Position numbers and translations under genes: made by a program
Part shown: positions 1 through 64,000 of the stretch, piece by piece
How positions within the stretch are numbered: position 1 is the first letter of the stretch
Layout: the number at the start of each line of letters is the position of its first letter
Assembly (NCBI RefSeq): GCF_014284125.1
Contig: NZ_JACOFX010000004.1
Location: 62,001 to 126,000 of the forward strand
Direction of reading: 5' to 3'
DNA: 64,000 bases
Origin: Undibacterium umbellatum
GTDB lineage: Bacteria > Pseudomonadota > Gammaproteobacteria > Burkholderiales > Burkholderiaceae_D
The notes under the pieces: model-generated
What the model saw: the letters and a program-made list of their open reading frames with translations, nothing else
Database searches by the model: none
What the model was told of the DNA's origin: nothing

Positions 1-114
1 GCATATGCTTGCCTTGTCGCATATTTTTTGTTGAAACTATGAATTACCTTTACCAATCTGCATCACTATTTTTTCCATTGCCCGCTACCGCAAAACTGAT
101 CAAATAAGCTCCCC
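1..114. other. Non-coding left edge
   Basis: AT-rich stretch downstream of the MFS gene. No convincing coding frame, terminator or repeat is visible. It may be the 3' flank of a gene outside the window. Confidence 0.5.
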
Positions 115-1305
115 CTACCTCACCCCATAAACCGCCGACACCCGCGTCCCTACCACCAGCAAAAAATGCGTGACCGCACAGGCACTCAGTATCCACGCCA
201 GCGGTAAGCTACCCACCAGCGCCCCCGACAACACCAGGCTCACAGGCATCAGCAGTTTGAACAGCGAACCGGTGAGGCCGGATATGCGGCCTATGTAGCG
301 GCTGTCTGTACTCTCCTGGCGATAGCCCCAGACGCAGACATTGCCGATGACTGTGCAAAAGCTGTTGATGCTCAGTGCCAGCAACAACAAGGGGATGCTA
401 TTGCCCCAGGCCAACAAGAGCATGGAGCAGGCCTCGACGCCCAATTCCAGCGCCAGCAGGCGGCCCAGGCCAAAGCGCTGGCGCAGGCGGCTGGCGACCA
501 GGCCGCCGATGACGCCGCCTATGCCTGCCACGCCATACATCAGGCCGACTTGAGCCGCGCCCAGTTGCAACTGGTCACGGGCGCGAAACAAAAAGAGTAC
601 ATCTACCACGCCCGCGCTGCCATTGATGATGACCACCAGCCAGGCCATGTGCCACAGGGGTTTATTGGCGACCAGCACGCGCCAGCCATCGCGCCACTCA
701 TTCCAGAAACCATCGGGATCAGGCTTGCGCACTGGCAGTTGCAAATCCCTGAGCAACCAGGCGGCCAGCATCATCGCAACCATGGGCAACCACAGGCCCA
801 GGTCCATGCGTATGGCAATCACAGCGCCCGCCAAAGCCGGGCCAAGTATGCTGAAGACCTGGCTTAACACCGTCAACTGCCCGGTGGCGGGCAAGAGCAA
901 TTGTTCTGGCAGCATTTCTTTGAGCATACCCATGCGGCATATCGCATACAGGTAATGCAGGGTCATCAGCAGGAAGGCGGTGATGAAGAAAAATGACAGT
1001 GCCCGCGCACCATTATCCAGCAGCATTGCCTGCATGCCGGTTAACACGACGATGCCGACAATGGCAAAGCGCGCCCAGCGGCCCCGGTCTATGCGGTCTA
1101 CCCAAACACCGATGAACATTGCCAGCAGCAAGTTAGGCAACAACTCAACCGCGCGCATGCCCGTCATGACCCCGGCAGATTGCGTCAACTGGTAGAGTAT
1201 CAGCGGCATGGCCAGTTGATAGATTTGTGTGCCTAGCGAAAAGCTGATGGTCGATGCATACAGACGGCGAAAGTTGGCGTGTTGCCAAAGCGAAGGAGTG
1301 GACAT
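115..1305 (-). CDS. MFS transporter, probable exporter
   Basis: Encodes about 396 residues with roughly twelve hydrophobic segments. The motif GVWVDRIDRGRWAR after the second segment is the cytoplasmic loop 2-3 signature of the major facilitator superfamily, and the overall look is that of EntS/MFS_3-type exporters. The open frame extends 57 codons upstream to 1476, but that extension runs through an inverted-repeat element. The start at 1305 (MSTPSLWQHANFRRLY) gives a normal MFS N-terminus. It is divergent from an SgrR-like regulator. In enterobacteria SgrR controls the sugar exporter SetA, so a regulator-exporter pair is plausible here. The substrate is not predictable. Confidence 0.9.
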   Translation of the reverse strand: MSTPSLWQHANFRRLYASTISFSLGTQIYQLAMPLILYQLTQSAGVMTGMRAVELLPNLLLAMFIGVWVDRIDRGRWARFAIVGIVVLTGMQAMLLDNGARALSFFFITAFLLMTLHYLYAICRMGMLKEMLPEQLLLPATGQLTVLSQVFSILGPALAGAVIAIRMDLGLWLPMVAMMLAAWLLRDLQLPVRKPDPDGFWNEWRDGWRVLVANKPLWHMAWLVVIINGSAGVVDVLFLFRARDQLQLGAAQVGLMYGVAGIGGVIGGLVASRLRQRFGLGRLLALELGVEACSMLLLAWGNSIPLLLLALSINSFCTVIGNVCVWGYRQESTDSRYIGRISGLTGSLFKLLMPVSLVLSGALVGSLPLAWILSACAVTHFLLVVGTRVSAVYGVR

Positions 1306-1340
1306 GAAGGAATGCGAGAGAACCTGGTTAATCAATGTTT

Positions 1341-1504
1341 TAGTGGACTGTAACAATAGGAAACGAAGTGCCTGCCATGTGCGCAACGACCATGGCTGCG
1401 TTGCAAATGCTCGCGATAGCCCCGCTATCGCTGCGCTTTGCGCCTTGCCCTGATGCGTCGGGCGCATGTCTTTCACTTCCGTTTCCTACTGTTACAGTCC
1501 ACTA
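1341..1504. repeat. MITE-like element with 30-bp terminal inverted repeats
   Basis: The arms at 1341-1370 and 1474-1504 are inverted copies with about two mismatches and one inserted base. Both end in the dinucleotide TA, as expected for a TA target duplication of the IS630/Tc1 type. The interior of about 100 bp has smaller palindromes (for example around 1414-1430) and no coding capacity. It lies in the divergent promoter region between the MFS gene and the SgrR-like gene, so it may affect expression of both. Assignment as a MITE is inferred from structure only. Confidence 0.7.
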
Positions 1505-1577
1505 GCGTATATCAAAGGCGGAAAGACAAAAACGGATAGAATCAAGTATTTCTTTCCGCCTTTATTACGACACCAAG

Positions 1578-3269
1578 ATGCGCCTGCTTGATCACTTCCA
1601 GCGCCTGGCCGACTGGCACCCCAGCGCCCCTGCACCTGACCTGGCACAGATTGCTGCGGCCCTGTGCTGTAGCGAACGCAATGCGCGCACACTGCTCAAG
1701 CGCATGCAGGAGCAAGGCTGGATAGACTGGCAGCCAGGCAATGGGCGCGGTCATCGCTCACGCCTGCGCCTGTTGCAAGACCATGAAAGCCTGCGCCTGC
1801 AAAGACTGCATCACCTGCTGGCTGACGGCAAACTGGAAGCTGCCTTCGATGGCTTGCCCAGTGCGGGGCGTGAACGCCTCAAGCAATCGCTGCCCGGCTA
1901 TCTGGGCAGTGGCCGTGCTGGCACTTTGCGCATGCCCTTCTACCGCCCGCTGCATGCGCTGGATGCCATCCACATCAACCGCCGCACCGAGCAGCACATC
2001 ATCATGCAGATATGCGCTGGTCTGACCGAATATGATCGTGCCAGCGAACAAATCATCCCCGCACTGGCGCACAGATGGGATGCCAGTGCCGATGGCAGCA
2101 GTTGGGAATTTATCCTGCGGCCCGGCCTCCAATTCCACGATGGCCGCCCTGTGCGGGCCGAGGATGTGGTCTATTCCTTGCAACGCGCCCGTGATACCGC
2201 TGGCCCTTACCGCGCCATGTTTGCTCATCTGGCCAGCATCAGTGGTACTGAGCGCAGTGTGAAGCTGCAACTCAACAAACCCGATCATTTGCTGCTGCAC
2301 CTGCTGGCGCACCACGCCGCCGTGATCATGCCAGTGGATGATGACAAACGCGCAGATTTCGCCAGCCTGCCTATGGGTGCCGGGCCTTTTCGCCTGATAC
2401 GCAACAATGAACACCGGGCCACGCTCGCAGCGTTTGATGGCTATTTTCGCGAACGCGCTTTGCTGGATGAAATTGATTTATGGGTCGTGCCACATGGCAG
2501 CCCCTTGCCTGAAGTTGACCTGCATCTGGCGCATGCATCGCCTGATCAAGTACCTGCACCTGATGATAGCTGGTCGCGAATACGCGCGCTGGAACAAGGC
2601 TGTGACCTGGTCATGCTGAACCCGGCCCGCGCAGAATTTGCCACGCCTGCTGCACGCCTTACCATCGGTGCCTGGTTGCGCCCCGCTGCGGCAGAGTTGG
2701 CCGCAAAAGAAACCCGCCCCATGGCTTTTGGCATGCTGCCGCAGTGGAATCATTTACCTGAAAAAACGACGATAACAGCACCCACCTTGCCAGAACATCT
2801 GGACATAGTGACCTATGAGCTGGACAGCCATATAGCCCTGACCCATTGCGTCGCGGGCAGGCTGCGCGAGGCGGGAGCCGCCGTCACTATCCACATCCTG
2901 CCCTTTCCCGAATTTGGCCCCTACGGCTGGCGGGATTGGGCGGACGTCGTGATTGCTGGTGACGTACTCGACAATGACATGGAATTTGGCTTGTACAGCT
3001 GGCTGGCCGGAGAATCACTGGTCAAGCAAATGACGGACAAAACAGCGCGCAACTGGCTGGCGCTAGCCAGCACAAAAATCGCTGCAGAGGCAGACGCGAT
3101 AAAGCGCGCAGCATTCATCGAAGCCTGCTTCGCCCGTATGGTAAAACAAGCCTGGATACTACCCATGCGCCACACCCGCCACGGCATAGACTATGGCCCG
3201 CAACTCGGCGGCGTGACCCTGGCACGTTGTGGCTGGATGGATTTTCGCAAGCTATGGTTGCGGCCTTGA
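1578..3269 (+). CDS. SgrR-family transcriptional regulator with solute-binding domain
   Basis: 563 residues. Residues 1-110 form an SgrR-type N-terminal helix-turn-helix region (CCSERNARTLLKRMQEQGWI, then a basic GNGRGHRSRL segment). From about residue 150 to 450 the protein resembles the family 5 extracellular solute-binding domain (SBP_bac_5), with the typical QLWEFILRPGLQFHDG-like segment here reading WEFILRPGLQFHDGRPV. SgrR proteins are cytoplasmic regulators that use the binding-protein fold as a ligand sensor, and no signal peptide is present. The divergent MFS gene is the obvious candidate target. The ligand is unknown. Confidence 0.88.
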   Translation: MRLLDHFQRLADWHPSAPAPDLAQIAAALCCSERNARTLLKRMQEQGWIDWQPGNGRGHRSRLRLLQDHESLRLQRLHHLLADGKLEAAFDGLPSAGRERLKQSLPGYLGSGRAGTLRMPFYRPLHALDAIHINRRTEQHIIMQICAGLTEYDRASEQIIPALAHRWDASADGSSWEFILRPGLQFHDGRPVRAEDVVYSLQRARDTAGPYRAMFAHLASISGTERSVKLQLNKPDHLLLHLLAHHAAVIMPVDDDKRADFASLPMGAGPFRLIRNNEHRATLAAFDGYFRERALLDEIDLWVVPHGSPLPEVDLHLAHASPDQVPAPDDSWSRIRALEQGCDLVMLNPARAEFATPAARLTIGAWLRPAAAELAAKETRPMAFGMLPQWNHLPEKTTITAPTLPEHLDIVTYELDSHIALTHCVAGRLREAGAAVTIHILPFPEFGPYGWRDWADVVIAGDVLDNDMEFGLYSWLAGESLVKQMTDKTARNWLALASTKIAAEADAIKRAAFIEACFARMVKQAWILPMRHTRHGIDYGPQLGGVTLARCGWMDFRKLWLRP

Positions 3270-3306
3270 AGTATGTCAGCAAAACCGGTTAAGCAGGAAT
3301 AACTAA

Positions 3307-3390
3307 GTAGAAGTAGCGCTAGCCGCGAACGTTTTACCTTGTCTATCGTTGTTAGCTATATCAGGCATTCGCGGCTAAAGCCACTCCTAC
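3307..3390. repeat. REP-like inverted pair (GTAGGAGnGGCTTTAGCCGCGAA type)
   Basis: Two 23-bp units at 3307-3329 and 3368-3390 face each other, separated by 38 bp. Each contains the GGCTnnAGCCGCGAA core known from widespread proteobacterial REP sequences. A related pair lies at 34704-34768. It sits just after the SgrR-like gene and may act as a transcript-end structure. Confidence 0.65.
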
Positions 3391-3464
3391 AAAAAATCCA
3401 GCGCAACACCTGACGCACCTCACTTATTTCATTTACAATAAATCTTTGTTCATCAATTACTCAA

Positions 3465-4838
3465 ATGTCCATGCGCAAAATCATTCCCCTCCTCATGTTG
3501 TCAGGTGCACTCCATGCGTCTCTTGCTCATGCAGATCTTGACGCCGGATTTAAAGCGGCAGAGAAAAAGGATTTTGCAGCTGCACTCAAGGAATGGCAGC
3601 CACTGGCAGAAAAAGGCAATAACGTAGCGCAATTTCATCTGGGCGTCTTGTATGCAAAAGGCCAGGGGGTGCCGCAAAACTATGCCAAGGCCGCAGAATG
3701 GTATCGCAAAGCTGCCGACCAGGGATACTCCAGCGCACAGCACAACCTGGGTGCTTTTTACTATAAAGGGTGGGGGGTAACAAAAGATTATAAGCAGGCT
3801 TTCATTTTGTTCAGCAAAGCAGCCGCGCAGAATGTGCCCACAGCGCAATTCAGGCTTGGTGTCATGTACGAACTTGGGCAAGGTGTTCCTAAAAATTCTA
3901 CAGAGGCACTCATCTGGTTCCGCAAGGCAGCTGAGCTTGGCGATGCTGAGGCCCAAGTGCAAATGGGCCACATCTACTTTACTGGAACAGGTGTCACCAA
4001 AGACGAAGCGCAAGCGGCGGCATGGTTCCGCAAAGCGGCAGACCAGGGGGATGCCGATGGGCAGCTCAATCTGGCGTTTATGCTAAACAATGGCGAAGGT
4101 ATCAACAAAGATGCTCAACAAGCTTTTGAATGGTATCTCAAAGCAGCAGAGCAAGGCCGGGCCATTGCACAATACAATGTGGCGTTCATGTATGACAAGG
4201 GCCTGATAGTGCCGCAAGACCATGCAAAAGCCTTTACCTGGTATGGCAAAGCAGCAGAACAGGGAGACCGGTCCGCACAACTCAGTCTTGGATACCTGTA
4301 CAACCAAGGGCGTGGGGTAAAGCAGGATTATGCACAAGCGCTGGCATGGTACAGCAAGGCTGCCGCTCAAGGCGTTGCCACTGCACAATTCAACGTGGCA
4401 GCCATGTATCTCGACGGCGAAGGCGTGACACAGGATAACGCGCAAGCTTATAGCTGGTTTCACAAAGCCGCAGACCAGGGACATGCTGCCTCACAATTTT
4501 ATGTAGGCATTTTGCACCTAAATGGAACGGGCGCGCCCAGAGATTTTCCTTTGGCCTTAAGCTGGTTTCGTAAAGCTGCTGACCAGGGCAATGGCGATGC
4601 CCAGTTAGCATTGGCGGCAATGTACGAGAAAGGAGCCGCCGTATCACAAAACAAGGTAATAGCCTGCGCACTTTACACGCTGGCAGCCAGCTCGAATACC
4701 GAAGGTGCTAAAACAAGTCGCGACAAGATCCTTGCGACAATGTCTGAACAATCAGCCGATGCAGCGCAAAAACTGTCAATGCAGATGGCTGGGCCTGGCA
4801 ACCTGCTCAAGGCACTTGATCAGTATGTGCTACGGTGA
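3465..4838 (+). CDS. Secreted Sel1-repeat (tetratricopeptide-like) protein
   Basis: 457 residues. The N-terminus (MRKIIPLLMLSGALHASLAHA) is a Sec signal peptide ending in a good AxA cleavage site. From about residue 30 to 420 there are at least ten 36-residue Sel1 repeats, each with the pattern A..WYRKAA.QG...AQ..LG..Y..G.GV..D. Sel1 repeats form alpha-solenoids used for protein binding, often at the envelope. The specific partner is unknown. The downstream gene overlaps its stop codon by one base, so the two are probably co-translated. A second Sel1 protein lies at 8297. Confidence 0.88.
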   Translation: MSMRKIIPLLMLSGALHASLAHADLDAGFKAAEKKDFAAALKEWQPLAEKGNNVAQFHLGVLYAKGQGVPQNYAKAAEWYRKAADQGYSSAQHNLGAFYYKGWGVTKDYKQAFILFSKAAAQNVPTAQFRLGVMYELGQGVPKNSTEALIWFRKAAELGDAEAQVQMGHIYFTGTGVTKDEAQAAAWFRKAADQGDADGQLNLAFMLNNGEGINKDAQQAFEWYLKAAEQGRAIAQYNVAFMYDKGLIVPQDHAKAFTWYGKAAEQGDRSAQLSLGYLYNQGRGVKQDYAQALAWYSKAAAQGVATAQFNVAAMYLDGEGVTQDNAQAYSWFHKAADQGHAASQFYVGILHLNGTGAPRDFPLALSWFRKAADQGNGDAQLALAAMYEKGAAVSQNKVIACALYTLAASSNTEGAKTSRDKILATMSEQSADAAQKLSMQMAGPGNLLKALDQYVLR

Positions 4839-5371
4839 ATGTGTCAAGTACACAGATCAAAGCTACCCTTATGCAAAACATCCACCCCATCACCCGCGCC
4901 GATATCAGCAGGGGCACGATCATCATCACCGTCGGCATGCCGTATGCCAGCTTCGTCGACAAATTTGGCGAGAAGCATTCAGATCATCCCAGTGACTGGG
5001 ACAGCCCAGGCCCGGTAGAGCTTTGGTTTTTTGAGCTACCCTGGGGACATAAAATCACACTGGAATATCAGATCAGCATAGACCAGTGCAATATCTATCT
5101 GGACTTGTTGGAAATTGACGCCGTACTGGATTATCTTCAATTGCGCGCGTATGAATTTTACTTATGGACTGACAGTATCGATTACATCAAGAAGTTTCAT
5201 CCCGAAACGCAAACAGCATTGCAAGCCCATCACTTGTACCGGCTGGATGACAATGGCAACTGCATCCTCATGCAGACTTACGAAAGCTTCAGGGTCGCTG
5301 ACTATTACAGAAGACTGTATGAAGAGCGCGGGCATAAGCAGTTGTACAGTGTGGAACGGGCGGCAGAATAA
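4835..5371 (+). CDS. Hypothetical protein
   Basis: Up to 178 residues, probably soluble, with no signal peptide and no family I recognise. The first possible start is a GTG at 4835 that overlaps the stop codon of the Sel1 gene; an ATG at 4871 (MQNIHPITRADI) would give 166 residues and is a reasonable alternative. The sequence is rich in aromatic and acidic residues (for example YEFYLWTDSIDYIKKF). Overlap with the preceding gene suggests one operon. Function unknown. Confidence 0.75.
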   Translation: MNVSSTQIKATLMQNIHPITRADISRGTIIITVGMPYASFVDKFGEKHSDHPSDWDSPGPVELWFFELPWGHKITLEYQISIDQCNIYLDLLEIDAVLDYLQLRAYEFYLWTDSIDYIKKFHPETQTALQAHHLYRLDDNGNCILMQTYESFRVADYYRRLYEERGHKQLYSVERAAE

Positions 5372-5388
5372 TTTGGTTTAACTAATTT

Positions 5389-5409
5389 GTAGGGTGCGCC
5401 GTGCGCACC
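5389..5409. repeat. Short palindrome GTAGGGTGCGCCGTGCGCACC
   Basis: A palindrome of the GTAGGGTGCG...CGCACC type found between genes in many bacteria. Here it follows the hypothetical gene ending at 5371. Related short palindromes occur near 34787 and 51645. Confidence 0.45.
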
Positions 5410-5569
5410 AGATTTAGACAATATTAAGCTTGCATATAGAAATAAAATGTACCTTTGGCTTTGAGTGTTTACCGGAGACCGTGCGTGACATCCTGCATGC
5501 CAATAGCAAACATAAAAATCACGCAGAGAATTCCATAGGTTTTGCTATCTTTCAGGATAAATTTTCTTT

Positions 5570-5989
5570 ATGAAAAACAGTTACAACGACGCAGCGTTTT
5601 TCCTACTGCTTCATATCACAATCATTCTGTTCATGGTGGGAAGTCAGTTTCTGGGAATGAATTGGTCTTTCGCCGAGAGCAATGCCTTTGGGATCTTGCT
5701 GGCACACCCAGGCTTAGCAATGCTGCATTTATCTTTTTCCCTTTGCCTCTTATTTTTATTCTGGCTCAAGAACGAGAAAACACACAAACTGATGTTTTGC
5801 ATCGCACTGATTGGCTGTATTTACGGAGCCTACCTGATTATCTTCCATGCGATAGGTCTAGATTTTCTATTGATATTTGGTGCCAGCAGAATCATGCGCT
5901 TTAGCGCGCCAGTCGCACTGCGTGGCGGAACCGGCATATTTGCTAAGCCTATCCATCGAGCAGAAGATCATGCACAAAAAGAAAATTGA
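5570..5989 (+). CDS. Small four-helix membrane protein (copy A)
   Basis: 139 residues with about four hydrophobic segments (near residues 8-28, 45-68, 75-95 and 98-115). It is a paralogue of the next gene: both begin MKNxYxDA and share WSFxExN.FG, HPGL, FWLKNEKT.KLM and FxKPxHRA. The conserved LFLFWLKNEKT segment lies between the second and third helices. I do not recognise the family. The pair arose by tandem duplication. Both are probably inner-membrane proteins of unknown role. Confidence 0.75.
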   Translation: MKNSYNDAAFFLLLHITIILFMVGSQFLGMNWSFAESNAFGILLAHPGLAMLHLSFSLCLLFLFWLKNEKTHKLMFCIALIGCIYGAYLIIFHAIGLDFLLIFGASRIMRFSAPVALRGGTGIFAKPIHRAEDHAQKEN

Positions 5990-6064
5990 TCAAAAAATGA
6001 ATCTCAAAACATTCACACTAGCAGCATCGATACTTTGTTCTGGATTGCGCAGGTAAGGCTACCG

Positions 6065-6469
6065 ATGAAAAACAACTACAGCGATGCCGTGATTTTACTG
6101 GCACTTCATATTGCGACTATCCTGATCTTGATGGGTGGACAGCTACTTGGCGTGCATTGGTCTTTTACCGAAGAAAATAGATTTGGGCGCATGCTGACAC
6201 ATCCTGGGCTGGTGGCGATACATCTATTCTTTTCCACCAGCCTGTTATTTTTATTCTGGCTCAAGAATGAGAAAACATACAAACTCATGCGTGGCATTGC
6301 ACTGGCGGCCTGTATCTATGGGCTATTTCTGGCCTTTGCCGTTTCCATAGGTATAGATTTTGTACTGGCGTTTGGAGCAGGCAGGCTATTGCGTTTTGGC
6401 GCACCAGTGGCATTGAATAGCGAAGCTGGCGTATTCTCCAAGCCCACCCATCGTGCTGATGGAAATTAA
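6065..6469 (+). CDS. Small four-helix membrane protein (copy B)
   Basis: 134 residues from the ATG at 6065, chosen because it aligns with the start of the upstream paralogue (MKNNYSDAVILLALHIATI versus MKNSYNDAAFFLLLHITII); an in-frame extension to 6035 is unlikely. Four predicted membrane segments, conserved FLFWLKNEKTYKLM loop and C-terminal SKPTHRA. It is about 76 bp downstream of copy A on the same strand. Function unknown. Confidence 0.75.
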   Translation: MKNNYSDAVILLALHIATILILMGGQLLGVHWSFTEENRFGRMLTHPGLVAIHLFFSTSLLFLFWLKNEKTYKLMRGIALAACIYGLFLAFAVSIGIDFVLAFGAGRLLRFGAPVALNSEAGVFSKPTHRADGN

Positions 6470-6503
6470 AGCAATCTACAAAACAGTACGGCATACGTAA
6501 ATC

Positions 6504-6857
6504 ATGCATACCCATATTAAAGATCCTGCAGCATTTTTTCTTGCACTTGGCGGTATGCATGACGCCAGGTTTCATGTGAGAGTCAATCAGTCAGATGAGA
6601 CATTGATGATTGATGTGGACGACATCTATCTCAACTTCCTTGATTTGCCTGAGTATCCTGGAAAACAGAACTCTACTTTTACTTTTTTCGATGTAGAAAA
6701 TATCTGCTTGGATTTTGCGGTGGAAGACAGTATCAATTGCCGCATTTATGACATAACGATTAAGAGCGAGAAAGATTCGTGCAGAGATACTCTGATAATG
6801 TCCATCTCACCAGGCGGGCAACTCGCTTTTGATTTTTCTACTGTAAGGCGAGATTAG
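6504..6857 (+). CDS. Hypothetical protein
   Basis: 117 residues, soluble and acidic, with alternating beta-like segments (DETLMIDVDDIYLNFLDL, FFDVENICLDFAV). The pattern of a short protein reporting on a ligand-like region is reminiscent of many single-domain unknowns, but I recognise no named family. It follows the membrane-protein pair by 34 bp and could be in the same transcript. It converges with the next gene. Confidence 0.65.
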   Translation: MHTHIKDPAAFFLALGGMHDARFHVRVNQSDETLMIDVDDIYLNFLDLPEYPGKQNSTFTFFDVENICLDFAVEDSINCRIYDITIKSEKDSCRDTLIMSISPGGQLAFDFSTVRRD

Positions 6858-6882
6858 AGTACGCTGTATTCACCCTATAAAT

Positions 6883-7197
6883 TTACGAACAGCCACTCTC
6901 AAAGTCAGTAATCACTCGATCAAAAAAAGCACGCAAGCAAGCGGTAGAACAAAAGAAAGCGTCATTGATGTCATCAAATAGTGTCAGTGGATTGCCTGAT
7001 TCAGTCACACCATGATCTAACAGGCTGACAGAAGTAATGACATCTGCGGGCGCAAAAGAATCTGTATTACCAATTCTTTCCATCGCATTGATTGAAAAAC
7101 AAATAAATTTCCCGTCAGCGAGCTTACCGCAGTTGCCACAGGTTCCACTTGCGGGGAAAAATCTGCCTGTTTTGTGTGTTTGTAGAGGATATTTCAT
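6883..7197 (-). CDS. Hypothetical protein with two CxxC-like pairs
   Basis: 104 residues from the start MKYPLQTHKTGRF at 7197; a longer frame begins at 7260. An N-terminal CGNCGK motif and a C-terminal CSTACLRAFFD motif could form a zinc-binding site, like TRASH or MYM-type fingers where a final Cys-x3-Cys pair precedes aromatic residues. That is an inference from spacing only. It lies between convergent and same-strand neighbours with no clear operon partner. Confidence 0.6.
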   Translation of the reverse strand: MKYPLQTHKTGRFFPASGTCGNCGKLADGKFICFSINAMERIGNTDSFAPADVITSVSLLDHGVTESGNPLTLFDDINDAFFCSTACLRAFFDRVITDFESGCS

Positions 7198-7285
7198 ATT
7201 TTGGAATGAGCATATGCCGGCAAGTATTGACGCGCGCGGCACGCCAAGATTAGCAAGCAAGGTCTATATCTGTATTGCCCTCATC

Positions 7286-7840
7286 TTAACGCATCCCCGC
7301 ATCAAACAAAAACGGCAGCAGCCGCGCGATATTGCGCGCGTCGTCTATGCCTCGGTGTGCGGTGCCGGCAAATTCCAGCCCGGCATGGCGTATTGCCTGC
7401 CCCAACCCCAGTTTCTTGCTCAGATTAAAACGCTCAGACATCAAAGGCTTGAGGTTGATGTGCGGTGCGCCTATGGGATTGGGGATGCGGTGGAATGCAC
7501 AATCCTGCTGAAATTGCTTGCGGTCATAATCGCCCCAGGAACAGAACACGAAACCCTGGTATTGATACAGCCATTTTTTAACCTGTGCGGCCACGTCCTT
7601 GAATAAAGGCGCGCTGTCCACGTCATGTTGTTGTATGGAGGTGAGTTCTGTGCAAAAGCTGGTCAGAACTGGATATCTGACCGGCCGCACAAATCGCTGG
7701 AATTCGCTGACAACTTGAAATTGGCGTGCTTCGACCATAACAGCGCCGAATTCGATGATTTCCATCTGCTCACGCGGCACACTGCCCTGGTCGCAGCAGG
7801 TGGCTTCAAAGTCGATGACGAGGTAATAATTTGTTTTCAT
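7286..7840 (-). CDS. DEDDh 3'-5' exonuclease, ERI-1/KapD type
   Basis: 184 residues. The DEDDh catalytic set is visible: Asp10 and Glu12 in VIDFEATCC (Exo I), the Asp of SWGDYDRKQF (Exo II), and His and Asp in AHRGIDDARNIARL (Exo III). The length and arrangement match the single-domain exonucleases of the ERI-1/KapD/Snipper group, which trim RNA 3' ends or degrade short nucleic acids using two metal ions. The substrate here is unknown. The N-terminus MKTNYYLVIDFEAT leaves no room for another start. Confidence 0.9.
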   Translation of the reverse strand: MKTNYYLVIDFEATCCDQGSVPREQMEIIEFGAVMVEARQFQVVSEFQRFVRPVRYPVLTSFCTELTSIQQHDVDSAPLFKDVAAQVKKWLYQYQGFVFCSWGDYDRKQFQQDCAFHRIPNPIGAPHINLKPLMSERFNLSKKLGLGQAIRHAGLEFAGTAHRGIDDARNIARLLPFLFDAGMR

Positions 7841-8296
7841 ATTTTTCTTATTGTTGGGCGCGCAAAGTCGCAGGCACAGGCCATGCTGCCACGCGCATTT
7901 TTAAAGTTTTCTGAAAAGAGATTCAGATTTTATATCGCAAGTATTTTTTGATGTCTGCAGAGCGAATTGCTGTGTGACATCTTGCTGAACATGTCATGCT
8001 TGTTGTGTCGCACCAGCTATTGTTAACTTCTTTTTTAGGCTGGCCAACATATCCGGGATGGGTCTTGATCACATAAGGCGGTAATGCTGCGATGGACGGA
8101 TTGTAGCAAGGGCTGCTTGAGGAAAGAAAGCTTTTTTGCATTTGATGTTGTGAGTTTGCTGCATACAAACCCACGCTTTTGCATGGTTTGTGCTGACTGC
8201 CATTCACATTCTTTTAGCAAAAAAACTCATGGAAGGCCAGTTCGTTCATTGCCATATCTGCTACTATCGTCCATATGATCCCGTCTTGATTGCGCC
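7841..8296. other. Intergenic region between divergent genes
   Basis: 456 bp between the exonuclease gene and the Sel1/Q-rich gene, which diverge. It should hold both promoters. Short open frames here have atypical composition. I see no repeat or clear terminator. Confidence 0.5.
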
Positions 8297-9568
8297 ATGA
8301 AAAAAAATCTCCGGCTTTGTCTCGCTGTTGCCATACTATTGACCTGTTACCCTGCAGCTTCGCAAAGTATTGCTGAAGCAACTGCGATTCGCCAGTCAGG
8401 TGATTTGAAGACTGCGTTTGACATGTATGAAAAACTTGCTCATCAAGGCAATGCAGAAGCGCAGTTTCATCTCGGGTTTTTCTACGAAACCGGGCAAGTC
8501 GTACCGCAAAATTATGTGCATGCTGAAACCTGGTACAAAAAATCTGCACTACAAGGCTTTGTCAAAGCCCAGTCCAGCCTGGCCTGGCTGTATGCGAATG
8601 GTCTGGGCGGAGTAAAAAAAGACCCTTTGCAAGCCGCCATCTTTTATGAAAAGGCCAGCGCCCAAGGTGATGAAGTTGCCGACGGCTCGCTCTACAGGCT
8701 GTACAAGCTTTACCCTGAACTGCGCGACGCAGTAAAAAATGCCAGAGAAGCCGAAGCCAATGCCAGCCGCCAGCAAGCCCTGGCGCAACAACAGCAAGTG
8801 GAAAACGAGGCGCTGCAAAAAGAATCGCTCGCCTGCCTCGATACACTTTACAACGACACCAGAACCAAATCACTGGCTGGCAAGCTACTCATGGATACCC
8901 GCAAGACAAGCAGCCTGGAACTGATGGCGAATAACACCAAGCCCAATGCCAAGGACAAGGCGGCGCTGTCGTATGTCGTCGCTGAATGGGAAAGATGCAT
9001 CGATATCCATGCCGAACCGCGCAAGAAAACACTGCGACCAGAAATCGAACAGTTAATCAGCGCCTACCGGCTGGATTTGCGCAATGCCTTTGCCGACCTG
9101 TATGGCGGCAAGTACAGCTACGGTGAACTGGCCAGGAGCAGGGCCAAACTGGACCTGGAATTCAATCACAAACTCAGCAACACGGTCGCCAGCCTGCAAG
9201 CCAAAGACATGGCCGATGCCAGACAAGCGCAAGAGGCAGAAGCGCAAAGACGCTATGCCGAAGCACAAAACCAGCAACAGCGCGATGCAGAAAAGCAAAG
9301 GCAGCAAGAAGCCCGCCGCCAGCTACAAATCCAGGAGGCTCAACTGCAACTGGCCCAACAGCAAGCGCAGCAACAAGCTCAATTGCAACAACGAAATAAC
9401 TTCTTGCAAAATTTGCAGTTACTACAAATGCTTAACCCGCCAGCTCAACCACAGGCGCCAGGACAAGCACCGCAGGTGATCATTCAGCAGACACCAGCGC
9501 CGCCGCCGCCACCACGTCAATGTACATCGACACGTTTTGGGTCTACGGTAACCACGAATTGTTTTTGA
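8297..9568 (+). CDS. Secreted Sel1-repeat protein with Gln-rich coiled-coil tail
   Basis: 423 residues. A Sec signal peptide (LRLCLAVAILLTCYPAASQS) is followed by two to three Sel1 repeats (residues 30-140, for example AEAQFHLGFFYETGQVVPQN). Residues 140-170 and 295-370 are rich in Gln, Glu and Ala and should form coiled coils. The end is Pro-rich (APPPPPPRQC) and finishes with two cysteines (QCTSTRFGSTVTTNCF) that could form a disulfide. It is probably periplasmic. The Q-rich tract may be elongated by slippage. Function unknown. Confidence 0.82.
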   Translation: MKKNLRLCLAVAILLTCYPAASQSIAEATAIRQSGDLKTAFDMYEKLAHQGNAEAQFHLGFFYETGQVVPQNYVHAETWYKKSALQGFVKAQSSLAWLYANGLGGVKKDPLQAAIFYEKASAQGDEVADGSLYRLYKLYPELRDAVKNAREAEANASRQQALAQQQQVENEALQKESLACLDTLYNDTRTKSLAGKLLMDTRKTSSLELMANNTKPNAKDKAALSYVVAEWERCIDIHAEPRKKTLRPEIEQLISAYRLDLRNAFADLYGGKYSYGELARSRAKLDLEFNHKLSNTVASLQAKDMADARQAQEAEAQRRYAEAQNQQQRDAEKQRQQEARRQLQIQEAQLQLAQQQAQQQAQLQQRNNFLQNLQLLQMLNPPAQPQAPGQAPQVIIQQTPAPPPPPRQCTSTRFGSTVTTNCF

Positions 9569-9630
9569 ATGCGTCATGTGGCTTTGAAGCAAACTTCAAT
9601 TGCGTAAAAAACTGACGATCAAAATACAAA

Positions 9631-10254
9631 ATGTATCCAGCAAACTATAATTCAGAAAACATTTGCATAGCTCTTGGTCTGGGGGGTTTTGCCAATGACG
9701 ATGATATGGCTCAGGCAGAATATGCTTTGCGTGTATTGTTCAAAACATCCCATGAGCCAGAAATGTGTCTGACATTTATTCAAAAAGAGGGGGTAGTCAA
9801 ACTCACGCTAGTAGCAGCATTGTCACCGGTCTGGCAACAAGCCTGGGAAATACCAAAACAAACACCGACTCTTCGCTCACAGACAGACATCCCAGTCGAT
9901 GCCTTCATGCATCTGCTTGATTTGCTCATGGTGGCAGAATGCGCACTGGAAAAACCACAGTCGTTCACCGTGCATGACGGCATGGTCGTTCATACTGTCT
10001 TGCGTGGCGGGGCTTACGGCTTAATCAATATAGGTGATAACAACGCCAATCATAAAGCCTATTCCCAATTTTTTTGTGAGGTACTTGATCTGGCGAAATC
10101 AACCATGAACGATGTCAATGCAAGTCTAGCATTTCGCCAGTTTAGAGGACCAACCAAGCAAGTATGCAGAACCCTGATGCTGGGGTCGCAAGAAGAAACT
10201 GCCCAGATCATGAGCGCATTACAAAGGGTGCATGCAGAGGATAAAAGCAATTAA
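9631..10254 (+). CDS. Hypothetical protein
   Basis: 207 residues, no signal peptide or membrane helix. Mixed alpha/beta composition with segments such as FMHLLDLLMVAECALEK. I do not recognise a family. It lies 62 bp after the Sel1/Q-rich gene on the same strand, and the two following small genes have the same orientation, so a loose operon is possible. Confidence 0.7.
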   Translation: MYPANYNSENICIALGLGGFANDDDMAQAEYALRVLFKTSHEPEMCLTFIQKEGVVKLTLVAALSPVWQQAWEIPKQTPTLRSQTDIPVDAFMHLLDLLMVAECALEKPQSFTVHDGMVVHTVLRGGAYGLINIGDNNANHKAYSQFFCEVLDLAKSTMNDVNASLAFRQFRGPTKQVCRTLMLGSQEETAQIMSALQRVHAEDKSN

Positions 10255-10340
10255 ATCAACAAAGCATCTTATACTGGCACACAACTTCTACTTAACACAT
10301 TAATTCCACTTCACATTACTCACCCCGCCCAGGAACCCGC

Positions 10341-10577
10341 ATGAACACCGTATTCGCCGCCCCCGTCTTTGACACCACCGTGATATTTGAAGGCAAGGAA
10401 CTCTTCAAAGGCAAAAGCGCCGCCGAAAACTGGGCCAAAAAACTGGGTGCAGAACTCGACTGCGTCACCACCGTAGAAAAGATAGGCACGGGCTGGGCTA
10501 TCTGCGGCAATGTCGATGGCGAGGATTGTGTCTGGGCGATCTTGGGGCAGAGGTTGAAGAGGATCAATAGGGAATAA
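10341..10577 (+). CDS. Small hypothetical protein
   Basis: 78 residues, soluble, with a clean start after a purine-rich region. The central stretch (FKGKSAAENWAKKLGAEL) is a likely helix and the C-terminus carries CGNVDGEDCVWAILG. No family recognised. Codon usage resembles its neighbours, which supports a real gene. Confidence 0.6.
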   Translation: MNTVFAAPVFDTTVIFEGKELFKGKSAAENWAKKLGAELDCVTTVEKIGTGWAICGNVDGEDCVWAILGQRLKRINRE

Positions 10578-10639
10578 AGGATTGATGGGATGCGCTTTAG
10601 TGTGCCTGCGCACAAGAATTTCCCTATTCCAGGACGACC

Positions 10640-11107
10640 ATGATGGATGAAGCAAGCTGGATACAAATCGCATACCCAAGCACAGAGCCAGACTGGCCTG
10701 CGGTCGCGGAGGGCACGTTGCTGCAACTGGTCAGAGAACATGAAGAACCCAATTGTGCCGAATTTGCACTCTCAGAACTTTGGCGCCGCAATCATCCTGC
10801 GCTTGAAGAACTATGCATGTTGCTGTTACACAGCCCGCATGCAGATCAATGGCTGAAGGCTTCCGCTATCTCAAAACTATTGCTATCCAAACCCATGACA
10901 GGCTTTGATGTGGCGCTGGAAATGCTCGACACATGTGCCGCAGTACAACTGGAAGAAATCATAGAGGCGGCCAACTATGAATATCAGGGCGATTTGCGTG
11001 ACGCCTTGCTGTTGCATCCTTTGATACCGAGGCTGAAAAAGCGTTTGCAAGAACCAGAGATGAAAAACCTGCCATTTGTTGATTTGTTTTTTGAGAATTT
11101 TGCCTGA
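10640..11107 (+). CDS. Hypothetical helical protein
   Basis: 155 residues, almost entirely helical by pattern, with HEAT-like helix pairs (ALEELCMLLLHSPHADQWLK, then ASAISKLLLSKPMTGFDVAL). HEAT-like proteins act as binding scaffolds. No partner is visible here. Function unknown. Confidence 0.65.
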   Translation: MMDEASWIQIAYPSTEPDWPAVAEGTLLQLVREHEEPNCAEFALSELWRRNHPALEELCMLLLHSPHADQWLKASAISKLLLSKPMTGFDVALEMLDTCAAVQLEEIIEAANYEYQGDLRDALLLHPLIPRLKKRLQEPEMKNLPFVDLFFENFA

Positions 11108-11183
11108 TCACTGCACACAAAGACAGCCTTTGCGCGATCAAATCACAGCTTAAAACATGCGTGACATTGGGCAAGCAAAGTCG

Positions 11184-11411
11184 CTGGATTCCGGATCGAG
11201 TCCGGCATGACGGGTTTGAGGATATGAACTCGAAAATGAATATCCGTATCCGGCGATTTGTCATTTCCAATGCAAACGGCAATACTTTCGTTTCTCGTAC
11301 CCACAGGACACACGACCCTGACTACGTCCACTGTGCTGGTCCATGCACGGAAATCCCCTATCCAACAATAGCCACTGCACCGTCATGCCAGACTTGATCT
11401 GGCATCCAGCG
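11184..11411. repeat. Inverted-repeat element (CTGGATnCCGGATCnAGTCCGGCATGACG type)
   Basis: Two inverted copies of a palindrome-rich sequence at 11184-11212 and 11381-11411 bracket about 170 bp without a gene. The unit resembles the very common proteobacterial intergenic repeat CGTCATGCCGGACTTGATCC. The whole gene-free interval 11108-11498 lies between convergent genes, so the element may serve as a terminator for both. Confidence 0.6.
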
Positions 11412-11498
11412 TTGATTAGCCGTGTCTTTTTTGAGGTCGTGAAAGCAAAGCATGCTTAAGAACAAGCCAGCAATTTAACTCCTGCTTGCCAGTCCCTC

Positions 11499-12017
11499 TC
11501 ACAAAAACTCCACCAGTTGCCCGCTCACGCTACGCAGGCGTTGGCTCATGAGTTTGGCCAGCCGGGCCAGGATTTGCACTGCCAGCGCTGGCTTTTCCCT
11601 GATGATGCGCTGGTAATTGTCCTTGGTCAGCAAGAGCAGGATACTGGTATGTGAGGCGATGCAGGTGGCTGAGCGTTTTTCGCCATCGATGATGGACATC
11701 TCGCCTATGGTCTTGCCGCGCCCTACCGATACGATGCGGTGAGGCGTGCCGTCCAGATCAGTCTTGAGTATCCCGACTTCACCCTTGACCAGCAGGCCCA
11801 TGTAAGAACCTGATTCGCCCTCCCTGAAAATGGTCGTGCCTGCCGAGACTTCATAGCATTGCAAATAGGCCGCCAGGGCCTCGATGTCTTTCCACTCAAG
11901 GTCAGCGAAAAGCTGGGATTCGGCAACCATGTCGCAGATATCGCGCGCCTGAAATGTTGTGCCCGCGCCAACGAGACGGAAACCTGGCAAAGCCTGATCT
12001 GGATTCATTTTTTGCAC
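11499..12017 (-). CDS. Cyclic nucleotide-binding domain protein
   Basis: 172 residues. Residues 35-155 form a cyclic-nucleotide-binding (CNMP/Crp N-terminal) beta-roll: FREGESGSYMGLLVKGEVGI, then the phosphate-binding cassette region GRGKTIGEMSIIDGEKRSAT. There is no helix-turn-helix after it, so it is a stand-alone sensor rather than a Crp-type regulator. The arginine/serine pair at GEKRSATC fits the usual R(S/T)A signature. Two nearby starts (M1, M4) are possible. No operon partner is evident. Confidence 0.85.
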   Translation of the reverse strand: MQKMNPDQALPGFRLVGAGTTFQARDICDMVAESQLFADLEWKDIEALAAYLQCYEVSAGTTIFREGESGSYMGLLVKGEVGILKTDLDGTPHRIVSVGRGKTIGEMSIIDGEKRSATCIASHTSILLLLTKDNYQRIIREKPALAVQILARLAKLMSQRLRSVSGQLVEFL

Positions 12018-12373
12018 CTGTTCAATTTCTTTGAGTGACCATCAATCACACGAGAAAATCGCGTAGCCATAAGCCATTGTGGCTCGCCAATATTTTCATA
12101 GTTTATCGCAATCAGGACAACTACAACAGTGCAATAAGTTGAGCAAAAAATGTGCAGATTGCCAACATGCGCGTGAAATATCCGCTATCTGCCAACGCGA
12201 TCAACTGTACCTCTGAATGGCAAGTAGTGAAAGAAATGCATGAAATGGTTTATTTAAGAAGATGCTAATTTGCAATGATCAGGTATAATTTTTGGCTTCC
12301 AGTACTAGCCAACAGCTATAGGGCGCTGAATGGGCAGACCGCCTTTTCAGCAATCCCAATTTTACAGAATCAG
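12018..12373. other. Intergenic region between divergent genes
   Basis: About 355 bp. A TATAAT-like hexamer near 12283 precedes the TPR gene. No repeat was seen. Confidence 0.4.
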
Positions 12374-13303
12374 ATGAAAAAATATCTAAGCATCATTTTG
12401 CTTTCTCTCGCAGCTGCAACACTAAACCCTGTTAATGCGCAAACCAATGAACTTCAAGTTCTTTATGACAAAGTTCAGTCACTCTCCAAACAGGGGAAAT
12501 ACGCCGAAGCGATCACTGCCGCGGAACAATTATTGCGTCTGTCAGAGGCAAATGGGCCGGAGAATCAGAATGTTGCCAGCAGCCTGAATGAACTCGGTAG
12601 TTTATACAGGACGCAAGAAAAATATGCAGAAGCCGAGCCTTTATACCTTCGTGCGCTGGCAATTCGTGAGAAAACACTGGGGCCAAACCATATCGACGTA
12701 GCACTCGTTTTGAATAACCTGGCCTTAACTTACAAATTGCAACGCCGCTACGCTGAGGCTGAGCCTTTATACAAACGCGCCCTAGTCATCATAGAAAAAG
12801 GGCTGGGTCCGGAACATGCCTATATGGCCTCAGCCCTCGATAACCTGGCCATGCTTTACCTGGCCCAGGATAAATATGCCGAGGCAGAGCCTTTGATTAA
12901 ACGCTCCCTGATCATCACTGAAAAAGTAAAGGGTACGAATAATTTTACGATGGCGGTCATGACCGGCAATCTTGGAGAATTACTTGAAAAGCAAGGTAAA
13001 TTCGAAGAAGCTGAATTGTTTTATAAGCGCTCCACCGACATCTGGAAAAAGGCAGCCGGTGCAAATCAGCCAGTGGTAGGAGCAAGTATGGAAAGGCTTG
13101 CGACACTTTATATAAAATTATCCAGGTTTACTGAGGCGGAACCACTATTGAAACAATCACTGGAAATTGTGGAGTACGCGATGGTCCCGAATCACGAACG
13201 CATCATACGGACCCGCAATAAGCTCGTCGATTTTTACCGCAAAACTGGCCGTGAAGATGAAGCCGCGGCGCTGGAAAAAAGTGCAGCCAAATCTGGCAAG
13301 TAG
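12374..13303 (+). CDS. Secreted TPR protein (kinesin-light-chain-like repeats)
   Basis: 309 residues from the ATG at 12374, chosen because it yields a proper Sec signal peptide (KYLSIILLSLAAATLNPVNA); the frame is open upstream to 12275. Five 42-residue TPR_12/kinesin-light-chain repeats follow, each with the pattern VA..LN.LA.LY..Q.KYAEAEPLY.RAL.I.EK.LG. Such repeats bind peptides or proteins. The protein is likely periplasmic. Partner unknown. Confidence 0.85.
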   Translation: MKKYLSIILLSLAAATLNPVNAQTNELQVLYDKVQSLSKQGKYAEAITAAEQLLRLSEANGPENQNVASSLNELGSLYRTQEKYAEAEPLYLRALAIREKTLGPNHIDVALVLNNLALTYKLQRRYAEAEPLYKRALVIIEKGLGPEHAYMASALDNLAMLYLAQDKYAEAEPLIKRSLIITEKVKGTNNFTMAVMTGNLGELLEKQGKFEEAELFYKRSTDIWKKAAGANQPVVGASMERLATLYIKLSRFTEAEPLLKQSLEIVEYAMVPNHERIIRTRNKLVDFYRKTGREDEAAALEKSAAKSGK

Positions 13304-13408
13304 TAGAGCCAGCAAGGCTTGCGTCGTTGCGCTTCCCATCATGCGTAGTCATGTAAAGTACACATCCCCTTAAGCATAAATTAGCGCACAAACTTTACAA
13401 ACTATCCC

Positions 13409-14323
13409 TCACATCCCCATCCGCATACGCCTGATATCGCGCAGCGGTGGTTCACCAAACAGCCGCGTGTACTCCCGGCTGAACTGGGAGGCGCTTTCAT
13501 AGCCTACTCTGAGGGCGGCGCTGCTGGCGTCGATGTCTTCAATGAGCATGATCTGGCGGGCGTTTTGCAGGCGCAGGTGTTTCAGGTATTGCAAGGGGCT
13601 CATGCCTGCCACGGTGCGGAAGTGCAGCCTGAAGGTGGAGGCGCTCATGTGGGCCTTGCTGGCAAGCTCGTCGATGGCAACGTCCTCGGTGTAATTCTGC
13701 TTGAGCCAGGCGATGACGCGGGCAATTTGCTGGCCCGTTGAGCCAGCGGTGACCAGGTGGCGCAAGACCGGGCCATGCTCGCCATTGAGCAGGCGGACGA
13801 TAATCTCTTGCTGTATCAGCGGCGCCAGCATGGGCACTAGTTGCGGTTCATCCAGCAGGCGTACCAGGCGGGTGATGGCGTCGAGCAAACCCTCATCCAT
13901 ATTCACGACAGACATCGCCAGCGAGGATGCGGCCTTGAGCGGTGCAGCGAATGTCATGCCAGCGGCGCACTGGGTGATGGTATGGGCATCAAGTGTCAGG
14001 TACATGCCCAGAAATGGTTTGGTGCTGCTGGCAGCCGTCACATAAGACACCACCGGCAAATCGACCGAGGTGACCAGGGATTGCCCTGGCACATAGTCAA
14101 ATACTTCTTCCCCCAGATTGACGCGCTTGCTGCCTTGCACGGTCACGCCCAGCCCCAGACCATAGAAACAGGGCATGGGGTCGGTGATCTTGCTGCGTCT
14201 CACCATGATCAAGCCTGGTACCTGGGTGATGCAGTCGCCGTCTGCCTGAATGATGTTGCCGACCATGTCAGCCAAAGAGGGGCTTGATGATGGATAGGCG
14301 GCTGTCTGGAGTGAGGTCTGCAT
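13409..14323 (-). CDS. AraC-family transcriptional regulator
   Basis: 304 residues. Residues 20-175 match the AraC N-terminal sensing domain of the PF06719 type (GLGLGVTVQGSKRVNLG, VPGQSLVTSVDLPV). Residues 200-300 form the double HTH: IDELASKAHMSASTFRLHFR and SSAALRVGYESASQFSREYTRLFGEPP, the second being the family signature. It is divergent from the oxidoreductase operon starting at 14603 and probably controls it in response to a substrate aldehyde or N-heterocycle, although the inducer is not shown by the sequence. Confidence 0.9.
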   Translation of the reverse strand: MQTSLQTAAYPSSSPSLADMVGNIIQADGDCITQVPGLIMVRRSKITDPMPCFYGLGLGVTVQGSKRVNLGEEVFDYVPGQSLVTSVDLPVVSYVTAASSTKPFLGMYLTLDAHTITQCAAGMTFAAPLKAASSLAMSVVNMDEGLLDAITRLVRLLDEPQLVPMLAPLIQQEIIVRLLNGEHGPVLRHLVTAGSTGQQIARVIAWLKQNYTEDVAIDELASKAHMSASTFRLHFRTVAGMSPLQYLKHLRLQNARQIMLIEDIDASSAALRVGYESASQFSREYTRLFGEPPLRDIRRMRMGM

Positions 14324-14602
14324 GATACGACGCTAGGTTTTTTGAACTGTAGGTTTTTGAACTATCGTCAGCCTACCATTTTCAGGGTGGAAATTTCAAT
14401 TTCTGCCGGGCATTCATCGAAATAGGCAAGAAATACGTCGAATCAGGCAAACGCTTTATTGGCGGGAGAGCTGACAATAGCCGTCAATTAACGCATTGCA
14501 GCGGCAGCCTGAACATGGGCATGGCCGCCGCCATTCACCTGGCACCAATCCGGCACCATCCCGGCATCAACAACATATCGTCACCCCATACTGGAGGTTT
14601 TC
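14324..14602. promoter_or_regulatory. Divergent promoter region with direct repeat
   Basis: 279 bp between the AraC gene and the oxidoreductase operon. It holds two adjacent copies of TAGGTTTTTTGAACTG-like sequence at 14334-14349 and 14350-14364, close to the AraC start. Tandem direct repeats are typical binding sites for AraC-family proteins, so autoregulation is possible. A GGAGGT ribosome-binding site precedes the 14603 start. Confidence 0.5.
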
Positions 14603-15061
14603 ATGATCAACTCAACTATTAATGGCAAGAATACCAGCGTCGATGTCGCCCCCGACACGCCTGTGCTGTGGGCCCTGCGCGATACGCTGGGCCTGACCGG
14701 CACCAAGTTTGGCTGCGGTGCGGCTTTGTGCGGTGCCTGCACCGTCCATTTGAACGGCCAGGCCATACGCTCTTGCGTGACGCCCATCTCTGCCGCTGTT
14801 GGCCAAAAAATCACCACCATCGAAGCCATAGGTCAGGACAAGGTCGGCAAAGCCGTGCAGGCCGCCTGGGTCAAGCATGACGTGGCCCAATGTGGTTACT
14901 GCCAGAGCGGTCAGATCATGAGCGCTACCGCCCTGCTCAAAACCAACAAGAAACCCAGTGACGCCGACATCGACAGCGCCATGGCGGGCAATATCTGCCG
15001 CTGTGGTACTTACGTACGTATCCGCGCCGCCATTCATGACGCCGCATCCACCTTGGCCTGA
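14603..15061 (+). CDS. iorA: (2Fe-2S)-binding subunit of molybdenum hydroxylase
   Basis: 152 residues. An N-terminal plant-type ferredoxin domain has Cys38, Cys43, Cys46 and Cys58 ([16 protein letters not shown]), and a C-terminal helical domain has Cys97, Cys100, Cys132 and Cys134 (CGYCQSG, ICRCGTY). These bind the two [2Fe-2S] clusters that carry electrons from molybdopterin in the xanthine dehydrogenase family. With the large subunit 15 bp downstream this forms an IorAB-type two-subunit enzyme, usually linked to isoquinoline or aldehyde oxidation, often with a membrane electron acceptor. The true substrate is not determined. Confidence 0.92.
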
Positions 15062-15075
15062 TCAGGAGAACCAAC

Positions 15076-17322
15076 ATGCATTTTGAAGCCCGTTTGAATG
15101 AACTGCCACGCCATTTGCAATCTCTGTTGCAATCCACCAGCCCCGAAACTAGTGCAACTGGCCTGAGCCGCCGCAGCTTCTTGAAGATGGCAACTGCCAG
15201 CGGGTTTGCCCTGGGTTGCTACCCCATGCTGGCGATAGGCCAGGACGCCGCAGCCAAGGCACCCGCCGGTTTGAAACCAACCGAGCAACCGGGTGCCTTT
15301 GTCCAGATTGCCAAGGATGGCACGGTCACAGTAACGATTAACCGCCTGGAATTTGGCCAGGGCGTGCAAACCGCCTTGCCCTTGATACTGGCAGAAGAGC
15401 TTGATGCCGACTGGAGCAAGGTCAAGTATGCCAATGGTAGTAATCACCCCGCCTATGTCGATCCGGCATATGGCATGCATTTGACGGGTGGCTCAAATTC
15501 TATCGCCCATTCTTATACCCAGTACCGTGAGCTGGGTGCACGCACCCGTGCCATGCTGGTACAGGCTGCGGCGACACAATGGAGTGTTGATGCCTCTGGC
15601 CTGCGCACAGAAAAAGGCGTGGTCGTCGGGCCAGGTGGCAAAAAACTGACCTATGGCGAACTGGCAGAAGCGGCCATGAAATTGCCAGTGCCAGAAAAAG
15701 TCGTTCTGAAAGACCCAAAAAGCTTCCGCCTGATCGGCAAACCCACAGGCCGCCTGGACGCCAAAGCCAAGTCAACTGGCACCCAGGATTTTGGGATTGA
15801 TATGCACTTGCCCGGCATGCTGACGGCTGTTGTCGCGCGTCCGCCGGTATTTGGTGCCAAACTCAAGTCTGTCGATGATAGCGCTGCCAAGGCCATCAAG
15901 GGTGTCAAGGCCGTGGTACGTGTGCCGGTAGATCGCGGTGGCGAAGGTGTAGCAATTATCGCTACTGGCTACTGGCCAGCCAAGCAGGGGCGCGATGTGC
16001 TGAAGCTGGAATGGGATCTGGGCAGCGTAGAAAAAGTCGATAGCGTAAAACAACTGGCCAGTTATAAAGAATTGGCCAAGCAGCAAGGCGCATTGAAGTA
16101 CAACGACGATGTATCAAAAATCGCCACTGCACCGCATAAACTGAATGCTGAATTCAGTTTTCCTTACCTGGCCCATACGCCTATGGAGCCCTTGAACTGC
16201 ACCGTCTCCATCAAAGGCGACAAGGCAGAATTGTGGGTTGGCACACAAATGCCTGGTCTGGATGGCTTTGCCGCATCCGCCGCGCTGGGCCTGAAGCCAG
16301 AAAACATCGCTGTCCACACCCAGATGGCCGGTGGCGGTTTTGGTCGTCGTGCCATTCCTACCAGCGATTATGTGGTGGAAGCCTGCAATGTTACCAAGGC
16401 AGCAGTCGCCGCTGGCCTGGATGCGCCAGTGCGCACCCTGTGGAGCCGTGAAGATGACGTCAAGGGTGGCTACTACCGCCCCATGCATGTGCACAGGGCA
16501 GATATCGGTTTTGATGCGCAGGGCAATATCCTGGGCTGGGACCATGTCATCGTCGGCCAGTCCATCGTCAGCGGTACGCCATTCGAAGGCATGATGGTCA
16601 AGAATGGCGTCGATGCGACCGCCGTTGAAGGCATGAAAGAACCGTATGACATGCCGATGCGCCTGTCAGTCCATCACCCAAAAATCAATGTGCCGGTCTT
16701 GTGGTGGCGCAGTGTGGGCTCTACCCATACTGCCTTTGTGATGGAAACCCTGCTCGATGAAATCGCCGAAACCACCAAGCAAGACCCGGTGGCCTATCGC
16801 CTGAAACTGATGGGTGACAAGCATCCACGTCATAAGGCAGCCCTGGAACTGGCGGTAGAAAAATCTGGCTATGGCAAAAAGAAACTGCCTGCAGGTCGCG
16901 CCTATGGCGTCGCTGTGCATGAATCCTTCTCGTCCATCGTTGCCTATGTGGTAGAAGCATCCATCAAAAATGGCCAGCCCAAATTGCACAAGGTCACGGC
17001 TGGCGTGCATTGTAATCTGGCGGTCAACCCTAAAACGGTGGAAGCACAGGTGCAGGGTGCGGCATTGATGGGCTTGTCGATGTGCCTGCCAGGCGCAGCC
17101 ATCACGCTCAAGGATGGTGTGGTCGAGCAAAGCAACTTCGGTGATTTTGTTGTGCCACGCATTACCGACATGCCACAGGTTGCCGTGCACATCGTACCTA
17201 GTGCAGATGCACCTACCGGCATGGGCGAACCTGGCTTGCCAGCGCTGGCCCCGGCATTTGCCAATGCCGTTGCCAGAGCAGGTGGCAAGCGCTGGCGTGA
17301 ACTGCCATTCAAGACGGCCTAA
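15076..17322 (+). CDS. iorB: Molybdopterin-binding large subunit, IorB type
   Basis: 748 residues. A twin-arginine signal (SRRSFLK, Arg32-Arg33, then a hydrophobic stretch) marks export with its cofactor, probably together with the small subunit. Molybdopterin contacts include AGGGFGRR near residue 417 and the C-terminal GMGEPGLPALAPAFANAV, whose Glu is the catalytic base of this family. Length and domain order match IorB/aldehyde oxidoreductase beta subunits, which have the N- and C-terminal molybdopterin-binding regions in altered order relative to xanthine dehydrogenase. Substrate unknown. Confidence 0.92.
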   Translation: MHFEARLNELPRHLQSLLQSTSPETSATGLSRRSFLKMATASGFALGCYPMLAIGQDAAAKAPAGLKPTEQPGAFVQIAKDGTVTVTINRLEFGQGVQTALPLILAEELDADWSKVKYANGSNHPAYVDPAYGMHLTGGSNSIAHSYTQYRELGARTRAMLVQAAATQWSVDASGLRTEKGVVVGPGGKKLTYGELAEAAMKLPVPEKVVLKDPKSFRLIGKPTGRLDAKAKSTGTQDFGIDMHLPGMLTAVVARPPVFGAKLKSVDDSAAKAIKGVKAVVRVPVDRGGEGVAIIATGYWPAKQGRDVLKLEWDLGSVEKVDSVKQLASYKELAKQQGALKYNDDVSKIATAPHKLNAEFSFPYLAHTPMEPLNCTVSIKGDKAELWVGTQMPGLDGFAASAALGLKPENIAVHTQMAGGGFGRRAIPTSDYVVEACNVTKAAVAAGLDAPVRTLWSREDDVKGGYYRPMHVHRADIGFDAQGNILGWDHVIVGQSIVSGTPFEGMMVKNGVDATAVEGMKEPYDMPMRLSVHHPKINVPVLWWRSVGSTHTAFVMETLLDEIAETTKQDPVAYRLKLMGDKHPRHKAALELAVEKSGYGKKKLPAGRAYGVAVHESFSSIVAYVVEASIKNGQPKLHKVTAGVHCNLAVNPKTVEAQVQGAALMGLSMCLPGAAITLKDGVVEQSNFGDFVVPRITDMPQVAVHIVPSADAPTGMGEPGLPALAPAFANAVARAGGKRWRELPFKTA

Positions 17323-17346
17323 GGTCAAATCAGTTAAGGTCAAAGC

Positions 17347-18393
17347 ATGGAAGATCTCGATACCCTGGTCCTGCGTACTGCGCTAAGCTGGCACACGCAG
17401 GGCTTGCAAGTCATTCTGGTCACGGTGGCGCGCACCTGGGGTTCCTCACCACGCCCGCCAGGGTCGCTGATGGCGATCAACGGGCGCGGTGAAACCGTGG
17501 GCTCGGTATCGGGTGGCTGCATAGAAGATGACCTCATCCACCGTATCAGGGAAGAAGGCGTGCAGGCTGTTTGTGCAGGCAATCTGCCGCTGGTGCTGCG
17601 CTATGGCATCTCTGCCGACCAGGCGCACCGCTTTGGCCTGCCCTGTGGCGGTACGGTAGAGCTGGTGTTGGAGCCAGTATCTGCCCATAGCCGTCTGGAT
17701 GAATTGCTGCTCGCCTGCGAGCAGCGCCGCAGTGTGGAACGCACGCTCGATCTGCAGACTGGCCATGCTCAACTAAAGGCAGGCCAGTATGATGGTTTGC
17801 CCAGGCTGGATGATCACAAACTGGTCACGTACCTTGGCCCACAGGCACGCATCATCGTCATCGGTGCCAGTGATCTGTCGCGCTACCTGTGCCAGTTTGC
17901 ACTGAGCCTGGGCTTTGCCGTCATCGTCTGCGATCCGCGTGAAGAATACCGCGCCAGTTGGCAATTGCCGGGGGTAGTCGTCAGTGATGAAATGCCGGAC
18001 GACCTGATACTGCGCCTGCAACCCGACAACCGCACCGCCGTCATCGCCCTCACCCATGACCCCAAGCTTGATGACCTGGCCCTCATCGACGCCCTGCAAT
18101 CAAACGCCTTCTACGTCGGCGCCATCGGCTCACGCCGCAACAGCCAGCAAAGACGCGAACGCCTGCACATCCATTTCGATATCCCTGAATCTGCCTTGCA
18201 AGCCCTGCATGGCCCAGCAGGTCTATACATAGGCAGCAAGACCCCGGCAGAAATCGCCCTCTCCATCATGGCAGAAATTGTCGCGATCAAGAATGGCATC
18301 GCGCAGCCAGCCAGCACGCCTGTCGTGCTTGGCAAGGCCATGTATGAAAGCCAGCCACGACAGGCATCAGATACCGCCACCTGCGCGATATAA
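17347..18393 (+). CDS. XdhC/CoxI-family molybdoenzyme maturation factor
   Basis: 348 residues. The N-terminal XdhC/CoxI domain contains [12 protein letters not shown] and [11 protein letters not shown], whose cysteines bind or transfer the cofactor. The C-terminal Rossmann domain starts [18 protein letters not shown] and ends with the conserved [15 protein letters not shown]. XdhC proteins bind molybdenum cofactor, promote its sulfuration and insert it into the cognate hydroxylase. The gene lies 24 bp after iorB in the same operon, which supports service to that enzyme. Confidence 0.9.
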
Positions 18394-18458
18394 GCCTGGC
18401 AGACAGATGCCGACCTCGCTGCGGCCTGATATCATCCGGTATCACCGAGGAAAAACAC

Positions 18459-18674
18459 ATGAGCGCACAAGCCCCCCGCAGCCTGAACGGCATCACCCTG
18501 GAAAAAATCCTGGAACAACTCGTCAACTATTACGGCTGGGACCAACTAGGCCAGATGATAGACATCAACTGCTTCACCAGCGACCCCAGCATCAAATCCA
18601 GCCTGAAGTTTTTACGCAAGACACCGTGGGCCAGGGCCAAGGTGGAGGAATTGTATTTGGGGATGCCGGGGTGA
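18459..18674 (+). CDS. VF530-family (DUF2132) small protein
   Basis: 71 residues matching the VF530 family along its whole length: [19 protein letters not shown], then [20 protein letters not shown] and [12 protein letters not shown]. Members are small, compact DNA-binding-like helical proteins of unknown physiological role. It follows the XdhC gene by 65 bp and may have its own promoter. Confidence 0.85.
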
Positions 18675-18743
18675 AGCTGGACGTTGCCGTAACCAGGGTG
18701 CGTTATAACGCAACCTGCAAACTGGAACTTTGGGGGTAAAAAA

Positions 18744-19025
18744 ATGATTGAGAAAAATGCTTCCATGAGCGAACAAAATATCTTATTAGACAATATGCCT
18801 GAAAGTATTTCCAAATTAGTAATTGAACCATGGGCGGAGGAAATTGCGATTGAGCAAGGAGACAAAGTAAATGTAGTAGGATTTGGCCCGATTGCGAATG
18901 CACGGTTGCAGCTTGAGTTTAAAAATAACTCGTTAATCATTTATGCTTGGCAAGGCTCTACATTAACTGTCCGATTGAATGAGAGAACTGTGGAAACGGC
19001 ATCAAAGGTAATCGAGGCCATTTGA
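18744..19025 (+). CDS. Hypothetical protein
   Basis: 93 residues, soluble and acidic. The central part (QGDKVNVVGFGPIANARLQL) looks like a beta-sandwich. AT content is higher than in the genes upstream, which may indicate recent acquisition. It ends 19 bp before a REPIN-like element. No family recognised. Confidence 0.55.
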   Translation: MIEKNASMSEQNILLDNMPESISKLVIEPWAEEIAIEQGDKVNVVGFGPIANARLQLEFKNNSLIIYAWQGSTLTVRLNERTVETASKVIEAI

Positions 19026-19044
19026 AGAGGGACATACAGCCCCC

Positions 19045-19235
19045 GTAGATACGATTAGTGAAACGTAATCGTACGCATGTCGTGCCACAAATAGCGAGAG
19101 CTTATAATCAAGCTCCACGGTCACCGCTTTTCCATTTCAACGCGAGTGCAATGAATGCTTTGTCCGGGATCATAAAGCAGTATAGAGAATTGCTGCTCAC
19201 CATGCGTACGATTACGTTTCACTAATCGTACCTAC
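19045..19235. repeat. REPIN-like element 1
   Basis: 191 bp flanked by inverted REP units: left GTAGATACGATTAGTGAAAC and its inverted copy ending CCTAC at 19235. Each unit is itself an imperfect palindrome (CGATTAGTG...CGTAATCG) extended by TACGCATG. The interior shares subterminal sequence with the elements at 20343 and 21000. No coding capacity. Confidence 0.75.
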
Positions 19236-19287
19236 GACAATGTGATTTTTGCAATGTACAAATGCAGCTATCCGTAGTTTCTTTAAG

Positions 19288-19500
19288 GTGAAGAAATTGA
19301 AATTAAAAATTCGATCTAAAGATTTGTTTTTAGGTGCCTTGCTTAGTGTAATCGATGCTGGGATTTTTGGTCTATTGGAAAAATTTAGTCAATCGACTTT
19401 ATTTCTCGTTCTTTCACTATATCTCTATTACTCGGCAAAAAAACTTTCCAAACAGGAGAGGTGCGATTCGGACTCTGCAAAAGATCGAAATGATATGTAA
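19288..19500 (+). CDS. Possible small membrane protein
   Basis: About 70 residues from a GTG at 19288; the frame is open from a TTG at 19249. A basic N-terminus (KKLKLKIRSKDLF) is followed by one or two hydrophobic segments (LGALLSVIDAGIFGLL, STLFLVLSLYLYYSA) and a charged tail. AT-rich compared with neighbours, and it sits between two REP units. No family recognised; it could be a remnant. Confidence 0.4.
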   Translation: MKKLKLKIRSKDLFLGALLSVIDAGIFGLLEKFSQSTLFLVLSLYLYYSAKKLSKQERCDSDSAKDRNDM

Positions 19501-19529
19501 AGAAACAGGTAAGAGGTAATCAAGCCCCC

Positions 19530-19600
19530 GTAGGTACGATTAGTGAAACGTAATCGTACGCATGCGATGCCGCAAACAACAAAAGGTCACGATCAAGCAG
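19530..19600. repeat. Left half of a REPIN-like element
   Basis: A REP unit starting GTAGGTACGATTAGTGAAAC at 19530, followed by about 40 bp resembling the subterminal part of the complete elements (GCAAACAACAAAAGGTCACG versus GCAAATAACGAGAGGTCTCA). No partner in inverted orientation occurs before the next full element. The unit lies directly in front of the SUKH-like gene and could form part of its 5' leader. Confidence 0.65.
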
Positions 19601-19614
19601 CAAAGAGTATCCCC

Positions 19615-20346
19615 ATGAAAAATATCTTGGAAGAAGTTTCCACACTCGCCCAGGCAGCCCACATAGAATTGCCGCCCTTGTTGCAGGCACTCTATCGCGA
19701 TGGCTTGACCAGCTATGGCAAAGACAGGGCAGACTGGCAAGCCAACTGGGAACACTACCTGCAAGAATCACCGCCTGCGCTGGCCAGCAGCTATGATTTT
19801 GAATGGCTGGATGCAGAAGCGATTGCAGAAACCATCAAGGGCTGGCTGCACCCTGAAAGCCAGAACGGTCGCAGCTTCTTCCCTTTTGCCCAGTCTGGTG
19901 CAGGTGATGTCTTTTGCCTGACAACGCATGAAGATGAGCATGAAGGTGAATGCGTCGTGGTCTATATCTGGCTTGACTCAGACGCACATACGATAGAGGC
20001 GTTTTCATTTGCTGATTTTATCTACTCCAGACTGGTCACGGCGATGACGGATATGAGCCACTTGCTTGATGACTTATCCAGTGCCGCCAACGCCAGACAG
20101 TGTCTGCTGGCCGATATCCGCAGGTTAAGCGCTTACTTGCCCGCCGACGATGCGACGCGTTTGCAAGCTTATCTTGAACGCCCGGTGATCGAAGTGGAAG
20201 TGACCTACGGTCGCCGCACTGAGCGCGTGCCTTGCCTCATCGCTGATGAAGACTATAAGCTGCTGATGCAAGGAAAGCGCGCAAGCGTGGACTGGCCAGT
20301 GCATATTGTGGCGCGATGGGACGTTCGGCCTGTGTTGCCTGCGTAG
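19615..20346 (+). CDS. SMI1/KNR4 (SUKH)-like protein
   Basis: 243 residues from the ATG at 19615; an upstream extension would read through a REP unit. The segments LPPLLQALYRDGLTSYG, SFFPFAQSGAGDVFCL and TIEAFSFADFIYS follow the SMI1/KNR4 pattern of the SUKH superfamily. Many bacterial SUKH proteins are immunity proteins of polymorphic toxins, but no toxin gene is adjacent. Its TAG stop codon lies inside the GTAGG of the following REP unit. A truncated copy lies directly downstream. Confidence 0.7.
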   Translation: MKNILEEVSTLAQAAHIELPPLLQALYRDGLTSYGKDRADWQANWEHYLQESPPALASSYDFEWLDAEAIAETIKGWLHPESQNGRSFFPFAQSGAGDVFCLTTHEDEHEGECVVVYIWLDSDAHTIEAFSFADFIYSRLVTAMTDMSHLLDDLSSAANARQCLLADIRRLSAYLPADDATRLQAYLERPVIEVEVTYGRRTERVPCLIADEDYKLLMQGKRASVDWPVHIVARWDVRPVLPA

Positions 20347-20547
20347 GTACGATTAGTGTAGCGTAATCGTACGCATGTGGTGTGCAAATAACGAGAGGTC
20401 TCAAGCATCGCATGGATGCCGCTCACTCATCTCAGCGAAAATGTGATAACTGCTTGATTTTACATCACAAAGTGGCGGCAACTATTGAACAGCGTAGAGA
20501 GTTGCTGATGACCATGCGTACGATTACGTTGCACTAATCGTACCTAC
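20343..20547. repeat. REPIN-like element 2
   Basis: 205 bp with inverted REP units at each end (GTAGGTACGATTAGTGTAGC left; inverted copy ending CCTAC right). It is the same length as element 3 at 21000-21204 and differs from it at a single base by eye. It begins within the last codons of the SUKH-like gene. Confidence 0.8.
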
Positions 20548-20551
20548 ATCG

Positions 20552-21018
20552 CTGGTGCAGGTGATGTCTTTTGCCTGACAACGCATGAAGATGAGCATGA
20601 AGGCGAATGCGTCGTTGTCTATATCTGGCATGACTCTGACGCACATACGATAGAGGCGTTTTCATTTACTGATTTTATTTATTCCAGACTGGTCACGGCG
20701 ATGACGGACATGAGCCACTTGCTTGATGACTTATCCAGTGCCGCCAACGCCAGACTATGCCTGCTGGCCGATATCCGCAGGTCAAGCGCTTACTTGCCCG
20801 CCGACGATGCGACGCGTTTGCAAGCTTATCTTGAACGCCCGGTGATTGAAGCGGAAGTGAACTACGGTCGCCACACCGAGCGCGTGCCTTGCCTCATCAC
20901 GGATAATGACTATAAGCTGCTGATGCAAGGAAAGCGCGCAAGCGTGGACTGGCCAGTACATATTGTGGCGCGATGGGACGTTCGGCCTGTGTTGCCTGCG
21001 TGGGTACGATTAGTGTAG
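20552..21018 (+). pseudogene. Truncated duplicate of the SUKH-like gene
   Basis: Positions 20552-20999 align with 19895-20342 of the upstream gene with about 22 differences in 448 bp by eye. The first 280 bp of the gene are missing, so there is no natural start. The first ATG in frame is at 20701 and would give 105 residues. A single A-to-G change at the REP junction turns the TAG stop into TGG, and the frame ends six codons later inside the REP (AWVRLV). Probably not functional, unless expressed as an orphan C-terminal domain. Confidence 0.8.
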
Positions 21019-21204
21019 CGTAATCGTACGCATGTGGTGTGCAAATAACGAGAGGTCTCAAGCATCGCATGGATGCCGCTCACTCATCTCAGCGAAAATG
21101 TGATAACTGCTTGATTTTACATCACAAAGTGGCGGCAACTATTGAACAGCGTAGAGAGTTGCTGATGACCATGCGTACGATTACGTTGCACTAATCGTAC
21201 CTAC
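21000..21204. repeat. REPIN-like element 3
   Basis: 205 bp, identical to element 2 except for G instead of A in the leading GTAGG. It closes the tandem duplication that began at 19895. Confidence 0.8.
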
Positions 21205-21226
21205 TACACCAATCCTACCCACGACA

Positions 21227-21691
21227 CTAATTTCCCAAATCGTCAAAAAAATCCAGGAAAGCATAAGCTTTACCATCAACGCATTGAATCAAGTCAACTA
21301 CCTGAAAATCAACGATCCCGTTATTCTCAGCGCAGAGTTTCAACCAACTGATTTCACAGGAAAACCCACAAATTCCACCTTGTTCGCGAATTTTCCTCGC
21401 CAATGAAAACGCTTTTTTGATATCCGTTGCTGCAAGAGATTTGATAAATTTAACCAAATTCATGTCAGAAACACTGCCGCCAAAAATCAGAGCAACGCAA
21501 CCATACTTCTCAAGCAGCTTTGCCCGAACAGGATTACCCAGAGGTCCGTCTGCATCTACCTCGATTGCATTTCCACATTGATGGCAGCGATAAGAGCTGC
21601 TCCAGGACGGCCCTTTAGAGAAGCGCAGACTATAATTGACCTTCATCGAAGTGGCGCAACTACCACAAGATTGTTCTATATCCATTACCAT
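21227..21691 (-). CDS. Hypothetical protein with zinc-ribbon-like N-terminus
   Basis: 154 residues. Cys pairs CGSC (residues 9-12) and CHQC (36-39) are spaced like a zinc ribbon. The rest is mixed alpha/beta (LVKFIKSLAATDIKKAFSLA). The gene is AT-richer than its neighbours and follows the REPIN cluster. No family recognised. Immunity-type or accessory function is possible but unsupported. Confidence 0.6.
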   Translation of the reverse strand: MVMDIEQSCGSCATSMKVNYSLRFSKGPSWSSSYRCHQCGNAIEVDADGPLGNPVRAKLLEKYGCVALIFGGSVSDMNLVKFIKSLAATDIKKAFSLARKIREQGGICGFSCEISWLKLCAENNGIVDFQVVDLIQCVDGKAYAFLDFFDDLGN

Positions 21692-21804
21692 TTTCCGGCA
21701 CTACTTTGTGAGTCAAAATAACCAGGCCTGAAATTTCTTTACTTCAAAATCATGCATGAGAATACGCGAGACCATTCACGCCTGCATGAGCTACTTTCCC
21801 TGAC

Positions 21805-22335
21805 TTACGCAGCCAGCCTGTCAGCCACTACACGCATGAACGCCTCAGGCTCTGCCTGCGGTCCATCACCAAAATTGCTATGGTCGCCGTCGGCAGTCCA
21901 TTCGCAGAAGACTGTCCTGCGTGTGCCGTCCATATTGATGCCGCACTCCAGGGTGAAGTAGCGCACGCCTACGTCCTCAGGTACTTGCTCGCTTTCGCCA
22001 TCCAACATTAACACTGCGGCGACGTAGTGTACTTCTGCCACTGCTCTGGGTTCTGGCATTTTGAGTATCACGGCGGGGTATTGCAGCAGGCGGCAAGTCG
22101 TGACTTCGACATCGTCGACATTCAACTCACTGGCAGGTTCTTTGACATGCCTGGCGCAGACATCCCACATCCAGGCCAGGTAGGGCCTTTGTTCTTCCGA
22201 TGCAATGATGGAGAAGAATTGCAAAGGGTTATCTACACATGCCTGGCGCACGCCCTGGTGGGCGAATATATAGTGCTGCTCGCGCGGTTCGCTGAGCAAG
22301 TCTGTTGATGGGTCTTTCTTTTTTTTTCCGAACAT
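21805..22335 (-). CDS. Hypothetical protein
   Basis: 176 residues from the ATG at 22335, chosen because it has a good ribosome-binding site (AGAAGGAGCATTC before it); the frame is open up to 22407. The N-terminus is Lys-rich (MFGKKKKDPSTDLL). The C-terminal half has strand-rich segments ending in EWTADGDHSNFGDGP. No signal peptide and no family that I recognise. Starts 76 bp after the stop of the next gene upstream on the same strand. Confidence 0.7.
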   Translation of the reverse strand: MFGKKKKDPSTDLLSEPREQHYIFAHQGVRQACVDNPLQFFSIIASEEQRPYLAWMWDVCARHVKEPASELNVDDVEVTTCRLLQYPAVILKMPEPRAVAEVHYVAAVLMLDGESEQVPEDVGVRYFTLECGINMDGTRRTVFCEWTADGDHSNFGDGPQAEPEAFMRVVADRLAA

Positions 22336-22411
22336 GAATGCTCCTTCTACATGTGGGTCTGCTTCATTCAGTGCTGGTGGAGTGTCTTTGCGACGCACAC
22401 CAAGCAAGCGT

Positions 22412-22912
22412 TCACATCGCCAAAGTCTTGTGATGTAAATAGTTGCGATAGGTGATCTTGAAGCTGTCGATATCGCGCTTGTCGTCCTGTATCAACAGAT
22501 CGCGCACTTCGTAAGCGCCATCTTCAATTTTATATACCCAGAAATCGAGAATGACTTCAGGGTGATCTTGCGAGACGATGGAGACGCCCTTGCCACCACC
22601 GATGATGTTGGAATATTGATAGACCATGAATTTGCCTTTCAATATTTTCTTGTCCAGCGCCAGGCTATCAAGCACCTTGGCGGCCCCTTCATCGACAGGA
22701 GACACTGCCTCACGATGACTGGCATAGGTATTGAGAAACTTGCGCAGGTAAATCACTTCGGCAGTTTTATACGACTTTCCGTATTTGACGAGTTGTTCTT
22801 TATTGAGTACGAGTTCTTTGGGTGCTTGTGCATGGCCGAGCAAAGGAAGCAGAAACAGGGGGAGCAGGAAAATTGTACGGAATTGCATGGATACTTTCAG
22901 TGTTTTTTTCAT
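22412..22912 (-). CDS. Hypothetical secreted protein
   Basis: 166 residues, or 158 from the second Met (MQFRTIFLLPLFLLPLLGHA), which makes a better Sec signal peptide. The mature part (about 135 residues) is mixed and ends with a basic segment (FKITYRNYLHHKTLAM). Probably periplasmic. Function unknown. Lies in a same-strand run of genes from 23652 to 21805. Confidence 0.7.
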   Translation of the reverse strand: MKKTLKVSMQFRTIFLLPLFLLPLLGHAQAPKELVLNKEQLVKYGKSYKTAEVIYLRKFLNTYASHREAVSPVDEGAAKVLDSLALDKKILKGKFMVYQYSNIIGGGKGVSIVSQDHPEVILDFWVYKIEDGAYEVRDLLIQDDKRDIDSFKITYRNYLHHKTLAM

Positions 22913-22956
22913 TATAAGCGATGGCAGTTAAGCAGTACCACAGGCTGCACCTGGCT

Positions 22957-23652
22957 TTAATCGCCCGACACCATCAATATCACTATGATGCGATCACTGT
23001 CGCGCTGGTGAAATGTCCATAGGTAACGTTGTGCCCTGTGGTCGTCATGGTTCAGATATTCTGTGCAGTCCGGGTTCCAGGCATAGATATCCTGTTCGCC
23101 GTGCATCCCATTGAACAAGCAATCTATCGTTTCAAAGTAGGCACTATTGATCTTGGCGTTGTCGCCATTCAAACCATGTTCTGGCTCACAAAACATGTCT
23201 GTGAAGCTGGGTTCGTCTCCGTAGAGCGAGTTTAGGGCTATTCTGTTTTTTGGAATTTCATCATCGCCAAACCAGAAAGCCCAAAGTGGAAATTGTTTTC
23301 CTTTACTCTTGAGCACAAGGCGACGCTGCTCCAGATCGCAAGCCTGACCAAGGAACTGTTGCCTGGACATAGCGAGCGGCGCATCCAGCAAATGTGCATG
23401 GACAGCTAATTGAATATGGTCTGGTTTAAAGCGTTCTTGATAGTCGTATGCTTCAGACAGCCTCTGCTTGAGCTGATCGCAGCGCTTCTGCATCAACTGC
23501 GAGGCAAACAAAATTGCTTGCCGGTGCGTTTCTACAGTGACGGGCATGCCAACGGGAATACGCAAGGGTGCGAATTCAACGTCACAGCCTATCTGTGCCA
23601 GCTTCAGATACAGATCTTGAAATTCTTCGATTTCTTCAAATTGGATATCCAT
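22957..23652 (-). CDS. Hypothetical protein
   Basis: 231 residues from MDIQFEEIEEFQ at 23652; a longer frame begins at 23691 but reads poorly. Soluble. Helical in the middle (SQLMQKRCDQLKQRLSEAY) and rich in aromatic residues at the C-terminal end (YLWTFHQRDSDRIIVILM). I do not recognise the family. It is 44 bp upstream of the secreted-protein gene. Confidence 0.65.
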   Translation of the reverse strand: MDIQFEEIEEFQDLYLKLAQIGCDVEFAPLRIPVGMPVTVETHRQAILFASQLMQKRCDQLKQRLSEAYDYQERFKPDHIQLAVHAHLLDAPLAMSRQQFLGQACDLEQRRLVLKSKGKQFPLWAFWFGDDEIPKNRIALNSLYGDEPSFTDMFCEPEHGLNGDNAKINSAYFETIDCLFNGMHGEQDIYAWNPDCTEYLNHDDHRAQRYLWTFHQRDSDRIIVILMVSGD

Positions 23653-23814
23653 AACGCGTACCGCGATTTTGTTGACGTGACATGATAGCAAATTGCAGGA
23701 CAGGCTAGTGGTACGTTACAAGGCGCTTTACAAGACTGGTGCAGCAGCCAAATTTCGGCTCCGATGCACAACGACGTTCACCAAGAATCCGACTGGCAGT
23801 TCAGGAGAATTCAG

Positions 23815-24582
23815 TTATCCGGCGTTGTTGACTTGCGTATTGTCAGCCTTTTGCTGAGAAGTCCGGCTCATCCACAGCATCGTACAAATATACAAAGAAA
23901 AAAATGCTGTCTGTATGAATTCTGCATACCAAAACAGAAAAATCGACATGGTCAGCAATGACGACGCTGCGCCGTTATTTGTATTCTCTGTCTGTCTTTT
24001 GGGGAACGACAACAAGACTGCCCAACATAACATGATGAGAAAAAACGGGCCTGCGAAAGCCGGGTTCTGCAAACTACGCATTCCCGTCAAAAAGAAGTCC
24101 GTGCCGACTACGCGATACCACAACATGGGCGTACCCAGAATAGCAACGGCTACCCACGCGAAGAAAAAGCCGTCTCTTTGATTTGCAGGCTTTGTTTTCG
24201 AAATCTGAGCTGTTGTGCTGCTGAGTGGCTCGCCCTCACCCCTTGCAAGAGTACTCAATAATCCGAGACCAGCGCCCATGATGATCAAGCCACCCGTGCG
24301 ATGAAACATCGCATAAGTTTGCAGTAAAAACCCGATGGTCAGGAATGAGCACCCCACGCCGACGATGTTTTTTCTTGTCTGCCTCTTTGGCAAGGAAAGA
24401 AGGACTGCACAGAAAAATATGATTAACAGGAAAGGAGCTGAGTATGAAAATTTTTGCAGTCTACGAAAGCCATCCAAAAAATAGTCTGTTCGAAAAAAAT
24501 AGTACCAGACAGGTGGTAGCCAGACAGTCAGTGTCAGCAACCAGGCAATGAGGAGGACTTGTTTGTGCTTGGATATCTGCAT
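23815..24582 (-). CDS. Paralogous membrane protein with internal duplication
   Basis: 255 residues with about eight hydrophobic segments in two similar halves. Each half contains W..P..WY..xxTDxFLxGxRxLQ followed by a segment ending LLSxPKRQT. The N-terminal half is strongly like the starts of the proteins at 24696 and 25819. No signature of a known transporter or enzyme. Likely an inner-membrane protein of a lineage-specific family expanded in tandem. Confidence 0.75.
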   Translation of the reverse strand: MQISKHKQVLLIAWLLTLTVWLPPVWYYFFRTDYFLDGFRRLQKFSYSAPFLLIIFFCAVLLSLPKRQTRKNIVGVGCSFLTIGFLLQTYAMFHRTGGLIIMGAGLGLLSTLARGEGEPLSSTTAQISKTKPANQRDGFFFAWVAVAILGTPMLWYRVVGTDFFLTGMRSLQNPAFAGPFFLIMLCWAVLLSFPKRQTENTNNGAASSLLTMSIFLFWYAEFIQTAFFSLYICTMLWMSRTSQQKADNTQVNNAG

Positions 24583-24695
24583 CAGAGTATTTTATTTTTT
24601 AGCACCGCATTGTGGCGCAATTGATGTTGAAGATTCATGCTTGATTTTTTGCTTAGGCGCTACATGCAGCTTGATAGCTGAGCATCTTGTAGCGG

Positions 24696-25829
24696 CTACT
24701 TTTCTTCAAATCTCAGTCGATAAAAAATCACGCGTACTTCGATTTCACGGCCTGTGGATTTGCTTTTAGAAAAACTGAGGAAGGGGCCGCTACGGCGGGC
24801 GATACTGAGGGCGGCCAGGTCCAGGTCATGGTTACCTGATGATGTTTCAAGCTTTATGCCATCTCCTCTTAAATAGATGCTGCCATCTTCCTTAATCGGA
24901 ATGGAGACGTAGGCCTGGCCCTGGAGTTTCTTGTCGTGCATTGATGGAAAGTTACTGGCGACATAGCTGTCGATTTTCTGGCTCACAGCTTGATAGAAAC
25001 TGGCCAGCTCGCTATCGTTGGTCGTGGGAGTGACATAGACTTTTTTTACCTTGCGGGCAAACTTTCGTGTTTCAAGAAACTCCGCATTCAGCAATAGCTG
25101 CCAAAAAAGCAGAACTACCATGCTCGCATGAAAAAATTCTGGATCAGAACGAAAGAACACCGCAATCGCGAGCAAAGAAGCAGCCGCGCCTGATCTGGCA
25201 TTGACAGTGTGTTTTGCCGGGAAGGACAACAAGACCGCCCAGAATAACATGATGGACACCAAAGGCGCTGCGACAGCCAGGTCTTGCACACCGCGCATAC
25301 TGCGGAGAAAAAAGTCCTTTCCGCTCAAGAATACCCAAAACCAGGGTAAGGCAAGCATGAAGACACTGGCCCAGACGGTTATGGTGCTGAGAATTTTTTT
25401 CACAGGCGCTTTTTTATCGCCTTGATGGAGTTCAGCAGATTTGTCGTCCATCTTCCTGGATACACCTCCTGTCAAGGTATGCAATAAGGCAAACCCGGCC
25501 AGCAGGAAAATGAGGCTGCCTGTCAGTGGCAAACCGGCATAGGTTTGGAGCAGCAAGCCCAGAGTCAGAAATGAACATGCGGCACCGATGATGTTTTTCT
25601 CGGTCCTGTACTTTGGTATCGATAAAATTACAGACCAGGCAAGTATAAGCAGCAGGTAATATACTGAATCCCATAAGTCACGCACACCATAGACGCCGGG
25701 GAAAAAGTAAGCTGTCTGGAAAAAATATTGCCTGGTGGGTGGCAGCCCGACGAGTATCGTCAATGCCCAGACGATGAGGAGGACTTGTTTTTGTTTTGAA
25801 ACCAGCATCGCAGGGTTCTTATTTCCCAT
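24696..25829 (-). CDS. Paralogous membrane protein fused to TonB-like C-terminal domain
   Basis: 377 residues. The first 260 repeat the two-half membrane architecture of the neighbouring paralogue (WALTILVGLPPTRQYFFQTAYF; WFWVFLSGKDFFLRSMRGVQ). Residues 275-377 resemble a TonB/TolA C-terminal domain (AYVSIPIKEDGSIYLRGDGI, then LDLAALSIARRSGPF), which in other proteins binds outer-membrane partners. The combination of polytopic membrane part and TonB_C is unusual. Its start overlaps the stop of the upstream paralogue by 11 bp, so the array is probably one operon. Confidence 0.75.
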   Translation of the reverse strand: MGNKNPAMLVSKQKQVLLIVWALTILVGLPPTRQYFFQTAYFFPGVYGVRDLWDSVYYLLLILAWSVILSIPKYRTEKNIIGAACSFLTLGLLLQTYAGLPLTGSLIFLLAGFALLHTLTGGVSRKMDDKSAELHQGDKKAPVKKILSTITVWASVFMLALPWFWVFLSGKDFFLRSMRGVQDLAVAAPLVSIMLFWAVLLSFPAKHTVNARSGAAASLLAIAVFFRSDPEFFHASMVVLLFWQLLLNAEFLETRKFARKVKKVYVTPTTNDSELASFYQAVSQKIDSYVASNFPSMHDKKLQGQAYVSIPIKEDGSIYLRGDGIKLETSSGNHDLDLAALSIARRSGPFLSFSKSKSTGREIEVRVIFYRLRFEEK

Positions 25830-26232
25830 CTTCGGCCACTGGCTCCCCCCTCACCATACTTAACAGTATCATTCCTGAAAAGAGGATGACGAAGCCGCCA
25901 GTATGATGAAAGAATTCATAATAAATGAGCAAAAAACCCAAACTCATGAGAGAACTACCTGCACCGATAACATTTTTCTGTGTTCTGGTTTTACGTAGTG
26001 TTAGCAGGATAGCCCAGCAAGATATGATCAAGAGGAAAGGGGCTGACACTTTGAAATCCTGCAGGCCACGAAAATTCCCCAGGAAGTAATCAGCCTGGAC
26101 GAAATAAAACCAGATCGGCGGCAACCAGACGAATATGGTCAAGCCCCAGACGATGGATAGAATTGATCTGGTTTTGTTTAACAGCACGGGATTCCTTATT
26201 TGATAATGCTGACTATTATGCATACTTGCCAT
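25819..26232 (-). CDS. Short paralogous membrane protein
   Basis: About 137 residues from ATG 26232; 26223 is an alternative and the frame is open to 26283. It corresponds to one half of the larger paralogues: WGLTIFVWLPPIWFYF, QADYFLGNFRGLQDF and two further hydrophobic segments. It is the first gene of the three-gene array. It may represent the ancestral single unit. Function unknown. Confidence 0.7.
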   Translation of the reverse strand: MASMHNSQHYQIRNPVLLNKTRSILSIVWGLTIFVWLPPIWFYFVQADYFLGNFRGLQDFKVSAPFLLIISCWAILLTLRKTRTQKNVIGAGSSLMSLGFLLIYYEFFHHTGGFVILFSGMILLSMVRGEPVAEDGK

Positions 26233-26445
26233 ATTACCATTACTCACATTAAACACATAGCCAGCCTCCCCCAACCCCCTCACATCATGGCAAATGCCTG
26301 CTTTGCCAACGAATGGATGCTGCGAATGCCCAGTTCACAGCGAAAGCCCGTCTTACCTATGGCAATTGCCTTTAAGTTGGGCGCATTACGACGAGTCCAA
26401 ATCAACGGCTGCGTTTGTCTATTTCTGATTTCTCCCGCGCAGCTA

Positions 26446-26668
26446 CTCCTTCTCCACATACAACTCCCGCGCCATGGTGACCACATCATCGACACTGAGT
26501 TCGCTGAATCAGATTGGCAGCACCGAGTGCCAGCAAATCCCGGTTGGGGGCGATAGTATCGCCATGGCGTATCGCAAAATTGCGGATGGCGCTATAGGAT
26601 TCGGCGTACAAAATCAAGAGCATGGCAATGCTCAGCTCACCGATGCGCAGATACTGGATATAGGTCAC
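26446..26668 (-). pseudogene. Rearranged fragment of the SulP transporter gene
   Basis: Positions 26511-26668 repeat 31682-31838 of the intact SulP gene, and 26446-26510 repeat the last 65 bp of that gene (30897-30961). The roughly 720 bp between the two segments are missing, and the join is out of frame. The fragment reads [17 protein letters not shown] as in SulP and then ends in QRTQCR. It is certainly non-functional. It starts exactly at the stop codon of the upstream DUF2063 gene. Confidence 0.85.
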
Positions 26669-27564
26669 CCCTGCTCAGTTGTGGTGCTCTGGGCGGTCAT
26701 CAGCAGCCCGGTGGCACTGGCGACTGGCAGCCATAGAGATAGTTTCGCATGGATTTCGGTGACGGGCATGTGGCAGCGTCTGGCTGCAGCCTGTGCACAG
26801 TGGCTGAGTGTGCGGGCTTGTCGTCTGGCGGCAGACAGGGCGTAAAACTGCCAGTCCTCAAGTGCATGGCAACTGACGTGGTAGCGGTGGCGGCTGATGG
26901 CAATGCAGGAGGTGGCCCTTACCAATGGATGTTGCGGTCTGGCACTGCCGGGGACTGTGGCAGCGGCCAGCCAGGGCTGGAAGGCGGACAGCGGGTGTGC
27001 AGTGAGCAGCAATCGTGTGGTGGCAGGCAGACTGATGACGGTTTTCGCACCGAGCAACACTGCCATGGGGTCTGGTGCGGTATAGTCGGTTTGTTCCAGG
27101 CCGGGTGCGCGTTGCGCGCAGTTGCGGGCATGTTCTATCAAGGCCAATTCAAGCGGGAAGCGCAGGCTGTGGCCTTCTCTGGCGGCACTGCGCTGGGTGT
27201 GCCGTAAAAACCGGGTGAAGTGGCTGCCCAGATCATGCAGGGAATAACTCGCAGGCGGGAAACTCGCCAGATAGCTGCGGCAAAAGAAGTTGAATAAATC
27301 CTCGCCCAGATGCAGGCGTAAAGCCGGATAATCACTTTGCAGGCAAGCCAGCAGGCGCAACCAGTAGCCATTGGCATACACTGCCAGCCCGGCCTGAACA
27401 TCAGCGACTTTGCCCTTTACCAGCATGGCACTGGCATCACGCCCGTGGGCAATGGTGGCATGCTGCAAACCCGCTGCCAGCCCCTGTGGGTTGGTGATGG
27501 ATGCCAGCATCCATTGCTGTAGCTGCACCAGCGTTGCGGGTTCAGGCTGGTTCGAGATGGTCAT
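26665..27564 (-). CDS. DUF2063 / HvfC-BufC-like MNIO partner protein
   Basis: 299 residues from ATG 27564 ([20 protein letters not shown]), chosen over a longer frame to 27723 that overlaps the neighbouring gene heavily. The N-terminal domain has the DUF2063 pattern: [20 protein letters not shown] and [12 protein letters not shown]. In known systems this family binds the precursor peptide and works with a DUF692 iron oxidase (as BufC, HvfC or MbnC-like partners do). Its start overlaps the end of the DUF692 gene by 23 bp, so they are translationally coupled. Its stop codon coincides with the start of the SulP fragment, so the natural C-terminus may have been altered. Confidence 0.82.
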
Positions 27565-28501
27565 GGCTGTGCTGGCTTGCTGCTGGCAGGTGGAAATCAA
27601 TGGGATGCGCAAACTGCAGACCTTGTTGCTGCTGTACCGCTTGCTGGGGCAACTGTCCGGCGAGCACGGCGCTGGCTTTGGCCAGCTCTGCCAGCAGGTC
27701 TTCGTAATCAGGGACGTTGGCATCCCATTCCAGCAGGGTGGCTACGCCGCCGGTGAGTTTTTGCGCCAGTGCATACAGCTGCCACACAGGAGTGGGCACG
27801 GGTGCGTCGTGGGTGTCGATGAGTAACTCGCCTGCGCGGGTGGGGCCCGCCAGATGGAGTTGCACAATGTGACTGTGCGGCAAGGCGCGCAGGTAGTCGA
27901 TGGCATCAAAACCGTGATTGTGGGCGCTCACATAGACGTTGTTGACATCCAGCAGCAGGCCGCAACCTGTGGCCAGAGCCAGGCGGGAAATAAATTCCCA
28001 CTCTGGCATGGTGGAGTCGGCAAACTGTATATAGCTGCTTGGGTTTTCCAGTACCAGCGGGCGCTGCAATATGTCTTGCACCTGATGCACCCTTTGGATC
28101 AGGTGTTGCAGGCTAGACTCATGAAAAGGCAGCGGCAACAAGTCATGCGAATTATGGCTGCCCAGGCCAGTCCAGCAGATGTGGTCAGACACCCAGACTG
28201 CACTGACGCGGTTTGCCAGCTCCCTGAGCTTGCGCAGATATTCCAGATTGAGCGGGCTGGCGCTGCCTATCGACAGTGAAACGCCATGCATGACGATGGG
28301 CAATTGAGCCGCGAGTTGTTCCAGCACATGGGCGCTGTAACCTGCATGATCAATGAAGTTTTCTGAAATGATTTCAAACCAGTCTACCCTGGCACCGCCA
28401 GCCAGTATGGCTGGCAGGTGCTGGGTGCGCAGGCCAAGACCCATGCCCAGATTGGGCAAACCCAGCCGGGCCTGGCTTGCGCCCTGGCTGGTGCTGTGCA
28501 T
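27542..28501 (-). CDS. DUF692 multinuclear non-heme iron oxidase (MNIO)
   Basis: 319 residues from ATG 28501. The TIM-barrel metal ligands of the family can be seen: His72 (MHGVSLS), His107 (SDHICW), Glu152 (LENPSSY), Asp185 (LLDVNNVYV), His194/His196, His216 (LHLAG), Asp229-His231 (DTHD) and Glu258 (LLEWD). MNIO enzymes such as MbnB, TglH and BufB use a mixed-valent iron cluster to modify cysteine residues of peptide substrates. The upstream ferritin-like gene (40 bp away) encodes a Cys-rich tail that is a candidate substrate. The downstream gene encodes the usual DUF2063 partner. Confidence 0.92.
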
Positions 28502-28541
28502 GATGTCTGGCTGCTTCACCGGGATTGCCTGCACATGATGC

Positions 28542-30485
28542 TCAGTTAGGCGGCAAGACCATGCGCAGCGGGCTTGCTGCAGGCGGGTTGCCCGCAGCAA
28601 CGGGGGGCTGTTGTGCATTCATGACGGCGGTATAAGCAGTCCAGGCTGCAGCGTACACGGTCTGGTTTTGGGTAAAACCAAAGGTGCCAAGCGTAGCCGG
28701 TGGCGTGCTGAAAATATCGGCAATATCCATGGTGCCACCGCTGCCATAAGTCTGGAAAACCGAGATCGGTACGGCACAACCACCTTTTTGATTACAGGTA
28801 TTGTCGCTGGGGGCGATAAAGTTTTTTGAATTCCCTGCCGTATCAATGATGGGGTAACCGCAACCACCCAGGCCCTTGCAGGAGTTGGAGCTGGAGCAGG
28901 TATGGTAAGCCGCCAGCGCAGCGCAGCTATTGCCCGGATTTTGCACACTCAGACCCTGGCAGGCATGGCGGTCGGCATCGGTAATGGGAGGCAAGCTACC
29001 GCTGGCAGACAAATCAGGTGCCTCACCAAACACAGCCCAGTACAGCGACATGCGGTCACCAGAAGCCGCCATGGCCTGGTAGGGGAACCTGGCACTGCTG
29101 CTGGCCCAGTATTGGGTCAGCGCCTTGTTGATGCCATCGACAGCACCTGCCACCAGTTGCCCCAGCAATTGCGGATAATCTTGACCCGTGCGCATGGCGG
29201 TCAATGAGGCAGCGACTTCGTCCGGGCTGGGCAGGTTGGCTTGTGGCTGATAGGCTGATGTCTGCAGGTCAGCACCTGTCCAGGCATTACCTGCGGCATA
29301 CCATTGGGCAAAATTGAGGTAATCAGGTTCTTGCACGACGTTTTGCAGTTCATTAAAACGATCCCAGTGGTCGATGACGTCGCCATGCGAGCGGGCATCG
29401 ACATTGCCTGGTTCGTACGGGTAATCAACTATCAGCGCTGCGCGGTCGGGGCGGAAGCGGGTTTCAACGGCATTGTCGGTGACTTCATCCCGCAAGCCGA
29501 CCGTGGTATCAAGCGAGACGTTTTTATAAATGCGTCGCTGAACCTGCAAACGGAAGCCCTTGAGCAAGTTTTCTACCCCACCCTCACCCTGGTTGACGAT
29601 GCCATTGATCATGTCGATGGCTTGCAGCAAGGCCATGTCGGGGTCACTGGCGCTGATTTTCATGGGCATCAGCGGATACTCATCACGACTATGGCCGCTG
29701 TATTTGCCATTGAAGATATCGCGCTGCTGATCCAGCCTGCTGGCATCAAACAGCTTGGACCACAGCGTTACGCCGCCTTCATACTCAATCGCCAGGTACT
29801 GCATGAAGCACTGGTACATCCAGCCTATGGTGCCAAACTGGGGAAGATTGGCCTCGGTGTTTTTTGCTGTCCAGTTTTCAAAGGGAACGGCAGGGAAATA
29901 GTCGGCAAGCTTGTCGGCCTTGATGTCTGCCCTTGCATCATCATGGCTTTGTTCTATCGCCAGGAAAAGTTGTATCTGCTCTGTTGTCAGCGCAGCCAGG
30001 TTGACTTTCACGTCGGCAAAACTGGTGGTATCGGTGAGGTCAACAATGTGCGGGATGGTTGTCAGTGTCGGCCCATAGCAAGCCCAGCCGCCATTTGTAT
30101 TTTGCAACAAGGTCTTGTCAAAGAATTGCGGCGGCGCGCCCAGCACGGTGGCCAGGTTGGCAGCGAGTTGCAGGTGCAACATCTCCTGGATAAACACACT
30201 GAACACAGTATTGTAGGCACGCTGGTTGGACGTCAGCGTGGTGCCCGCCGTGGTGGACATGCCGGGCCACAAGCGCCCCTGCGCCAGCGGGTTGCTGATC
30301 GTGTGCGTACCCTGTATGGACGACATCGCTGCCAGGTACAAAGGAATGGTGAAATTCTCCACATTCACCGCCGCTTGCGCCAGGGCAAGCACCGCTGCCG
30401 TGTCTTCTGGCAAACAGGAAATGGGGCGGCATTTGACTGGACAAAAACTGGTGGGGATTTGCCCCCTGAGTGCATCATTCGACAT
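28542..30485 (-). CDS. Ferritin-like protein with Cys-rich C-terminal tail
   Basis: 647 residues from ATG 30485, which has a TAGGAG ribosome-binding site. Residues 30-260 form a ferritin-like domain of the PF12902 type, with Glu43 (VENFTIPLY), Glu101 and His104 (QEMLHLQLA) and a later acidic helix ([13 protein letters not shown]). No signal peptide is present. Seven cysteines are gathered at residues 509-570, including [14 protein letters not shown] and NQKGGCA; three more lie at 15, 19 and 24. The CKGxGGC pattern resembles that of bufferin-type MNIO substrates. It is the first gene of an operon with the MNIO and DUF2063 genes. Iron- or copper-related function is inferred, not shown. Confidence 0.85.
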
Positions 30486-30895
30486 ACGGTCTCCTATGGG
30501 TGTGAGGGAAAAACCTTGTTCAGAACAGATGTCAAAATGGTACACCAATAGTCACAAAGATAATGCAAAATAATTATTACATAATGTTAACTTTAAGCAT
30601 TTCTCTGCTTGCCCGAATGGAAAACGCAGACGCGTGATGTGTGTAGTGCTGAACAGTCAGGCCTTTTCGGGTTGCGGAAAATCAGACGACTTTACTCTGT
30701 AGGCATTTGCCATCCAGAACATGGCAATGGACGTAAATCCTGCTGAACCGACATGCGAAAAAAATAAGTACGTGTGGTAAGCGATATGAAATTATCATAT
30801 TACTATTACTCATTGCAATCAAGTAGCGGAAGCAGCGCAGTGTAGTCCAACTTGATCCAGACTTACGCAGCCGGGGCGGCTCTGAGTTAGCCCCA
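30486..30895. other. Intergenic region upstream of the ferritin-like operon
   Basis: 410 bp between the SulP stop and the ferritin-like start. AT-rich around 30545-30605, a likely promoter area for the leftward operon. The segment 30780-30880 shows weak similarity to 26210-26440 next to the SulP fragment, in keeping with an old duplication. Confidence 0.45.
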
Positions 30896-32524
30896 TCAAA
30901 CCTTCTCCACATACAACTCCCGCGCCATGGTGACCACATCATCGACACTGAGTTCGCTGAAACTGCCGATGTGCAGATGGGGTATCTCTGCTCTTTCCAG
31001 CACGATGCGGCTGGCGGATTTGAGGCGGGCCAGCATCAGGTGCTTTTTTTGCAGATAGAGGCTGGCGCAAAAGTCTGAGAGGGCTTCTATGCTGGAGCTG
31101 TCAAGATCGGGGGATTCTTCCAGGCTCATGACGACGACTTTGGCGTCGCTGGCGACGGCATATTGCTTGGCCAGGCTCATGGTGCGTTCAGCATTGCCAA
31201 AGAACAGGCCGCTCTCTGGTCGCAGGATCAGCACGCCGGGGATGAATTTGGCCTGGGGATAATTGACCAGACTGACAAAGTCGTGGCCACCATTTAAACG
31301 GCCAAGGACCGAGATACTGGTATAGGCCAGCCTGCGCAAGAGCATCAGCAAACTGATGCCGATAGCCACCAGCAAGCCATCCAGCACCCCCAGCAAGAGC
31401 ACGGCTACAACCGCAGCCAGGGCCACGAACCTGTCCCTGTGTAATTTGAAGTAAGGATAAAACGCCGATGGCCGCAATGAATGGCTGACCGCGTGGATGA
31501 CAATGGCCGCCAGCACTGGCGCAGGTGTCAGGGCAATCACTGAGAGCATGGTCAGCACGATGATCAACAAGGTCGCTGCGGCGGCCCAGCCTGCCGCTTT
31601 GCTGCGTGCGCCATTGTTTTCATTGGCAGCCGTAGCAGAAAAACCTGCACCCACGGGCAAGCCCTGGAACAGGCCCGACATCAGATTGGCAGCACCGAGT
31701 GCCAGCAAATCCCGGTTGGGGGCGATAGTATCGCCATGGCGTATCGCAAAATTGCGGATGGCGCTATAGGATTCGGCATACAGAATCAAGAGCATGGCAA
31801 TGCTCAGCTCACCGATGCGCAGATACTGGATATAGGTCAAATCTGGCAAGCTGGGGGCTTGCAGTTGCAAATCAATTTTGCCAACCAGTGGCACCCCGTA
31901 CTGGGCCAAGCCCAGCCACTGCCCTGCCAGAATACCCAGGGCCAGCACCAGCAAACCTGCTGGCAGGTAAGAAAAGCGCGCCAGCACAAACAAGAGCAGC
32001 AAGGCCACCAGGCCCACGGCCAGCGACAGCCAGTTCCATTGTGGCAGTTGCTCCAGCAAGGCATAAGAAAAGCGCAGCATGTCAGTATGATGAACATGCA
32101 CCCCGACCACATGGGCAAACTGTTTGATGATGATGACAGCAGACAAACCAAAGGCAAAGCCGCGCAAGACTGGCCGGGCGATAAAGTCAGAAATGCTGCC
32201 CAGTTTGGCCACACCGGCAATCATGAAAAACACGCCCGTCATGATGACCACGCCCATCGACACCAGTATGCGCAAACCCACGTCTCCGTTAGCCATGGCT
32301 GCCGTCGCCGAGGCCAGCACGGCGGCAGAAGATGAGGTGGCTGCGACGATGGCAAAGCGGCTGCTGCCCATCAGGCCATAACAGACCAGGCCCGCAAACA
32401 CGGCGACGATACCTGCCTGCGGCGGCAGATTGGCAATGCTGGCATAGGCCACTGCCTCAGGCAAGAGCAAACCCGCCAGCGACAAACCAGCGATGATGTC
32501 AGACCAGGCCCAGGTTTTGTTCAT
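30896..32524 (-). CDS. SulP-family inorganic anion transporter with STAS domain
   Basis: 542 residues. About eleven to fourteen membrane segments (residues 8-400) include the family pattern PEAVAYASIANLPPQAGI and MGSSRFAIVAATSSSAAVLA near the ion-binding site. A C-terminal cytoplasmic STAS domain (residues 430-540) has VVVMSLEESPDLDSSSIEALSD. SulP proteins carry sulfate, bicarbonate or dicarboxylates, and the substrate here is not clear from sequence. Part of this gene is repeated at 26446-26668 on the far side of the ferritin/MNIO operon. Confidence 0.92.
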   Translation of the reverse strand: MNKTWAWSDIIAGLSLAGLLLPEAVAYASIANLPPQAGIVAVFAGLVCYGLMGSSRFAIVAATSSSAAVLASATAAMANGDVGLRILVSMGVVIMTGVFFMIAGVAKLGSISDFIARPVLRGFAFGLSAVIIIKQFAHVVGVHVHHTDMLRFSYALLEQLPQWNWLSLAVGLVALLLLFVLARFSYLPAGLLVLALGILAGQWLGLAQYGVPLVGKIDLQLQAPSLPDLTYIQYLRIGELSIAMLLILYAESYSAIRNFAIRHGDTIAPNRDLLALGAANLMSGLFQGLPVGAGFSATAANENNGARSKAAGWAAAATLLIIVLTMLSVIALTPAPVLAAIVIHAVSHSLRPSAFYPYFKLHRDRFVALAAVVAVLLLGVLDGLLVAIGISLLMLLRRLAYTSISVLGRLNGGHDFVSLVNYPQAKFIPGVLILRPESGLFFGNAERTMSLAKQYAVASDAKVVVMSLEESPDLDSSSIEALSDFCASLYLQKKHLMLARLKSASRIVLERAEIPHLHIGSFSELSVDDVVTMARELYVEKV

Positions 32525-32724
32525 GTGCTTTGAATGTGGTTGGATGCATGCGCCTTGTGGTGACGAGCACTTATTAGATAAATAATTTATATTTTATGGC
32601 AGAGAGTAGCAGCCAGTATACGCTGCGTGGATAGGGATGGGGGAATTGTCAGGCTGTGGCAGATGCTTGTGAGCATCAGCAAAACTGCATAGACCAGTAT
32701 GAACGAAAGAATGGACGCAGCAAA

Positions 32725-32862
32725 CTACACAATTTTGCTAACCGCGCATATTCCTAAAGAAAAGTCTGTCTGGAAAAAATATTGCCAGACTGGTGGCAGC
32801 CACATCGCTAATGTCACGAACCAGATGGCGATGAGCGCGTCTTTGATTTTCGGGATGTGCAT
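32725..32862 (-). pseudogene. 5' fragment of the paralogous membrane-protein family
   Basis: A 45-codon frame starting at 32862 encodes DALIAIWFVTLAMWLPPVWQ, then YFFQTDFSLGI, clearly like the N-termini of the proteins at 23815 and 24696. It then diverges and stops at 32725. Its start region is intact. It is a remnant of a further copy of the family, now located on the other side of the SulP gene. Confidence 0.7.
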
Positions 32863-32913
32863 TGCGAGAGTCCTATGATTTCCATTCGCGATTGATGACA
32901 TGCGTGGCCAAAG

Positions 32914-33129
32914 CTACAGCCCGCGCCCCGTATCCTTCCGCTCTATCCCGACCAGTTTCAAAGCCAGCACAGCCAGACCCAGCACGATGCCCACAATGAT
33001 GTCAGTGATCTTGCCCGAATAAGGCAGCAGGAAGATGCTGTACAGGATGCAAGCCAGGATGATGACAATGCAAGCCCCGATTATCATCGTTCTGATGATA
33101 GTTGTATTGCCTGCGGGAGGTGTTTTCAT
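32914..33129 (-). CDS. Small two-helix membrane protein
   Basis: 71 residues with two hydrophobic segments (MIIGACIVIILACILYSIFL and ITDIIVGIVLGLAVLALKLV) separated by LPYSGK, and a charged end (ERKDTGRGL). No family recognised. It lies 51 bp upstream of the membrane-protein remnant on the same strand. Confidence 0.6.
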   Translation of the reverse strand: MKTPPAGNTTIIRTMIIGACIVIILACILYSIFLLPYSGKITDIIVGIVLGLAVLALKLVGIERKDTGRGL

Positions 33130-33632
33130 CTCTATCGCGCCTCACTAAGCCAGACCAATCTTGTGCTACATGCCGATAGTCCACATTTTACTTCGTCTTA
33201 GCAAAAAGTATTGCGTACTTCATAATTTATATTTCCTATCGGCAATACTCCGGTGTAAAGCTTTGGCTATAAGCGCACTGGCCGAATTGCGTTTCCCCTC
33301 GTTTCCCCTATCGTATGACGTCGCTGGCCGCAACAGGTCGTCGTGCAGGCTTCTCAACATTGCGCCGCAGCTCCCTGCCAAAACAGGCAAAAACCGCAAC
33401 ATTATGTTACAAAGCAAAATATCCGGCCTCAAAATCGGCTAACTTCGCATTTTTTTCGCTCCAATGATCAGCAGAATTTCCATGTGGAAACTATCTATTT
33501 TCCCTATATTCACCTAACTTCAGACAAGCTGCTGACAAAATGATGACAAATTAAGCTTGCTAATATATTTCCCCTTCTGATACATTGCGTTACATTAATC
33601 TGCAATACGAAACAAATGGTGCGATTGTGAAC
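33130..33632. other. Intergenic region between divergent genes
   Basis: About 500 bp, AT-rich towards 33540-33590, where the promoter of the VirK/YbjX gene is likely. Short open frames on both strands show no coding signature. The open frame of the next gene extends to 33585. Confidence 0.45.
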
Positions 33633-34601
33633 ATGTTGAACTGGCGTGAGTTGTGGACTGCGGGCAGGGTACTGGAGGCTATTGATACAAAGAAGTTGTA
33701 TGCAACAGGCAGTTTCACGGCGAGCCTGCGCTGGGCTCTGTCTGTGCGCCTGGCGGACGAGCGTACCAGCCTCAAGAGCAAAGTCCTGTTCCTGTTACGC
33801 AGCAGTGCGCGCCCGCAAGTGAGCTTGCGCTGGTTTCATTTCCTGCACCAGACCTATTTGCGCAAGGCTGCACCAAGAGATATGGCCTTGCTGGACGCCA
33901 TTCACCGCCCCTTCTTTGACCGCCAGATTTGTTGCGTATCGCGCCTGCGCCTGTTGCGCAATCATTTCCATTTATCCGCCCAGTTGTTTGGCAGACGCCG
34001 CACTCAGGAGATGCTGGCAGGTAGCGACTTTACCCTGGCCACCATCGTGGGCAAGGATGAACAGAATTACCGTATCAGCCTGTTCCGCAGTTGCGCCTTT
34101 CAACGTGAAGGCGGCTTGAGCCTGGGCCTGTTCCAGGGTAGCCAGCTGTTGCAAAGCATTAGCTTTTCATTTGACCGCAAAGGCCACCAGTTGATGATCA
34201 GAGTAGGTGGCGTGCAATCATGTAAGCAGAACGCGCGCGAGACCATGCGCGCCTGCACCAAGAACCTCTTTGGCATACAGCCACGCCTGTTGTTGATCGA
34301 AGCCTTGCGTAGCCTGGCGCGCGAGCTGCACTGCACGGGCATAGAATGCATTGCCAAGAAGAACCATATTTACCAGTCCTGGCGCTACCGCTTCAGCAAG
34401 ACCATCAAGGCAGAGTACGACAGCCTGTGGCAATCTGCCGGGGCCTGCGCACTTGCCAATGGCAATTACCTGCTGCCGCTGGCGAGCGAGGACGTGCCAC
34501 TTTCTGAGCGCCCTTCCAACAAGCGCAGCGAATACCGCTCGCGTGATGGCCTGACCATGGGCATGCGCGAAGGGATAAGGCGCAGCCTGGTCGCGGCCTG
34601 A
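33633..34601 (+). CDS. VirK/YbjX (DUF535) family protein
   Basis: 322 residues from ATG 33633 (MLNWRELWTAGRVLEA); the frame is open from 33585. The whole protein matches the DUF535 family, with segments RWFHFLHQTYLRKAAPRDM, GGLSLGLFQGSQLLQSISFS, GGVQSCKQNARETMRACTKNL and KNHIYQSWRYRFSKTIKAEYD. Family members VirK and YbjX are linked to virulence-factor export or envelope stress in enterobacteria; the biochemical activity is unknown. No neighbouring gene suggests a pathway here. Confidence 0.88.
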   Translation: MLNWRELWTAGRVLEAIDTKKLYATGSFTASLRWALSVRLADERTSLKSKVLFLLRSSARPQVSLRWFHFLHQTYLRKAAPRDMALLDAIHRPFFDRQICCVSRLRLLRNHFHLSAQLFGRRRTQEMLAGSDFTLATIVGKDEQNYRISLFRSCAFQREGGLSLGLFQGSQLLQSISFSFDRKGHQLMIRVGGVQSCKQNARETMRACTKNLFGIQPRLLLIEALRSLARELHCTGIECIAKKNHIYQSWRYRFSKTIKAEYDSLWQSAGACALANGNYLLPLASEDVPLSERPSNKRSEYRSRDGLTMGMREGIRRSLVAA

Positions 34602-34703
34602 GCCTGGCTTGCCAGACTTGCGTGGCTTATTTGATTTAGATGGCTTAATTGGCTTATACGGGGCAAGTACAAGTTGCCCTTTCAAGCACCTACTCCGTCT
34701 TTA

Positions 34704-34768
34704 GCAGAAGCGGCTTCAGCCGCGAATGACTGTTGCCGCACCCAGCTAACGGCTAAAACCGCTCCTGC
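34704..34768. repeat. REP-like inverted pair, second copy
   Basis: GCAGAAGCGGCTTCAGCCGC at 34704 faces TAACGGCTAAAACCGCTCCT ending at 34768. It is the same type as the pair at 3307-3390. Confidence 0.6.
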
Positions 34769-34786
34769 GGTTGCAATTGCAGTGAC

Positions 34787-34808
34787 GTAGGGCGCATTGC
34801 AATGCGCC
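34787..34808. repeat. Short palindrome GTAGGGCGCATTGCAATGCG
   Basis: A 22-bp palindromic unit of the GTAGGGCGC type directly after the REP pair. The interval 34602-35018 between genes otherwise shows no supported gene. Confidence 0.4.
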
Positions 34809-35018
34809 GCATGAAATCATCACTTCTCAAAGCAAATCATCCTTGCAGTGTGCGGCGTGCACAGGCGCATGTTGCACAAGAATATATTGCGCCCAGCATC
34901 ACGGCCAAGTTCGGGGAAGACGGTTTGCGCCAATCAATTTTGATTACAATAGCAATGACCAGGTGTTCTGCCTGCCTCAGTCACACAAACATACCACCAG
35001 CACAAATTGGAGGTATTG

Positions 35019-35408
35019 ATGAGCAGTGCTTCAATGGCAAATTCTGGCCCCACCAGCAGCGACAGCGAAACAGTCGATCTGCGTGCGCAGACGCTTTACC
35101 ACGGTACCAGGGCTGACCTGCAGGTGGGCGATCTCATCGCGCCGGGTTACCGTTCGAACTATGGCAAGCGAAAGAAGGCAACTTACGTGTATCTGAGCGC
35201 GACCCTGGACGCCGCTACCTGGGGTGCAGAGCTGGCAGCCGGTGACGGCCCGGGCAGGATTTATATCGTGGAAGCGATGAGCGAGATCTTCAATGACCCG
35301 AATCTGACGGACAAGAAGTTCCCTGGCAATCCGACAAAATCATACCGCAGCCGTGAGCAATTGAAAGTCGTCGGCAAGGGCACGCACCAGAAATGGTCCA
35401 GGCCATGA
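35019..35408 (+). CDS. arr: Rifampin ADP-ribosyltransferase (Arr), 3' end frameshifted
   Basis: 129 residues from ATG 35019, which follows a clear GGAGG site. The Arr core is present: YHGTRADLQVGDLIAPGYRS, TYVYLSATLDAATWGAELA, GRIYIVEA, FNDPNLTDKKFPGNPTKSYR. Arr proteins transfer ADP-ribose from NAD to the hydroxyl at C23 of rifamycins and so confer resistance. After LKVVG the frame reads KGTHQKWSRP and stops. The usual family C-terminus (PEMVQAMKNHIEQLRLQG and IEAIDD) is encoded in another frame up to 35461. The natural protein is thus truncated by about 25 residues; activity is uncertain. Confidence 0.85.
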   Translation: MSSASMANSGPTSSDSETVDLRAQTLYHGTRADLQVGDLIAPGYRSNYGKRKKATYVYLSATLDAATWGAELAAGDGPGRIYIVEAMSEIFNDPNLTDKKFPGNPTKSYRSREQLKVVGKGTHQKWSRP

Positions 35409-35532
35409 AGAATCACATAGAACAACTGCGACTGCAGGGGATAGAGGCGATCGACGATTGAGTCGCCAGCCATGTCCCTGACATTTCAAGCTGCTTCATA
35501 GCATATCATCATGCTAAACAATAACACACTAA

Positions 35533-35568
35533 ACTATCATAATAGCGCGCTTGCGCACCCATGATAGT
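35533..35568. promoter_or_regulatory. Probable operator upstream of hipA
   Basis: Inverted repeat ACTATCAT (35533-35540) and ATGATAGT (35561-35568) with 20 bp between, 12 bp before the hipA start. HipB-type proteins bind such spaced palindromes, so autoregulation is likely. Confidence 0.6.
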
Positions 35569-35579
35569 GATACTATACT

Positions 35580-36896
35580 GTGCATATGCTCACAAACACC
35601 TGCACCCTTCAACTTTTCATTGACGCTTCCTGGCGTGATGCGGCTGCACTTGAACTGACGGGTGAACCACGACTGGGAAAAGCGGCTGCCACTTATATAA
35701 TTTACTCACCCGACTATACGCTCAAGTATTGGGAAAGAGCAGATGCAGCGGCGCTGACGGTAAATATGCCTGTCGATCTGTTTGGTCGCAGCAGCGAGGC
35801 TTGGCCAGCTTTTCTCATAGATTTATTACCTCAAGGATATGGTCGTCTTGAATTATTGCGGCAACTCAAGATGGCGGACCAGTTGGCATCTGATGCGGGC
35901 ACTGCAGACTGGCCTTTGTTACTTGCTGGTGCTGGCAATACAATTGGCAACATCAGGGTAAAAGAAGCGCATGAATGGGTCGCAGCCCGTAGTGGCAATA
36001 GTGAGGGCAAGCAGCGGGGCTTCACCGCAGATGAAGTAGCAGCAAGGGCTGAGGATTTCAACGAATACCTGGCGCAGCATGGTTTGTTTCTGGCGGGCTC
36101 ATCAGGCATACAAGGTGAATGGCCAAAGATTTTGTTGACGCGGGCACACGATGGTCTGTTTTATCTGGATCACACTTTGCCTGATGAACAAGCAGCGGAA
36201 CATTTTATCGTTAAATTTGGCCGTGGTGCGAACCGTGACCTGGCCAACATCCTGCGCCTGGAAGCTCCATACATGCACCTCGCCAAAAGACTTGGGTTGC
36301 ACGTGCACGCCGACCTCATCTTGCGCGGGCGTGCTCTGTTCATCCCCCGTTTTGACCGCGAAGTGAAGGACGCTCAGGTGCTCCGACACGCGCAGGAAAG
36401 CATAGCATCCTTATGCGGCATCAGCGGCTTGGGCAATCTTCCTACACATAATGAAATTTGCCAGCGCCTGGCAAAAGTCGTGACTGATCCAACGCTCGAT
36501 ATCATCGAGTACATCAAACGCGATATCGCCAACATCGCCCTTGGCAACAAAGACAATCATGCACGTAACACTGCGATACAGCGCAGACAGGACGGCAATA
36601 TCGTCCTGACGCCCTTGTTTGATTTTGCGCCGATGCGTTTGCATCCTGATGGCATTGCCAGAAGGATACGCTGGCAAGCAGATGACGGCGGTTCGCCAGA
36701 CTGGGCCAGTGTTATCCAGCAAGCCTGTGCAGCGGCGGCACTCGATAAGGCTGTAGTAACAGATGGCATACGAATGATGGCAAAGCCAATGGCGAGTCTG
36801 CTTGATGATGCAAGGGATCTGGGCATAGAAGAAGAATTCCTGACACCGCTGGAGCAAAGCATCATGAATATCCGCAAGCAACTGGAGAAGCTGTAA
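35580..36896 (+). CDS. hipA: HipA-like serine/threonine kinase toxin
   Basis: 438 residues from a GTG at 35580, or 436 from the ATG at 35586. The HipA kinase fold is visible: N-terminal subdomain 1, AEHFIVKFGR (ATP-binding Lys), ESIASLCGISG, catalytic GNKDNHARN with Asp325, and FDFAPM with the metal-binding Asp348. HipA toxins phosphorylate aminoacyl-tRNA synthetases or related targets and cause persistence. Here the kinase gene precedes the antitoxin gene, the reverse of the classical hipBA order. The stop codon abuts the antitoxin start. Confidence 0.88.
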   Translation: MHMLTNTCTLQLFIDASWRDAAALELTGEPRLGKAAATYIIYSPDYTLKYWERADAAALTVNMPVDLFGRSSEAWPAFLIDLLPQGYGRLELLRQLKMADQLASDAGTADWPLLLAGAGNTIGNIRVKEAHEWVAARSGNSEGKQRGFTADEVAARAEDFNEYLAQHGLFLAGSSGIQGEWPKILLTRAHDGLFYLDHTLPDEQAAEHFIVKFGRGANRDLANILRLEAPYMHLAKRLGLHVHADLILRGRALFIPRFDREVKDAQVLRHAQESIASLCGISGLGNLPTHNEICQRLAKVVTDPTLDIIEYIKRDIANIALGNKDNHARNTAIQRRQDGNIVLTPLFDFAPMRLHPDGIARRIRWQADDGGSPDWASVIQQACAAAALDKAVVTDGIRMMAKPMASLLDDARDLGIEEEFLTPLEQSIMNIRKQLEKL

Positions 36897-37190
36897 ATGG
36901 ACAAGCGTTTCAAACCACTGTCTCCAGCAGAAGAGTTACAGGCGCGGCGAACACTGGCGGAAGAACTGGCGGCAGAACCGGCCATGCCGGTTCCGGCTGT
37001 CATCAGAAAAATACGTATGAGCCTGCGCCTGACCATTGCTGAATATGCGCGGCTTTGCGGGGTGTCTGCCCGGACTTTGCAAGACATAGAGCGTGAAGTA
37101 TCCAGCCCCAGCCTGAGTACGGCAGACAAGCTGCTACGCCCCATAGGGATGAGCGTGGGCGCAGTACAAAAGCCACTGCAATACCAATAA
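36897..37190 (+). CDS. hipB: HipB-like XRE-family antitoxin
   Basis: 97 residues. The HTH_3/XRE domain lies at residues 35-85 (IRKIRMSLRLTIAEYARLCG, VSARTLQDIEREVSSPSLST). It begins at the base after the hipA stop, so translation is coupled. By analogy with HipB it should neutralise HipA and repress the operon through the palindrome at 35533-35568. An N-terminal 30-residue Ala/Glu-rich extension is not typical of E. coli HipB. Confidence 0.82.
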   Translation: MDKRFKPLSPAEELQARRTLAEELAAEPAMPVPAVIRKIRMSLRLTIAEYARLCGVSARTLQDIEREVSSPSLSTADKLLRPIGMSVGAVQKPLQYQ

Positions 37191-37303
37191 ACCACAATCT
37201 TGCAGCAAGATGCTGTAATTCTCACAAGAAAATCGAGTAAACTTAAGCGACAACAATATTGCCAGCCCGCTTTACGCTGCCCCACAACCGGAGAACATGC
37301 TTG

Positions 37304-41374
<4,071 letters not shown>

Positions 41375-41804
41375 GAAACCTTGCCTGGCTAGGCGTGCGG
41401 AGCGCTGCTTGGCGAGCCAAGTGAGCGACGCACAACAACGCCAGGCGAGGTTTCTGGCCCATTCCCTCCGGGTTCCACCTAGGCGGCCCCCACCATATCG
41501 CACGCTGGACTGCGTTGCGTGTCTTGTCAGGGGCACCAGCCCTGACTGCACCACCCTTGCAGGGCGCATGTGCGCTGGTAAGCGCACATCGTTGCGCAGG
41601 CAGGCGGCATGCCGCCCGCAACCCCTGCTCCACCACATTGCCAGCCCGCGATATGGGGGGAACGCTTTGTCTAAAAGATATGTCAACACGCCCTAAAGCC
41701 CAGCACGTAAATAACAGCGCGGCTTAATATCAACAAAAAGGATTGCATCAAGCGCAACAGGTGCTATTCTGGAAAATACCGACTGCAGTATTATTGACAC
41801 TGAC

Positions 41805-42749
41805 ATGGCGACACTAAAATATCTGGCATCCCTGACAAACAATCAAGAATTCTTGTCACGCCGCCCCAACATACTCATCGTTGATGACCAGGTGATCACT
41901 ATCCAGACCCTCACCCAGATTTTTGCTGACGACCATGAAGTCTTCATGGCCACCAGCGGCCAGAAGGCCCTGGAATTTTGCATGAAAACCCCGCCCGACC
42001 TGATCTTGCTTGATATCATGATGCCCGACATGGATGGCCTCGAAGTCTGCGCCCGCCTCAAGCAAGACGAACTGACTGCCGACATCCCCGTGCTGTTTGT
42101 CACCTCCCAAAACGACTCGGCAGAAGAATCACGCGCACTCATGGCGGGCGGCATCGATTTCATCAGCAAACCCGTCAACCCGGATGTGGTGCGCGCCCGC
42201 GTCAAGACCCATATCACCCTCAAACTGCAACACGACCTGTTAAAAGAACTGGTGTTTACTGACCCCCTGACAGGTTTGCCCAACCGACGCAGCTTTGACA
42301 ATTCCTTCGACAAGGAATGGCGGCATTGCCAGCGTTATGGCAAACCCCTGGCCATCCTCATGATCGATATCGATTTTTTCAAACAATACAATGACCACTA
42401 TGGCCATCAGCATGGCGATATCTGCCTGGCCGCTGTTGCCGCCTGCCTTGACGCCAGCTTCCGCCGCCCACATGACGTGGTAGCCCGCTATGGCGGTGAA
42501 GAATTCATCTGCCTCATGTCAGAATGCGAACTCGACGCCGCCGTCAGCAAGGCCGAGACCTTGCTGCACGCCATCATCGAACAAGAGATACCTCACATCA
42601 CCTCCAGAGTCTGCGAGATGATCACCATCAGCATAGGCGTGGCCGCCACCGTGCCCGGCAACAGCCAGGACCAAGCCACCCTCATCACCGCCGCTGACAA
42701 AAAATTGTACGCAGCCAAGCAGGCGGGGCGTAACCGGGTTGAGAGTTGA
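41805..42749 (+). CDS. Response regulator with GGDEF diguanylate cyclase domain
   Basis: 314 residues. A receiver domain (residues 20-140) has the phosphoacceptor Asp70 in LLDIMMPDMDG and the conserved Lys in FISKPVNPDVVRAR. The GGDEF domain has the active-site GGEEF at 230-234 (RYGGEEFICL), predicting active synthesis of cyclic di-GMP from two GTP. An RxxD inhibitory site five residues upstream is not evident. The hybrid kinase upstream is a candidate phosphate source. The gene begins 109 bp after the MITE-like element and probably has its own promoter. Confidence 0.92.
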   Translation: MATLKYLASLTNNQEFLSRRPNILIVDDQVITIQTLTQIFADDHEVFMATSGQKALEFCMKTPPDLILLDIMMPDMDGLEVCARLKQDELTADIPVLFVTSQNDSAEESRALMAGGIDFISKPVNPDVVRARVKTHITLKLQHDLLKELVFTDPLTGLPNRRSFDNSFDKEWRHCQRYGKPLAILMIDIDFFKQYNDHYGHQHGDICLAAVAACLDASFRRPHDVVARYGGEEFICLMSECELDAAVSKAETLLHAIIEQEIPHITSRVCEMITISIGVAATVPGNSQDQATLITAADKKLYAAKQAGRNRVES

Positions 42750-42812
42750 GCGTTGACGATAAGAAAAAGCACTGCCCGGCGCATTGCATTTCAAAGCAAT
42801 CGATACAAAAAA

Positions 42813-42846
42813 ATCGACGTACTATCCAGATGAATAGCACGTCGAT
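42813..42846. terminator. Bidirectional terminator
   Basis: Stem ATCGACGTACTAT / ATAGCACGTCGAT with an 8-base loop, flanked by A-run on one side and T-rich sequence on the other. It separates the convergent REC-GGDEF and Ala-rich genes. Confidence 0.8.
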
Positions 42847-42890
42847 CTTTTCAAGCGCAACCCTCATCACAAGGGTGCAGGCTTAGCGGC

Positions 42891-43229
42891 TTATTTCGAT
42901 GCTGCTGGCGCGGCGGCTGCTGGTGTTGCTGCCTTGGCTTCGTCCGCTTTCTTGTCTTTCTTCGCATGCTTTTCCTGCTTGGCATGCTTGACTGCTTTTT
43001 CTACCGCTGGCTTGGCTTCTACCGCTGGCTTGGCTTCTGCTGTTGTTGTCGCTGTCGTTGCTGCGGCAGCCTTCACAGCCGGTGCGGGTGTGCTGGCCAC
43101 GGCAGATGCAGAGGCCGCAGCGACTGGTGCAGTTGCTGTTGCAGCCTTAGCTGGTGCTGCTGGCGTTTGTGCAAATGCACTACCCATCAAAACGGTAGAA
43201 GCGATCAGTGCGGTCATGAGCTTGTTCAT
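42891..43229 (-). CDS. Ala/Lys-rich secreted protein (copy 1)
   Basis: 112 residues. A Sec signal peptide (MNKLMTALIASTVLMGSAFA) precedes a low-complexity mature part rich in Ala, Lys, Thr and Pro (VEKAVKHAKQEKHAKKDKKA). It is very like the next gene at its N-terminus and C-terminus (AASK). The composition recalls acid-shock protein Asr and other basic periplasmic proteins, but no domain can be assigned. Confidence 0.7.
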   Translation of the reverse strand: MNKLMTALIASTVLMGSAFAQTPAAPAKAATATAPVAAASASAVASTPAPAVKAAAATTATTTAEAKPAVEAKPAVEKAVKHAKQEKHAKKDKKADEAKAATPAAAAPAASK

Positions 43230-43304
43230 TTTTTATATCCTGGTGTGGTGGTGTTTTTTTCCGGCAGCATTTTGCTGCCGGTATTCATATGATTGCGTTA
43301 AAAC

Positions 43305-43628
43305 TTATTTCGAAGCGGCGCTGGCAGAGGCAGAAGCAGAGGCTGCTTTCACTTCTTTCTTGGCGCTCTTGTCAGCTTTAGCTGGCTTGGCTGGTTTGGC
43401 TTCTGGCGTAGTAGCAGGTACCGTTGCTGCTGGAGTAGAAGCTGCTGCCGATGCCGACGCTGCCATCACTTTTGCAGCCGGAGCAGATTTTGCGACGCTG
43501 GCGGCTGCGGCAGAAGCTGCTGGCGCTGGCTTGGCCGACGCTGCTGCGCTGGCGCTGGCTGGCGTTTGTGCAAATGCGCTACCCATAACAACTGTGGAAG
43601 CGATGATGGCGGTGATCAGTTTGTTCAT
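43305..43628 (-). CDS. Ala-rich secreted protein (copy 2)
   Basis: 107 residues. The signal peptide MNKLITAIIASTVVMGSAFA is almost identical to that of the downstream paralogue, and the mature protein is Ala/Ser-rich with a Lys-rich part (AKPAKPAKADKSAKKEVKAA). Tandem duplication with divergence by repeat slippage is likely. A hairpin near 43261-43281 lies between the copies. Role unknown. Confidence 0.7.
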   Translation of the reverse strand: MNKLITAIIASTVVMGSAFAQTPASASAAASAKPAPAASAAAASVAKSAPAAKVMAASASAAASTPAATVPATTPEAKPAKPAKADKSAKKEVKAASASASASAASK

Positions 43629-43884
43629 GATATGTTTTCCTATTTGTTTGGGTTACTTGCTTTTGTTTTGCTGATTTTTTTGTTTCGTAGTCAGCCTACG
43701 TAAGCCAAAAACGCCATCCAGGGACTTTGCGTTGACGCAAAAAACCACATCCTGTGCAGCTTAGTGTTGTTGTTCTAAACCGCATGTCACCTGTCAACCG
43801 TTTGCACTGCTCATGCGTTACGCGCGTAGGAACATGAATAAATCAAGACCTCGCAGCACAAAAAAAATTGAGACGCACAGAAAA

Positions 43885-43918
43885 AAAACGACGCCTGCTT
43901 TATGCATGACGTCGTTTT
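43885..43918. terminator. Terminator of the ABC transporter operon
   Basis: Stem AAAACGACG / CGTCGTTTT with T-runs on both strands, located downstream of the leftward operon ending near 44095. It could also work for rightward transcripts. Confidence 0.7.
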
Positions 43919-44094
43919 GTTTTTTGGGAAATCGATTTCCCGTTGAGCTGGTGCGTTGTAACGCAGCGCACTAAAGCGCACACCTTGCGACTGTCACCAC
44001 GGGCATTACTCTGTGGCCGTTCTGTACCTCTATGGTGAGTTCTTTGGTCCAGACCTTCATCACGCGAGTGCTGAACCGCAGAAGCACAATTACC

Positions 44095-44847
44095 TCACCT
44101 TGGACCACCTTGAAAACGGGCTGTTTCAAAAAATGCGCGGCGTCCTGTGATGACAACCTCTTCACCAATCATGAGCAGGGTTTCTTGTGGCTTTATCTCG
44201 CTTGAAAAATCCAGGCTGCCATACAGCATGTTCACTTCCAGCTTGCCGATCTGGACTTGCTCACCAAGATGAAAACTACCGGTGCAACACTTGTCTTTTT
44301 TTAATTCCTGGCAAGTCGATGCAAGTTTGAGTCGTTTCACAGACAGTTGTTGCAGGTTCACTTGTGGCACACAGTCTGTCATTTCCAGGCTCAGTTCCGT
44401 TGTCGATGTTGGCAAGCGGCCAGAGATATCAAGGCTGTTGACACCAGAGAATTCCAGCTTGTTGACAGAAGCAGGCAAGAGGATTTGAACTTCGTTGTGC
44501 GAATAATCCCCCGGTGTCACACCTCTTTCCAGCGTGATATTGATGACCCCATCAGCCGCATCTCCGCGCACGGACATACCCAGGCTTTGATTATTGACGG
44601 AGACCTGAGAAATCTCCGGATCAAAAATCAGCTTGATATTCCTGGCGACAAAGTTCGCATCCGGCTTGCGTATAACCAGCCTGTCACCACTGCCAACCAC
44701 AAACTGTTGTCCAGACTTGTGCAAGTCTATCTCATGTGAGCTCAGCTCTTTTTTCTGTTGCTTCAGCAAGGAATTGCCAACAAAATACCAGACCACGGCA
44801 AACACAAACAACCACAAACCCAATTTGGGCAATGAGCGAGGTATCAT
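44095..44847 (-). CDS. GIN-domain (DUF2807-like) membrane-anchored protein
   Basis: 250 residues from ATG 44847 (MIPRSLPKLGLWLFVFAV), whose start overlaps the permease stop by 4 bp. One N-terminal membrane anchor is followed by a beta-helix-like region with the pattern LPASVNKLEFSGVNSLDISG typical of putative auto-transporter adhesin head GIN domains. The frame stops at 44095, but another frame remains open from about 44168 to 43971, ending 53 bp before the terminator; a 3' frameshift is possible. Probably a periplasmic accessory protein of the ABC transporter. Confidence 0.7.
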   Translation of the reverse strand: MIPRSLPKLGLWLFVFAVVWYFVGNSLLKQQKKELSSHEIDLHKSGQQFVVGSGDRLVIRKPDANFVARNIKLIFDPEISQVSVNNQSLGMSVRGDAADGVINITLERGVTPGDYSHNEVQILLPASVNKLEFSGVNSLDISGRLPTSTTELSLEMTDCVPQVNLQQLSVKRLKLASTCQELKKDKCCTGSFHLGEQVQIGKLEVNMLYGSLDFSSEIKPQETLLMIGEEVVITGRRAFFETARFQGGPR

Positions 44848-45659
44848 GCGACCTCCCGTTCTTTGATATGAAAGTACAAGGCTGCCCACAACAACGCTGG
44901 CAAACCCAGCCAGAGAGCCAGTGACAGCCCATATTCCGATGTGCTGTACGTCTGGACTTCATCAAAATTCAAAGCGAATATCCCCAGTTGCGGCAAGGTT
45001 TCCGTCCATATGGAAATGATGAACAGTAAGAACAAAACCAGCAAGGTGCGCAACACGGGCGAGCGCTTGAAGTAAGCAGTCCCGCTGGCGATAAACGCCT
45101 GCGCCGTCGACAATATCACAAAGAAAAATACTTGCCCGGTCATGAACATTCTCGCATCTTTGCTGCTCACCTCTGCCAATTGCGTTGTCAGAAGGGGGAA
45201 GTAAACACGAAAATCATAGTTACAGCTTTCACAACTGCCCGCTTGAAAAGCCATCGCCTTGGCCACCTGGACGGCAGGATAATTCAATAGCATGTATAGC
45301 AAGGTGTAAGCTAGCGGATAAAACACGCTGATCACCAAAAACGCCATCAGCCACTTTTCAAACACGGATGCAGGGCGCATCAGCGCGACCAGGCTGGCAC
45401 CAGGATTAAGCAGGTACTTGAAATAGCGCCCCGCAAAAATTATGCCCGAAAAAAACAAACCCGTGAGATACCATTGCATCTGTCCCACAAACTGAAACTG
45501 CCTGAGTAAAGTATGTCTGTCACTACTGAAAAAGATCGCCATAAAAATCAAATCCAGCATTACCAGCACCGCAACAAACCAGGCATACTCGCGCCATTTT
45601 TCGGCCCAGTGTGCGCGTAGCAAACGGCCAAAGCGCGTGGGACTAAAAAAATTGTTCAT
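44844..45659 (-). CDS. ABC-2 type transporter permease
   Basis: 271 residues with about six hydrophobic segments, typical of ABC-2 permeases (WYLTGLFFSGIIFAGRYFKY, WLMAFLVISVFYPLAYTLLY, LRTLLVLFLLFIISIW). It overlaps both neighbours by 4 bp (ATGA), showing tight translational coupling. It should form a transporter with the ATPase encoded just upstream. The substrate is unknown; similar gene sets handle antimicrobial peptides or envelope components. Confidence 0.82.
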   Translation of the reverse strand: MNNFFSPTRFGRLLRAHWAEKWREYAWFVAVLVMLDLIFMAIFFSSDRHTLLRQFQFVGQMQWYLTGLFFSGIIFAGRYFKYLLNPGASLVALMRPASVFEKWLMAFLVISVFYPLAYTLLYMLLNYPAVQVAKAMAFQAGSCESCNYDFRVYFPLLTTQLAEVSSKDARMFMTGQVFFFVILSTAQAFIASGTAYFKRSPVLRTLLVLFLLFIISIWTETLPQLGIFALNFDEVQTYSTSEYGLSLALWLGLPALLWAALYFHIKEREVA

Positions 45660-46516
45660 GATGGTTTTCCCGTCTCGGTCTGTACACTCGCCACGGCATC
45701 AAGCACACCCTGCTTGTTCATGCTGAGAGCCTTGTAAAGCAGCTCAAGGTTGACTACACCTGGCGCGGTATCTCGATTGCACGCCACATACGCCCATTGA
45801 TTTCCCAGTGCCTCTTGATAAATGGCACCTGCTACATCTGCCTGATTATCCGTCACCCCCAGGTAGAGGCTGCGTTGCAGTGTTTGCATGCTGGCCGACA
45901 GGGCAAGTTTGCCGCCATCCACAAACAAGACATGGCTCATCAGGCTTTCCAGATCATGCGCCTGGTGGGTGCTGATGATAACCATGCGGTCGGCATGTTC
46001 TTTGCCGCTCAGTATTTTTTTAAACTGTGAACGCCCGACGATGTCGAGGCCATTGGTAGGTTCGTCCATGAGCAATAAGGGCGTGTGGGTTGCCAGTGCA
46101 AAGGCAATAACCGCTTTTTTCTTTTGCCCCAGGCTCATCGCTGCAAAGCTTTTGTCACGTGGGATTTCAAAAATCTCGGCATAGCTTAAAAAGTCATTGC
46201 CAGAAAATCGCGGATAAAACGGTGCATGGGTTTTATATAACACCGCCAGGCTGATATCCGGGAGATGAAACTCTTCCGGCACCACATACACTTGTTCCAG
46301 AAACGCAGGCAAGCGCGCCGCTGGTTTAAATCCCAGCACCTCCACCGCTCCCCCATGCGGGAACAGCAAACCCGCCAGCACCTTGAGCAGCGTCGATTTA
46401 CCACTGCCATTGCGGCCAAACAAACCATACACCCCAGGCTGTGTCAGTTGCAGCGAGAAATCCTCATAGACACTCTTGCGCCCATATTCAAATTGTAGTT
46501 CTGTGACTTTGATCAT
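45656..46516 (-). CDS. ABC transporter ATP-binding protein
   Basis: 286 residues from ATG 46516 (MIKVTELQFEYG). Walker A GLFGRNGSGKSTLLKVLAG, Walker B LLLMDEPTNGLD and the switch His (IISTHQAHDLESL) are intact. The signature motif reads MSLGQKKKAVIAFAL, a variant LSxGQ typical of BcrA/YtrB-type exporters. First gene of a three-gene operon (ATPase, permease, GIN protein) with 4-bp overlaps. No GntR-type regulator is adjacent. Confidence 0.88.
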   Translation of the reverse strand: MIKVTELQFEYGRKSVYEDFSLQLTQPGVYGLFGRNGSGKSTLLKVLAGLLFPHGGAVEVLGFKPAARLPAFLEQVYVVPEEFHLPDISLAVLYKTHAPFYPRFSGNDFLSYAEIFEIPRDKSFAAMSLGQKKKAVIAFALATHTPLLLMDEPTNGLDIVGRSQFKKILSGKEHADRMVIISTHQAHDLESLMSHVLFVDGGKLALSASMQTLQRSLYLGVTDNQADVAGAIYQEALGNQWAYVACNRDTAPGVVNLELLYKALSMNKQGVLDAVASVQTETGKPS

Positions 46517-47066
46517 CTGTTTCCTGTTGACGCCTATGTAAAGACCTGACAATCGCCTGCGCAGTTTGGCACCTATTTCATCCGCGCCAAACCGAATCAC
46601 CCGGAAAGCAAAATCAGTTATTATTTCCGTGCGCGCACTTTACTTGAAAAACTCTGGCGCAGTAAGAACGAGAGTTTATTATCATTTGGCATCCTGGTGA
46701 GACTTTATGCAGACACTATTTGCAATAGATAGCCTCACTCATCCGGAAACAAAATACTGGCACTTGGCAAATAGAAGTTGGATATCAAGACAGGTGGGAT
46801 AATCTAGTTGGTCGGCACTATCTGCGTCATCGCCATCGTCGTGCTGACCTTGGTACTATCCACTGTGCCAGAGTCACACAGCCCTGCTCTGCATGGCACC
46901 GCGACGCTCACGCATGTTGAAATGAATGCCAGCCATATACTGATTAGCGGCCAGTTTCTGGGATTTTTATGCCAGCAAATGGCAAGAAGTAAGTTTTTTG
47001 CGATACAAGAGTTGCCTTGTAACGCACCCGACTGGTTGCCTGTCCCGTAACAAGAATACTGGTGCA
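46517..47066. other. Gene-free region upstream of the ABC operon
   Basis: 550 bp containing the promoter of the leftward ABC operon. An 80-codon frame at 46808-47050 (+) begins with TTG and lacks a ribosome-binding site; I do not support it as a gene. No repeat or terminator recognised. Confidence 0.45.
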
Positions 47067-48386
47067 CTATTGTGACAAGCTGACTATATTTTTATCGGCA
47101 GGCTGTTTGCGGACAAAACGCACACTTGCCCTATTTCCCCTTACTTCACCATCAATGACCGTTGGTATAAACCTGCACTTTTCGAGTATGCCGATCAGTT
47201 CACCGTACAAGTTTCCCTCATTTTTGAAATTTCCACCACGGAAACCATAGGGCTTTCCATCAACATCGATCTTGAAGTTGATTTCATTTTCCTGAGGTTT
47301 GGCAGTAGTGAATTCCATGTCAAAAATGTCGGATTGATAGCTGGATTCGATTAACTCTGGCTTTGGGTAGGGCTTACCACCAGGATTGACCTTCCAGTCA
47401 TATTCGTAATACGCCCATCCCGCAACAGGGCGTCCTTCAAATGTTGCCACATTAAATTTGCATTGGGCTATTGCATAGAGTGCCATATCATCCAGCCGCT
47501 TCCAGTCACTGCTGATGGATGCATATTTGCCTATCACCTCACCATCTTCTGCGATCAGGAATTTCAAGCTCATTGAACCCTCCATCGCGTATCGGGTAGT
47601 TTCAGGCGGGAAAGGCGGGTTCTTGCAACTCTCTTTGACCAGCTCAGCAGCTTTGTACTTTGGGTTGAGCGCCACCTGCCATATGATATTCGGCGGGTTC
47701 AATACCTCTTTCATATCCACTTCCACCTGCTTTGCCAGATCATCACGTTTCGTCTCTTGATAAACCTTGATCAGATCAAGCACTGCGTTTTTCTTGTATG
47801 AATTGTCCAGCCCAAATTCTCGCTTTACCTTGTTAAGATAAACGGCCAACCTCAAATAATTCTCGGCTTTATCCCATTCTCTTTGACGCACATACACCTT
47901 GCCAAGGAAGGCAAATTCCTCATCCAGGCGAGTTGCCCTTACACTGCCGCTGTTCTTCCCAAAAATCTCAATCGCCTGCAGTGAGGCTTGCTCTGCTTCA
48001 GCAAGCTTCTCCTGCAACAAGAGCAGTTCTGCATACATGTGCAGAAAATTGGCATAAGATTGCCCTGTCAATTGTGGATGTATCTCTCTAAAAGCCAATA
48101 TCTGTGAGCAAACTTTTTGTGCCTGGTCAAGTTGCCTGGACTTGATATGCAATTCCATTTTTTGGGTAAGAACCCTGAACAGTAACAGAGGAGAAGTAGT
48201 TTGCACCTTATCCGCGATGACCAGAGCCTGCTGGTTCAATGACAGACTGTTCTCAATATTCGCTGGAATGCGGGAGGACTCCTTCGCCGCCGTCGAGATC
48301 AGTTCATTGACATTGCCAGCCGTATCAGCATACGTAGCGTTTGACAGTAGCAGAGCCAGGGCAGGTACAAGGGGGAAATTCTTCAT
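47067..48386 (-). CDS. Secreted TPR protein with TonB-like C-terminal domain
   Basis: 439 residues from ATG 48386, giving the Sec signal peptide MKNFPLVPALALLLSNATYA. Residues 30-230 contain degenerate TPR repeats (LLLQEKLAEAEQASLQAIEI, YVRQREWDKAENYLRLAVY). Residues 250-345 form a TonB_C domain (CKNPPFPPETTRYAMEGSMS, LKFLIAEDGEVIG). There is no proline-rich TonB linker or membrane anchor, so it is not a classical TonB. It is probably periplasmic. Function unknown. One of two TonB_C-containing proteins in the window. Confidence 0.8.
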   Translation of the reverse strand: MKNFPLVPALALLLSNATYADTAGNVNELISTAAKESSRIPANIENSLSLNQQALVIADKVQTTSPLLLFRVLTQKMELHIKSRQLDQAQKVCSQILAFREIHPQLTGQSYANFLHMYAELLLLQEKLAEAEQASLQAIEIFGKNSGSVRATRLDEEFAFLGKVYVRQREWDKAENYLRLAVYLNKVKREFGLDNSYKKNAVLDLIKVYQETKRDDLAKQVEVDMKEVLNPPNIIWQVALNPKYKAAELVKESCKNPPFPPETTRYAMEGSMSLKFLIAEDGEVIGKYASISSDWKRLDDMALYAIAQCKFNVATFEGRPVAGWAYYEYDWKVNPGGKPYPKPELIESSYQSDIFDMEFTTAKPQENEINFKIDVDGKPYGFRGGNFKNEGNLYGELIGILEKCRFIPTVIDGEVRGNRASVRFVRKQPADKNIVSLSQ

Positions 48387-48722
48387 ATTAGAAAAGTTTT
48401 TAAAAGAAGGAGACGCATACAGGTCAGCATTCATGATAAGCAGAGCCTATGCAAGGGCCTTACTTTTTGGGAATTGTAGAAATTAAATTGACCTGGATCT
48501 TAACATCTATAGCGGGTCAAAAAGTCCTGAGAAGGCAGTAAATTTTTCAGGTACCAATTGGCCATGACCATGGGCGCAGATTCAAACTCTCGCCTCATGA
48601 CTGCCAACGCTGGTCACACTGCCCACCTTGACTTAAGCCCATTAAAGGTCTGCCTGGGCGGCGCGTTGTAAAGCCACCCCTACTGAATGCGAGGCGCATG
48701 GTGAGCCAATTTTCTGAATGCA
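48387..48722. other. Intergenic region
   Basis: About 335 bp between two leftward genes. It should contain the promoter of the TPR/TonB_C gene. No conserved structure recognised. Confidence 0.4.
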
Positions 48723-49169
48723 TTATTCCTGCACAATACCTCTGCTAACATACCCTTGCCGGTAATTCCGCATCGGCATAGTTACATAGACCAGCCCCTG
48801 GTCCGACACCAAAGACACTTCATCAGTCGCTTTGTTGAATTTCACCAGAAGCTGCGCATCAGCCGATTTGGGCAAAAGTATGCTCCTGGTAACCGACATC
48901 AGATTGCAATAGTCATCACCGCAAGCATAGATATAGGCATCAATGAGAGGCAGTCCGCTGCCAACCAGATGAAATACCCCAAGCAGATAAGATTTTCTGT
49001 CCAGATTGACTCTTTGCGTCACATGCGGCAACTTGTCCTGATTTTTTTCCAGCCACACCTCCAGTTTTTCTTCAGCAGAACTCATGGACGGAAAAAGAAG
49101 AAATGATTCTGCTCTCACTTGTGATGTAAGAGTCAGTAAAAATACAAAAGGCAATATTATTCTATGCAT
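48723..49169 (-). CDS. Hypothetical secreted protein
   Basis: 148 residues. A Sec signal peptide (RIILPFVFLLTLTSQVRA) is followed by a strand-rich mature region with two cysteines (YACGDDYCNLMSV) that could form a disulfide. No family recognised. The gene has an AT-rich 5' flank. Confidence 0.65.
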   Translation of the reverse strand: MHRIILPFVFLLTLTSQVRAESFLLFPSMSSAEEKLEVWLEKNQDKLPHVTQRVNLDRKSYLLGVFHLVGSGLPLIDAYIYACGDDYCNLMSVTRSILLPKSADAQLLVKFNKATDEVSLVSDQGLVYVTMPMRNYRQGYVSRGIVQE

Positions 49170-49336
49170 AAATCAATCTACAAAATCCAAGTTTATCCGT
49201 ACTAACTACTATCACTATTACTTGAGCGGAAACGTCCAAAGCACTTTCTGCATATTGCCAGGCAACTCCCATACCTCAGTAGACAACGCTTGACCTGATC
49301 GTTGGCATTCCTTGACTAACGTGCCAGCTACCACAT

Positions 49337-49480
49337 TCACCAGACCGCTCGTTCTTGAAAACAAATAGAAAAATCAGGTCCCGGTGCAACCGCATAGACT
49401 GGCCAGCCAAATTCTTTTTCCACTTTGGCTTTTAATTCCTGCATCAGCAACACCTTGCAAGGCACTGGCACATCTATCAT
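49337..49480 (-). CDS. Possible 47-residue protein or gene remnant
   Basis: A short frame from ATG 49480 to TGA 49337 reads MIDVPVPCKVLLMQELKAKV and ends WPVYAVAPGPDFSICFQERA then VW. The composition looks like real protein, and eight further sense codons precede the Met up to a stop at 49504. It may be the 3' end of a decayed gene. The remaining part of 49170-49642 shows nothing else. Confidence 0.35.
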   Translation of the reverse strand: MIDVPVPCKVLLMQELKAKVEKEFGWPVYAVAPGPDFSICFQERAVW

Positions 49481-49642
49481 GCCGAGTTTTGTCCATTCAC
49501 GTCAGCAAAACTCAGCTTGCTTGACTGTGCAATTTTCTCCATGCTCTCGCTCGCTCCTAAGACATCGCATGAATTTCTGAGCATGCCGCACGCGTAATAA
49601 TTGCTTCGTTTATCGCATTTTCATCATTGCAAAAATTCACTC

Positions 49643-49969
49643 TCACTTCCCCATCCATTTTTTCAACAAGCGTTTTTTAAGCGATGCACGTTCTTGCGGA
49701 TTGCATCCTATGCGATTGGCGATATGTTCAGCAGCTTTTTCCTGGCGCGCAAATGGGCGGTACGTGTGGCCGTCCTTGCCAAAGGCCCACACATTGCTGA
49801 CCTCTCTTTCCAGCACGGGCAGGTGCGCCGCCAGTTCTTCCGGGCTGGCGCTGCGCAAGGCCATGCGCTCGGTCGTGCGCCAGCGGGTATGCCACATCTT
49901 TTTATCCTTGCGTTCGCTACTACAGACGGCTCTTCCGCTGATAGGATTAGTGCGATGGCTACGACTCAT
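49643..49969 (-). CDS. Small basic conserved hypothetical protein
   Basis: 108 residues from MSRSHRTNPISG at 49969. Very basic and Arg/Lys-rich (SSERKDKKMWHTRWRTTERM). Its N-terminus resembles small basic proteins that start MSRSHRKTPI and whose role is unknown. It begins 28 bp after the aspS stop and is probably in the same operon. The C-terminal part has HIANRIGCNPQERASLKKRL. It might bind RNA because of its charge, but that is inference. Confidence 0.65.
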   Translation of the reverse strand: MSRSHRTNPISGRAVCSSERKDKKMWHTRWRTTERMALRSASPEELAAHLPVLEREVSNVWAFGKDGHTYRPFARQEKAAEHIANRIGCNPQERASLKKRLLKKWMGK

Positions 49970-49996
49970 GGGCTTTACTCTCAAAAAATTCCACAT

Positions 49997-51244
49997 TCAC
50001 GGCGACAAACGCCCTGGCCCTCGATGGATAAATGTCGCCTCTTTAATGCCGGGCAAGCCCAGGAACAAGGCCGTCAAACGGGCCAGACCAAGGCCAAAGC
50101 CACCGTGCGGTGGTGCTGCGAGTTTAAATGATTCCAGATAAAACTCCAGCCCCTTTCCTGTCAGCCCCTTTTCTGCCAGTTGCGCCATCAGGATATCGTA
50201 CCTGTGCTCGCGTATGGCACCCGTGGTAATTTCAACGCCACGATACAACAACTCAAAACTCCGTGTCAGGCGCTCGCCTTCGCGCATATGGTAGAAGGGT
50301 CTCTGCTTCCATGGTACGCGGGTCAGTGCCACCAGCTCATGGCCCTGCTCCTGCATCATCGCGCCCAGCTTTCGTTCTTCCTCAGCACTGAGCGACTCGT
50401 CGCCGGATACACCGAGCAAGGCCTGTGCTTCTGCAAATTCAAGCATGATGCAGGGGCCAGGAACCCTCGCTTTGGGATAGTGTAATACCAGCTCTGGCCC
50501 CATCCTGGCAATCACTTGCTGCAAGGCGGCAGTGATCATTGCACACTCAAGATCGATGATCTCGACTTCGCTTTTCACCCCTTCGAGTTCCACGTCAAAG
50601 GAGATAAACTCGGTCGCGTGGCGCGATGAAAAACTGGGTTCTGCCCTGAACACAGGCCCGACCTCATAAATCTTGCCCAGGCCCGCCATGATGGCAATTT
50701 GCTTGTATATCTGCGGTGACTGGGCCAGATAAGCGCGTTCGCCAAAGTATTTCACTTCAAATACTTCGGCCCCTGATTCAGATGGCGCACCCATCAACTT
50801 TGGCGAATGTATGCCAATAAAACCCTGATGCCTGAGATAGCTGGTCATTTCCATTTCGATTTCACTTTGCGCTATCAGCGCCAGTGCCTCTTTGCGCTCG
50901 CGGAAGCGCGCCGCCGGCCATGCCAGCCTGGCGCCAATTTCACTGTCTGCGGATATTGGCCATTGTATTGTCGGTGACAGCAGTTCTATTGACTCAGCCT
51001 GTATCTCAACGCCGCCAGGCGCCTGCGCCGATGCGACTACAGTGCCTTCGACCGCAGCATAGGCCTGATGCATCAATCCCTTCGCTTGCTCACGCGCCGT
51101 ACCAGATGCCACGACCTGCACTTTGCTCGCGCCCGACTGCAAAATGACAAACGCCATTTTGCTCTGTATGCGGGTAGTCGCCACAAAACCCTCTACTCTG
51201 ATTCTTTTTCCTGCTTGTACAGCGATTTCCTCGAATGTAAACAT
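49997..51244 (-). CDS. aspS: Aspartyl-tRNA synthetase, archaeal type, probably non-discriminating
   Basis: 415 residues, much shorter than the roughly 590-residue bacterial AspRS because the GAD insertion domain is absent. An N-terminal OB-fold anticodon domain (residues 10-95) precedes a class IIb catalytic core: motif 2 EVGPVFRAEPSFSSRHATEF and motif 3 GFGLGLARLTALFLG. This architecture is that of archaeal and AspRS2 enzymes that charge tRNA(Asn) with aspartate for later amidation by GatCAB. It has a strong ribosome-binding site (AAGGAGAAGG). An Asn-rich leader ORF and terminator lie directly upstream. Probably horizontally acquired. Confidence 0.88.
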   Translation of the reverse strand: MFTFEEIAVQAGKRIRVEGFVATTRIQSKMAFVILQSGASKVQVVASGTAREQAKGLMHQAYAAVEGTVVASAQAPGGVEIQAESIELLSPTIQWPISADSEIGARLAWPAARFRERKEALALIAQSEIEMEMTSYLRHQGFIGIHSPKLMGAPSESGAEVFEVKYFGERAYLAQSPQIYKQIAIMAGLGKIYEVGPVFRAEPSFSSRHATEFISFDVELEGVKSEVEIIDLECAMITAALQQVIARMGPELVLHYPKARVPGPCIMLEFAEAQALLGVSGDESLSAEEERKLGAMMQEQGHELVALTRVPWKQRPFYHMREGERLTRSFELLYRGVEITTGAIREHRYDILMAQLAEKGLTGKGLEFYLESFKLAAPPHGGFGLGLARLTALFLGLPGIKEATFIHRGPGRLSP

Positions 51245-51300
51245 GTCCTTCTCCTTGATTGCGGGTTGATAAAAATGCCGCCTTCGGATTCCGGAAATGA

Positions 51301-51327
51301 AAAAGCCCGGAATCTCCGGGCCTTTTT
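51301..51327 (-). terminator. Intrinsic terminator in the aspS leader (attenuator)
   Basis: On the minus strand a hairpin with arms GGCCCGGAG-like (51314-51322) and CCGGGC (51305-51310) is followed by TTTTT, about 55 bases before the aspS start. It is placed between a short leader ORF and the structural gene, as in transcription attenuation. A competing pairing with CTCGGGC at 51385-51391 is possible. Confidence 0.75.
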
Positions 51328-51342
51328 GAATCGTGGTATTCG

Positions 51343-51513
51343 CTATTTAATCTGATAATGCGCAGATACAGCGAAACGACTCCAGCCCGAGTTCGAGTTG
51401 GAATCATTATTATTAATGCGAGCAAGCAGCAAACCACTGTTCGCGCAGGCAAAGCTACGCAGGGAGCGCGGCTCCGGCGTACTTGCAATGCGTGGATACA
51501 AAACAGTTTGCAT
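51343..51513 (-). CDS. Putative Asn-rich leader peptide of aspS
   Basis: A 56-codon frame from ATG 51513 (upstream AAGAG) to TAG 51343. It contains ARINNNDSNSNSGW: three consecutive Asn codons at 51406-51414 and two more at 51397-51399 and 51391-51393. The terminator follows 16 bp after its stop. This is the classic layout of a ribosome-mediated attenuator sensing charged tRNA(Asn), which suits a synthetase that supplies Asp-tRNA(Asn). No similar leader is known to me for aspS, so this is an inference from layout. Confidence 0.6.
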   Translation of the reverse strand: MQTVLYPRIASTPEPRSLRSFACANSGLLLARINNNDSNSNSGWSRFAVSAHYQIK

Positions 51514-51670
51514 GGTTACTCTTAAAAGAATTATTGGGTGTCTGCATGAGACAGTGCAACAAGGCTATATCAAGATGATCCAGGCTGTCAATAGCCCTCG
51601 CTGATTTACTGCTCTGCAAACCCGGACACGCCTTCCAGAAAGCAGGTGCGTTGTAACACACCCTAATTAC

Positions 51671-52843
51671 CTATTGCCCCGCCACAATCTCCAGCACCGC
51701 CGCAATTCGCCCTGCCAGTGGTAACACGCCGGGTTCATAATTCGACAGCACAACCACGGTATAGCCTGCATCGCGATACATTTCGAGTTTGCTGTAGATG
51801 CCAGGGAACTGCCCGCTGTGGCCCACGACTTGACCCAGCTTGCCCGAGCTTAGCTCGAAGCCGTATCCATAGCTGCCCTTGTCTGCACGGCCGCCGGTAT
51901 GGTCTTGCCAGAATAACTGGCGTGTTACTGGCTTGAGCAATTTATCTGCCCGCAACGCATTGGCAAAACGCTGCAAATCATGCACAGTAGAATATGCTGC
52001 GCCATAAGGTCCGCCGCGCACAGGTATCAGCAATGTGTTTTCCTTTATGGTCTTCGATGCTGGCAAGCTGAGGTAGCCAGTCGCGAGGTTCTCTGTCCCC
52101 TCGTCCCTGACATAGGTGTCGGTACTGAGCATGCCTGCCGCATGGAAAACATGCTGGCGCACATAGTCGTCATAATATTTTCCAGAAACTTTTTCGATAA
52201 TGACACCCAGTAAAAGCATACCTATATTACTGTACAAATAATTGCTGCCGGGCGTAAACTCTGGCCTTGCGTCGCGCGTAAATGCTTTATAGCCATCCAG
52301 GTTTTGCAGCGAAACCAGCTGCCTGTACGGGCTGTTAAAAAACTTGTCATTAAAAATATCGCCCAGGCCAGATGTGTGCGACAGCAACTGGCCTATGGTG
52401 ATTTTCTTCGCCACTTCAGGTGACAGCCAGCTGGCATCCACATATTTGCTGATCGGGTCGGCATACGACAAACGCCCCGCCTCTGCCAGCTGGCCTATGC
52501 CAACTGCAGTAAACATCTTGCCGACCGAGGCCACATTAAACCTGGTACTTAACGTGTTCGCCACACGATAACGCTTGCTGGCCTCTCCACATGCCGCCTC
52601 GCTGATGATGCTGTCGCCTTTTGCGACCAGGTAGGCACCAGAAAATTCATCCTTGCTGCAAACCGTACGGAACAATGTTTGCAGCTTGTCTCTGAGTGCT
52701 GCTTCCATAGCGGGCGACAGGGCCGTGTTTTTTTCTGGAATTGCAGACGCAGTGGTTTGCCCGGCAACCTGGGACGACAACAGCAAACTCAATATGGCAG
52801 GCAGTACATGGTAAGGACGCATTCGTTTCCTTTTCGGGTGCAT
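51671..52843 (-). CDS. Serine hydrolase, class C beta-lactamase / DD-peptidase fold
   Basis: 390 residues. A signal peptide (LPAILSLLLSSQVAG) is followed by a beta-lactamase-fold domain with Ser106-Val-Gly-Lys109 (SxxK), Tyr204-Ser-Asn206 (YxN) and His342-Ser-Gly344 (third motif, HxG). The composition matches EstB/AmpC-related serine hydrolases rather than a true beta-lactamase. M8 is an alternative start. Exported; may act on peptidoglycan peptides or esters. Confidence 0.88.
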   Translation of the reverse strand: MHPKRKRMRPYHVLPAILSLLLSSQVAGQTTASAIPEKNTALSPAMEAALRDKLQTLFRTVCSKDEFSGAYLVAKGDSIISEAACGEASKRYRVANTLSTRFNVASVGKMFTAVGIGQLAEAGRLSYADPISKYVDASWLSPEVAKKITIGQLLSHTSGLGDIFNDKFFNSPYRQLVSLQNLDGYKAFTRDARPEFTPGSNYLYSNIGMLLLGVIIEKVSGKYYDDYVRQHVFHAAGMLSTDTYVRDEGTENLATGYLSLPASKTIKENTLLIPVRGGPYGAAYSTVHDLQRFANALRADKLLKPVTRQLFWQDHTGGRADKGSYGYGFELSSGKLGQVVGHSGQFPGIYSKLEMYRDAGYTVVVLSNYEPGVLPLAGRIAAVLEIVAGQ

Positions 52844-53065
52844 GGATGAGAAGCGGAAAAAATTTTGTTGACCGCTTTTGTTGACCGCAGTTCATGACGT
52901 TGTATATTTTATATGAGTATGCAATTAAAATGAACAGCACCACTCATCTTTATGAGTCACACATGACACTGCAGGGCTTATGTATTTGCCGCTTCATTCA
53001 TCTCGTAGATACTGTCTTGTGCGGAAAAAATAGGCGTCCTGGATTCAATGCATACCAACCAGCTC

Positions 53066-53314
53066 GTAGGTACGATTAGCGCAACGTAATCGTACGCATG
53101 CAATTGCACAATCTTGTGCGTTACCTGGAAATTTCTGGATACAAATTCAATACGGAAATTTGCAATGTCTTTCCGCTCTTTGAATCTTGAAACATCCATT
53201 TTGAACGAGGAACTGCATTACTGTTAAGGAGAAATCTACATCACTACCTGCGTGTCAAATCGATCGTATCGAAGTGATTCATGCGTACGATTACGCTGCG
53301 CTAATCGTACCTAC
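53066..53314. repeat. REPIN-like element 4
   Basis: 249 bp with inverted REP units (left GTAGGTACGATTAGCGCAAC; right inverted copy ending CCTAC at 53314). The ends are the same family as those at 19-21 kb but the interior differs. A single degenerate REP unit lies at 53900-53937. Confidence 0.75.
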
Positions 53315-53329
53315 GCGAGCTAGCCGATA

Positions 53330-53803
53330 TCACTTTTCAGCATGCGACATTTGAATCAACTCGACATCAACTTCATTGAGCAGACCTTCTAGTTTCCTCG
53401 GTACAGGGCTATCTACAAAAACCTCTGCAATTTGAAATGGATCTAGCATGGGGGTCATGTTATTCAGGCTGGCAAACTTGCCAACGACATATCTTGCGAA
53501 ATATCGAGAATTTTCTATGTCGTTGACGTACCAACATCCACTGTATTTTTGCACGAAATACTCGCCGATAAATTGGCCAACTCTTAACATAAGCCATGTC
53601 CTGTCGTCATGGTCTGCAATCGCCATGTTTTGTAATGCGCTATCCAGATAACTTGCAAACATTTCGGCATTTTTTAAAACTTCATGTGCCGGCTGAATTC
53701 CCATTACACCAACAAACTCTACAAGTGTTGGAATAAGTCCTTCATAAAATTCATTCAAGCCGTCTTTTCGTTTTTCTAATAATTCACTGTCTTCTGGTTT
53801 CAT
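53330..53803 (-). CDS. Hypothetical protein
   Basis: 157 residues, soluble, mostly helical (DGLNEFYEGLIPTLVEFVGV, TWLMLRVGQFIGEYFVQKYS). AT-richer than average. Its stop is 16 bp from the REPIN-like element. No family recognised; an immunity-type or accessory role cannot be excluded. Confidence 0.6.
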   Translation of the reverse strand: MKPEDSELLEKRKDGLNEFYEGLIPTLVEFVGVMGIQPAHEVLKNAEMFASYLDSALQNMAIADHDDRTWLMLRVGQFIGEYFVQKYSGCWYVNDIENSRYFARYVVGKFASLNNMTPMLDPFQIAEVFVDSPVPRKLEGLLNEVDVELIQMSHAEK

Positions 53804-54701
53804 TGGTAGTTCGTTCCAAAATATAGGTTTCGATAGAGAATGGTATCTAGTGATGTTCGCATCTACGCATTATCGCACCCCAAGTCCCGAAGAGCGCTCG
53901 TAGATATGATTACCATCGCGCAATCATGCGCATGCAAGCGCCCGCAAACCCTTTGCCTATTCCCGAGATCAAACCACTGCCCACATCAAATTGCGGCAAA
54001 CAATTTAGGGTATTAATTCTAAACACCACATTTTCACCCCAACGTGATTCACCCTTAACGCCATCTGTAAAAAACCTGTATCACAACAAGCTTTTTTTGT
54101 GCTGAAACTGCTTAAAAAATGCACAAATCGGCACAGAGAATTGTCCTTGTTTTGTATTTTCAGGCACATATTGTTGCAATTTCACAACCGATTTATCAGC
54201 CTCCATTCATGCATTTTCAGTAATGAAACTATCTACTTTCCTCTGTGAAAATAAGTTTTCAAAAATATCAAGGGTGTTGGCAGAAATTATTTGTATATAC
54301 ATAAACACTTATTGCTTTTGACATATTGTTAAAGAATGTTAATAATCATTTTCGTTGAAAAACGGCAAACTGGTATTAGTTTTCATTTTTGCCGTCTCAA
54401 AATTTAGCAGTACAAATATCCTTGCATGGCGTGTGTCTATTGCAAGTGGTCTTACTATTGCCTGAAAGAATTGCAGTGTGAGCAATCTGATCAATTGCTT
54501 GCATGGCAATGCGGAATGAAGGGTGGGCCTCGCGCAGCTTGCCTGGAAATCCTTGGATGTAGGGTGAAGACGGTGCGGATACACCGTTTTTGTCTGTGCA
54601 TCCATCCCTGCTTTGGGAAGAGCAGGGATGAGCATCTCACTGTACCGGCCGCCAACACGAACCGGACACTACTTCGCATCAAAAAAACAAGGAGAGAAGT
54701 A
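53804..54701. other. Long leader/intergenic region upstream of the protease
   Basis: About 900 bp without a supported gene. A degenerate REP unit lies at 53900-53937. Further down, a hairpin with T-run (ACGGTG-loop-CACCGT-TTTT, 54570-54591) and a strong stem (CATCCCTGCT/AGCAGGGATG, 54603-54630) lie shortly before the protease start. The long leader with two hairpins may regulate protease expression. The frame is open upstream of 54702 as far as 54426 but shows no coding character. Confidence 0.5.
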
Positions 54702-56993
54702 ATGCGTATCAGTTGTCATTTAAAAATAGTAACTGGTGTTTCCATGGCTTTGGCCATGATGTTTAACACCGCCCAGGCTGCCGAAGCATGGGCACCGACT
54801 GCCACCAAGGCGACGGTGGTACCACCCGCACTGACTGCCAAGTCTGCCCCTGCCGCGCTGATGCAGGCCGGTGCGCCGACGCGGGTGGTGGTTGCACTCA
54901 AGCTGCGTAACAAGGCTGAGCTTGATACCCTGACCACGGGTATCCTCAACGGTAAAAACACCAGGTCGATTTCCAGTGCCGAGTTCATGTCGCGTTATGC
55001 ACCAACGACAGCGCAAGTGCAGGCCGTGGTCAATCATTTGAAGAGCAGTGGTTTCGTCAACATCTCGGTGTCGGATAACCGCATGCTGGTGACGGCAGAC
55101 GGTGCGGCAGCCACGGTGAAAACGGCTTTCAATGCAGATCTGAAAACCTACTCGGTGCAGGGTCGTTCTGTGCATGTCAACACGACAGATGCACAGGTGC
55201 CGCAGTCACTGGCAGACACGGTGCTGGCAGTGCATGGCTTGCAAAACCTGCATACCTACCGCACCAACCTGGTCAGGCCACATGCCAATACCCTGGCTGT
55301 CGGTGGGCATAATCCTACCGAGTTTTCTGCCATCTACAATGCCAGCAGCTTGCCCAGTGCGGTGAATGCCACCATAGGCATCATCACGCAAGGGAGCATG
55401 ACGCAAACCATCAAGGACTTGAACACCTTCACCAACAAGGCTGGTTACCCAACGGTGAATGTGGAAACAGTGACGATAGGTGCGCCCAGCTCTGATACCT
55501 CCGGTGTCGGTGAATGGAATATGGACACGCAAGATGCGCTGGCAACGGCGGGCGGCACCATCAAAAAAATGGTGTTGTACACGGCCACCACGCTGAACCT
55601 GACGGACATCACGGCGGCCTATAACCGTGCTGTCAGCGACAACGTGGCCAAGGTCATCAATGTCTCTTTGGGCATGTGTGAAAACGATGCGTTCAATGCG
55701 GGTATCACCGCCAGCAATGACCAGATTTTCCAGACTGCGGTAGCACAGGGCCAGACTTTTGCAGTCTCGTCCGGTGATTCCGGTGCTTATGAATGCGGTG
55801 GCCCTGGTACATCGCAAAGTTATCCGTCGGCTTCACCTTATGTGATTTCGGTGGGCGGTACTTTGCTCAACACTTCAGGCACGACCAGGATTTCTGAAAC
55901 GGTGTGGGCTTGTACCACGGCCGCCAGTTGCCAGGCCGATGCAAACGGTGGCGCAGGCGGTGGGCCATCCCTGACGGAATCAGCACCCAGCTGGCAAATC
56001 AGTTCCGGCGTTTTGGGTTCTTCTACCAAGCGAGGCACGCCAGATATTTCATTCAATGCAGACCCTGCCAGTGGTGCACTGGTGATTGTCAATGGTGGTA
56101 TCCAGCAAATTGGTGGCACCAGCCTGGCAGCACCTATCTTCACCGGCTTTTGGGCGCGTGTGCAGTCGATGAACAATAACAGCCTGCCCTTCCCTGCTGC
56201 GGCGATTTATCAAAAAGCCGCCAGCACACCGGGCATGTTCTACGACATCACTTCTGGCAGCAATGGCGGATACAGCGCCACGGCAGGCTGGGATTATGCC
56301 AGCGGCTATGGCAGCCTGAACATGGCTAACTTTGCCGCGGCCATGGGCTCGACGCCACCACCACCCAATGTCCTGGTCAAGGATGTGCCAACCACTGGCA
56401 TCAACCTGGCAACCGGTGCCAACCGGGTGTACACCTTTGCCGTGCCAGCCGGTGCCAGCAACCTGACGTTCAAGACCACGGGCGGCTCAGGCGATGCTGA
56501 TCTGTATGTACAAGTGGGGGCAGCACCAAGCACCACGACCTACCTGCAAAAATCAGATGGCTCGACCAGCACAGAAACCATCACCATCGCCGCACCAACA
56601 GCAGGCACTTACTACGTCTTGCTGAATGGTTACACCGCGTCGAATGGCATCAGCCTGGTAGCCAGCTATCAGGCAGGCATACCCGGCAATGTGTTGAACA
56701 ATGGCGTACCGGTGACAGGTATCAACCTGGCTTCTGGTGCTTCATCGGTCTACACTTTTGTGGTGCCTGCGGGCCGCCCATCAGTGACATTCAAAACCAG
56801 CGGCGGCTCTGGCGATGCTGATTTGTATGTCAAACTGGGTTCTGCACCGACCACAACGTCTTACCTGCAAAAATCCAATGGTGCCAGCAACAATGAAAGC
56901 ATCACCATCAATACACCTGCCGCCGGGACTTATTATGTCCTGGTCAAAGCGTATAGCACCATCAGCGGTGTGACTTTGCTGGCGACGAATTGA
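54702..56993 (+). CDS. Sedolisin-type S53 protease with two PPC domains
   Basis: 763 residues from ATG 54702, preceded by AAGGAGAGAAG. A signal peptide (LKIVTGVSMALAMMFNTAQA) leads into an S53 activation prodomain (residues 50-210). Catalytic residues: Glu271 and Asp275 (GEWNMDTQDAL), Asp359 (SSGDSGAYE, oxyanion) and Ser474 (GGTSLAAPIFTG). Two C-terminal prepeptidase domains (residues about 560-655 and 665-760) share the PPC pattern VFTF.VPAG...TFKT.GGSGDADLYV. Sedolisins are secreted, acid-active serine carboxyl endopeptidases. The tandem PPC domains probably aid secretion or are removed during maturation. A terminator follows. Confidence 0.93.
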   Translation: MRISCHLKIVTGVSMALAMMFNTAQAAEAWAPTATKATVVPPALTAKSAPAALMQAGAPTRVVVALKLRNKAELDTLTTGILNGKNTRSISSAEFMSRYAPTTAQVQAVVNHLKSSGFVNISVSDNRMLVTADGAAATVKTAFNADLKTYSVQGRSVHVNTTDAQVPQSLADTVLAVHGLQNLHTYRTNLVRPHANTLAVGGHNPTEFSAIYNASSLPSAVNATIGIITQGSMTQTIKDLNTFTNKAGYPTVNVETVTIGAPSSDTSGVGEWNMDTQDALATAGGTIKKMVLYTATTLNLTDITAAYNRAVSDNVAKVINVSLGMCENDAFNAGITASNDQIFQTAVAQGQTFAVSSGDSGAYECGGPGTSQSYPSASPYVISVGGTLLNTSGTTRISETVWACTTAASCQADANGGAGGGPSLTESAPSWQISSGVLGSSTKRGTPDISFNADPASGALVIVNGGIQQIGGTSLAAPIFTGFWARVQSMNNNSLPFPAAAIYQKAASTPGMFYDITSGSNGGYSATAGWDYASGYGSLNMANFAAAMGSTPPPPNVLVKDVPTTGINLATGANRVYTFAVPAGASNLTFKTTGGSGDADLYVQVGAAPSTTTYLQKSDGSTSTETITIAAPTAGTYYVLLNGYTASNGISLVASYQAGIPGNVLNNGVPVTGINLASGASSVYTFVVPAGRPSVTFKTSGGSGDADLYVKLGSAPTTTSYLQKSNGASNNESITINTPAAGTYYVLVKAYSTISGVTLLATN

Positions 56994-57036
56994 ACGATGC
57001 CCTGAGCAAGTAGTAATGCAGTATGCAAGATGAAGT

Positions 57037-57070
57037 AAGGCCCCGGGATTTTTCCGGGGCCTTATTTTTT
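57037..57070 (+). terminator. Rho-independent terminator of the protease gene
   Basis: Perfect stem AAGGCCCCGG / CCGGGGCCTT with a 7-base loop followed by ATTTTTT, 43 bp after the protease stop. Confidence 0.9.
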
Positions 57071-57152
57071 CGCTTGCCGGATTGAGTTTTTCTCCTCACA
57101 TCAATGATGTTTATAATGAGGCTCTTATGCAGCTTGAAGAACCGGAACATGA

Positions 57153-57872
57153 ATGTGGAATTATTCACTGGATGAAAAAACCGAGCGCGGCGGTGGCTAT
57201 GGCCAGTCAGAAGTGGAATTGCGCTATGCACTGAGAGTCAAACACAATTTGGTGATGTTGAAAGTGGCGACCTATGAAGAGTCACTCTGGAGTGTACTGG
57301 TATCCATGCTATTTTGGTCGCCGTTAATATGGTTCCTGTTTTTTCTACCAGTTTGTTTCTTACTGCTCTGGGTCGCCAGCAGTTTTATCGACCTTCCACA
57401 GTATATGCATGGTGTCTATGCGCTGCCACTCGCCTATGCCAGCGGCTTGTATTTATCGCTGCGTAAGCAATCCCCCCTGCGCGACTACAGGACCAGAAAG
57501 CAATATGTAGGGACGAAAACGCTACTGCTGGACTTCAAACAACAATTGCTGATCGCTGAAGAAGTGTTTCGTTTTGCACCAGAAAAAAATTGCGTGCAGA
57601 CCGTCGCCTTCAACAAAATCCATGTCAGTATCGAATGGAATAAAGGCGTGGAAGACTCTGACTATCCAGGTTTTTATACGGACTACGTCGGCATTTATTT
57701 GCGACTGAAATCTGGCGGCCTCAAGGGCATGGCATGGGCAAACAGAAAGCTGGGAGAACCAGTCTTTCGCCGGGAATACGATAGCGGCAGTACCGACCAG
57801 GCAGTAAAAACCCAGGCAGAACTGGATGAGATGATCGCTCTATTAAAGACGCAAAATCTGCATCAAAAATAA
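57153..57872 (+). CDS. Hypothetical membrane protein
   Basis: 239 residues. Two hydrophobic segments near residues 48-74 (SPLIWFLFFLPVCFLLLWVA) and 85-103 divide a short N-terminal part from a soluble C-terminal domain of about 130 residues with strand pattern (TKTLLLDFKQQLLIAEEVFR, YPGFYTDYVGIYLRLKSGGL). The domain layout is like many signalling or adaptor membrane proteins of unknown role. No family recognised. Confidence 0.65.
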   Translation: MWNYSLDEKTERGGGYGQSEVELRYALRVKHNLVMLKVATYEESLWSVLVSMLFWSPLIWFLFFLPVCFLLLWVASSFIDLPQYMHGVYALPLAYASGLYLSLRKQSPLRDYRTRKQYVGTKTLLLDFKQQLLIAEEVFRFAPEKNCVQTVAFNKIHVSIEWNKGVEDSDYPGFYTDYVGIYLRLKSGGLKGMAWANRKLGEPVFRREYDSGSTDQAVKTQAELDEMIALLKTQNLHQK

Positions 57873-57950
57873 CAACTGGAGTCAATCAATCATATGCTTG
57901 CCAGCCAGCACCGCTGTCTTGCGGGAAAAGGAGCGACCGACTCCCGACAT

Positions 57951-58799
57951 TTAAAGTAACGGTTTATCCTGCGGACAATACTTGTACGGCGAGAGTACCT
58001 TCACCGCATTGTCTGCCACGAGACGTAACTGGTGTTGCACTTGTGGACTGATATCTGAAGGAGCAATGTCAGGTAGTGACGAAGGCAATTTTCCTGACAG
58101 CGTCGCGTACAAGACGAAAGCCGTCAGTTGCGCGCCAGCTGGTGCCGAATGGTTGCCATCGTCAGCATACAAAGACAAGTCAGGGCGGTCTTGCAAAGCA
58201 AGATCCCACGCCTGACCAATCGGCGCGATACAAGCGGGAGCCTGTTCAGCGATCTTGACATGCTGAGCAAAGATACGATCAGTCTCCGCGATGCCCCTCC
58301 GCGGCCATTCTGGAAAAAGCACTGGCAAGGCATTGGATTTACGCGCCAAACCAACCAAAGTGATTGCTTCAGCAATGGAATAAGAATTGACGCCCGAGCT
58401 ACTGTATTTCTGTGCCTGCAGAATAACAGCATTCCATTTCTGATTATTGAGTAAAGCTAGCGTGGGCTCATACTTCGAGTGTTCGTCAAGAAACAAACTC
58501 GCCGGAGCTGCAACGACCGAAATGGTCTTTCCTGGATGCGCAACGCGCATTATCGCCTCTAACCGCGCTGACACATTGTTGAAAAGGGTATGGCTATTCC
58601 CGATCATCAAAACCTTGATTTCAGCGTTGCCCGTGCCAGCGCCCGTGTCAACGCCCGCAGTGTTCACCGAATTACCAGACGTTGCCTGCGATCTGTCTGA
58701 ACCGCCGCCACAAGCCATCAGCAACAAACCCATCAATAAAGAAAATAACAGTCGATGCAGGCTATTGCGCCGTTGGTCGTAAAAATTCCCACATATCAT
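57951..58799 (-). CDS. SGNH/GDSL hydrolase-like lipoprotein
   Basis: 282 residues. The signal sequence ends in a lipobox (LLLMAC), so the protein is probably lipid-anchored. Block I is MIGNSHTLFNNV (Ser of GNSH), and the C-terminal block V is DDGNHSAPAGAQL with Asp and His. Overall layout matches SGNH-fold esterases of the DUF4886-like group. These hydrolyse ester bonds in polysaccharides or lipids; the substrate is unknown. Confidence 0.8.
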   Translation of the reverse strand: MICGNFYDQRRNSLHRLLFSLLMGLLLMACGGGSDRSQATSGNSVNTAGVDTGAGTGNAEIKVLMIGNSHTLFNNVSARLEAIMRVAHPGKTISVVAAPASLFLDEHSKYEPTLALLNNQKWNAVILQAQKYSSSGVNSYSIAEAITLVGLARKSNALPVLFPEWPRRGIAETDRIFAQHVKIAEQAPACIAPIGQAWDLALQDRPDLSLYADDGNHSAPAGAQLTAFVLYATLSGKLPSSLPDIAPSDISPQVQHQLRLVADNAVKVLSPYKYCPQDKPLL

Positions 58800-59209
58800 T
58801 TGTCATTCTCCTTGATGTCGGCGCTTGGATGTAGGCCCAGGAAAGCAGCTTATGTCGTACCAACTTCTTGAAAAGAAATCGAATCGAAAAATCGTTTCTC
58901 AAGATACGCAGTTGCAGAAAACCCACGTGATCGTTGTGGCTGCACACGTGCCTTCGTTCTACGGCCAGCAATAGCCTAATCGCATCGAACGATAGGGGTG
59001 ACACGGCCTATTTTCGCAAAGTCATTCTGATTGCTGGCGCTTGCGTTTAGCTCAGATTATACAACACATTTTTTCGCGCTTATTTGGCAATTTCAAGGGT
59101 TTTTACAGAGGGCGAAAGGGATGCAGCGAGCAAATCCAGGACGATACTGAATGGGTCAAGATCCATCGTGGTGAAAGATTAATTGTCTACCATGCCTCTA
59201 TCGGTTAGG
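58800..59209. other. Intergenic region
   Basis: About 410 bp upstream of the lipoprotein gene. No supported gene, terminator or repeat seen. Confidence 0.4.
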
Positions 59210-59604
59210 CTAGGTATTGACTGCGCTCCTCAACCAAAAACATTCCCCCACGTCTGGTAATTCACGCACGACAAAGCCGCGTCTTTCCAGTACACGGCGT
59301 AATTTCAGGTTGGGCTTGGCACAATGTACGGCGTGCACACGCCATTCCAGAAACTGCAAACCTTCACGTTGCGCATAGCGGTTGGCCAATGATGCCAGGG
59401 CGGGTAAAGCGCCTTCGCCGCCACCATCAACGTGCGCCAGTTCCATAATGAGGGTGTCACCAGAAACGCAAAGCGGCCCAGCATGTTGGCTGACCCGGCC
59501 TTGAAGACCAGCGCTTCGTCGCTGAGTATGATGGACTGCATCAGTTCAGCAGGAAGGTTCAGGATTTCGTCGGTGGTGTAGCCTTCCAGCAGTATGTTTG
59601 ACAT
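59210..59604 (-). pseudogene. Frameshifted GNAT-like gene
   Basis: The frame from ATG 59604 begins MSNILLEGYTTDEILNLPAE and continues through GSANMLGRFAF. It then changes frame: the second frame (ending at 59210) carries TLIMELAHVDGGGEGALPAL and the GNAT-like end NLKLRRVLERRGFVVRELPD. Adding one T to the three-T run (minus strand, 59464-59466) would restore one frame of 131 codons. Either a natural frameshift or a sequencing error. Confidence 0.7.
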
Positions 59605-59684
59605 GGGTTTGACGTATGATCAATATTGGTTATCGATCATAACAAAATTCAGTCAGTCGAGGGGACGTAACAGAGTGAGGGACT

Positions 59685-59736
59685 GATCTGACATTCATAC
59701 ATTTTCAAACCGGCGGGAGATTGCGCGATCGCTAAT
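59685..59736. repeat. Intergenic repeat GATCTGACATTCATACATTT (copy A)
   Basis: 52 bp; similar to the copies at 60061-60114 and 60754-60806. Shared features are the start G(A/G)TCTGACAT, then CATACATTTTCAA, then a GC-rich centre and the end GCTAAT. Confidence 0.6.
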
Positions 59737-60037
59737 AGCTCCCAGGGGTTACTTGGGTAGTTATCTTAAAATTTTGCCCGAGTTCCTTCTGCAATCTTCC
59801 AGCCAGGCGCTCGCCAGCCGTTATGAAATTGCGCTCGTGATCTGCATTTTTAAAGCCTGAATTTAGCGGATCTTCAGTATTTAATGTTTCCGTATATTCG
59901 TCTCCCCACAATGAAAGTAGATTTTTCAGTTCATCTGAAATGGGGAGGCTGTCGTGGTCAATGTTCCCAATCTCCCCCGGTGAAGCCTCCCATAAGGGGA
60001 AACAGTTGTAGTCAGCCATTAATTTGATCATTCTCAT
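59732..60037 (-). CDS. Hypothetical protein
   Basis: 101 residues (M7 is an alternative start). Soluble and acidic, with LPISDELKNLLSLWGDEYTE and a helical C-terminal part (ERLAGRLQKELGQNF). Flanked by copies of the repeat at 59685 and 60061. No family recognised. Context suggests a small accessory or immunity-like gene, but this is not supported by similarity. Confidence 0.6.
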   Translation of the reverse strand: MRMIKLMADYNCFPLWEASPGEIGNIDHDSLPISDELKNLLSLWGDEYTETLNTEDPLNSGFKNADHERNFITAGERLAGRLQKELGQNFKITTQVTPGSY

Positions 60038-60060
60038 TTTTTACCTACGGCGATGGTACA

Positions 60061-60114
60061 GGTCTGACATCCATACATTTCCAACCCGGCAGGCGATCAT
60101 GCCGTGGTGCTAAT
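60061..60114. repeat. Intergenic repeat (copy B)
   Basis: 54 bp starting GGTCTGACATCCATACATTT and ending GCTAAT; lies between the two hypothetical genes. Confidence 0.6.
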
Positions 60115-60718
60115 CTTCAGTAGGAGTCAGATAACTGAGCTTCTCTGTGTCCCACCCATTAGTTTCTTTTCTTCGCCAAGTCAGTTGCCCTAACAACCCA
60201 CCCTCGCTGTCATACAAGCGAATATTGGCTGCGCTAAGCACTCCAGGACCGGGCCCGCAATATGGGCCAATATGCAGCGTCTCGCCTTCTATGAAACCAA
60301 AATCGCACTCAGCATGTTTGATCAAGGGCTGCGCAACGTCAAGATATTGAAAGTTCGTACCGCCACAACAGAGTACCCGTGGTGCATGGCGGCGTGCCAT
60401 TCTCCAGCGGAGATAATGACCGACTTCGCTTACGACTTGTTCAGAATCCATAAATGCTGAATGCAGAGGATAGTCTATCTCTTTCCCGGCACGTGCAGCG
60501 CCATAGGCGTTTTCAAAGTCGCGCAATGGAAGTATGTCTTCGGCAGCGCATAAGCATGCACAATCCTTGCACCAGGCAGGCCGCAGCGGGATTTCAAGTA
60601 ACTGGCTATCTTCCACTTGTTGTCCCATGGCTACCGAACCCAAGTAGTAATAAGCCTCGCGAAACGGCGCTCGAAAAGTTGTCTGGCAACTGGAACAGCG
60701 AAATTCATTAGGAAACAT
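60110..60718 (-). CDS. Hypothetical protein with Cys pairs
   Basis: 202 residues. CSSC (8-11) and CKDCAC (about 50-55) form a zinc-ribbon-like arrangement. The middle part (VGHYLRWRMARRHAPRVLCC) is helical and the end is strand-rich. Flanked by repeat copies B and C. No family recognised. Confidence 0.6.
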   Translation of the reverse strand: MFPNEFRCSSCQTTFRAPFREAYYYLGSVAMGQQVEDSQLLEIPLRPAWCKDCACLCAAEDILPLRDFENAYGAARAGKEIDYPLHSAFMDSEQVVSEVGHYLRWRMARRHAPRVLCCGGTNFQYLDVAQPLIKHAECDFGFIEGETLHIGPYCGPGPGVLSAANIRLYDSEGGLLGQLTWRRKETNGWDTEKLSYLTPTED

Positions 60719-60753
60719 ATATGCTACTCACAAGTATTCGGTGGTACGGGCCA

Positions 60754-60806
60754 GGTCTGACATTCACACATTTTCAACTCTGCGGGGCAATGACGCGATT
60801 GCTAAT
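60754..60806. repeat. Intergenic repeat (copy C)
   Basis: 53 bp starting GGTCTGACATTCACACATTT and ending GCTAAT; third copy in 1.1 kb. Confidence 0.6.
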
Positions 60807-61001
60807 CACCCCGAAAGATAACACTTTGCAGCAGATTCCTCGAACTACCTCTGTGCTTACTCGGTGTCTCTGTGTCTCTGTGGTGAGTGGTTTGCATGAC
60901 CGTTGCAGAGCGTCACATCACGCCAAGCCTGCGATTGACGCTATGCCAATCGCACTTGCGGGTATAGCGAATGGCTTTTGCATCGGGCACAATAGAGCGC
61001 A

Positions 61002-61448
61002 CTACTCACGCCGCAGCACATAGCCTGTTGCCGCAAACGTTTCATTGCCCACCAGCTTGCCCTCAGAACGGGAGTGGACTTTGAAACCTTCGCTCAGGTA
61101 CAAAGCCAGTGCGGCTTCGTTGCCTTCCAGGACTTCTGTATCAAGCTTGCCATCAAGCGCGGCGATGGCGTGGCGCAGCAATTGCCTGCCTATGCCTTGC
61201 TTGAACATGGCCGGGTCTACATACAGCCAGGTCAATTCGTCTTCTGACCAGCCTGCAAAGCCTTGTACTTGGCCATGCACTTCAGCCACCACCAATGCGC
61301 CATCGAACAAGCCTTCATTTTCGCCGGTTTGCTCCAGCGTTAAAAACGCATCCATCAAGCCCGCTGCCTGCAATTCAAAGACACGCGCGGCATCATGGAT
61401 GACGCACAGGCGCTCCCAGTCGCTGGGTAAATAGGGTCGTATGTTCAT
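61002..61448 (-). CDS. GNAT-family N-acetyltransferase
   Basis: 148 residues from ATG 61448 (MNIRPYLPSDWERLCVIHDA); the frame extends to 61601 but that part has no coding character. The acetyl-CoA-binding signature is FKQGIGRQLLRHAI, and the typical end motif is DTEVLEGNEAALALYLSEGF. GNAT enzymes acetylate amines of small molecules or proteins. Substrate unknown. Confidence 0.88.
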   Translation of the reverse strand: MNIRPYLPSDWERLCVIHDAARVFELQAAGLMDAFLTLEQTGENEGLFDGALVVAEVHGQVQGFAGWSEDELTWLYVDPAMFKQGIGRQLLRHAIAALDGKLDTEVLEGNEAALALYLSEGFKVHSRSEGKLVGNETFAATGYVLRRE

Positions 61449-61759
61449 TTGTTTTTTTATTGTTGGAAATGGGCCGATCAATGTAAAGGATAAACCAGCG
61501 ATTGACAACTTGCACTGGCATGATTGCTGCGTTTCCACCTGCAATATGAATGCCGATGTGTGGAAAAAATCACTCGCCATAGATAAGGCAGCAATCAGCA
61601 ATTTATTTCCATTCGCAGCAGCGTTGAATTTGTGGTTTGTTTCGGTTTTCGTGGGGAGTAGAATAGACGTGTTAGTGTGGCGTGCAGCTCGTCAAACATC
61701 GTTGGCAGAGAACATCCCCCTCTTTGCAAGCCCTTTCCCTTTTGGAGTTAACTGCAATA

Positions 61760-62203
61760 ATGCTCATCTTTGGCACTAAATTCTTTGGACACGTTGAAAC
61801 GATTGATGACCGCATTCATATTGCAACGCGTTTCCATCACTTGCTTTTTATTCCGCTCATTTATCAGGGCAGCTTTATTGTGCTGGATGAGAGCCAGGCG
61901 CTGCGCATTGCCATCAACTTGAAGTCGATTGCCTTTGCCTACCTCAGATTGTCGCTGGTTGCAGTCATTATTTATGCGACGCTCGTTTTGATGGTGATGC
62001 TTTCCTCCTCTCCCATCGAGCTTGATGCATGGATTGCTGCGGCAGGGAGCGCCGCTGTCATCATCCTGTCATTCGTGGCTGTGTATTACAGTTTTCAATT
62101 TGGAAAAGCAAGCGAACAAAAGAAAACCCAGCTACTGGAAATGCTTGCGCAAAACAGGGCAGATATCATGCCTATCGTTAATGCGCAAATGCGTCTCTTT
62201 TGA
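61760..62203 (+). CDS. Hypothetical membrane protein
   Basis: 147 residues from ATG 61760, downstream of GGAG. At least three hydrophobic segments (FHHLLFIPLIYQGSFIVL, LSLVAVIIYATLVLMVML, AAVIILSFVAVYYSFQF) and a charged end. Segment IHIATRFHHLLFIPLIYQ recalls small inner-membrane unknowns with a zinc-ribbon partner. Function unknown. Confidence 0.65.
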   Translation: MLIFGTKFFGHVETIDDRIHIATRFHHLLFIPLIYQGSFIVLDESQALRIAINLKSIAFAYLRLSLVAVIIYATLVLMVMLSSSPIELDAWIAAAGSAAVIILSFVAVYYSFQFGKASEQKKTQLLEMLAQNRADIMPIVNAQMRLF

Positions 62204-62394
62204 AGCGTGGGTGGGGCGTCTGCTTTGCAGGATACGTTGTACCTCACCCTGCCCTTGATAGCAATCACGCCCTCTGCGGAGCATGTTTTTTGCGTCAGAC
62301 ACAATTAAGCAGCCTCTGCCCCTGATGTTCTTTGATTAATGAAAGAAATTGATTACACTTACAAGCTGGCAATTCTCGCTGGTTTTTCAAGAAA

Positions 62395-63051
62395 GTGATC
62401 GCGCCCATTACCTCTGCCCACAAATTGATCGTCTGCCATGAGTGTGACCTGATCTGCATGGACTTGCCGCTGGCGACGGGTGAAGCCGCGAGCTGCCCGC
62501 GTTGCGGGGCGACGCTGTACAGGAATGGCAGCGCCAGTGTCGACCTGGCGCTGGCGCTGGCTCTTACCTCGGTGATTTTGTTATTGCTCTTGAATAGCTT
62601 CCCGCTGCTGTCGCTCAAGGTGCAGCAAGTCACCCGCGACACCACCTTGTTGCGTGCGGCCCTGACAATGTGGGACGATGGCATGCATCTCTTGTCGCTG
62701 CTGGTGATCGCGACCACCATGCTGGCACCGGCCATGCAGATATCGGTCGCCATTTACTTGCTGTGCGTGATCAGGTTTGGTGACGCCAGCCGGGCGCTGG
62801 GCGCACCTTTGCGCGCTTTGCAAACCCTGCGGCCTTGGAATATGGTGGAGATTTTCATGCTGGGCTTGCTGGTGTCGCTGGTCAAGCTGCAACATATGGC
62901 TGACATTGTCATCGGCCCTGCCTTGTGGTCATGCGCGTCGCTGATCTTTTTTTCGGCGGCACTGACATCGGTACTGACACCGCGCAATGTCTGGCTATGG
63001 GCGCGTGCGGCAGACAACAAGACTGCACCTACCGGGGTGACGCATGGTTGA
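62395..63051 (+). CDS. pqiA: PqiA-family membrane protein, first half-type
   Basis: 218 residues from a GTG at 62395. A zinc-ribbon-like motif CHECD...CPRCGATL lies at the N-terminus and four hydrophobic segments follow, as in one repeat of E. coli PqiA/LetA. In many betaproteobacteria PqiA is split into two genes, as here. The complex with PqiB carries lipids across the envelope. Overlaps the next gene by 8 bp. Confidence 0.85.
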   Translation: MIAPITSAHKLIVCHECDLICMDLPLATGEAASCPRCGATLYRNGSASVDLALALALTSVILLLLLNSFPLLSLKVQQVTRDTTLLRAALTMWDDGMHLLSLLVIATTMLAPAMQISVAIYLLCVIRFGDASRALGAPLRALQTLRPWNMVEIFMLGLLVSLVKLQHMADIVIGPALWSCASLIFFSAALTSVLTPRNVWLWARAADNKTAPTGVTHG

Positions 63052-63706
63052 TCACCCGCCAGAACACCGCTACATCCCCGTTGCTGGCCTGGCCGGCCAG
63101 ACTGGTGCTGCTGCCGGCCTGATCAGTTGCGATATTTGCGAAACCTTGTGCTGCACCCATGACGACGCTGCCACCCATTGCCCCAGTTGCGGTGCCTCCC
63201 TGCATTTGCGCCACAAAGACAGCCTGACCAAATCACTTGCCTATCTGGTGGCGGCGACGATCTTGTATATACCCGCCAATCTCTTGCCGGTCATGCAAAC
63301 CAATACCATTTTTGGGACGCAGGATGACACCATCATGAGCGGGGTGCTGGTGCTCTTGCATACAGGCTCGTGGCCGCTGGCGCTACTGGTCTTCTTTGCC
63401 AGTATCGTCGTGCCCTTGCTCAAACTGTTTTCCATCAGCCTGCTGCTGTACACCTGCTGGAAAAAATCCACCTGGAACGCGTTGCAGCGCACCCAGTTAT
63501 TCCGCATGGTAGAAGCCGTGGGCCGCTGGTCGATGCTGGACGTGTATGTGGTGACGGTGCTGGTGGCGTTGGTGCAGTTCAAGTCCCTGGCAGCGATACA
63601 CCCTGGGGGTGGCGCGCTGGCTTTTGGTGCTGTCGTGGTGCTGACGATGTTGTCGGCACAAAGCTTTGATTCACGTTTAATCTGGGTAGCAAAGTCGCAT
63701 GAGTGA
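63044..63706 (+). CDS. pqiA: PqiA-family membrane protein, second half-type
   Basis: 220 residues. The zinc-ribbon-like CDICETLC...CPSCGASLHLR and four membrane segments (YLVAATILYIPANLLPVMQT, LVFFASIVVPLLKLFSISLL) match the second PqiA domain. Its start overlaps the first half-gene, and its end overlaps pqiB. The two halves should form the same unit as full-length PqiA. Confidence 0.88.
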   Translation: MVDHPPEHRYIPVAGLAGQTGAAAGLISCDICETLCCTHDDAATHCPSCGASLHLRHKDSLTKSLAYLVAATILYIPANLLPVMQTNTIFGTQDDTIMSGVLVLLHTGSWPLALLVFFASIVVPLLKLFSISLLLYTCWKKSTWNALQRTQLFRMVEAVGRWSMLDVYVVTVLVALVQFKSLAAIHPGGGALAFGAVVVLTMLSAQSFDSRLIWVAKSHE

Positions 63707-64000
63707 TCCAACTTCTGAACATCCTGGCACGCCTGCAGCAGACCAGTCCGCACCGACTGGTGAAACTGTTGTTACTGTTGATGCAGTCGACGCTGTCGTG
63801 CCCGCCGTCAAGGTCCGGCCAAGGCGACGCCTGCCCTCCTTTGTCTGGGCGGTGCCTGTCATTGCGGCCCTCATCGGTGTCTGGCTGGTGGTACAAGGCA
63901 TTACCAGCCAGGGGCCGGTCATCACCATCAACTTTAAATCAGCCGAAGGGCTGGAGGCAGGCAAGACCAAACTGCGCTATAAGGATGTCGATGTTGGCCA
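63699..64000 (+). CDS. pqiB: PqiB/LetB-like MCE (MlaD) protein, partial
   Basis: The first 100 codons, cut by the window edge. A 55-residue polar N-terminus is followed by one membrane helix (FVWAVPVIAALIGVWLVV) and the start of an MCE domain (GPVITINFKSAEGLEAGKTK, LRYKDVDVG). PqiB forms stacked MCE rings bridging the envelope for lipid transport. It starts with ATG at 63699, overlapping the previous gene by 8 bp. Confidence 0.9.
   Translation, partial: MSDPTSEHPGTPAADQSAPTGETVVTVDAVDAVVPAVKVRPRRRLPSFVWAVPVIAALIGVWLVVQGITSQGPVITINFKSAEGLEAGKTKLRYKDVDVG

Follow-up and report, generated by a model that had tools for sequence, protein, structure and literature searches.

A widespread ferritin-like/MNIO/DUF2063 gene cassette and the bufferin-like tail of its ferritin-like protein as a probable maturase substrate

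Described MNIO systems and the genes of the cassette

MNIO enzymes have been studied almost entirely on peptides, and the MNIO-PME1 systems characterised so far make 5-thiooxazoles, according to PMC12668002. Antoine 2025 (PMC12452194) reports long MNIO precursors, TIGR04222 membrane proteins and fusions of bufferins; it also proposes that proteins are modified by MNIOs and points out that for many clusters the precursor is difficult to find. These cases show that the statement of the initial annotation of the present locus, namely that known MNIO operons carry a short precursor peptide, was too broad. The same paper describes a correlation of PME-type 1 partners with precursors having a Sec signal and suggests the signal peptide as part of the recognition sequence. 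The literature search gave no description of a cassette with a ferritin-like protein, and the word 'ferritin' is absent from the main text of PMC12452194.

The window analysed, a stretch of 64,000 nucleotides from Undibacterium umbellatum, contains three minus-strand genes for a ferritin-like protein (FER), an MNIO and a DUF2063 partner, and their start codons were chosen from the sequence (Table 1). Both the coordinates and the domain matches agree with the leftward trio of ferritin-like, DUF692 MNIO and DUF2063 genes described in the initial annotation.

Table 1. Features of the cassette; positions are those of the window
Feature	Coordinates	Strand	Remarks
FER	28542..30485	(-)	647 aa, PF12902 ferritin-like; carries the bufferin-like tail at its C-terminus; proposed substrate of the MNIO; ATG at 30485, stop codon ending at 28542
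PF12902 domain match	29568..30377	(-)	FER residues 37-306
Bufferin-like tail core	28761..28967	(-)	FER residues 507-575; Cys 509, 521, 530, 536, 542, 564, 570
MNIO (PF05114, BufB-type) maturase	27542..28501	(-)	PF05114 and MNIO_BufB models; ATG at 28501; alternative in-frame ATG at 28618
DUF2063 (PF09836) partner	26665..27564	(-)	299 aa; PME-type 1, RRE-like C-terminal part; ATG at 27564 overlaps the MNIO stop codon; end at 26665

The MNIO scored 349 bits with PF05114 (cut-off 25) and 349.7 bits with the NCBIfam model MNIO_BufB (cut-off 310), and it matched the structures PDB 3bww and TglH 8hci. Twenty H/D/E/N positions are kept in more than 97% of 96 FER-linked MNIOs and in more than 90% of 34 Buf2-linked ones, and this conserved pattern together with the score above cut-off places the protein in the MNIO class. 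In a quick tree of 51 rows calculated without bootstrap, the FER-linked MNIOs formed one side of a branch beside the Buf2-linked enzymes (SH-aLRT 99). The partner matched PF09836 with 62.1 bits (cut-off 27.2). Its AlphaFold2 model (pLDDT 85) matched TglI 8hi7 and NGO1945 3dee, and weakly also PqqD 5sxy (E 0.15); the DUF2063 signature and the RRE-like domain place it in PME-type 1.

The conservation of FER was analysed in a set of 81 proteins, comprising the window protein and the best 80 of the 183 relatives found in a species-genome scan. FER matched PF12902 with 73.8 bits (cut-off 22.3), and its fold match to CC_0557 (PDB 3hl1) covers residues 15-493. The conserved ligand-type residues E43, E101, H104, E178, E301 and H373 of the 81 proteins follow the pattern E...ExxH...E...E...H and are present in all nine aligned tail-less PF12902 proteins; domain match, fold and residues make FER a member of this family. 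Two conserved cysteines lie outside the tail, Cys 136 (80 of 81) and Cys 226 (72 of 81). In the 77 of the 81 FER proteins that have at least 12 residues before residue 29, the hydropathy of this part peaked at 1.18, whereas the lowest value for BufA2 was 1.98 (n=25), and by this measure the Sec signal peptide of BufA2 has no signal-like equivalent at the N-terminus of FER. The protein is inferred on this basis to be cytosolic.

The cysteine tail and its relation to Buf2 bufferins

The seven cysteines of the tail are almost invariant. Cys 509, 530, 542, 564 and 570 are present in all 81 FER proteins and Cys 521 and 536 in 80 of them; loss of the tail beside MNIO genes had been named in the initial annotation as refuting evidence, and conservation was found instead. 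The aligned positions 521, 530, 536 and 542 are spaced by 9, 6 and 6 residues in 81 of 81 proteins, and 564 and 570 are 6 residues apart in 80. The linker between Cys 542 and 564 varies from 19 to 118 residues and holds extra cysteines in 77 of the 81 proteins, the FER of the window having none there. The overall motif reads HxCxGxNxCKxxGGCG ... DNxCxxxGGCAVPI. In the AlphaFold2 model the ferritin-like part is confident and residues 501-550 are poor (block means 34-59), which is what a flexible segment would give. A part of the conserved FER cysteines could be structural, Cys 509 and 521 being candidates for such a role.

The relation of the tail to bufferins was analysed with three profiles, prepared from the FER tail alone (A2), from BufA2 (A3) and from nine bridge precursors (A4). 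The A2 search of a collection of 5.8 billion proteins matched 120 proteins at E 0.001; of 22 inspected, 13 resembled FER fragments and nine were complete small precursors. The small precursors reached by A2 include P0283 (E 2.8e-7), P0328 (4.4e-5), P0332 (6.5e-5) and P0359 (8.9e-4). Five bridges were scanned with the BufA2 model, and P0359 scored above its cut-off (67.4 vs 60) while P0328, P0332, P0343 and P0283 gave matches below it. When A4 was applied to the genome of the window (all 25 first-look candidates scored), it matched exactly two places, the FER tail (2.8e-10) and the BufA2 precursor (1.3e-5); A2 on this genome (all 62 candidates scored) found FER alone and missed the BufA2 precursor. 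On 299 genomes of the phylum A4 matched at least 17 places in at least 15 genomes, and among the 17 places listed three were FER-type and the rest BufA2-like precursors by eye, with an MNIO within the fetched stretch for 15.

The profile-profile scores were 102 for A2-A4, 58 for A3-A4 and 27 for A2-A3, each above all 100 of its column-shuffled controls, whose maxima were 21, 18 and 17, respectively. The A2-A4 match, though strong, spans 19 columns, and the direct match of tail and BufA2 covers 17-18 columns at a probability of 29-41%, short and weak but still above the controls. Neither FER nor its tail matched the BufA2 model NF050166 at E up to 10. The cysteine spacing is 6-6-7-6 in the BufA2 precursor of the same genome and 6-6-[19-118]-6 in the FER tail; the first two conserved tail cysteines (509 and 521) have no clear bufferin counterpart. 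The profiles suggest that the FER tail resembles Buf2 bufferins, the link running solely through the bridge proteins. A BufB MNIO and a BufC DUF2063 gene adjoin FER just as they adjoin BufA2 precursors. FER was nevertheless not filed as a BufA2 bufferin, since it has neither a match to the BufA2 model nor the signal peptide.

Distribution of the cassette and search for a separate precursor

Of 7996 candidates scored in the protein collection, 605 were relatives of FER at E 0.001. In 77 of the best 80 loci of the species-genome scan the MNIO gene is directly downstream of FER on the same strand, and the other three contigs stop no more than about 110 bases from the FER match. The DUF2063 gene is next in 76 of these 77, the remaining contig stopping 150 bases past the MNIO match. 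As assigned from record titles, the loci belong to Pseudomonadota, Actinomycetota (Saccharothrix, Actinophytocola), Bacteroidota (such as Mucilaginibacter and Fluviicola), Acidobacteria and an Ignavibacteria bacterium. The FER-MNIO-DUF2063 unit is therefore not a chance arrangement, the gene order being kept across phyla; it is a widespread conserved unit. Within the family of the window, FER was found in 16 of 195 genomes, with an MNIO adjoining in every case.

The co-occurrence of tail and MNIO was analysed in 28 distinct PF12902 places, drawn from 369 genomes at class level and 79 at family level; both sets included the genome of the window. An MNIO adjoined all five tail-positive places; among the 23 tail-negative ones, viewed with flanks of at most about 6 kb and four of them on short contigs, neither an MNIO nor a tail match was found. 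Tail and MNIO hence go together in the 28 places sampled, and the expectation that cysteine tails occur exclusively with MNIO neighbours was borne out there.

A separate small precursor was searched for in the 80 related loci and the entire window, whose six-frame translation yielded 26,380 stop-to-stop frames of at least 25 aa for comparison with A2, A3 and A4. In each of the 81 sources A2 matched a single frame, and so did A4, in every case one of at least 500 aa; A3 matched none of the 26,380. No frame below 500 aa was matched by any profile and so no bufferin-type precursor is present in the window or the 80 loci by these profiles, past which precursors unlike bufferins would slip. Among small reading frames with at least four cysteines at positions 25000-33000 of the window, none looked precursor-like by eye. 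In 77 loci a median of 27 bases (range -6 to 306) separates the FER stop codon from the point where the MNIO alignment begins, leaving scant space for a further gene. The absence of a small precursor gene proposed in the initial annotation, which had named a closely associated one as refuting evidence, thus holds for bufferin-type precursors, here and in the related loci. A general look at the neighbours of the cassette, not directed at copper genes, recognised none pointing to copper.

Ordinary bufferin operons are present elsewhere in the same genome. The Buf2 operon (L001) has an 89-aa precursor (BufA2, 101.6 bits) followed by MNIO and DUF2063 genes, and the Buf1 operon (L003) consists of a DUF2282 precursor, MNIO, DUF2063 and DoxX. 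A single match to BufA2 and a single one to DUF2282 occur in the genome, each adjoining its own MNIO. These operons, the Buf2-like nature of the tail and the wide spread of the family had not been seen in the initial annotation.

Proposed function, alternatives and comparison with known systems

The cassette is probably a bufferin-type MNIO system in which a cytosolic ferritin-like protein supplies the precursor as its C-terminal tail and the tail cysteines are oxidised to make a soft-metal segment. The DUF2063 partner would recognise FER without a signal peptide and hand the flexible tail to the MNIO, which would oxidise several tail cysteines, most likely to 5-thiooxazoles as in bufferins. 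The modified tail would form a soft-metal segment, probably for copper, tethered to the ferritin-like (diiron) domain, and the product may be a cytosolic metal-buffering or metal-redox protein, most likely for copper buffering or copper-iron redox handling. The conserved tail, the lack of a bufferin-type precursor and the co-occurrence of tail and MNIO support, at the level of sequence, the earlier suggestion that the MNIO acts on a large metal-binding protein rather than on a peptide. In our judgement it is highly probable that the tail is the MNIO substrate, fairly likely by analogy that the modification is a thiooxazole, and slightly favoured that the metal is copper; the modification, its identity, copper and the physiological role are all inferred. 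Whether this is an undescribed, widespread class of MNIO substrates, in which a cytosolic, folded diiron protein of the ferritin-like type has its tail made into a thiooxazole copper site, is judged an even chance.

It is unlikely that FER acts instead as a tailoring enzyme, its ferritin-like domain oxidising the MNIO product on an unlinked small precursor and its cysteine tail being a zinc or disulfide domain. VioB, the violacein enzyme, presumably carries PF12902. It is annotated as iminophenyl-pyruvate dimer synthase in PMC12114271, a name also given to the FER relative P0074, and the retention in FER of the six ligand-type residues of the nine tail-less proteins would suit an enzyme. Small precursors for such a role do exist elsewhere in the genome, but the BufA2 and DUF2282 matches are each next to an MNIO of their own, and the 80 related loci have no bufferin-type small precursor. 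The FER tail, moreover, resembles MNIO substrates, and PF12902 proteins without it had no MNIO neighbour in any of 23 places.

Binding of metal by an unmodified tail, with the MNIO directed at other FER residues (e.g. Asp, Asn or an aromatic near the ferritin-like site) or building a cofactor in the ferritin-like domain, is rated quite improbable. Some MNIOs do modify non-Cys residues, as PMC12452194 reports, and three positions that are P, P and W in 96, 92 and 96 of 96 FER-linked rows are mostly V, H and R in the Buf2-linked MNIOs (28, 28 and 27 of 34 rows). The enzyme nevertheless scores above the BufB cut-off, the bufferin 1 that has been studied contains Cys-derived thiooxazoles according to PMC12452194, and the tail is the very part separating MNIO-linked from unlinked PF12902 proteins. 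The likeness of tail and Buf2 could also reflect convergence of motifs that are short and rich in Cys and Gly, the gene association being then a shared metal-stress regulon only; the weak direct match of tail and BufA2 and the failure of A2 to find BufA2 in the window's genome would fit this. The significant database-wide matches to complete small precursors, the scores above shuffled controls and a gene order shared by 76 of 80 loci from several phyla, with the remaining four truncated at contig ends, make convergence very unlikely.

The preferred reading, modification of the FER tail, makes FER a concrete, conserved and testable candidate for a protein modified by an MNIO. The cassette also departs from the correlation of PME-type 1 with Sec signals given in PMC12452194 and bears on the suggestion made there of the signal peptide as a recognition element. 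Recognition by the partner must differ, as FER lacks the Sec signal usual for PME-type 1, and the exception offers a natural system for elucidating what else the partner recognises. If the reading is true, a signal peptide is not always required for recognition by a DUF2063 partner, and bufferin modules have become part of enzymes; with a modified tail, one protein would house both a ferritin-type iron site and a thiooxazole metal site.

Among known systems, PF12902 proteins such as CC_0557 (PDB 3hl1) differ from FER in having no Cys tail and, in 23 tail-less cases, no MNIO neighbour. The closest likeness to MNIO systems is seen in Buf2 (BufA2 NF050166, BufB MNIO, BufC DUF2063), which shares the order precursor-MNIO-DUF2063 (bufABC), the BufB-type MNIO, a cysteine spacing of the general form 6-6-x-6, NxC and GGC-like motifs and bridge precursors matching both. 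Unlike in Buf2, the FER cysteine module makes up the C-terminal part of a ferritin-like protein of 647 aa without a signal-like N-terminus, is missed by the BufA2 model and has a Cys 542-564 gap of 19-118 instead of 7 residues. The fusions MerC|Buf1, MerC|Buf2 and Buf1|Cytochrom_C|FGE-sulfatase, described in PMC12452194, also place a bufferin module on a larger protein, but they are few and the MerC ones have a periplasmic bufferin domain, whereas the FER fusion is widespread and probably cytosolic. The TIGR04222 proteins beside MNIO genes, from the same paper, are likewise large, and a subset has a Cys-rich segment near the C-terminus that has been proposed as the target of the MNIO, but they are membrane proteins with a PME-type 2 partner or none. 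The captophorins or MNIO-PME1 products (fontiphorin, oxazolin and bufferin 1), as presented in PMC12668002, share with the cassette the action of MNIO and PME1 on Cys motifs and the expected copper binding; their substrates are peptides, while FER is a folded protein.

Flanks of the cassette

The cassette of the ferritin-like protein FER, its MNIO and the DUF2063 partner was found to be flanked by an intact SulP transporter gene on one side and by a SulP relic on the other, the latter consisting of two stretches that match the gene (160 bp at 98.75% identity and 61 bp at 100% identity). This position between gene and relic suggests that the cassette arrived by insertion or that a duplication took place. 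Three neighbouring ORFs appear to encode membrane proteins related to one another, and one of the three gave a TonB-like C-terminal match slightly below the Pfam cut-off. A direct tandem repeat was also observed in the window, spanning at least 19895-21204, with copies about 96% identical and 657 bp from start to start.

Features near the cassette
Feature	Window position	Strand	Remark
Three adjacent ORFs	23815-26283	minus	multi-pass membrane proteins by appearance
SulP gene relic	26448-26667		internally deleted copy; abuts DUF2063 stop codon
SulP gene, intact	30896-32524		opposite side of cassette from relic

Divergent PF12902 protein and small precursors

At locus L145, the PF12902 protein is divergent, its bufferin tail is of the bridge type, and an MNIO is encoded next to it. 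This MNIO was the first branch within the FER-linked set of the midpoint-rooted tree, so L145 may represent an intermediate or a second fusion.

Among the small bufferin-like precursors, P0283, P0328, P0332, P0343, P0355 and P0359 carried a near-terminal GGCAVP motif, and some of their N-termini appeared twin-arginine-like by eye; sources were named for three of the six (Gemmataceae, Planctomycetes, Thermoanaerobaculia). In four (P0283, P0328, P0332, P0355) the motif was followed by a W..AR..FE..M segment, which resembles the C-terminus of FER.
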